IMG/VR virus record: IMGVR_UViG_3300011113_000230
Location: 1 to 27,035 of that record
DNA length: 27,035 nt
Reading direction: 5' to 3' (one strand)
Origin: a virus
In this document: positions 1 through 27,035 of the stretch, piece by piece
Numbering within the stretch: the stretch's first letter is position 1
Layout of the letters: the number at the start of each line of letters is the position of its first letter
Notes under the pieces: model-generated
Told to the model about the DNA's origin: nothing
Databases searched by the model: none
What the model saw: the letters and a program-made list of their open reading frames with translations, nothing else
Position numbers and translations under genes: made by a program

Positions 1-63
1 GAATGATGCTGTTTCAGTCGTTGCCAGCGATACGGCTGTGTGACCAAAGGCAATGGCGTACTG
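1..63 (-). other. Open continuation beyond the amber stop of the LamG-like gene
   Basis: Reading leftward in the frame of the gene at 64-1215, the 21 codons after the TAG at 64-66 stay open to the window edge. They encode a protein-like stretch containing AFGHTAVSLAT. From memory, related phage proteins carry a similar segment directly after their GGP motif without any stop. I therefore infer that this is the C-terminal part of the same protein, reached by readthrough or separated by a mutation or sequence error. No start codon with a Shine-Dalgarno sequence is visible between the amber and this stretch, so a separate gene is unlikely. The true end lies outside the window. Confidence 0.55.
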
Positions 64-1215
64 CTACACAACAGGGCCGCCAGTCAGTGCGGCAGACACT
101 GCGCCTTGCACCGTGACACCGTACACAACCAAATTGCGGCCTGTGATGTTGACACTTGGCACAGGGTTCTGGAAAGCAAACAGAATACCGTCACTGTTCG
201 CCGCCAATGTCGGGTTGACGTTTACCAATCCGCCAAGCGTAGTGGCACCGGCAATAGCTGCCGTGTTGGTTGCTGCGGCTGCGGTAGGCGCGGTGTTGTT
301 GGTCCACCACTGGGTCTTACCTTGCGTATGACCGTTGGCACCGATGTATCCGGATAAGCCCTGTACGGCTTGCTGAACTGCCCACGGCTTAGGAACCTGA
401 ATGTCTTGCAACGTGATCGTCAAATCAGACACGCGCATCGTGTTGGTGTTAGACACTGCGCCTGTGTTGTATTTCATCAAGAACGCAGGAAGGCCAGTGC
501 TAAGGAACGGCTGACCGTTTGCAGATGGAACAGTGAGCGTCCCAATCAACACGTCATCGAACCAGAATTGAATATCCAGCTCCCCTACGACGATAGTCGC
601 CTTGTACAACTGTCCAACGCTAATTGATCCAAACGACTTAAGTACGCCAGTTTGCGTAACCGACCCGTTAAATGCCGCTACACCAATCAGACCAGCCGTG
701 GTCAACTGCCACCATACACCATCTGTTGGGATCGTTGTCGCTGCCGATGGCAAGCCAAAACCGGCAAGGAACACTTCGTTTGTTACCAGCGCAGCAGTGA
801 ACTGGCCAAACGTTAATTCAAACGTCAACGGTGCAGTACCTATCAATGGGAAATATTGATAGGTACGCATGAACGCGCCGTGGGCGTTAGTCGTACCCTG
901 AACAGCCGAGAAATTCACCGTTCCTGCGCCTGGCTGTGCGGCTGTCAGCGTGGCGAATGTATAGGACCAGTTGCTTGTGTTCTGCGTTATAGCGTTGAAA
1001 GAGTCAGAAAACAACACCGTATCCATACCGACGCGCAGTCGATAGTCTTGTGTCGTCTCTGGCGACGCCAACGTCGGTGTACCAAGCGTAGTGCCATCGT
1101 CGTTCTCGCTGAAAATCCTGACACCGCCCATATAGGCGTCAGTCTGCGTAAGCGCGACCTTTACGTTACCCTCGGCGTCGAGGTTACTGCCTGTGATTAA
1201 TGTATCAAGTGCCAT
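64..1215 (-). CDS. Phage structural protein with a LamG/ConA-like middle domain, ends at amber
   Basis: This encodes 383 residues from ATG 1215 to TAG 64-66. The N-terminal 60 residues contain DAEGNVKVAL and end near DYRLRVGMDT. Residues of roughly 70-275 form a beta-rich, Gly/Thr/Phe-rich block of the kind seen in lectin-like (LamG/ConA) sandwiches, starting at SDSFNAITQNTSNW. The C-terminal part is a second beta domain ending in TGGPVV. The gene is the third of three structural-type genes after the large terminase, 12 bases from its upstream neighbour. A decoration or accessory head/tail role is an inference. The oddity is the stop: coding-like sequence continues in frame for 21 codons to the window edge, so the protein may be truncated by an amber codon. 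The gene at 16027-17205 has a similar layout. Confidence 0.8.
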   Translation of the reverse strand: MALDTLITGSNLDAEGNVKVALTQTDAYMGGVRIFSENDDGTTLGTPTLASPETTQDYRLRVGMDTVLFSDSFNAITQNTSNWSYTFATLTAAQPGAGTVNFSAVQGTTNAHGAFMRTYQYFPLIGTAPLTFELTFGQFTAALVTNEVFLAGFGLPSAATTIPTDGVWWQLTTAGLIGVAAFNGSVTQTGVLKSFGSISVGQLYKATIVVGELDIQFWFDDVLIGTLTVPSANGQPFLSTGLPAFLMKYNTGAVSNTNTMRVSDLTITLQDIQVPKPWAVQQAVQGLSGYIGANGHTQGKTQWWTNNTAPTAAAATNTAAIAGATTLGGLVNVNPTLAANSDGILFAFQNPVPSVNITGRNLVVYGVTVQGAVSAALTGGPVV

Positions 1216-1227
1216 TGTTATAACCTC

Positions 1228-1521
1228 TTAGTCAGCCCAAACGTAACGCACTGTCCATGCGCCGCTCAGTTTCTCAATTGATCGTGCGTAAATAGTGAAG
1301 CCTACGCCTGCGGTCGGCGTGCCGCATGTCAGCGAGGCAAATACGGGGAAATACCGATGGTCTGCTGCCGTGTGATTGACGCTAGTATCGTCTGCCATCA
1401 CCCATGCCTCCGCCTTGCTGGTGGCGGATATGGTGGTCAGGCCAGTGACAGCAACGCTCGCCTCGTTCGCTCCGGGATGCGAACCAAAGTTGATAGTCGC
1501 CGTCCCGGTACCTGTTGCCAT
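1228..1521 (-). CDS. Small structural-type protein, 97 aa
   Basis: The protein has 97 residues, is rich in Thr, Ala and Gly, and has alternating hydrophobic residues that suggest beta strands (for example FTIYARS and WTVRYVWAD at the C-terminus). There is no signal peptide or membrane segment. Its ATG at 1521 overlaps the TAA of the gene before it in a TAATG arrangement, so the two are probably translationally coupled. It lies in the cluster following the large terminase, which suggests a virion or head-decoration protein. I do not recognise a named family. Confidence 0.75.
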   Translation of the reverse strand: MATGTGTATINFGSHPGANEASVAVTGLTTISATSKAEAWVMADDTSVNHTAADHRYFPVFASLTCGTPTAGVGFTIYARSIEKLSGAWTVRYVWAD

Positions 1522-1898
1522 TAGGCGTTGCCCTCAGTGATCGAGGCAGACGTGATGCTGACCACATCGCCAATGCCGATGCCCAGGCTGCTCAGGTTGA
1601 TGTTTGAGCCGGACGTGCCGACAGTCAGGCCCTGCATGACGAGTGTCGAGCCGTCTGACTTGTAGATACGGGCAATGGCTGCGGTGCCTGCTGCCGTGGC
1701 TGTACCGTCGCTGATGGCGTTCAGGGTCAGGACGCCACTGCTGGCGGCACCTGCGAATGCCGATGCATTGCATATGCACTCAACCAGTTGGGAGGCATAG
1801 GCGGCCGTGTAGATGCGGAGCTTGGCCGAGGTGCCAGCAAAGGTCGTTATCTGGTCTGCACGGTTGTTCCGCAGAGTGGTGTTAAGGCTGACAGGCAT
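1521..1898 (-). CDS. Structural-type protein, 125 aa
   Basis: This 125-residue protein begins MPVSLNTTLRNNRADQIT and is rich in Ala, Gly, Ser and Thr with repeated short hydrophobic strands, a pattern common in phage head or tail accessory proteins. No membrane segment or catalytic motif is seen. It starts 54 bases after the large terminase stop. It shares its stop region with the next gene through a TAATG overlap at 1519-1523. A virion role is inferred from position and composition only. Confidence 0.75.
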   Translation of the reverse strand: MPVSLNTTLRNNRADQITTFAGTSAKLRIYTAAYASQLVECICNASAFAGAASSGVLTLNAISDGTATAAGTAAIARIYKSDGSTLVMQGLTVGTSGSNINLSSLGIGIGDVVSITSASITEGNA

Positions 1899-1952
1899 TG
1901 GTGTCGCTCCAAGCAGGGATTGCAGTAATCATAGCACACGGTTTGTCAACCC

Positions 1953-3206
1953 TCATGCTATCTGTAGCTTGGGTTGCTTGATGCTCTTGGCCTTCTGCTT
2001 GTCTCGGAGACTGACCGACAGATAGCGAAAGGCGTCTGCCGCATGGCTGGACCAGTCGTGCAGCGGCCTCGGCTTGTACTCCTGACGCCTGTCATCGTAC
2101 TCCTTCCGATAGTTCCGCAGGGCTTGCAGGCCCAGCTCGCACTTCTTGGCGTCGAACCAGCAGCGGGGAATCGTATTCCGGACGGCGTTGATACCATCGT
2201 CTATGCTGAGATTCGGCACGATGCGGAACTCAATACCGAGCATCTTGGCCGTCTCGATCCGGCTCTTGCCCGAGCCTAGTTCCCTGACCTGAATGTCGTG
2301 TGGTGCCCAGTGTTCGCCGTACTTGTAGTCCTTTTGGTCGAGAATCTTGGCGTAGTACGGCAGACCTTCCCCGGAATCCTCGTGGAAGTCTATGATCCGT
2401 ATTTCCTGCCCCAGCACCTGATAGAACCAGATAGCCGTCGAGTCCCCTACGCCCAAATCCCAAGCAGTGTGTACCGGCAGGCGTGGATCATAGGGCACTT
2501 TCCCGATACGGTCTTCGGTCTGCGCCTCTGATAGCTGCTTGCCGTAGTAAGCGCCCTTGATGCTGGCGGTCCATGAGCACTCGTATTCTTGCGCGAACTC
2601 GTCCTCGTCCATGATCTTGCGGGCATCCTCAAGCTCGGCGTTTGGGATGACGCCAGTGTCGGACGCCTTGTACACCTTCACGAACCAGTCCGGCTCGTCC
2701 TTAACACGCTCCCAGAGGTCATAGAATGGCGTACCGCCCTTCGCAGACCCTATGAAAATGGCTGACCCTTCCCTGTCGCTCAGCGCAGGCCGTAGGACCT
2801 CTGAGAAGATTCTAGGGCTCATGTCAGCATACTCGTCCAGCACCACAGCATCGAGGTACAAACCACGCATGGAATCTGGCGAGTCAGCCCCGAATAGCTG
2901 GATGCGAGCGCCCCAAGGGAAGTCCACCCTAAGTTCAGATTCATTGACCTTGATGCCTGGAATGGGCCGCGTAAAGTCCTTGAGATAGTCCCAAGCGATC
3001 TGCTTTGCCTGCTTGTAATACGGCGCGACATAGGCGTAGCGCGGCATCTTCTGCTGGTTCTTGACGGCCTGCTTGATCAGCTCGTTGATGGCAAAGACTG
3101 TCTTGCCGAAGCGCCGATGACAGACCAGAAGGTTCCAACGCTTAAGAGACGCATGGATCTCGCGCTGTAGTGGCCTCGGCTTGTACGGGATGATGACTTC
3201 GGTCAT
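1953..3206 (-). CDS. terL: Terminase large subunit (DNA packaging ATPase-nuclease)
   Basis: This is the packaging motor that drives phage DNA into the prohead and cuts it. The 417 residues carry both expected domains. The ATPase has an arginine-containing Walker A (CHRRFGKT, residues 29-36) and a Walker B with catalytic Glu (VVLDEY, Asp124-Glu125). The RNase H-like nuclease has AWDLGVGDST (Asp250 and Asp255) and a C-terminal HDWSSHAADAFRYL (Asp384, Asp391). The length is slightly short for the family but nothing essential is missing. The ATG at 3206 has GGAGG three bases upstream, which is close. The small terminase and a tRNA gene lie upstream in the same direction. The stop is TGA. Confidence 0.95.
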   Translation of the reverse strand: MTEVIIPYKPRPLQREIHASLKRWNLLVCHRRFGKTVFAINELIKQAVKNQQKMPRYAYVAPYYKQAKQIAWDYLKDFTRPIPGIKVNESELRVDFPWGARIQLFGADSPDSMRGLYLDAVVLDEYADMSPRIFSEVLRPALSDREGSAIFIGSAKGGTPFYDLWERVKDEPDWFVKVYKASDTGVIPNAELEDARKIMDEDEFAQEYECSWTASIKGAYYGKQLSEAQTEDRIGKVPYDPRLPVHTAWDLGVGDSTAIWFYQVLGQEIRIIDFHEDSGEGLPYYAKILDQKDYKYGEHWAPHDIQVRELGSGKSRIETAKMLGIEFRIVPNLSIDDGINAVRNTIPRCWFDAKKCELGLQALRNYRKEYDDRRQEYKPRPLHDWSSHAADAFRYLSVSLRDKQKAKSIKQPKLQIA

Positions 3207-3289
3207 GAGCCTCCGATAGGTGCCTGTTGTCCGGTCAGGCTCCGGTGAGGGTGCGCGTCAGATGGCGGTATGGCACGCCCCCTCATTCT

Positions 3290-3365
3290 TGGTGCCGGCT
3301 GTAGGACTTGAACCCACGGCCTGCCGCTTACAAGGCGGCTGCTCTACCCACTGAGCTAAACCGGC
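3290..3365 (-). tRNA. tRNA-Thr(TGT)
   Basis: A complete 76-base cloverleaf is present on the minus strand with an encoded CCA end (3290-3292). The acceptor stem pairs GCCGGTT with AGCCGGC, with one G-T wobble. The D arm is GCTC/GAGC. The anticodon stem GCCGC/GCGGC holds the loop CTTGTAA, giving anticodon TGT for threonine codon ACA. The T arm is GTGGG/CCTAC around TTCAAGT. It starts one base after the small terminase stop and lies 83 bases before the large terminase start, inside a single transcription unit. Confidence 0.95.
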
Positions 3366-3366
3366 C

Positions 3367-3636
3367 TTATTCCGCCCACTTGATCGTCAGGCCACCGCCC
3401 AGCGTCACGTCGCCTTGAACCTCAACGGCCTTGCGCTTAGGCGCAACGTACTGAGCCAGTTCCTTGTACATCGTCCCTGCCAGGTTGAAGTCACCAGAGG
3501 CGCGAGCCTCGGCGGCAATCTCGGCCATGCCCTGAATTGGGTCACAGCCCAACGCATCGAGCTTGGCCTGAATGTCTTGAGTGTTTTTGTTCGGCGTACC
3601 TTTTTGGCGGCCGCCAGTCTTAACGCCTGTAGCCAT
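3367..3636 (-). CDS. terS: Probable terminase small subunit
   Basis: The 89-residue protein begins with a basic segment containing GGRQKGTPNK, a signature seen at the N-terminus of many short phage small-terminase proteins. Helical and charged sequence follows (AEIAAEARASGDFNLAGTMYKELAQYVAPKRKA). Small terminases recognise the packaging site and load the large subunit. The location two features upstream of the large terminase supports this role. The Shine-Dalgarno sequence before ATG 3636 is weak. The stop is TAA, one base from the tRNA. It is shorter than P22 gp3, so the name rests on the motif and context. Confidence 0.8.
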   Translation of the reverse strand: MATGVKTGGRQKGTPNKNTQDIQAKLDALGCDPIQGMAEIAAEARASGDFNLAGTMYKELAQYVAPKRKAVEVQGDVTLGGGLTIKWAE

Positions 3637-3656
3637 CTTGTCTACCCATGTCTACC

Positions 3657-3806
3657 TTAGACGAAGAAGTCCGGATCGTCCGGCTTATCTGACCCAAACA
3701 GCGTCTTCAAGATTGCCGCCCCGCAGACCACAAAGAAGCCTAGTAGGGTTACAGGGATTAGCAAGGCGATAATGCCCACTGCCAGAAGACGCTCCCATAG
3801 TTTCAT
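3657..3806 (-). CDS. Tiny single-span membrane protein, 49 aa
   Basis: This 49-residue ORF begins MKLWERLLAVGIIALLIP. It has one long hydrophobic stretch (about residues 6-35) and a short acidic tail (DKPDDPDFFV). Its ATG overlaps the TGA of the preceding gene as ATGA (3803-3806), strong support for translational coupling and for the gene being real. It could be a holin-like or superinfection-exclusion type protein, but nothing in the sequence decides this. It lies just upstream of the small terminase. Confidence 0.7.
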   Translation of the reverse strand: MKLWERLLAVGIIALLIPVTLLGFFVVCGAAILKTLFGSDKPDDPDFFV

Positions 3807-4201
3807 GATAGCACCGACGCCCGCAGCTTGTAGTTAGGTTGTTTTTCAACCCGCTGTATGTCCTCGATCCAGTACATGCGCTCTTGCCCCTCCATGATGT
3901 ACATAAGCGTAGGCCATTTGGAGAGGACGTTGGCAAGCACCTTGGGGCTGACGGCCCAACGCTTGGCTATCTGCGTATAGCTTATCAGATCCAGATGCCC
4001 CTCACGCATCTTGGCCAGTTGTGCCTCCTTGCTGAGGTGCGAGGGCACCTTCTGGATGACACCGCCATTAGCCTGGAACAGGGCCACAGCGGCCAGTAGC
4101 TCTTGCCGTTCGGCCTCTTTCTGTCTGATGGCTGTCTGTGTTGATGCTGGCCTGTCTAAACGGCTCTCGATCATCTGATAGCCGTTACCCCACTCGTTCA
4201 T
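3803..4201 (-). CDS. Putative DNA-binding protein, 132 aa
   Basis: The chosen start is ATG 4201, which has GAGGAAG a few bases upstream and overlaps the end of the preceding gene by 17 bases. The 132-residue product has a charged helical N-terminal half (RQKEAERQELLAAVALFQ). It then has a helix-turn-helix-like segment (SYTQIAKRWAVSPKVLANVLSKW), followed by MYWIEDIQRVEKQ. Regulation or packaging recognition is possible from the position upstream of the terminase genes. I do not recognise a named family. The open frame extends about 30 codons further upstream, but no good ribosome site supports that. Confidence 0.7.
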   Translation of the reverse strand: MNEWGNGYQMIESRLDRPASTQTAIRQKEAERQELLAAVALFQANGGVIQKVPSHLSKEAQLAKMREGHLDLISYTQIAKRWAVSPKVLANVLSKWPTLMYIMEGQERMYWIEDIQRVEKQPNYKLRASVLS

Positions 4202-4628
4202 TGTTCTTCTTCCTCTCAGCCTCGGACTTAATTCTGGCCTTCCACGACACACCCCGCAGGTGTCTAGGGTTGCCAGCATTGGAGACTTCATCGATGGCCG
4301 ACTTGTATGCCTCGGTCAGCCAATCAAGTTTAGCGAAAGCCTCCAACTCAACAGTTTCATCATAGTCCACAGATCCATCTCTGTAATGGCCAGTGACCTC
4401 GACGATCCAGTGACGAGGGTGAACCTTCGCCCACTCCAAGATGAAGCTGCACATCCTTTCCGTAAGGGGTCTTTTGAGGACTGGCCGGCTGAACCGTACT
4501 TTCAGGGTACGTTCGCCCTCGGCTAGGTTCCGGTCAATGCTCGACTCCAGTATCAGAAAGTTGATGCCGGAGCCTATGGACATGAGTTCGTAGTGGTTGA
4601 GTTTGCCTGTGGATAACTTTTTGCTCAT
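4185..4628 (-). CDS. Hypothetical phage protein, 147 aa
   Basis: The 147-residue product is a mixed alpha/beta, soluble-looking protein with a basic Lys/Arg-rich C-terminus (RKKNNERVG). Its middle contains RHWIVEVTGHYRDGSVDYDET, a beta-hairpin-like stretch. Its ATG overlaps the TGA of the upstream gene (4625-4628), so it is coupled to it. No motif that I can name is present. It lies between the primase and packaging genes in the leftward operon. Confidence 0.7.
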   Translation of the reverse strand: MSKKLSTGKLNHYELMSIGSGINFLILESSIDRNLAEGERTLKVRFSRPVLKRPLTERMCSFILEWAKVHPRHWIVEVTGHYRDGSVDYDETVELEAFAKLDWLTEAYKSAIDEVSNAGNPRHLRGVSWKARIKSEAERKKNNERVG

Positions 4629-4915
4629 TGTTGTTTTAATACTTTTTCTATCTGCTCGTGTAAGTCTGGCCTCTTGTCTCGCATGATTGCGTAATCCTTT
4701 GCGAATCCAATTTGTCCAGTTTCATCATTCCTGGCTAACCAATAGTTTGCTTTTCTTGGTGCCTTGCCAACCGCGCATATTTTGTAAGTTTTCCAGTGGG
4801 GGTCATGTGGCTGATCTTTTTTATAAAGATTCCAGTCTATGCCCTCTGATTTAACATCGCTAACAAACCTCCATTCATCACCTATTGGTGGCTTTCCTGC
4901 ATATAGCTTTTCCAT
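4625..4915 (-). CDS. Hypothetical small protein in an AT-rich patch, 96 aa
   Basis: I chose ATG 4915 because GAGGG lies seven bases upstream. An in-frame TTG at 4990 would add 25 residues but lacks a ribosome site. The 96 residues (starting MEKLYAGKPPIGDEWRFVSD) are charged and aromatic, without a membrane segment or recognised motif. The coding sequence is clearly more AT-rich than its neighbours, with Lys AAA and Ile/Leu A/T-ending codons, which hints at later acquisition. It is separated from the primase gene by about 200 bases of repeats and precedes a tightly overlapping gene. Confidence 0.65.
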   Translation of the reverse strand: MEKLYAGKPPIGDEWRFVSDVKSEGIDWNLYKKDQPHDPHWKTYKICAVGKAPRKANYWLARNDETGQIGFAKDYAIMRDKRPDLHEQIEKVLKQQ

Positions 4916-5019
4916 CTTGATGCCCTCGTATTGTCTATAGGGTTTAGAATAAATTGCTTTTTTGTTTTTTTCAATCCAACCCACAGACAAACACGCGCCA
5001 CATCGTTGGTGGGTACAAA

Positions 5020-5146
5020 GGGGACAGGGACAACCCCTGCTATAGAAAGGGGGTAGTCCATCTGTCCCCGTTTGTCCCCCCCTTCACTCGTTTTGTCCCG
5101 GGGACATTTGTCCCTACTTGTCCCCATTTGTCCCCATTTGTCCCCC
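5020..5146. repeat. Cluster of TTTGTCCC(C/T)(A/C) repeats with a palindrome
   Basis: Four tandem 10-bp units run from 5107 to 5146 (TTTGTCCCTA, CTTGTCCCCA, TTTGTCCCCA, TTTGTCCCCC). Two more units lie at 5061-5080. A perfect inverted repeat TGTCCC-G-GGGACA lies at 5094-5106. Two copies in opposite orientation (GGGGACA, GGGACAA) lie at 5020-5033. The last units form the 3' end of the primase-helicase gene on the minus strand. Because 10 is not a multiple of 3, successive units are translated in successive frames (GQM, GTN, GDK). Iterons of a replication origin or a regulator site are possible; slippage during copying is also likely. Confidence 0.8.
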
Positions 5147-7033
5147 CCTCCTAATCATGAGTGAGGATGCCAAAACCTGATCAGAAACTATCCAACCTTT
5201 GTCATGATGGGTGATAATTTCGGCAGTCAACAGGTTGTATACTAGCCTGCCTTTCTTGCCTTCCTTGACGTACATCTTGGCCGTTTCTTCACTTACTCCC
5301 TCGTTCTCTACAAGGTATTTGATGAGGTCATTTCGGGCCACATAGGGGAATCCAGCCTGCTCTTGAGCGCCTGCTTTCCACCATGCGTTTGATAGTTTTT
5401 TGATCTCAGATGAGACGCCTGATTGCTTCTTTTCTGTCTGCTCTGGCTTATCCTCAATGACAAAGACAGCCCCGTAAATGACTTCGCCGTCCTCGTCACA
5501 CCAGTTGAGGTCTACCTTTTCCAGTCGGCCATACAGCGGCTCAGGGTCGGCCGCATCCTTCATCTTGGTGCAGGTCACTTCTATGAGGCTTTCGTTGTCC
5601 TTGGAGCGCGTCACGGCAATGCTGGTATCCAGTGCTGCCCGCCATGCAGATGAACCTCTGGCGCGTACCTTCTCGGCCTGATGTCCAACGTGATGTACCA
5701 GCATGACCGAAGCCTGAACAGCCGTTGCGACGATGTTGCAGGCGTTCAGCATGGCCCGAGTGTCACGGGCGCTGTTCTCGTCGCCTGACATGTGGTTATT
5801 CAGCGTATCAATTACTACCAGCGTGACAGTGCCATCGGTCAGCGTCCTGATGGCCTTGAGGATCTGCGCGGCAGCGCCTGGGCTATCCATGTCTATCGAC
5901 TTATTGCTGATCAACAAATTGTCGAGGTTTGTGGTATCGTGCGCCCGCGCCCAACTGGCGACCCGCTGGCGAATACCGTAGTTGCCTTCCCCTGCTAAGT
6001 AGACAACTGTCCCGCTGGCGGTTTTTTTGTCATGCCATTGGGTTCCGGTGGCAATCGAGCAGGCCATATCAAGGCTAACAAAGGTCTTGCCGACACCGCT
6101 TTCGCCAAACACCATGGCCGTACAGTTAGCTGGCAGCCAGCCCTTGATAATCCACTGCAAGGGTGCTGGCTGGCTAAGAAATGAGGTTGCGCGGGTAAGG
6201 TAGTAATCCTCGCCAGACTTCTCGGCTGTTGCGGCCGCCAGCAAGGCATCAGCGGCTTCACTGCCCAAGGCCATTGAGGCTGCCACGTCTGTATCAGGCT
6301 CATATCGGCTGACGGAGTGGACAATCTGCCGGATCTCGCTGGACGGTAGTGGTATCTCGCACCGGGTTTCGTTTGCAATGCTGATGGCGGCAAGAATCTC
6401 GGCCTCCGACATGCCAAAGCGACGCATAGCACCGGCCAGCGAGGTTAAGCCGTCATTACGATTGCCCTGGATTAGTCCACCACTGGCAACGCCCTTGGCC
6501 TCGCGCTGCGTGCGCTTCTTGGCATCAATCGCAATCTTCCAGCGGATCGGCACTTCAAATGGGCCGACGCCTTCAAACGGATCGCTGGAACCTTCCCACT
6601 CGTAAGCCCTGCCCTCGATGGTCGAAGGATAGGCCACAAAGTAGCGGCCGCTGCTTAAAAGGTCGATGCCATCTGCCAGCTTGCAAGAACGAATAGACTC
6701 GTCCCAATGGGCTAGGTAGTGCTGGCCGCCGCCTGCCGTAAGCTGCATGGCGCAGTCTGGCGGCCTGCCGTTGGTCTTGATCCAGTCGGCCCATGATTCC
6801 TCACCGCCATTACGAGGGTCTATATCAAAAACCACAATGCCGGAATCTTGCCCGGCTGCGATGCCGATGTTGAAGTCCGGGTTGCTATTCCACCAGCGGG
6901 CTATTTGGTCAGGGTTGGTGGTCGCATCATGAACACCATGCTGTGTGGCCGGTAGCTTGCCATTTGGCACAACCGGCAAAACCCGCCATCCCCATGAGGC
7001 ATAAGATAGTGCCGCCTCAATCTTTGTTGTCAT
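5114..7033 (-). CDS. Bifunctional primase-polymerase / RepA-type helicase
   Basis: This 639-residue protein combines two replication activities. The N-terminal ~165 residues look like a bifunctional primase/polymerase domain: YASWGWRVLPV, the acidic DID at 70-72, GGGQHYLAHW (His105) and LLSSGRYFVAYPS. Residues ~285-480 form a RepA-like (AAA_25) ATPase with Walker A GESGVGKT (310-317) and Walker B LVVIDT (Asp409). It should prime and unwind DNA at the phage origin. ATG 7033 is the likely start because it overlaps the end of the Cro-like gene by 17 bases, though its ribosome site is weak. It ends at TAG within the 10-bp repeats; reading past it would add nine residues. Confidence 0.9.
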   Translation of the reverse strand: MTTKIEAALSYASWGWRVLPVVPNGKLPATQHGVHDATTNPDQIARWWNSNPDFNIGIAAGQDSGIVVFDIDPRNGGEESWADWIKTNGRPPDCAMQLTAGGGQHYLAHWDESIRSCKLADGIDLLSSGRYFVAYPSTIEGRAYEWEGSSDPFEGVGPFEVPIRWKIAIDAKKRTQREAKGVASGGLIQGNRNDGLTSLAGAMRRFGMSEAEILAAISIANETRCEIPLPSSEIRQIVHSVSRYEPDTDVAASMALGSEAADALLAAATAEKSGEDYYLTRATSFLSQPAPLQWIIKGWLPANCTAMVFGESGVGKTFVSLDMACSIATGTQWHDKKTASGTVVYLAGEGNYGIRQRVASWARAHDTTNLDNLLISNKSIDMDSPGAAAQILKAIRTLTDGTVTLVVIDTLNNHMSGDENSARDTRAMLNACNIVATAVQASVMLVHHVGHQAEKVRARGSSAWRAALDTSIAVTRSKDNESLIEVTCTKMKDAADPEPLYGRLEKVDLNWCDEDGEVIYGAVFVIEDKPEQTEKKQSGVSSEIKKLSNAWWKAGAQEQAGFPYVARNDLIKYLVENEGVSEETAKMYVKEGKKGRLVYNLLTAEIITHHDKGWIVSDQVLASSLMIRRGGQMGTNGDK

Positions 7034-7196
7034 TGTTTTGGGCCTTGAGTTTATTCTTGGTTTTGACCTGTAGTTCGTACTGCCGCGCCATGGGGGGATG
7101 CTCACCCCATCGATAGATTACTTGTGGCCAGACGCCCAGGGCATCGGCCAAAGCCTTGATAGAGCCATAGTGGTCTATGGCCTGTTGGGTTGTCAT
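7017..7196 (-). CDS. cro: Cro-like transcription regulator, 59 aa
   Basis: The 59 residues resemble the P22-Cro type of very small phage repressor: MTTQQAIDHYGSIKALADAL, then GVWPQVIYRWGEHPPMARQYEL. A helix-turn-helix spans about residues 12-30, with a basic tail. AGGAGG lies seven bases before ATG 7196. It is the first gene of the leftward unit, faces the rightward operon across the control region, and overlaps the primase-helicase start. It probably represses one or both divergent promoters. No partner CI-type repressor is visible in the window. Confidence 0.85.
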   Translation of the reverse strand: MTTQQAIDHYGSIKALADALGVWPQVIYRWGEHPPMARQYELQVKTKNKLKAQNNDNKD

Positions 7197-7225
7197 AGGG
7201 TTGCCTCCTATTGGATGGAAACCTA

Positions 7226-7254
7226 AGCCTAGACCATTAAATAATTCCCATCAA
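7226..7254 (-). promoter_or_regulatory. Candidate leftward promoter for the cro-primase unit
   Basis: On the minus strand a TTGATG-like -35 (7249-7254) is followed after 17 bases by TAGGCT (7226-7231), upstream of the AGGAGG of the Cro-like gene. An alternative -10, TTTAAT (7236-7241), lies in the same AT-rich stretch. Neither is close to consensus, but a promoter is expected here because two operons diverge. Confidence 0.35.
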
Positions 7255-7268
7255 GGTGAAATATCTAG

Positions 7269-7297
7269 TTGACGCCCTGCCGGGGAATGCCTATTAT
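7269..7297 (+). promoter_or_regulatory. Rightward sigma-70-type promoter
   Basis: TTGACG (7269-7274) and TATTAT (7292-7297) are separated by exactly 17 bases, five of six matches to consensus in each hexamer. Transcription would start near 7304-7306, about 42 bases before the ATG at 7348, and drive the rightward operon. The start site coincides with the 23-bp element at 7306-7328. Confidence 0.8.
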
Positions 7298-7305
7298 TTA
7301 CCTAT

Positions 7306-7328
7306 GCCGACCGGAATGGCCGACCGGC
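7306..7328 (+). promoter_or_regulatory. Operator-like 23-bp element, copy 1
   Basis: GCCGACCGG is repeated 13 bases apart (starting at 7306 and 7319) within a 23-bp element lying nine bases after the -10 box. The same element, 19 of 23 bases identical, lies at 7908-7930 directly after a second promoter. Its position at the transcription start suggests an operator; a leader RNA element is the alternative. Confidence 0.6.
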
Positions 7329-7347
7329 ACCAAACGAGGAACAGAAC

Positions 7348-7827
7348 ATGAACGCAGTAGCCCAAATCACCACCGCCATTGATGCTTTTTTCGCAGAACA
7401 GGATGCCAAAGTGCTTGCATCAGACATTGAATGGGCGATTGATCGCAAGAAAGCCATCGCGGAGTTTTGGCTGTCCGACGAACGCAAACAAATCAATGAC
7501 CAATTCCGCCTCTATGAAAAACTGTTTGCCATCGCTGGCGGCAAAACTTGGTACAACATCCTTCACGGCAATACTAAAGATGGCGTGATTAAGTTTATGA
7601 CCAAAAACCACGAGGCTACGATTGCCAAGCGTAACGCCAAAATCGCCAGCAAGTTGATTAAGGCTGGCGTCGAAGCGGTCGAAACCGCAGAAGTAGGTTA
7701 CTGTATCGACGGCTTTAACGGCTTTTTCAAAATCAACGGCGACCGGATTGTGACAATCGAGTCCATCCTTGCCGGCGGGTACAACATCCAGCGCCTGCAC
7801 CAGCGGGTACTGGTCAAGGTCAAGTAA
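7348..7827 (+). CDS. Hypothetical protein, first gene of the rightward operon, 159 aa
   Basis: The 159-residue protein starts MNAVAQITTAIDAFFAEQDA after a GAGGAA ribosome site. It is largely helical at the N-terminus, with WAIDRKKAIAEFWLSDERKQ, followed by an alpha/beta C-terminal half (YCIDGFNGFFKINGDRIVTIES). There is no membrane segment or known catalytic motif. As the gene nearest a strong promoter it is probably made early and in quantity, which fits a host-takeover or recombination-accessory role, but this is inference. It is followed by a GC hairpin and a second promoter. Confidence 0.8.
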   Translation: MNAVAQITTAIDAFFAEQDAKVLASDIEWAIDRKKAIAEFWLSDERKQINDQFRLYEKLFAIAGGKTWYNILHGNTKDGVIKFMTKNHEATIAKRNAKIASKLIKAGVEAVETAEVGYCIDGFNGFFKINGDRIVTIESILAGGYNIQRLHQRVLVKVK

Positions 7828-7834
7828 AGAAACC

Positions 7835-7853
7835 GCCCCGGCCAGACCGGGGC
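7835..7853 (+). other. GC hairpin, copy 1 (GCCCCGG stem)
   Basis: A perfect 7-bp stem GCCCCGG/CCGGGGC closes a 5-base loop, seven bases after the stop of the preceding gene. There is no T run, so it is not a classical terminator. The identical stem recurs at 9534-9553 in the next large intergenic gap of this operon. It could be a weak terminator, an mRNA-stabilising end or a processing site. Confidence 0.6.
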
Positions 7854-7869
7854 AGACCCCAAAGCGCAT

Positions 7870-7898
7870 TTGACAGAGTGTGCTTTGTGGTCTGAAAT
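7870..7898 (+). promoter_or_regulatory. Second rightward promoter, before the Sak4-like gene
   Basis: A perfect -35 box TTGACA (7870-7875) is followed after 17 bases by TGAAAT (7893-7898), four of six matches. The predicted start lies near 7905-7908, exactly where the second copy of the 23-bp element begins. It would drive the recombination genes from 7954 independently of the first gene. Confidence 0.65.
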
Positions 7899-7907
7899 GA
7901 CCAAACC

Positions 7908-7930
7908 GCCGACCGGATTCCCCGACTGGC
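7908..7930 (+). promoter_or_regulatory. Operator-like 23-bp element, copy 2
   Basis: This element begins GCCGACCGGA, has a second half-site CCGACTGGC 14 bases after its start, and sits ten bases past the -10 box at 7893-7898. It matches the element at 7306-7328 at 19 of 23 positions. Both leaders continue into an AACGAGGAA ribosome site. Common control of the two promoters by one protein, perhaps the Cro-like regulator, is a reasonable inference. Confidence 0.6.
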
Positions 7931-7953
7931 GTATACAACGAGGAAACGAAAAC

Positions 7954-8631
7954 ATGGCTATCAAAGTCAAACGCAGCGGTCAGGCTTTGGCCGACGCTGT
8001 GAAGATTCTCACATACGGCGCGGCCGGTGCTGGCAAGACCAGCCTAATCCCGACGCTACCAGCACCAATCGTCCTCTCGGCCGAAGGCGGTTTGCTATCC
8101 ATTCAGGATGCAGACGTGCCCTTTATTGAGGTCGATTCCATGGCAACGCTCAAGGAAGCCTACGCTTGGCTTTCCAGTAGCGCCGAGGCGGCACAGTACG
8201 CCAGTATCGCGCTGGACAGCATCAGCGAGATTGCCGAGGTGGTTCTTAACGCCGAGAAAAAGGCGACAAAAGACCCGCGCCAAGCATACGGCGCGATGCA
8301 GGAACAGATGGCGGATATAATCCGCGCCTTCCGCGACCTGCCAAAGCACGTCTACATGTCGGCAAAACTGGAAAAGGCCCAAGACGAAATGGGTCGCATC
8401 CTGTATAGCCCCTCGATGCCTGGCAATAAGACCGGCCAGCAGTTGCCATATTTCTTTGACGAAGTGCTGGCCCTCCGTGTGGAACGCGATGCCGAAGGCA
8501 ATACACAACGAGCGCTCATGACTGACAGCGATGGCCTTTGGGTTGCGAAGGATCGCTCCGGCAAACTTGCCCCATGGGAACAGCCAGACCTTGGTGCGAT
8601 CATCACCAAGATCACCGGAGGTGCCAAATGA
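7954..8631 (+). CDS. Sak4-like RecA-fold ATPase (phage nucleotide-binding protein)
   Basis: The start is ATG 7954, with CGAGGAAA upstream; the product has 225 residues. Walker A GAAGAGKT lies at 22-29, followed by LIPTLPAPIVLSAEGGLLSI and a Walker B-like IALDSISEI. This matches the AAA_24 / Sak4 type of phage ATPase, single-strand annealing proteins related to the RecA core. Sak4 proteins act with a phage ssDNA-binding protein, and a DUF669-type candidate lies two genes downstream. A Cas4-like nuclease completes a recombination set. It overlaps the next gene as ATGA. Family assignment is from motif and context. Confidence 0.85.
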   Translation: MAIKVKRSGQALADAVKILTYGAAGAGKTSLIPTLPAPIVLSAEGGLLSIQDADVPFIEVDSMATLKEAYAWLSSSAEAAQYASIALDSISEIAEVVLNAEKKATKDPRQAYGAMQEQMADIIRAFRDLPKHVYMSAKLEKAQDEMGRILYSPSMPGNKTGQQLPYFFDEVLALRVERDAEGNTQRALMTDSDGLWVAKDRSGKLAPWEQPDLGAIITKITGGAK

Positions 8632-9026
8632 ATCCGCTTAAAATGAACATCGACGAGCTTTCGTCTGCATGGATCGAGGCAAAAGAAGCCGAGCGCGTGG
8701 CGGTCGAACGCCGCCGCGCCATTGAGGATCATCTTGCATTGGTCATGGAGTTGTCGCCTGAACTCGACAGCACCGTGACCAAAAAAGACGGGGCCTTTGT
8801 CATCAAGGCCGTAGGCCGCCTTAACCGCAAGGTGGACAGCGAAAAGCTCCAGGAACTGGCTGCCGAGGCTGGCCTGACCGATCACCTCTCCACGCTGTTC
8901 CGCTGGAAGCCTGAAATTGACATGAAGGCATGGAAAGCCACCGACCCGTCTATTACCTCGCCACTGGCTGACGCCATCACCGTCACGCCCGGCCGCCCAT
9001 CTTTCACTATCACCACCAAGGAGTAA
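8628..9026 (+). CDS. Conserved phage protein of the recombination cluster, 132 aa
   Basis: The 132-residue protein begins MNPLKMNIDELSSAWIEA with a coiled-coil-like charged helix (residues about 8-45). It then has a compact C-terminal part: KVDSEKLQELAAEAGLTDHL and FRWKPEIDMKAWKATD. GGAGG precedes the ATG, which overlaps the preceding stop as ATGA. I recall similar proteins next to Sak4 and DUF669 genes in other phages, but no biochemical role. It might be an accessory of the annealing or ssDNA-binding proteins. Confidence 0.8.
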   Translation: MNPLKMNIDELSSAWIEAKEAERVAVERRRAIEDHLALVMELSPELDSTVTKKDGAFVIKAVGRLNRKVDSEKLQELAAEAGLTDHLSTLFRWKPEIDMKAWKATDPSITSPLADAITVTPGRPSFTITTKE

Positions 9027-9032
9027 GCCATC

Positions 9033-9521
9033 ATGGCATTCTTAGACCAAGCGATTGAACTCGACACTCTCCCGCAAGCCACTACGTCCTACGAACTGCT
9101 GCCGCCAGGCTGGTACGATGCCACCGTGGCCGGCGCTGAGTTGCGCGACACCAAGACCGGCGGCCAGATGATCGCTGTGAAGTACAGCATCCTCGGCCCG
9201 ACGCATCAGGGTCGGTTGGTGTGGGGCAACATCAACATCCGCAACGCCAACCCCAAAGCCGAGGAAATCGGCCGCCAGCAACTGGGCGACATTATGCGAG
9301 CCACTGGCCTGGCGCGTGTGACCGACACCGACCAACTGATCGGCCTTACCATGGGCATTAAGGTGGCCATCCGGGATGCGCAGAACGGCTATGAAGCGCA
9401 GAACGAGGTAAAAGGCTGGAAGTCCACGCAAGGCTCTGCCGCCCCGGCTCCTGCGTTTGTTCCACCGTCTGCACCGACTGCCGCACCTGCTGGCAAACAG
9501 CCACCCTGGGCCAAAAAGTGA
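9033..9521 (+). CDS. DUF669-type protein, probable phage ssDNA-binding protein
   Basis: The 162 residues resemble phage DUF669 proteins: ELLPPGWYDATVAGAELRDT, then GGQMIAVKYSILG, GRLVWGNINIRN and EEIGRQQLGDIMRATGL. This is an OB-fold-like beta core followed by an Ala/Pro-rich linker ending PPWAKK. That layout of core plus flexible tail resembles single-stranded DNA-binding proteins. The tail here is basic rather than the acidic tip of bacterial SSB. It sits six bases after the preceding gene, behind an AAGGAG site. It should protect ssDNA and work with the Sak4-like ATPase. Confidence 0.8.
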   Translation: MAFLDQAIELDTLPQATTSYELLPPGWYDATVAGAELRDTKTGGQMIAVKYSILGPTHQGRLVWGNINIRNANPKAEEIGRQQLGDIMRATGLARVTDTDQLIGLTMGIKVAIRDAQNGYEAQNEVKGWKSTQGSAAPAPAFVPPSAPTAAPAGKQPPWAKK

Positions 9522-9533
9522 TATAGTGACATC

Positions 9534-9553
9534 GCCCCGGTGAAAGCCGGGGC
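9534..9553 (+). other. GC hairpin, copy 2 (GCCCCGG stem)
   Basis: The same 7-bp stem as at 7835-7853 is seen, with a different 6-base loop (TGAAAG). It starts 12 bases after the stop of the ssDNA-binding gene and 35 bases before the next ATG. There is no T run. Conserved stems with different loops suggest selection for the structure. Confidence 0.6.
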
Positions 9554-9588
9554 ATCTACTGCAAACCGATACCGAACCGCAGGACAAT

Positions 9589-10638
9589 ATGAAAATACCA
9601 GAACCGATGCACACGCTGGCATCGCTGATTGATGTTGCCCACGAGGCAAGACAGGAACCACCACGCCCGCATATGGGTTGCTCACAACTGGGCCATCCCT
9701 GCGACCGTTGGTTGTGGCTTAGCTTTCGTTGGGCCGTGGTGGAACAATTCCCCGGTCGCGTTCTGCGTATGTTCCGGCGTGGCCGGAATGAGGAAGCAAC
9801 CATCGTGGCAGACCTTCGCGCTGCTGGCGTGACGATACACAGCACCGAAGGCGCACAAAGCCGCGTGAGCCTCGGCTGCCACATCAGCGGTAGTCTGGAT
9901 GGCATCATTGAGTATGGCGTCCCCGAAGCGCCGCAGAAGCGCCATATCGTGGAATTCAAAACCCACAGCCGCAAATCCTTTGACGATGTAGAAAAGGATG
10001 GCGTCCAGAAGTCTAAGCCACAGCATTACACGCAAATGCAATTGTATATGCTCGGCTCGATCATGGGCGATGGCGTACAAGGCCCCGGCATCGACCGGGC
10101 GCTATACGTCGCTATCTGCAAGGATGATGACCGCATTTACACAGAGCGCGTGCGTTTCGATCAAGAACACGCACAGCACGCATTAGATAGAGGAAAGCGC
10201 ATCGTGGTGTCCGACCGGATGCCGGAGCCGCTGTCCACAAACCCATCGTGGTACCAGTGCAAGTTCTGCGCGGCTCATGAGTTTTGCCACAAAACCAAGC
10301 TGACAAAGCAGGTCAATTGCCGTACCTGCGCGTGGTCTACGGCCAAGCCTGACGGCACTTGGCGTTGCGAGCGCCACGATGCAGACAATATCCCTGTCGA
10401 ATTCCAGCGCACCGGCTGCGAGGATCACGCGCTGCATGACGATCTGGTGCCGTGGCAAACGATACCTGACGATGACGTGCAGGTTTTTAACATCAACGGC
10501 CTGCATATCCGTAATGGCCGCAAAGATGCCGTGACATTTGCCAGCGCCGAACTAATTGCCAATCCAGACCTATGCACAAACGCGGACGCTAAGGCTTTGC
10601 GTGCGGCTTTTGGTGGAACAATAACGGAGGCTAGATGA
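9589..10638 (+). CDS. Cas4/RecB-like PD-(D/E)XK nuclease with Fe-S cysteines
   Basis: The 349 residues contain a RecB-type nuclease core: HISGSLDGII (Asp104), VEFKTH (Glu122, Lys124) and QHYTQMQLYML (Gln145 to Tyr153). Cys38 plus Cys224, Cys227 and Cys233 (CKFCAAHEFC) match the four-cysteine Fe-S cluster layout of Cas4/AddB-type nucleases. A further cysteine group (Cys244, Cys247, Cys260) could bind zinc. It probably resects DNA ends to give single strands for the Sak4-like annealing protein. AGGA precedes the ATG. Its TGA overlaps the ATG of the methyltransferase gene. Confidence 0.85.
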   Translation: MKIPEPMHTLASLIDVAHEARQEPPRPHMGCSQLGHPCDRWLWLSFRWAVVEQFPGRVLRMFRRGRNEEATIVADLRAAGVTIHSTEGAQSRVSLGCHISGSLDGIIEYGVPEAPQKRHIVEFKTHSRKSFDDVEKDGVQKSKPQHYTQMQLYMLGSIMGDGVQGPGIDRALYVAICKDDDRIYTERVRFDQEHAQHALDRGKRIVVSDRMPEPLSTNPSWYQCKFCAAHEFCHKTKLTKQVNCRTCAWSTAKPDGTWRCERHDADNIPVEFQRTGCEDHALHDDLVPWQTIPDDDVQVFNINGLHIRNGRKDAVTFASAELIANPDLCTNADAKALRAAFGGTITEAR

Positions 10639-11312
10639 ATGAGTTGGCTCTTTTCGCAGGCGCTGGTGGAGGATTGCTTGCATCGCAACTGCTTGGATGG
10701 CGAACGGTCTGCGCTGTTGAACTGGACTGGTACTGCCGATGCGTTTTGGTCGCCAGACAGAATGACAGAACATTCGGACATTCTTTCCCGATATGGGATG
10801 ACGTTTGTACTTTTGACGGAAGACCGTGGCGCGGCAGGGTTAATATCATCACTGGAGGCTTTCCTTGTCAGCCATTCAGCACAGCCGCAGCCGGGAAAAA
10901 TAATGCCAATGATCTTTGGCCGGAAATGTTCAGAGTCGTGGCAGATGTCGCTCCCAAATATGTCTTTGCCGAAAATGTATCAAAAGATGCAATCAACAAA
11001 GCCTGCGACGATCTTGAGTCGTTGGGTTATAAAACCAATGCGGTATCCCTTAGCGCGGCAGACTTGGGCGCTGACCACATACGGGAAAGATGTTGGTTAC
11101 TTGCATACACCGACGACAAAAGCGAATTACTGCGCGGATTCAATGCAAAAATGGCCGGCGTGTCAAAACTTTCGCATGGTGTTTGGCAAAGTGACGCCAG
11201 AAGCGCACGAGTATCTGCTGGGATGGCCCATAGGGTGGAGCGACTTAAAGCCACTGGGAACGGCCAAGTTCCTGTTGTGGCAATCAACGCATTATGGATA
11301 TTAAGCCAATGA
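10635..11312 (+). CDS. C5-cytosine DNA methyltransferase, compact (225 aa)
   Basis: It should transfer methyl groups from SAM to C5 of cytosine in a target site, probably protecting phage DNA from restriction. Motifs appear in order: I FAGAGGG (7-13), IV GGFPCQPFS with catalytic Cys78, VI ENV (113-115), VIII RER (150-152) and X GNGQVPVVAINAL (from 208). Only about 45 residues separate motif VIII from the final motifs, so the target-recognition region is very small for the family. ATG 10635 overlaps the nuclease stop. GGAGG (10626-10630) is only four bases before it but eight before a second ATG in another frame at 10639. That second frame is open for almost the whole gene. Confidence 0.9.
   Translation: MNELALFAGAGGGLLASQLLGWRTVCAVELDWYCRCVLVARQNDRTFGHSFPIWDDVCTFDGRPWRGRVNIITGGFPCQPFSTAAAGKNNANDLWPEMFRVVADVAPKYVFAENVSKDAINKACDDLESLGYKTNAVSLSAADLGADHIRERCWLLAYTDDKSELLRGFNAKMAGVSKLSHGVWQSDARSARVSAGMAHRVERLKATGNGQVPVVAINALWILSQ
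10639..11304 (+). CDS. Overlapping +1-frame ORF inside the methyltransferase gene, 221 aa
   Basis: This ORF lies entirely within the methyltransferase gene in another frame. It begins MSWLFSQALVEDCLHRNCLD and ends near LLGWPIGWSDLKPLGTAKF (about residues 193-211). Both ends resemble, from memory, a family of stand-alone phage hypothetical proteins that start MSWLFSxALVEEY and finish WLMGWPIGWTDLKPL. The middle looks less protein-like. Its ATG has GGAGG at an ideal eight-base distance, better than the methyltransferase's own start. It may be a true overprinted gene. The alternative is that database members of that family are themselves alternate-frame readings of methyltransferase genes. Confidence 0.4.
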   Translation: MSWLFSQALVEDCLHRNCLDGERSALLNWTGTADAFWSPDRMTEHSDILSRYGMTFVLLTEDRGAAGLISSLEAFLVSHSAQPQPGKIMPMIFGRKCSESWQMSLPNMSLPKMYQKMQSTKPATILSRWVIKPMRYPLARQTWALTTYGKDVGYLHTPTTKANYCADSMQKWPACQNFRMVFGKVTPEAHEYLLGWPIGWSDLKPLGTAKFLLWQSTHYGY

Positions 11313-11497
11313 GACCATACAACCCTAAGAGCCATTACAGGCACTTAAAGCGCGAGGACGCAAAGCGCATACGCGATCTGTACTTCTCGCGGCAGGCTAC
11401 GCAAAAGCAATTGGCGGAACAGTTCAAGATCAGCCAGTCGGCGGTGTGTCGGATTATCAGCGGGTGGACGTGGAATGAACAAAATTTTATTCGGTGA
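11309..11497 (+). CDS. Small helix-turn-helix protein, 62 aa
   Basis: The likely start is ATG 11309, which overlaps the methyltransferase TGA (ATGA); an in-frame ATG at 11294 would add five residues. The product contains REDAKRIRDLYFSRQATQKQ followed by LAEQFKISQSAVCRIISGWT, a helix-turn-helix of the resolvase/HTH_38 type filling most of the protein. It overlaps the start of the next methyltransferase gene by 23 bases. It may be a DNA-binding regulator or targeting factor for the neighbouring methyltransferases. Confidence 0.8.
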   Translation: MRPYNPKSHYRHLKREDAKRIRDLYFSRQATQKQLAEQFKISQSAVCRIISGWTWNEQNFIR

Positions 11498-12443
11498 TTG
11501 CCGAGACATCATGCGCCAATGGAAAAACGATGGCGTGAAGGTACAAGCCTGTGTCACCAGCCCGCCGTATTTCGGCCTGCGCGACTATGGGCATGAAGGA
11601 CAGATAGGGCTGGAGCAGACGCCAGAGCAATACATTGCCGCGATGGTCGAAGTATTCCGTTGCGTGCGTGACGTGCTTGCAGACGATGGAACGCTGTGGC
11701 TGAACATTGGTGATAGTTATGCGGCACAGCGAGGCGGAACTCATATGCCAGCGCAAACGGTGTCTGGCGGTGTTAATGGAAAAGGTAACGAGCGAGCATT
11801 TCGAGGAATGGGAGACGAAAAGCGCGGAGCATCCCATAGAAATGCAAGCGCCATCGGACTTAAACATAAAGACCTAATTGGCATCCCCTGGATGCTCGCC
11901 TTCGCCCTTCGCGCTGATGGCTGGTACCTACGGCAGGACATTATCTGGCACAAGCCTAACCCCATGCCCGAGAGCGTGCGCGATCGCTGCACTAAAGCGC
12001 ATGAGTACTTGTTCCTGTTGTCAAAGTCGGAGCGGTATTTCTTTGACAGCGAGGCGATGAAGGAGCCGGCTGTCAGCGAGAAACCAGCCGGGAATAAAAC
12101 ACATAAGTACGTTGGAACTGGTGACCCAAAGAACGCCACAAAAGAGGGATTAGTAAAATTGTCAGGAGTTAAATGGGAAGTTCGCAACCGCCGCAGCGTC
12201 TGGACAGTCGCAACACGCCCATACAAAGGCGCTCACTTCGCCACGTTCCCGCCCGCACTGATTGAGCCATGCATTCTTGCTGGTAGCCGCCCGGGCGACA
12301 TCGTGCTGGACCCGTTCATGGGTAGCGGAACCACTGCTTACGTTTCAAAAATGAATGGCCGACAATATTTGGGATGCGAATTAAATCCTGAATATCAAGC
12401 ATTGCAAAATGAGCGTATAGATTCGCTTGGAGGTCTTTTTTAA
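11475..12443 (+). CDS. N4-cytosine/N6-adenine DNA methyltransferase (beta class)
   Basis: The 322-residue protein has the order typical of beta-class amino-methyltransferases. The catalytic motif IV TSPPYFGLRDYG (SPPY at 29-32) lies near the N-terminus, and the SAM-binding motif I DPFMGSGTT (279-287) with YLGCELN lies near the C-terminus. SPPY is common in N4-cytosine enzymes but also occurs in N6-adenine enzymes, so the base modified is undecided. The region between (about 60-230) holds target recognition. Its TAA overlaps the helicase ATG as TAATG. It probably gives the phage a second layer of protection from restriction. Confidence 0.9.
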   Translation: MNKILFGDCRDIMRQWKNDGVKVQACVTSPPYFGLRDYGHEGQIGLEQTPEQYIAAMVEVFRCVRDVLADDGTLWLNIGDSYAAQRGGTHMPAQTVSGGVNGKGNERAFRGMGDEKRGASHRNASAIGLKHKDLIGIPWMLAFALRADGWYLRQDIIWHKPNPMPESVRDRCTKAHEYLFLLSKSERYFFDSEAMKEPAVSEKPAGNKTHKYVGTGDPKNATKEGLVKLSGVKWEVRNRRSVWTVATRPYKGAHFATFPPALIEPCILAGSRPGDIVLDPFMGSGTTAYVSKMNGRQYLGCELNPEYQALQNERIDSLGGLF

Positions 12444-14026
12444 TGCTTCGTGACTACCAACAACGCACCATCGACGAACTCTATAAATGGCTGGCAACAC
12501 ACGCCGGGCATCCCTGCGTGGTCATGCCGACCGGCTCCGGCAAGTCGCATATTGTCGCGGCCCTGTGCAAGGACGCACTACAGCAGTGGCCGGAGACGCG
12601 CATTTTGATGCTGACGCACGTTAAGGAACTGATAGAACAGAACGCCGAAAAGATGCGCCAGCATTGGCCAGATGCGCCGCTGGGCATCTACTCCGCCAGC
12701 ATAGGGTTAAAGCAATTCGACCACATCACCTTCGCCGGCATCCAGTCAATCAGGAAAAAGGCGGCCGAGCTAGGCCATGTTGATCTAGTCATCATCGACG
12801 AGTGCCATCTGGTATCGCACAAGGATGAAGGCGGTTATCGCACATTGTTGTCAGCTTTATCTCACATCAATCCGCATCTTCGTGTGATAGGGCTAACCGC
12901 TACGCCGTACCGGCTTGGTCACGGATTGATCACCGACAAGCCAGCCCTGTTCGACGCCCTGCTTGAGCCGGTGAGCATTGAGGAGTTGGTACACAAGGGC
13001 TATCTAGCGCCTCTGCAATCCAAGGTCACCAGCGCCAAGCTGGACGTATCTGGCGTGCATAAACGGGGCGGCGAGTACATCGAGGCCGAACTACAGAAGG
13101 CGGTTAACACTGACAAAAACAATTGGGCCGTGGTTACAGAGGTCATCCGTCTGGCTGGCGACCGAAAAGCCTGGTTATTCTTTTGTGCTGGCGTTGATCA
13201 TGCTAAGTCAGTGGCTGACATATTAGACATGCTTTCTATACCTGCTGCCTGCATCACTGGCGATACACCAAAGGCAGAGCGTGAACGAATTATAGAAAAC
13301 TTCAAGGCAGGATACTTGAGGGCGTTGACCAATGCCAACGTGTTGACCACTGGGTTTGACTATCCCGACATCGACCTTATTGCCATGCTGCGTCCCACTA
13401 TGTCGGCCAGCCTTTACGTCCAGATGGCCGGGAGAGGTATGCGGCCCAAGAGCCATACCGACCACTGCCTGGTGCTAGATTTCGCTGGCGTAGTGGCAAC
13501 TCATGGCCCTATCACTGCTGTGGTACCACCAAGCAAAGGCGGGTCTGGCAATGGCGAAGCGCCAGTCAAGGTATGCGATGCCTGCGGCGAGCTGGTGCAT
13601 CTATCGGCCCGGCAATGCTCGGCCTGCGGTATGCCTTTCCCTGAGCCAAAGGCCAAAAAGCTCAAGCTGCACGACGATGACATTATGGGCATCGAGGGTA
13701 AGGTGTTGCATGTCAAGTCGTGGACATGGCGGGTGCAGATAAGCCAAAAGAACGGCAAGCGGATGCTGGTGGTGTCCTACTATGGCGGGTTGTCTGATCC
13801 GGTCATCAGGGAATATTTGACCGTCTTGCATGATGGCATCGCCGGAGGCAAGGCCAGGAACATCGTCAGCAAGTACCTGCTGGACTGCAACGTCACGCCT
13901 TCCGAGGATATGGAGGAAACAGCCAGACGCCTGACTGCTGCAAAGCCGCCAGCCCAGATAGAGTACAAAATGGACGGTCAATATCATCGAGTGCTACGGA
14001 GGAAATATGAAACCAGAGCCGCCTAA
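12443..14026 (+). CDS. Superfamily 2 DEAD/DEAH-box helicase with zinc-ribbon
   Basis: The 527 residues contain the SF2 motifs: I PTGSGKS (29-35), II DECH (119-122), III TATPYR (152-157) and VI QMAGRGMR (326-333). A four-cysteine zinc ribbon follows (Cys377, Cys380, Cys391, Cys394), then a C-terminal domain of about 130 residues. This layout matches phage ResIII/SSL2-type helicases that unwind or remodel DNA during replication and recombination. It starts on the TAATG of the methyltransferase gene and overlaps the next small gene by 20 bases. A VRR-NUC nuclease lies just downstream. Confidence 0.92.
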   Translation: MLRDYQQRTIDELYKWLATHAGHPCVVMPTGSGKSHIVAALCKDALQQWPETRILMLTHVKELIEQNAEKMRQHWPDAPLGIYSASIGLKQFDHITFAGIQSIRKKAAELGHVDLVIIDECHLVSHKDEGGYRTLLSALSHINPHLRVIGLTATPYRLGHGLITDKPALFDALLEPVSIEELVHKGYLAPLQSKVTSAKLDVSGVHKRGGEYIEAELQKAVNTDKNNWAVVTEVIRLAGDRKAWLFFCAGVDHAKSVADILDMLSIPAACITGDTPKAERERIIENFKAGYLRALTNANVLTTGFDYPDIDLIAMLRPTMSASLYVQMAGRGMRPKSHTDHCLVLDFAGVVATHGPITAVVPPSKGGSGNGEAPVKVCDACGELVHLSARQCSACGMPFPEPKAKKLKLHDDDIMGIEGKVLHVKSWTWRVQISQKNGKRMLVVSYYGGLSDPVIREYLTVLHDGIAGGKARNIVSKYLLDCNVTPSEDMEETARRLTAAKPPAQIEYKMDGQYHRVLRRKYETRAA

Positions 14027-14198
14027 AGTTGTGAGAGATTGGAAAAAACTGATTGAGTCATATCCGCCGCGTTGTTGCCATACCTGCTGGAACTATACTG
14101 AAGCCGGGCAATGCAGAGTGTTCCACATGGAACCGCCCGAGCGTTTCACGCAGGAGCTTGATCAATGCGACGACTGGGAGCAGGACGTACCGTTCTGA
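14007..14198 (+). CDS. Small Cys-rich protein, 63 aa
   Basis: The 63 residues contain CCHTCWNYTEAGQCRVF and a further Cys near the end, a spacing that suggests a zinc knuckle. GGAGG lies before ATG 14007, inside the helicase gene end (20-base overlap). It is also overlapped by the nuclease gene. I do not recognise a named family; a zinc-binding accessory of the helicase or nuclease is a guess from position. Confidence 0.75.
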   Translation: MKPEPPKVVRDWKKLIESYPPRCCHTCWNYTEAGQCRVFHMEPPERFTQELDQCDDWEQDVPF

Positions 14199-14536
14199 GG
14201 ACGCCAACAGAGCATGAGGAACAGCGCGAGTACGTCCGGTGGTTCAGGCAGGCATACCCCGAGGTCAGGATCATGGCGATTCCCAATGGCGGCGCACGCT
14301 CCCCGGCCACGGCCGGCCGGCTCAAGGCCGAAGGGGTCAGCCCCGGCGTGCCTGACCTTTTCGTGCCGGCGTGGGGCCTGTGGGTCGAAATGAAGCGCGC
14401 CAAGGGCGGCAAAGTCAGTCCAGAGCAAAAAGAATGGCATAGTTACCTTGCAACTTGCGGATACCGTGTTATTGTTTGTCATGGGTGTCCTGATGCTATC
14501 AACCAAACCCAACAAACGAAGGAAACAACCAAATGA
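14165..14536 (+). CDS. VRR-NUC nuclease, 123 aa
   Basis: The protein matches stand-alone phage VRR-NUC nucleases of the PD-(D/E)XK fold. Key blocks are EHEEQREYVRWFR (17-28), PNGGARS (40-46), SPGVPDLFVP with Asp64, WVEMKR (Glu75, Lys77) and SPEQKEW with Gln88. These enzymes cut branched DNA such as flaps or Holliday-type junctions. The start ATG 14165 has GGAG eight bases upstream and overlaps the previous gene by 34 bases. It overlaps the next gene as ATGA. With the helicase it probably resolves replication and recombination intermediates before packaging. Confidence 0.88.
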   Translation: MRRLGAGRTVLRTPTEHEEQREYVRWFRQAYPEVRIMAIPNGGARSPATAGRLKAEGVSPGVPDLFVPAWGLWVEMKRAKGGKVSPEQKEWHSYLATCGYRVIVCHGCPDAINQTQQTKETTK

Positions 14537-14709
14537 ACGAAATGAAAAGCCGCCTTCTTGGCGCTGTGATGATTGCCCTTGTCCTCGGCTTTGCCGGCTC
14601 CATCCTGATTGGAGGTGATGACGAGCAAGGCCAAGAAGATATGTATTGTCAGATGGTGGCTGACGGCTTATGGCCTGCATACCGCAAGGGCGAGGTGCAT
14701 TGTGACTAA
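14533..14709 (+). CDS. Small membrane-anchored protein, 58 aa
   Basis: The 58 residues start MNEMKSRLLGAVMIALVLGF, with one hydrophobic segment (about residues 8-28). An acidic region (DDEQGQEDMYCQMVADG) and the ending WPAYRKGEVHCD follow. From memory, short phage proteins with YCxMVA and WPxYR in this order are common, but their function is unknown. The ATG overlaps the nuclease stop as ATGA and the next gene begins on an overlapping GTG. Confidence 0.75.
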   Translation: MNEMKSRLLGAVMIALVLGFAGSILIGGDDEQGQEDMYCQMVADGLWPAYRKGEVHCD

Positions 14710-14971
14710 GATATGCGCCATTGCCGGCTGCGAGTTCCCCGTTGGCGAATGCCAAGAACTGTGCTGGCATCCGGAAGAACGCCGGATGGATATTATCGGC
14801 CAGAACGGCAACACCGGCGAACATTACCAAAAGGCCGGCAGCGTGCGTGTCACGGTCATGCAGGACGGCAAGGTCGATATGGAGTACATCGCAAGCTGGT
14901 CCGGTGACAGGCGCGACGTGCTGGAGCGTGCCACGAAGTTGATTCAGATGCTCATGAAGGAGGACAAATAA
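14702..14971 (+). CDS. Hypothetical protein with GTG start, 89 aa
   Basis: The best start is GTG 14702, with GAGG seven bases upstream and an eight-base overlap with the preceding gene. The 89 residues begin (M)TKICAIAGCEFPVGECQEL with three cysteines that might bind metal. A beta-rich middle (SVRVTVMQDGKVDMEY) and a C-terminal helix (DVLERATKLIQMLMKED) follow. The TAA overlaps the next ATG as TAATG. No family recognised. Confidence 0.7.
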   Translation: MTKICAIAGCEFPVGECQELCWHPEERRMDIIGQNGNTGEHYQKAGSVRVTVMQDGKVDMEYIASWSGDRRDVLERATKLIQMLMKEDK

Positions 14972-15225
14972 TGGACCAAAACAGCGTTATCAACCTCGCC
15001 ATCCAGTCAGGCGTTATCGACTCGGCCGACATTAACAGCGTGCATATCCCACAAGGATACATAGACGACTTGGCGGAGTTTGCGTATTTGGTGCAGCAAT
15101 CCGAACGCACAAAAATAATCATCGAGTTGGAATTGTATTTTGACAAATTGGTCGAGATCGGAAACGAATACGGCCCTGACGTTGTGCGGGCTGCCATCAA
15201 CATGCTGGAGGATTTGCGGGAATGA
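14971..15225 (+). CDS. Hypothetical protein, 84 aa
   Basis: The 84-residue acidic, helical product (MDQNSVINLAIQSGVIDSAD at the start) has no membrane segment or known motif. AGGAGG lies before its ATG, which overlaps the previous TAA. Its TGA overlaps the next ATG. The next gene also begins with a short helix mentioning similar wording (IIPFALASGF versus VINLAIQSGV), so the two may be distant duplicates, but the similarity is slight. Confidence 0.7.
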   Translation: MDQNSVINLAIQSGVIDSADINSVHIPQGYIDDLAEFAYLVQQSERTKIIIELELYFDKLVEIGNEYGPDVVRAAINMLEDLRE

Positions 15226-15479
15226 ACAGAAAAGACATTATCCCGTTTGCGCTTGCCAGTGGCTTTGAGCGAGTGGAGAAAGAGTACCAGTTCATGCCAG
15301 ACACTTACGAAGTGTCGGCAAGTGATCTTGAACTATTCGTCGAAAAACTTACTTGCAAGCCGCTGACGGAACCAGAGTTGAACGCCATCGAACCTACATG
15401 GCCGAATGAATGGGATTACGATGATGTGCTGGAGTTTGTCAGAACCATCGAACGGGCACATGGAATAGGTGAAGCATGA
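15222..15479 (+). CDS. Hypothetical protein, 85 aa
   Basis: The 85-residue acidic product starts MNRKDIIPFALASGFERVEK and carries several aromatic and acidic residues (PTWPNEWDYDDVLEFVRTIE). Both ends overlap neighbours as ATGA, supporting real translation. No membrane segment and no recognised motif. It belongs to the tail of small accessory genes ending the rightward operon. Confidence 0.7.
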   Translation: MNRKDIIPFALASGFERVEKEYQFMPDTYEVSASDLELFVEKLTCKPLTEPELNAIEPTWPNEWDYDDVLEFVRTIERAHGIGEA

Positions 15480-15640
15480 ACGATTTAATCAACAAAGCCT
15501 GGCGCGTCATCAATAGCTGCCAGACGCACCGGCAGGCACGTGCAGCCATGCGCTATCTAGAGCTGATGGCAGACCATCATCCGGAGATAGACGTAAGCCA
15601 GCTCCGTAAAGAACTGGCCACGTTGTTTGACCTTACTTGA
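15476..15640 (+). CDS. Hypothetical protein, last gene of the rightward operon, 54 aa
   Basis: The 54 residues are helical and basic (MNDLINKAWRVINSCQTHRQ, then ARAAMRYLELMADHH). The ATG overlaps the preceding TGA. The gene ends at TGA 15638-15640, eight bases into the convergent leftward gene, so the two operons collide tail to tail. No family recognised. Confidence 0.65.
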   Translation: MNDLINKAWRVINSCQTHRQARAAMRYLELMADHHPEIDVSQLRKELATLFDLT

Positions 15641-15863
15641 GCAGTTCCTTAATGGAGGCATTGCCCAGCACCATGGCTGTGGCAATGACCCCCACGATCC
15701 AGAAGACCTTCTGGAGCACTGATCGACCAACCGAGGCGTAAACTTCGGTGGTCATCTTCTGGACTGCAAGCTCAGCGGCCTTTTGGGCGATGTGCTCTAT
15801 CTGTTCATCTGTCAGGACTGGTGCTCTGCGACGGTCTGGGCCCTCGTAGATTTGCTCGTCCAT
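15633..15863 (-). CDS. Small membrane protein with cytoplasmic helix, 76 aa
   Basis: The 76-residue protein starts MDEQIYEGPDRRRAPVLTDE, has an amphipathic helix (EQIEHIAQKAAELAVQKM), and ends in one membrane segment (about residues 52-69, VFWIVGVIATAMVLGNAS). Similar phage proteins with a DRRR motif and C-terminal membrane helix are common, from memory, and sit near lysis genes; a second holin or antiholin is possible. Its start overlaps the preceding TAA as TAATG. It is the last gene of the leftward late unit. Confidence 0.75.
   Translation of the reverse strand: MDEQIYEGPDRRRAPVLTDEQIEHIAQKAAELAVQKMTTEVYASVGRSVLQKVFWIVGVIATAMVLGNASIKELLK
15659..15687. terminator. Inverted repeat at the convergent junction, possible terminator
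   Basis: CATTGCC (15659-15665) pairs with GGCAATG (15681-15687), and inside it CAGC pairs with GCTG, giving an 11-bp stem with a single bulge and an ACCATG loop. It lies 19 bases past the stop of the rightward operon, within the end of the leftward gene. There is no T run, so termination is plausible but unproven. Confidence 0.35.
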
Positions 15864-16030
15864 TAGACACCTTCGATTACCGCTATTGCTGCGATAATGG
15901 CAGCCTCATCAGCATCCTCTGGCAACTCAAGAATCCAAGGGCCGACATGCGTCCCTTGGTCATTCTCAACTGCTGCCACGACGAACAGCGTACCATCCAG
16001 GCGTTTTTCGACGGTTTGTATCAAGATCAT
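15863..16030 (-). CDS. Hypothetical protein, 55 aa
   Basis: The 55 residues start MILIQTVEKRLDGTLFVVAA and end EAAIIAAIAVIEGV. They form a small alpha/beta-looking acidic protein without a membrane span long enough to be convincing. The ATG overlaps the TGA of the larger structural gene (16027-16030) and its own TAA overlaps the next ATG, so it is firmly embedded in the operon. No family recognised. Confidence 0.65.
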   Translation of the reverse strand: MILIQTVEKRLDGTLFVVAAVENDQGTHVGPWILELPEDADEAAIIAAIAVIEGV

Positions 16031-17205
16031 GGCGCTACATACCCCTGAGCGTTGACATACACAGCACCAGTCGTTGAGGCTGTCAGCGTTACCACTTCCA
16101 AAAGTGTGTTAGCTGTGCCCTTGAGAGGATTTGAAAAAATAATATCGCTTGTAGGAAGACCACCCGTAGGGATTTTGGTACGCCAGATAACAGTACCAGC
16201 AGCTCCGTCCCGGACTGCCAGTTCAGTCGCAGTACCAAGGGCTTCCGCCATGACTTGCAGCGAGGTGATGTAGTTCCTCTGGCCAGCGCCGCCAGCCGCT
16301 TTGATTGTCACGGCAGTGGTGGAGTTAAGGATGCCACCAGCCGCAGCAGCGTAGACCCAATCGTTTTCAGGGATCGAGTAGGGCTTGCTGACAGTAGCAC
16401 CACCAGCCGTCACCCTGGCACGCCAGAATGGGTTGGTGGGGTCCATTATCATGTGACCATTGTTGCCAGTGTCTGCGATACCGAAGGCGTAAATCTGCAT
16501 CTGAGCAGCCGCCGCAGGTGCAGTGCTGTTAATGGCAATAGCCTGGAAAGGCAATGTGGCAACGAACAACACAGGAATTTGGATAGTGGCAACCGGAGTA
16601 ATAGTGTTGTTGACGTAGAAGTCTAGGCGATCAGCACGACGAGCGATAGCACTGTAGAACGGCGTGTTGTTTACCAGTGTGACACCAGTGGAGACGTTGC
16701 TTGTGCGCGTTCCGTTCTGATACACAACCGCAGTCAAGACGCCAGCAGCAGACAGTTCAAAACCACAACCGTTGACGATAGGCGCGGAGGTTGTAGGCGT
16801 AGCCTGTACAGAACCCCAACCCCAGAACCGCAGGGTATTAGCCTGAACGACGTTGGGAATGGCTTGTGTCAAGCCAAAGGCTAGGAAGTTGACACCATTA
16901 GGAGTAAAGGTGGGTTGTGTGTACAAACCACCATAGGCGTTCGCCGTGGTGCTGGAACTGATGGTCAGCACGCCATTGGAGACAGCAGCCGTACCGGTTG
17001 CCGTTTTGGTCGTCCAGCGGTTGGTCGTGTCCAAGCTGTCAAACGGCTCAGTGAACCACGCATTGGGTTCTTGGGTTACTCGCAGGTAACCGTATTGGGT
17101 AACCCCGGCTTCGACGCCATTAGACCCGAGGACAGACCCAAGGTCTTCGCTTGTCATTGGGCGAATAGTGCCGTCCAATGAGTCTTTAATATGATTCAGT
17201 GCCAT
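16027..17205 (-). CDS. Second LamG/ConA-like structural protein, 392 aa
   Basis: The 392 residues begin MALNHIKDSLDGTIRPMTSE. After a short N-terminal part (GYLRVTQEP), a beta-sandwich-like block starts at FTEPFDSLDTTNRWTTKTAT and runs to about residue 250. A C-terminal domain (FWRARVTAGGATVSKPYSIP to QGYVAP) follows. The overall layout resembles the protein at 64-1215: short N-terminus, a block opening FDxxxxTxxW, and a separate C-terminal domain. The C-terminal domains do not look alike. It probably decorates the virion or binds a surface. It lies between lysine-rich small genes and the end of the leftward unit. Confidence 0.8.
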   Translation of the reverse strand: MALNHIKDSLDGTIRPMTSEDLGSVLGSNGVEAGVTQYGYLRVTQEPNAWFTEPFDSLDTTNRWTTKTATGTAAVSNGVLTISSSTTANAYGGLYTQPTFTPNGVNFLAFGLTQAIPNVVQANTLRFWGWGSVQATPTTSAPIVNGCGFELSAAGVLTAVVYQNGTRTSNVSTGVTLVNNTPFYSAIARRADRLDFYVNNTITPVATIQIPVLFVATLPFQAIAINSTAPAAAAQMQIYAFGIADTGNNGHMIMDPTNPFWRARVTAGGATVSKPYSIPENDWVYAAAAGGILNSTTAVTIKAAGGAGQRNYITSLQVMAEALGTATELAVRDGAAGTVIWRTKIPTGGLPTSDIIFSNPLKGTANTLLEVVTLTASTTGAVYVNAQGYVAP

Positions 17206-17208
17206 GGC

Positions 17209-17391
17209 TTACATCCCCTTCTTTTTGGACTTGCCAGCTTTCTGATAGGCGGCAGCAGATGCCTGGGCTACAGCAGCCTTCTTGCTCTTGGGCTTGCTGG
17301 TGCCGATCTTGCCGGTTTCTTTGTACTTGGTGACCATTTCCCCAATGTTCTTGGAGATGGTCTTCTGGCTTTTGCCTTTCTTGAGGGGCAT
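17209..17391 (-). CDS. Lysine-rich small protein (DUF6496-like), 60 aa
   Basis: About a quarter of the 60 residues are lysine. The protein reads MPLKKGKSQKTISKNIGEMV and ends KAGKSKKKGM. It resembles the DUF6496 type of small phage protein, function unknown. AGGAGTGAC precedes the ATG. Its C-terminal coding sequence is similar in DNA to that of the lysine-rich gene at 18227-18394. It may bind DNA or RNA; this is inference from charge. Confidence 0.8.
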   Translation of the reverse strand: MPLKKGKSQKTISKNIGEMVTKYKETGKIGTSKPKSKKAAVAQASAAAYQKAGKSKKKGM

Positions 17392-17459
17392 GTTGTCACT
17401 CCTGATTGAGTGCCCACTTTCCGGGATGGACGAGGGCTATGAGACAAGTTCAGTTTAGA

Positions 17460-17606
17460 TCATTTCTTCTTCGCAGTCTTGGCCGACTGTTTGAACGCCT
17501 TGTCAGTAGGGGCACCCTTGGTACCAGGCTTACGCATCTTCTCGCCTGAGCCAGCCTTGATACGGGCACGCTTGGCGGCAATGTTGGCATAAAGTCCTTT
17601 AGCCAT
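17460..17606 (-). CDS. Lysine/arginine-rich small protein, 48 aa
   Basis: The 48 residues start MAKGLYANIAAKRARIKAGS and end QSAKTAKKK. From memory, nearly identical small basic proteins (MAKGLYANIxAKRxRIKAGS) occur widely in phages without known function. It lies two bases after the endolysin stop and is followed by a 68-base gap. It is too short for simple gene calling but matches that recalled pattern well. Confidence 0.8.
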   Translation of the reverse strand: MAKGLYANIAAKRARIKAGSGEKMRKPGTKGAPTDKAFKQSAKTAKKK

Positions 17607-17608
17607 GG

Positions 17609-18055
17609 TCAGCTCCTCATCAACAGTTTGGCTTCATCTTCCCGGCGAGCAGTCAGGCCCGCCAGCACCTTGCCGCCAGCCTTGTTCCAGCGCCGAATCT
17701 CTTGCGAGGCTTCCAGCCAGTTGCCAGCATCAACCCGCTTCTTGAGGGTGCTGGACTGGTAGTTGCCGATGCCCAGGTTGTAGATGAAGTCAGCGATAGC
17801 CGCCAGCTTGTAGTCAGCACCTTGGAGGATCGGGGAGGCTTTGAGGGCCGCATCGATGGCCGTCTGGGCATCCTTTACTAGCCTCTCGTCAGCCTTCTCC
17901 TGCGTCCAGACGGTGCCCTCACGGACGTAGCGTCCGGTAGTACCCCAGCCTATGGTCCACACCCCAGCGGGGCATTTGTAGGCAATGAGGGTGCCATCGG
18001 CCTGTCGCTTGTGGCAGCCCTCATACTTCTTGATGAGTTCAAGTAGGTGCTTCAT
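17609..18055 (-). CDS. Endolysin, GH24 lysozyme
   Basis: This 148-residue enzyme should cut peptidoglycan between MurNAc and GlcNAc to release progeny. The GH24 layout is clear: catalytic Glu12 in KKYEGC, then YKCPAGVWTIGWGTT. Cys28 stands where many members have Asp, a known variation, and Thr34 completes the triad. The C-terminal LNxGIGNYQSST-type region (IYNLGIGNYQSSTLKKR) is typical. No signal peptide or SAR segment is present, so it depends on a holin. Its ATG overlaps the TGA of the holin gene (18052-18055). Confidence 0.93.
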   Translation of the reverse strand: MKHLLELIKKYEGCHKRQADGTLIAYKCPAGVWTIGWGTTGRYVREGTVWTQEKADERLVKDAQTAIDAALKASPILQGADYKLAAIADFIYNLGIGNYQSSTLKKRVDAGNWLEASQEIRRWNKAGGKVLAGLTARREDEAKLLMRS

Positions 18056-18225
18056 GGCTTTTTGTCCGATGTGAAGACGCCAACCAGACCCGAGACAGTG
18101 ATGCCAATGGTGATGATAGTCTCGGCCTGCAAGGGCAGGATAGGTACACCAGCCGCCGTCAACAGCATGATAATGCCACGCCAGGTTGAAGGCTCTTTCA
18201 GACGCTCAACTGTCTCTGGACTCAT
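18052..18225 (-). CDS. Holin, two membrane segments, 57 aa
   Basis: I chose ATG 18225, preceded by GGGAAG, over upstream in-frame starts. The product (MSPETVERLKEPSTWRGI at the start) has two hydrophobic segments at about residues 15-30 and 35-52 and ends TSDKKP. Size, topology and the ATGA overlap with the endolysin gene fit a class II holin that forms the membrane lesion at lysis. No spanin genes were found next to it. Confidence 0.8.
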   Translation of the reverse strand: MSPETVERLKEPSTWRGIIMLLTAAGVPILPLQAETIITIGITVSGLVGVFTSDKKP

Positions 18226-18226
18226 G

Positions 18227-18394
18227 TCACTTCCCCTTCTTCTTGGACTTCTTGGCATAGGCTTTCATCGCAGCCATTTCCACTTTGTCTTCCATCTTCT
18301 CTTTCTTCATTTCAGCTTTGGTCTTGGGCTTCTTTGAAGGCATCGCAATGGCGATCATGATGGCTGGCATTTTGCCTTTCTTACCGTTCTTCAT
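18227..18394 (-). CDS. Lysine-rich small protein before the holin, 55 aa
   Basis: The likely start is ATG 18394 with AAGGA eight bases upstream. The 55 residues read MKNGKKGKMPAIMIAIAMPS followed by Lys/Glu/Met-rich sequence ending AYAKKSKKKGK. There is a short hydrophobic patch (MPAIMIAIAM) too short for a membrane span. The end resembles that of the 17209-17391 product. The TGA lies one base before the holin ATG. Function unknown. Confidence 0.75.
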   Translation of the reverse strand: MKNGKKGKMPAIMIAIAMPSKKPKTKAEMKKEKMEDKVEMAAMKAYAKKSKKKGK

Positions 18395-18422
18395 GGTGTA
18401 GTTCCTTGGTTGTGTCTGCCTG

Positions 18423-20138
18423 TTATGTGTTGTATACAGGAATGTATCCAAGTGGTGTTCCGTTTGCGTCGGTGACAACAAACTTATTCACAATAGACCC
18501 TGAGGTTGTGGTCCCTGTCGCATTATTAACCGACAGGTTGTTCGTTTGTGACCCGACTAAGTTAAGGGCCGCGCCAGCGTCTTTTCCAAAAAAGTTAACG
18601 GCAGGGGACTGAACCACGTTAAACATGGAGGTTATGGTTGACGTGTCAAAAGCAAAGACCCCATAGGAAGTCTGAGACAGCATGGAATTCGACTCACAGA
18701 CCACTGATGCGTTGCCTGTTGTAATCACGCCAAAAGACCCGCCAATCAGTTGACATCCGGCTACAAAATTACTAACGCTTCCGTCTTGGAATTGAATACA
18801 CGCGCTTGTGGTTCCGCTTATATCGCATCCACGGATCGCCACTTGATCCGCATCAACCAAGATACCTTGAGCAGAGGCTGTTCTTATCCGAACGTTATTG
18901 AGCGTAACCCGTACAGCTTTTGGAGTCCCCGTTTGCCTCAAATTAATAGCCGGACCAGTGCCTTTACCAGCCGTCACAGCAACAACGCTTACATCTGAGA
19001 CCACCGTATCGTACAGCTCCCCCGTGCTGGTGCTCAACGGGCATCCTATTTGGATGCCACCCGTAACAGTAGAGTTCCAGTCGAATACAGATACACCGCT
19101 GATAAAGTTGCCGTACTTGTCTGCGTTTACAGCGTTTGTAATAGCGGCTCCTGCATTGCATGACCGAGCAATACAGCCGACTATACCGCTTATGTTTGAG
19201 CTTTCAATGACGAAGCCTGTATCGGTACAGTTCGTCGCCAAGCAGCCGATTATCAAATTGCTTTCGCCAGATGCAAAAAACCCGTCTGCTGCGTTTGCGC
19301 CAGAATCGCCGCAATTAACCGCTGTGCAGTTTTCGATTTTGCATCGAATGGACGACCCGCCTACCACAAGGCCGACAGCAGGAATAGACGAGTATCCCCT
19401 AGCGTTTTCAACGTACACATTGGATGCTGTGCAATCGTCGCAGTCCGTAAAACCAAGGCACATGAAGCGAACATTCTGTCCGGCAGACCTGTTCGCCTTG
19501 TTTGCATCGAAACGAATGTTCTTAACGGTGACGTTTGTTTTCGATGCGGCCAGCATCATGTATTCAAAATTGACTGCCGCCTTTGCTCTGATTGTCGCGC
19601 CTTGCCCATCTATAGTCAGATTGTTTTTCAAATTGAGTGTATTAATAATGATGTACGTACCGGCTGGAAAAAACGTAGTCCCGTATGCCGGAGTCGCGTC
19701 TATGGCCGCTTGTATGGCCAACGTATCATCAGTCACCCCATCACCCACTGCACCAAAATCCTTGACGCTCACCGTCTCGCGGAGCTTGGTCTGGACAGAG
19801 CGAGTGACAGCACCTGAACCGGCAGGCGTATAATTTACATCGGCAGCATTTACACCAGCAGGAATGTTATCGATGGTCCAGATGGTCGTTCCTGTGCTGT
19901 CTTTAAGGATAAACTTATAGTTTTTAGTCGAGTCAAGCCAGATCAGTTTGAACGTAGTCGGCTCGCCCCGGCTGTCCAGCACCACGCTGGTCCCTGCCAC
20001 GGTCCCGGAATTGTCCGAGAACATGTTAGTCGGGGTGCTGGTGCCTGCCAGATAAGCGTACAGCGTCCCGCTGACCAGCGGGTTGCCAAGGTTGTCAAAG
20101 AACTGCTGGGGGATCTTGGTAAGCGGGGCGTAGGCCAT
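18423..20138 (-). CDS. Tailspike protein with head-binding N-terminus and beta-helix
   Basis: The 571 residues begin with a typical podovirus spike anchor (MAYAPLTKIPQQFFDNLGNP, then SGTLYAYLAGTSTPTNMFSD). After a linker comes a pectate-lyase-3 type start, VSVKDFGAVGDGVTDDTLAI (residues 124-143), and a long parallel beta-helix with repeated N/V/T-rich rungs. A short C-terminal beta region (IVNKFVVTDANGTPLGYIPV) probably trimerises. It should bind and possibly degrade a surface polysaccharide and so sets host range. GGAG precedes the ATG. It follows the ejection-type genes, in the place of P22 gene 9. Confidence 0.9.
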   Translation of the reverse strand: MAYAPLTKIPQQFFDNLGNPLVSGTLYAYLAGTSTPTNMFSDNSGTVAGTSVVLDSRGEPTTFKLIWLDSTKNYKFILKDSTGTTIWTIDNIPAGVNAADVNYTPAGSGAVTRSVQTKLRETVSVKDFGAVGDGVTDDTLAIQAAIDATPAYGTTFFPAGTYIIINTLNLKNNLTIDGQGATIRAKAAVNFEYMMLAASKTNVTVKNIRFDANKANRSAGQNVRFMCLGFTDCDDCTASNVYVENARGYSSIPAVGLVVGGSSIRCKIENCTAVNCGDSGANAADGFFASGESNLIIGCLATNCTDTGFVIESSNISGIVGCIARSCNAGAAITNAVNADKYGNFISGVSVFDWNSTVTGGIQIGCPLSTSTGELYDTVVSDVSVVAVTAGKGTGPAINLRQTGTPKAVRVTLNNVRIRTASAQGILVDADQVAIRGCDISGTTSACIQFQDGSVSNFVAGCQLIGGSFGVITTGNASVVCESNSMLSQTSYGVFAFDTSTITSMFNVVQSPAVNFFGKDAGAALNLVGSQTNNLSVNNATGTTTSGSIVNKFVVTDANGTPLGYIPVYNT

Positions 20139-20172
20139 GGGTCACTCCGGAATCTGTTGTCTCAAGTATAGG

Positions 20173-22323
20173 CTATTGGGCCTGCTCGCGGTTGATCTCA
20201 GTGGGCGCAGGGCCTTGCAGAATCTGGCCAATGGTCCGAGCCAGCAATGGCGATGCAGCCTTCTCGCGTGGACTCATCTGGCGCAGCAGCAAAGTGTTCT
20301 CGCGCAGCTTTTTGATGGCGTCCGGACTGGTAATGATGCCGGCCAGTTCTTCGGAGTATTTGCCCATACGCATATCGTTGATGGCGTTGCCAAGCATCTG
20401 CGGCCAGTTCAAAGGTTGAGCTGCCCCGGCAATTGCCATGCCTGCTTTTGTACCAAGGCCAGCCGATGCCAGTGCGTCAGCCTGCAAGTCTTTGGCAATG
20501 TACCCACCAGGCACTGTGATTGACTGACCTTTGAAGCTCTTACTGGTGGCCTCAAGGACTTCCATCATGTCACGCAGGGCTTGGTACTGTTTGGAATCCA
20601 GTGATTCTTTGAGGAGCTTACGTTGCTTTTCAGTACCGAATAGCTTGGACCGATAAACGCCGCCAAGGTTCTGAACGGCACCTACCTGCGATTCTCGTAC
20701 CGTGCTTTCCAGAACATCCTGCAAATGCGCCCTGACGACGTTGTTCCAGCTTGCCGGGTCAGCGGCTTGGATGATCGACTTCGCCTCTTTGAGGGCTTCT
20801 GGTGACGAACTAGGGCCAAACAGAGTGCGACCCAAGGTTTGTGCCTGTTGGCTATCGGCTTTTACAAAACCGCCGATAATGCTCTCTTCCAGTTTGTTGA
20901 TAGGCTCGCTCAGTCTGGCGAATTCAGTCCTGGCCTGATTGTAAGTCGAAGAAAAGCCGTCCAGCTTTTCTACCAACCCTTGTGCCGCCTGTTCGTATTG
21001 CATGGCCTCGGCGTTGTTGCCTGCCCTGCGGAGAGCTTCGGCCTTATCATTAAGTTGACGCTTGGCAAGATCGTACCAACCAAGGGCTTTATCAGTGACA
21101 CCTTTCATCACTTTGGCGGCTTCTGCTGGATCTTGGATGCCAGCAACCAGATTGGCATTCTGTGTGCGCACTTGCTCCAATGAATCGTTCATAGAGCGTT
21201 TCCAAACAGGCTTTGATTGCACTGTTTTAAGGGCCTGAGCCACCAATGGGTCGCCTGCAAGGTCTGCCGCCACATCATCAGGCACCAGTTCTGGATAGGA
21301 TGCCTTATAGAATTGCTCAGATGCGTCTCTGCGAGCAGACTTTAGCGTTGCAAGACGAGCGTCAACAGACCTTGCGCCCTTCAAAAAGCCTTCGTGAGGG
21401 CTGGCATTGGTCGAGAGTGTGTCAAAAAAGCCATACATGGCCTTTTGAATGTCTGCATTCCTGTTTTTCAGGAACGATTCAATCGTATCAGCCGAGTTTG
21501 GCAGGTTTGAGAGTAGCCATTGCTGGTTGATCAGCGACTTTAAACCTGTTACCTCGCCCGGAGTAAGCTGGATACCTTGGGTTTGAGCCAGATTCGATAG
21601 CCTATCAACGGCCGTCTGGTTCAATTTGGCAATGTCCGAGACTGCCCTGCGCTCTTTGAACGCCTGAACACCACGTCCAAGCAGTTTGCCACCAGCCTCG
21701 CTTACTGTACCGATGGCAAAGGCTTCGGCCAGTTGCTTTTGGTAGGCATCCCAGTCCCGAGGCTGACCAAATGCCTGCGTGGCGATCTCCTGACGGATAG
21801 CCTCACCAGCCGCTGAGCCTGCGCCACCGCCAAGAATTGCGCCGGCAGTGGCCCCTACAGGACCGCCAGCGGCCATACCTGCTGCACCTCCACCAACTGC
21901 ACCAGCAGTGCCAAGGGCCATGCCTGGAATATCAGAGACAAGCCCGGCCGCAAACTCTTTAGCCCCACCCAACATGCCAGAAGGCGACTCAGGGTAGAAC
22001 TGACCATCTGCCGCTTGGTAGTAAATCTCGCCATCGATGACGCGGTACCGCTCAGGAGATATGCCACGCTGCTCAGCAAACATGCGAATCTTGGTGGCAG
22101 GGTCATCAATGAATCCGGCCCGAACCAACGCCCCCATGCTGGCAGACCTGTCGCCTTCGCCAAACTGCACTTGTGGTTGTGCTTGTAGCGAAATGGTCGG
22201 GTCAGTAAAGCTCTCTTTCCACGATCCAGTCGCAGCAGGAGCCGCCTGGGCTGCGGCCTTCTGTTGGTCCATTAATGCTTGTGTTGGATCAACAAAACTA
22301 TCGCGCCATGTGCCGTTTGCCAT
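20173..22323 (-). CDS. Large ejection-type internal virion protein (gp16 position), 716 aa
   Basis: The 716-residue protein is the largest in the window. Residues about 131-175 are a Gly/Ala-rich hydrophobic stretch (GMALGTAGAVGGGAAGMAAG) like those of ejected proteins that enter membranes. Long helical, Gln/Ala/Lys-rich sequence follows. It lies last of three ejection-type genes before the tailspike, which is the position of P22 gp16. The N-terminus carries an internal repeat: GTWRDSFVDPT (4-14) and GSWKESFTDPT (33-43). GAGGA precedes the ATG. It ends on TAG, followed properly by the tailspike ribosome site, so TAG works as a stop here. Confidence 0.75.
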   Translation of the reverse strand: MANGTWRDSFVDPTQALMDQQKAAAQAAPAATGSWKESFTDPTISLQAQPQVQFGEGDRSASMGALVRAGFIDDPATKIRMFAEQRGISPERYRVIDGEIYYQAADGQFYPESPSGMLGGAKEFAAGLVSDIPGMALGTAGAVGGGAAGMAAGGPVGATAGAILGGGAGSAAGEAIRQEIATQAFGQPRDWDAYQKQLAEAFAIGTVSEAGGKLLGRGVQAFKERRAVSDIAKLNQTAVDRLSNLAQTQGIQLTPGEVTGLKSLINQQWLLSNLPNSADTIESFLKNRNADIQKAMYGFFDTLSTNASPHEGFLKGARSVDARLATLKSARRDASEQFYKASYPELVPDDVAADLAGDPLVAQALKTVQSKPVWKRSMNDSLEQVRTQNANLVAGIQDPAEAAKVMKGVTDKALGWYDLAKRQLNDKAEALRRAGNNAEAMQYEQAAQGLVEKLDGFSSTYNQARTEFARLSEPINKLEESIIGGFVKADSQQAQTLGRTLFGPSSSPEALKEAKSIIQAADPASWNNVVRAHLQDVLESTVRESQVGAVQNLGGVYRSKLFGTEKQRKLLKESLDSKQYQALRDMMEVLEATSKSFKGQSITVPGGYIAKDLQADALASAGLGTKAGMAIAGAAQPLNWPQMLGNAINDMRMGKYSEELAGIITSPDAIKKLRENTLLLRQMSPREKAASPLLARTIGQILQGPAPTEINREQAQ

Positions 22324-22332
22324 GTGTATTCC

Positions 22333-23574
22333 TCAGCGAATCGAATAGCCTTCAAGGCGCAACTGTTGTTTTATCTGCTCATCGTTAAGGCCTTGCTTCT
22401 CAAGCTCCATGCCGCGCTGCATGAAGTTCTTGCCACGGCCCGATAGGAACAATTGATCAGCTTGGTTCTGGAAGTCTTTTGATGATGGACTAAGGCCTTT
22501 CTCAAGCAATGAGTTTTGAATATTGATCGTCCTTGTTGCCTCATTTACCAGCCGATCATACGATGATGTGAACTCCGTCGGACTCAAGTCTGTATTGATA
22601 ATAGAGTCTTTGAGTGCAGAGATTTCTGCCACAGCAGCAGCCGCACCAGTAATGTCTTTTTTGTACTGGTTAAAGAACTGCTCAACGCCTTCGGAGAATT
22701 GGCGATATTGTCCAAGGTACTGTTTTTCAGTCGGATCAAGACTGACGCCTGCTCGCTCTTTCGTCTTCAAAAGTGCCTGACGGCCTTTGCCAACATATGT
22801 CAGGAATTGAGGATCAAACGTAGAACGAATGTCTTTCAGTCTTGAAAGGTTATCAATTGCGCCTGTTACTTTCTCTTGGGCTTTGCCGATATTGCCAGAG
22901 GAAAGCGGGGCGCCAACAGTTACAGTGCCGTCCGGACCAACAACGATGCCTGTCTTCTCTGGAGGGTTGACGCCATCGACTCTGCCTACCAGTTGACCAT
23001 CAACAAACTGATAGAAGCCAGGTTGACCAGTCTTCGGGTCTACGCCTTGCCTGATGGATACGTTTGGCGTTTTTGCAGACCGGGACAGGATGAAATTGCG
23101 ATACTCTGGCGTACCTTCTGTAAGGCCAATTGCCTCAGCCTCTTTCATGGCGGCTGTTCTAGTATCTGCCGCCTCTCTTGGAGCCGTAAAGATGCCCATT
23201 TGCTGGGCCATGCCCGTGACGTTGCCTATATCTTCAAGAATCCCTCTAACATCGCCGGCATCAATTTTGGCCATACTTGCTGCTCTATCTTCTTCATCAA
23301 GCAAATTTGTACCTTGAATGAAGTTCTTTAAACCGGCCATATCTCCTGCCCGAAGATACTTTAGTGCTTTCTGTCCTGCCAGTGCGCCACCCTGCACAGA
23401 AAGTTTTTGCTGTGCTGTAAGGTTTTGCAAGCGTTGCGCTTCAAGTGCAAGCGGCGTTGCCTCAGCAGACTGTTGCATGGACTGAATAGCGGCAGCGCCT
23501 CTAAGGCCACCAAGTAGAGCTTGTTGAAGATCAACGCCTTGCGCCATCAGGGGAATTCGTGGGTCTATAGCCAT
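22333..23574 (-). CDS. Ejection-type internal virion protein (gp20 position), 413 aa
   Basis: The 413 residues start MAIDPRIPLMAQGVDLQQAL and are helical and Gln/Ala/Gly-rich. A central segment (RQGVDPKTGQPGFYQFVDGQ) resembles similar loops in phage DNA-transfer proteins, from memory. A helical C-terminus (KQGLNDEQIKQQLRLEGYSIR) follows. It sits between the proposed gp7- and gp16-like genes, so a role in forming the channel for DNA entry is inferred. The Shine-Dalgarno sequence is weak. Confidence 0.7.
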   Translation of the reverse strand: MAIDPRIPLMAQGVDLQQALLGGLRGAAAIQSMQQSAEATPLALEAQRLQNLTAQQKLSVQGGALAGQKALKYLRAGDMAGLKNFIQGTNLLDEEDRAASMAKIDAGDVRGILEDIGNVTGMAQQMGIFTAPREAADTRTAAMKEAEAIGLTEGTPEYRNFILSRSAKTPNVSIRQGVDPKTGQPGFYQFVDGQLVGRVDGVNPPEKTGIVVGPDGTVTVGAPLSSGNIGKAQEKVTGAIDNLSRLKDIRSTFDPQFLTYVGKGRQALLKTKERAGVSLDPTEKQYLGQYRQFSEGVEQFFNQYKKDITGAAAAVAEISALKDSIINTDLSPTEFTSSYDRLVNEATRTINIQNSLLEKGLSPSSKDFQNQADQLFLSGRGKNFMQRGMELEKQGLNDEQIKQQLRLEGYSIR

Positions 23575-23603
23575 GATCTTTACTCAATCAATAGTTAAAC
23601 TGG

Positions 23604-24707
23604 TTAGCGCAGCATGTATGCTGTTCCAAGCGTTGTACCGGCACCTATTAGCCCTTGCAGCATTTGGTTTTGAGCATTTGCAGCGCCAACCACTCCGGCA
23701 GCTTGCGCGCTTGCTCCCTGAGTCAACAGGTTGCCAATGTTTGACGCAGCCCCTTGGATATTGGCCGCTTGCTGTGCTGCCGATGCCTGTCCCAATCCCG
23801 TGAGATTGAACAATTGCTGGTATCGACGCTCCTGCTCTCCGATACGCTCGCCCAAAAGCGCCTGACGGGCCATGACATTCTGCGCCTGTATCTGACCAGC
23901 GCGGCCAAGGGCAAGGTTCTGCACTTGCTCGGCAATCGCCTGTGGCGTAGTGCCAGACATCAATTTGCCTCTAGCGGCTGCTGATGACTCAATTCCGCTT
24001 ATGGCCTGACGCTTGAGCGATTGGAACAGCGTATCTTTTTCAATGTCTGCCGGAAGGATTGATGGCAGACCCTGCGTCACATCACGGGTCAGCATTCCGA
24101 ATTCTGGCGATTGCGCGGTTTTTTGGTATTGCTGAATAATCTGTTGATTGCGAGCAATGCGATCTTGTTCCGCAAGAGCCTGTTGATAACGAAACAATTC
24201 TGGACTTACTCGTTCTGTAGTAGCACCACCGCCCGCTCTTGTTCCAATTGATCCCATTCCACCAGCAAGTTTTTGCATTTGCTCGCTGGCTCTGCCCCGC
24301 TGACTCGGACCTGCTTGGATAATCATAGCGCGTTCTTTGTCAGAGAATCGCGGTTTATATGCTAAGGCAGATTCATAGGCTGATGCTTGCTCAGGAGTAG
24401 TAATCCCTAGAAGACTCAGCAATTGGCTTTGAGCCGCCCCACCAGCGCCCATGTATGGGGCAAGTTGCTGGGCAATCTGTTGGCGGGCGGCTTGCTGTTC
24501 AGCAATTGCCGCCTGTGTTCCTCTCAATTGCAATTTGCCAGCGTCTTCGGCTGCTGCTGCGGCATCCATCCCGCCACCAATAGAGCTGCCAAGTGCAGCC
24601 CCTCCGAGTCCATAAAGAGCTAAACTTGCCCCGCCTGTCGCTGGGGCAAGGGCAAGTCCCGCCGCTGCTCCTAATGCTGCTCCTAATGAACCTTTACTTG
24701 CACCCAT
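23604..24707 (-). CDS. DNA-transfer/ejection-type protein (gp7 position), 367 aa
   Basis: The 367 residues begin with a long hydrophobic Gly/Ala stretch (MGASKGSLGAALGAAAGLAL, to about residue 47), then become strongly Gln/Ala-rich and helical (QQAARQQIAQQLAPYMGAGG). This is the pattern of phage DNA injection proteins such as P22 gp7. GAGGTGAT just before the ATG is a strong ribosome site. It follows the GNAT-like gene as gp7 follows gp14 in P22. Confidence 0.75.
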   Translation of the reverse strand: MGASKGSLGAALGAAAGLALAPATGGASLALYGLGGAALGSSIGGGMDAAAAAEDAGKLQLRGTQAAIAEQQAARQQIAQQLAPYMGAGGAAQSQLLSLLGITTPEQASAYESALAYKPRFSDKERAMIIQAGPSQRGRASEQMQKLAGGMGSIGTRAGGGATTERVSPELFRYQQALAEQDRIARNQQIIQQYQKTAQSPEFGMLTRDVTQGLPSILPADIEKDTLFQSLKRQAISGIESSAAARGKLMSGTTPQAIAEQVQNLALGRAGQIQAQNVMARQALLGERIGEQERRYQQLFNLTGLGQASAAQQAANIQGAASNIGNLLTQGASAQAAGVVGAANAQNQMLQGLIGAGTTLGTAYMLR

Positions 24708-24710
24708 ATA

Positions 24711-25184
24711 TCACCTCACCAAGCCCAAATACCACTGATCGTGGAGTTGGCCCTTCTTTAAGTAGCTTTTTCTGTTGATGCCTTCGACTTCAAATCCAAC
24801 GCTGAGGCCAAAATCTCTGACATTTGGATAAAGAAATGGGATCTGCGCGACAAGTTTTTGAACACCCATGTCCCAAGCCCATCGAATAGCTTTATGAGCA
24901 AATTCTTTAGCAAATTCTTTGCGATATTCAGGAAGGACTTGAACATGGCACTCCCAAGTGATCACATTTATCGGGTGATACATGACTATACCTATTGGAT
25001 CGGCTCCTACGATGCCGACCACATAGGCAGCCCCTATCATTGAGGGGATAAAGTCTTCTCGGAGTGGTGTCCCGTCTTCTGCGATCCGGTCGTAGATGTC
25101 CGGATGGGTCAGGATGGCTCGGACCACATCACAATCATAGCACTGAGCGACCAGAACGTCAGGTGATCTCACGGCCGGACGCAC
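24711..25184 (-). CDS. GNAT-fold protein, DUF2824/P22 gp14-like, 157 aa
   Basis: The protein has a GNAT acetyltransferase-like pattern: IPSMIGAAYVVGIVGADPIG, then WECHVQVLPEYRKEFAKEFA, WDMGVQKLVAQIP and VGFEVEGINRKSYLKKGQ. From memory, short phage proteins of the DUF2824 type, including P22 gp14, look like this and take part in head or tail assembly rather than classical acetylation. Start choice is open: GTG 25184 or GTG 25172, neither with a clear ribosome site, both overlapping the upstream gene. It lies between the needle-region genes and the ejection-type genes as in P22. Confidence 0.75.
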   Translation of the reverse strand: MRPAVRSPDVLVAQCYDCDVVRAILTHPDIYDRIAEDGTPLREDFIPSMIGAAYVVGIVGADPIGIVMYHPINVITWECHVQVLPEYRKEFAKEFAHKAIRWAWDMGVQKLVAQIPFLYPNVRDFGLSVGFEVEGINRKSYLKKGQLHDQWYLGLVR

Positions 25185-25494
25185 TGATAGTCAAGGAGGT
25201 AGCAGCCCCGGCAAGCGTCGAGATAAAGCCGCCAGACTCTAGGGTCTGGCCTACCAGCTCAGGGCAAAGGTACGTCTCCGAGGGCACTATGGTCCGGGCT
25301 TTGACAACAAGGTTGCTGTCACTGGCTGACCCGGCAGACGCCACCAGGTTACAGGAGAAGGTCACGTTGCTGGCAGACGTGTTCGTCACCGTGAACTTAT
25401 CGATGATCGTCTTGCAGTTGCTGGCCGTGTACTGCGTTGTCTGGCTGCTCTCGGCCTGCTTGCGGGGAATGAGGTTCTTAACTGTGACCGTCAT
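25159..25494 (-). CDS. Small structural protein, 111 aa
   Basis: The 111 residues begin MTVTVKNLIPRKQAESSQTT. They form a beta-sandwich-like, Ser/Thr/Ala-rich protein (DKFTVTNTSASNVTFSCNLV) ending in SGREIT. AGAGGG lies eight bases before the ATG, right after the amber stop of the upstream gene. The position within the tail assembly block suggests a virion protein. No named family. Confidence 0.7.
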   Translation of the reverse strand: MTVTVKNLIPRKQAESSQTTQYTASNCKTIIDKFTVTNTSASNVTFSCNLVASAGSASDSNLVVKARTIVPSETYLCPELVGQTLESGGFISTLAGAATSLTISASGREIT

Positions 25495-25505
25495 GGGCGT
25501 ACCCT

Positions 25506-26396
25506 CTATCGTGATCCGGTGGAAATGTTATCGGTGACCGTCAGAATGACGCTCGGAATGGCTGGTACCGGCGCAGCGGCTGCTTGGGCCAGTATTTGCA
25601 CTGCCGTATCTGATGCCGAGTACATCATCTCAAAATAGTCGCCAGCCTTGAGTTTGATAATATAGTTCCAGGCTGCTACCAATTCACCATCATTGCCTTT
25701 CAGTCTGAGTTGACCAGCAGAATTTGCAGCATCAACACCGTTGATCCTGTACCAGATATAGATCAGATGGCTTCCGCCACTGGTATTGTCCAACTGAGCC
25801 GAAAATTGAAAGTTGTACACCCCATCACCAATGACATAAACGCGACTGGTCGGAGAGCCGATATAGACGCCATAGGACAGGTCAGTCGTGTTGAAAGTGA
25901 TAGCGTATGCCGTGTTGATGGCTGCCGGTGTCTGCGTCGTGGTGTCATAAAATGCCCCGTAGGTATGCCTGATCAGCTCCAGTGGAGCAGGTTCTATGTT
26001 ATCAGTGGCCGTTAATGCCGGAACCTGTGGCGGCGTCAGGTCATCAGATGCCCCAGATCCGCTCACCACTGGCGGTGCGAGGGCCAGCACATTAAGGGCT
26101 TGGTTGATGCCCTCCAGCGCCTGTAGCGCCTGTGTGGCCCTCGCTTCCGTAGTGGCCAGATCAACGCCAGTCTCCTGAATGTACTGGTTCAGGAGGTTGA
26201 GTGCCTGAGTGCCCTTGTTGTCGGCAACACCTGCATCAAGCCCGCTGTCTGCCACATCGTCATTGCCGCCACCAGTACGCGTCCAGAGCTGGAACAGGAT
26301 GGTCCCAACCTGCTCAAAGTAGGCCCGCAGGTCAGGATCTTGATTGATCTTCTGCGGAATCCTGAGCGCCGGTGGTGGATTGACCTTGATTGCCAT
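25506..26396 (-). CDS. Candidate tail-needle protein with TNF/C1q-like knob, 296 aa
   Basis: The 296 residues fall into three parts. The N-terminal segment (INQDPDLRAYFEQVGTILFQ) is of a kind seen in phage tail proteins. A helical, coiled-coil-like stretch spans about residues 60-102 (EARATQALQALEGINQALNV). The C-terminal beta domain from about 145 (HTYGAFYDTTTQ, GVYNFQFSAQL, GDYFEMMYSASDTAV) has the rhythm of TNF/C1q jelly rolls. P22 gp26 plugs the portal at this gene position, and the Sf6 needle has a TNF-like knob, which supports the call. The gene ends on TAG; the next gene's ribosome site overlaps it. Confidence 0.6.
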   Translation of the reverse strand: MAIKVNPPPALRIPQKINQDPDLRAYFEQVGTILFQLWTRTGGGNDDVADSGLDAGVADNKGTQALNLLNQYIQETGVDLATTEARATQALQALEGINQALNVLALAPPVVSGSGASDDLTPPQVPALTATDNIEPAPLELIRHTYGAFYDTTTQTPAAINTAYAITFNTTDLSYGVYIGSPTSRVYVIGDGVYNFQFSAQLDNTSGGSHLIYIWYRINGVDAANSAGQLRLKGNDGELVAAWNYIIKLKAGDYFEMMYSASDTAVQILAQAAAAPVPAIPSVILTVTDNISTGSR

Positions 26397-27035
26397 TAGT
26401 ACCCCGCAAGATCAAGGTCAACGGCTGCACTGAACATGCCGACAAACACAGGGTCGGTGAATCGAATCTTGATCACGCCAGAATAGAAAGACTCGATGTG
26501 ATACCACTCGACACGGGTCTGGTAGTGCCCGCCCTGGCCGATGCTCACCTGATACTCTGCGCCCCACGTCTCGCCGCCATCGGGCGACAGACTGAACATG
26601 ACCACAGGGTTAGACCCTTGGCCGGTAGCAGTACCGACGCCGGTCTGCATGATCAGCTCAAAGCGATTCATCATCAGCCGCTTGCCGGGTGCGCCAACCA
26701 GAGAGCCATCAATCGGGGCAAGGATGCGCTCTTTGACTTGCGCGGCCCCAAGGTCGTCAAACGTAGACAGGCTCCATTCGTAGACGTTGCCCTGATACCC
26801 GACAAGGTGCTTGCCGTAGCAGTAGACGTAACTGGTCGCCAGATGTTGGCCACCACTGACGCCAGAGGACAGTTGGAACCAGAAATTACTCGTTTCCGAG
26901 TAGCAGAAAGTTTTACCCTCGGTCGGAAAGTACATGACAATGAAGTCCTGCCCTTCCAGTTTGAGCGTGTAAAACACGTCGTCAGACACCGTGGTCATGA
27001 TCTCAAACTCATGCGCCATGCTGGCGGTCGTCCCA
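26396..27035 (-). CDS. P22 gp10-like DNA stabilisation/tail protein, 5' end cut by window
   Basis: About 213 C-terminal residues are present. The open frame continues past an internal ATG at 27019 to the window edge, so the true start is outside. Beta-propeller-like repeats are visible (FIVMYFPTEGKTFCYSETSN, SYVYCYGKHLVGYQGNVYEW, MFSLSPDGGETWG), typical of packaged-DNA stabilisation proteins such as P22 gp10, which close the portal after packaging. The TAA overlaps the next gene start as TAATG. P22 gp10 is about 470 residues, so roughly half is missing here. Confidence 0.75.
   Translation of the reverse strand, partial: GTTASMAHEFEIMTTVSDDVFYTLKLEGQDFIVMYFPTEGKTFCYSETSNFWFQLSSGVSGGQHLATSYVYCYGKHLVGYQGNVYEWSLSTFDDLGAAQVKERILAPIDGSLVGAPGKRLMMNRFELIMQTGVGTATGQGSNPVVMFSLSPDGGETWGAEYQVSIGQGGHYQTRVEWYHIESFYSGVIKIRFTDPVFVGMFSAAVDLDLAGY

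Follow-up and report, generated by a model that had tools for sequence, protein, structure and literature searches.

An apparently private in-frame amber codon near a contig end in the gene of a lectin-like, jelly-roll virion-type protein of an uncultured phage

The window analysed here is an entire IMG/VR record of 27,035 bases without flanking sequence, so that its left edge is the contig end. The leftmost gene lies on the minus strand. Its open reading frame starts with the ATG at 1215, and TAG (window 66-64) follows directly after codon 383, at a distance of 64-66 bases from the contig end. Beyond the TAG the same frame reads QYAIAFGHTAVSLATTETASF, which amounts to 21 codons without a stop down to base 1; what is left of the gene (relatives have about 74 further codons) falls outside the contig to the left of base 1. 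The features of this end of the window are listed in Table 1. Because a terminase large subunit is encoded at 1953..3206, the region was assigned to the head and packaging genes. In the related contig L005, a lectin-like gene precedes a 212-residue gene, after which comes a portal gene. In the window itself no portal or capsid gene was recognised, and the genome is therefore incomplete.

Table 1. Features at the left end of the window, with positions in window coordinates.
Feature	Position	Strand	Basis
Post-stop codons (n=21), keeping the reading frame of the relatives	1..63	-	Alignment to relatives
In-frame TAG, codon 384; sense codon in relatives (mostly Leu, Tyr, Phe or Val)	64..66	-	Alignment of relatives
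Codons 1-383 of virion-type protein: lectin/glucanase-like N-terminal domain and jelly-roll strands 1-3 (predicted)	67..1215	-	Model of and alignment to L002 homologue
97-aa upstream neighbour, with conserved counterparts in L005 and L006	1228..1521	-	Comparison with relatives
125-aa upstream neighbour, assigned to phrog_3758 (virion structural protein)	1521..1898	-	PHROGs
Terminase large subunit	1953..3206	-	PHROGs
tRNA-Thr (TGT), the window's sole tRNA and no suppressor; conserved in L005 and L006	3290..3365	-	tRNA search

Relatives were collected by an alignment-based search of IMG/VR, which gave at least 203, of which 80 were retained; 75 of the 80 cover the TAG column. Several of these 75 are near-identical contigs from related samples, and they do not represent 75 independent lineages. 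Close relatives were found in three IMG/VR contigs (L002, L003 and L004), with 84, 76 and 61% identity over residues 1-383 and lengths of 479, 479 and 474 residues, respectively. Relatives that were neither damaged nor cut had 474-512 residues in total, from which the intact window protein would be about 479 residues long. Of two genome-contig scans, one gave no relative and the other added two MAG contigs (L138 and L139); no relative of the protein was obtained by tblastn among annotated phages.

Domain residue numbers were taken from the L002 homologue, which aligns to the window protein without gaps. The model of this homologue contained a lectin/glucanase-like domain at approximately residues 66-270, followed by a C-terminal beta domain. 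When residues 309-479 were modelled alone, a compact jelly roll of eight strands was obtained (mean pLDDT 90.1, pTM 0.85). Codon 384 corresponds to residue 76 of this modelled domain and sits in strand 4 (residues 74-84). In the predicted structure the TAG thus lies inside one of the strands of a compact beta domain and does not mark a domain boundary; a chain truncated at residue 383 would lack strands 4-8, i.e. five of the eight, except for the first two residues of strand 4.

Searches of PHROGs and Pfam revealed no family for the lectin-like plus jelly-roll protein itself. The same two-domain layout was found in proteins of uncultured Caudovirales, for example BFVD A0A6J5NNM7 (486 aa), which matched the L002 model over nearly its full length at 33% identity and a TM of about 0.74. 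The N-terminal domain resembled the concanavalin A-like lectin/glucanase fold of GH16 lichenases, Emp46/47 and legume lectins. Against GH16 lichenases, residues 66-270 of L002 gave Z values of 19-20 and an rmsd of 2.5-2.7 over about 180 residues; GH16-type lectin/glucanase structures are only 10-15% identical to this domain, and the likeness is one of predicted fold that carries no claim of enzyme activity. The C-terminal domain resembled jelly-roll virion proteins such as microvirus spike protein G (9k3n; Z 8.6, rmsd 3.5, 136 residues), a middling match that is a likeness of fold without a demonstrated sequence relationship and may reflect a common arrangement only. Judged from the fold and the gene neighbourhood, the protein is a putative adhesin or decoration protein. 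Another protein resembling it in length, and seemingly also in layout with its lectin-like start and a beta-rich end, is encoded at 16027-17205 on the minus strand. No family was found for it, the sole match being to DUF7209 below the threshold.

The first-pass annotation had described one continuous protein interrupted by an amber codon, and had stated that in related proteins GGP leads into FGHTAVSLAT with no stop between them. Both statements agree with the alignments: the frame is open to the edge, the aligned relatives pass through this site uninterrupted, and the post-stop residues match those of L002 one for one, with 20 of 21 identical. An open run of 21 codons is unremarkable by itself, and it is this residue-by-residue alignment with the relatives that carries the weight. 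Between the window and L002, codons 385-405 differ by 10 synonymous and 1 nonsynonymous codon changes (pS 0.588, pN 0.022); against L003 the numbers are 11 and 2. Since pS is far above pN past the stop, the region was probably translated until very recently or is still translated, although the undecayed state of the stretch rests on 21 codons and is modest evidence.

At the TAG column, the 75 relatives have Leu (36), Tyr (17), Phe (10), Val (6), Gly (2) and Pro, Ile, Met and Asn (1 each), with Tyr in L002, L003 and L004; none has a stop. When IMG/VR was scanned with the degenerate motif GGPV(V/I)-stop-x-YA, no contig with TAA or TAG was returned, as against 16 with Tyr. An exact 39-base scan for near-identical contigs found none in IMG/VR, in searches that may omit the window's own and very near records. 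As far as the compared contigs indicate, the stop is private to the window contig. With respect to family membership, similarity to L002, L003 and L004 spans both domains and includes the post-stop codons, and all site-covering relatives in this Caudovirales family (n=75) are free of stops here, whereas codon 384 of the window copy is a stop. The uninterrupted frame through the jelly roll is thus missing from the window copy, possibly through an error. Because the TAG breaks the frame at this codon, the window gene was labelled a relative with a lesion and not an intact member.

Readthrough of stop codons in virion proteins has a precedent in the Q-beta coat protein and its A1 extension. Programmed readthrough in the window gene, yielding a virion protein in a short and a long version, would agree with a downstream frame that is open and under purifying selection. 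It is disfavoured because of conservation and domain position and is considered very improbable: neither the 75 relatives nor the 16 Tyr-bearing contigs of the motif scan share the stop, which moreover cuts strand 4 of the eight in the predicted compact jelly roll (mean pLDDT 90), so that the short form would be a domain fragment. Readthrough, one of the options listed in the first-pass annotation, is on these two grounds not supported as a source of functional short and long forms. That the amber is real and that the ribosomes of the natural host pass it some of the time, with virions carrying a mixture of truncated and full-length adhesin, is likewise hardly to be expected. Least credible of all is a naturally shorter, functional version of 383 residues. 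One relative, L036, also lacks the C-terminal part by way of a deletion, but the product in the window would miss five of the eight jelly-roll strands, and the 21 codons past the stop are still conserved.

A further reading takes the TAG as a sense codon, either by reassignment of the code or in a suppressor host. Phages that recode TAG are known, and some of them have no suppressor tRNA of their own (PMC10607447). What the crAss-like phAss-1 group has in common with the window is a TAG lying in frame within a structural gene; in these phages, dozens of genes are interrupted, often with suppressor tRNAs present, and phAss-1 has TAG inside 41 ORFs (PMC10607447), as opposed to one interrupted gene in the window. 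No other lesion was seen among the window genes for which relatives allowed a comparison. The code use of other genes points the same way. As the first-pass annotation had listed, the genes at 5114, 20173 and 25506 terminate in TAG; the next in-frame stop follows 9, 25 and 4 codons on, respectively. L140 and L142 likewise have TAG as terminator of the 20173 gene, at the aligned C-terminus. Relatives of the 25506 gene were searched for and none was found. Several members of the lectin-like family also use TAG as terminator.

The suppressor-tRNA check proposed in the first-pass annotation gave a partial answer: a suppressor tRNA (CTA) was absent from the window, whose tRNA complement is Thr(TGT) alone and which lacks part of the genome, and from the examined stretches of the relatives. 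The missing part of the genome could carry one. On the basis of code use a sense reading of TAG was disfavoured and is regarded as highly improbable, and the earlier judgement that reassignment of the whole code is unlikely was borne out by the terminator of the 20173 gene, kept in two relatives. As a side observation, the tRNA-Thr gene adjoins the terminase genes.

Of the three options named in the first-pass annotation, readthrough thereby dropped out, while sequence error and nonsense mutation remained as a pair that sequence cannot fully separate. Both remaining readings are ordinary. The TAG is interpreted as a private lesion, most likely a base-calling or assembly error near the end of a metagenomic contig, and this interpretation is held with about even confidence. 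The last stretch of such a contig would be poorly supported, which could result in a wrong base call at 64-66; the real phage gene would then encode a protein of the ordinary length of about 479 residues, without any short form. An error was favoured over a nonsense mutation because the TAG sits no more than 66 bases from the contig end; stretches of 66 bases at both ends sum to about 0.5% of the contig. In the window genes comparable with relatives (1228 to 9521) no in-frame stop was seen. For short-read assemblies of isolates, median mismatches per 100 kb were 2.76 with SPAdes and 1.89 with MegaHit (PMC6172800, Table 3). Enrichment of errors at contig ends is the assumption behind the error reading, and no paper quantifying such a concentration was found in the literature. 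The sequence in L002 is TACGAG and that in the window TAGCAG, so that two adjacent bases differ. This exceeds one isolated miscall; the change in codon 385 may be ordinary divergence.

Somewhat less probable, though a serious contender, is a real and recent nonsense mutation in the phage lineage, in which an accessory adhesin-like protein may be dispensable and a truncated allele could persist for a while. The two readings stay close because the strength of error enrichment at contig ends is assumed. Damaged genes of this kind have a precedent in lambda PaPa, in which the stf fibre gene is broken relative to Ur-lambda (PMC9659904). Lesions were also found elsewhere in the family. In L111 a single in-frame TAG (L111:2915-2917) replaces the conserved Glu147, a column in which 77 of 81 aligned rows have Glu; its position about 1.2 kb from the contig end would count against stops being confined to contig ends. 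In L036/L099 (IMGVR_UViG_3300008107_003152), a deletion of 349 bases relative to L028 removes the C-terminal part of the protein. Its flanks are 100% identical to L028 and show no microhomology, and it represents either an artefact of the assembly or a deletion that segregates.

Over the 80 relatives, one in-frame stop was counted per 36,543 aligned residues. At this family rate a stretch of 405 codons is expected to carry an in-frame stop about 1% of the time, and picking oddities over many windows will meet such stops by chance. The neighbouring genes were too thin a control for the lesion rate, with 2-39 loci aligned per gene. Against a nonsense mutation, its position no more than 66 bases from the end would be a coincidence, the undecayed post-stop codons mean that it must be very young, and the family lesions may be assembly errors too. 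Should the lesion be real, it would amount to a naturally arising null allele of a virion adhesin with an accessory role, as is familiar from phages. As a caution, when a stop breaks a conserved frame close to where a metagenomic contig ends, recoding should not be concluded without reads.

The lectin-like protein was 76% identical to that of L006 and the terminase 99.8% identical (window 1-1215 versus 1228-4628), and the DNA identity to L006 steps near 1215. This step suggests recombination or fast evolution of the lectin-like gene. Tandem duplications were observed in two other contigs. In L058 the lectin-like gene family is present in two tandem copies (L058:707-2164 and L058:2377-3507), and in L054 the gene of the 97-residue neighbour is duplicated in tandem (L054:1938-2195 and L054:2198-2488).
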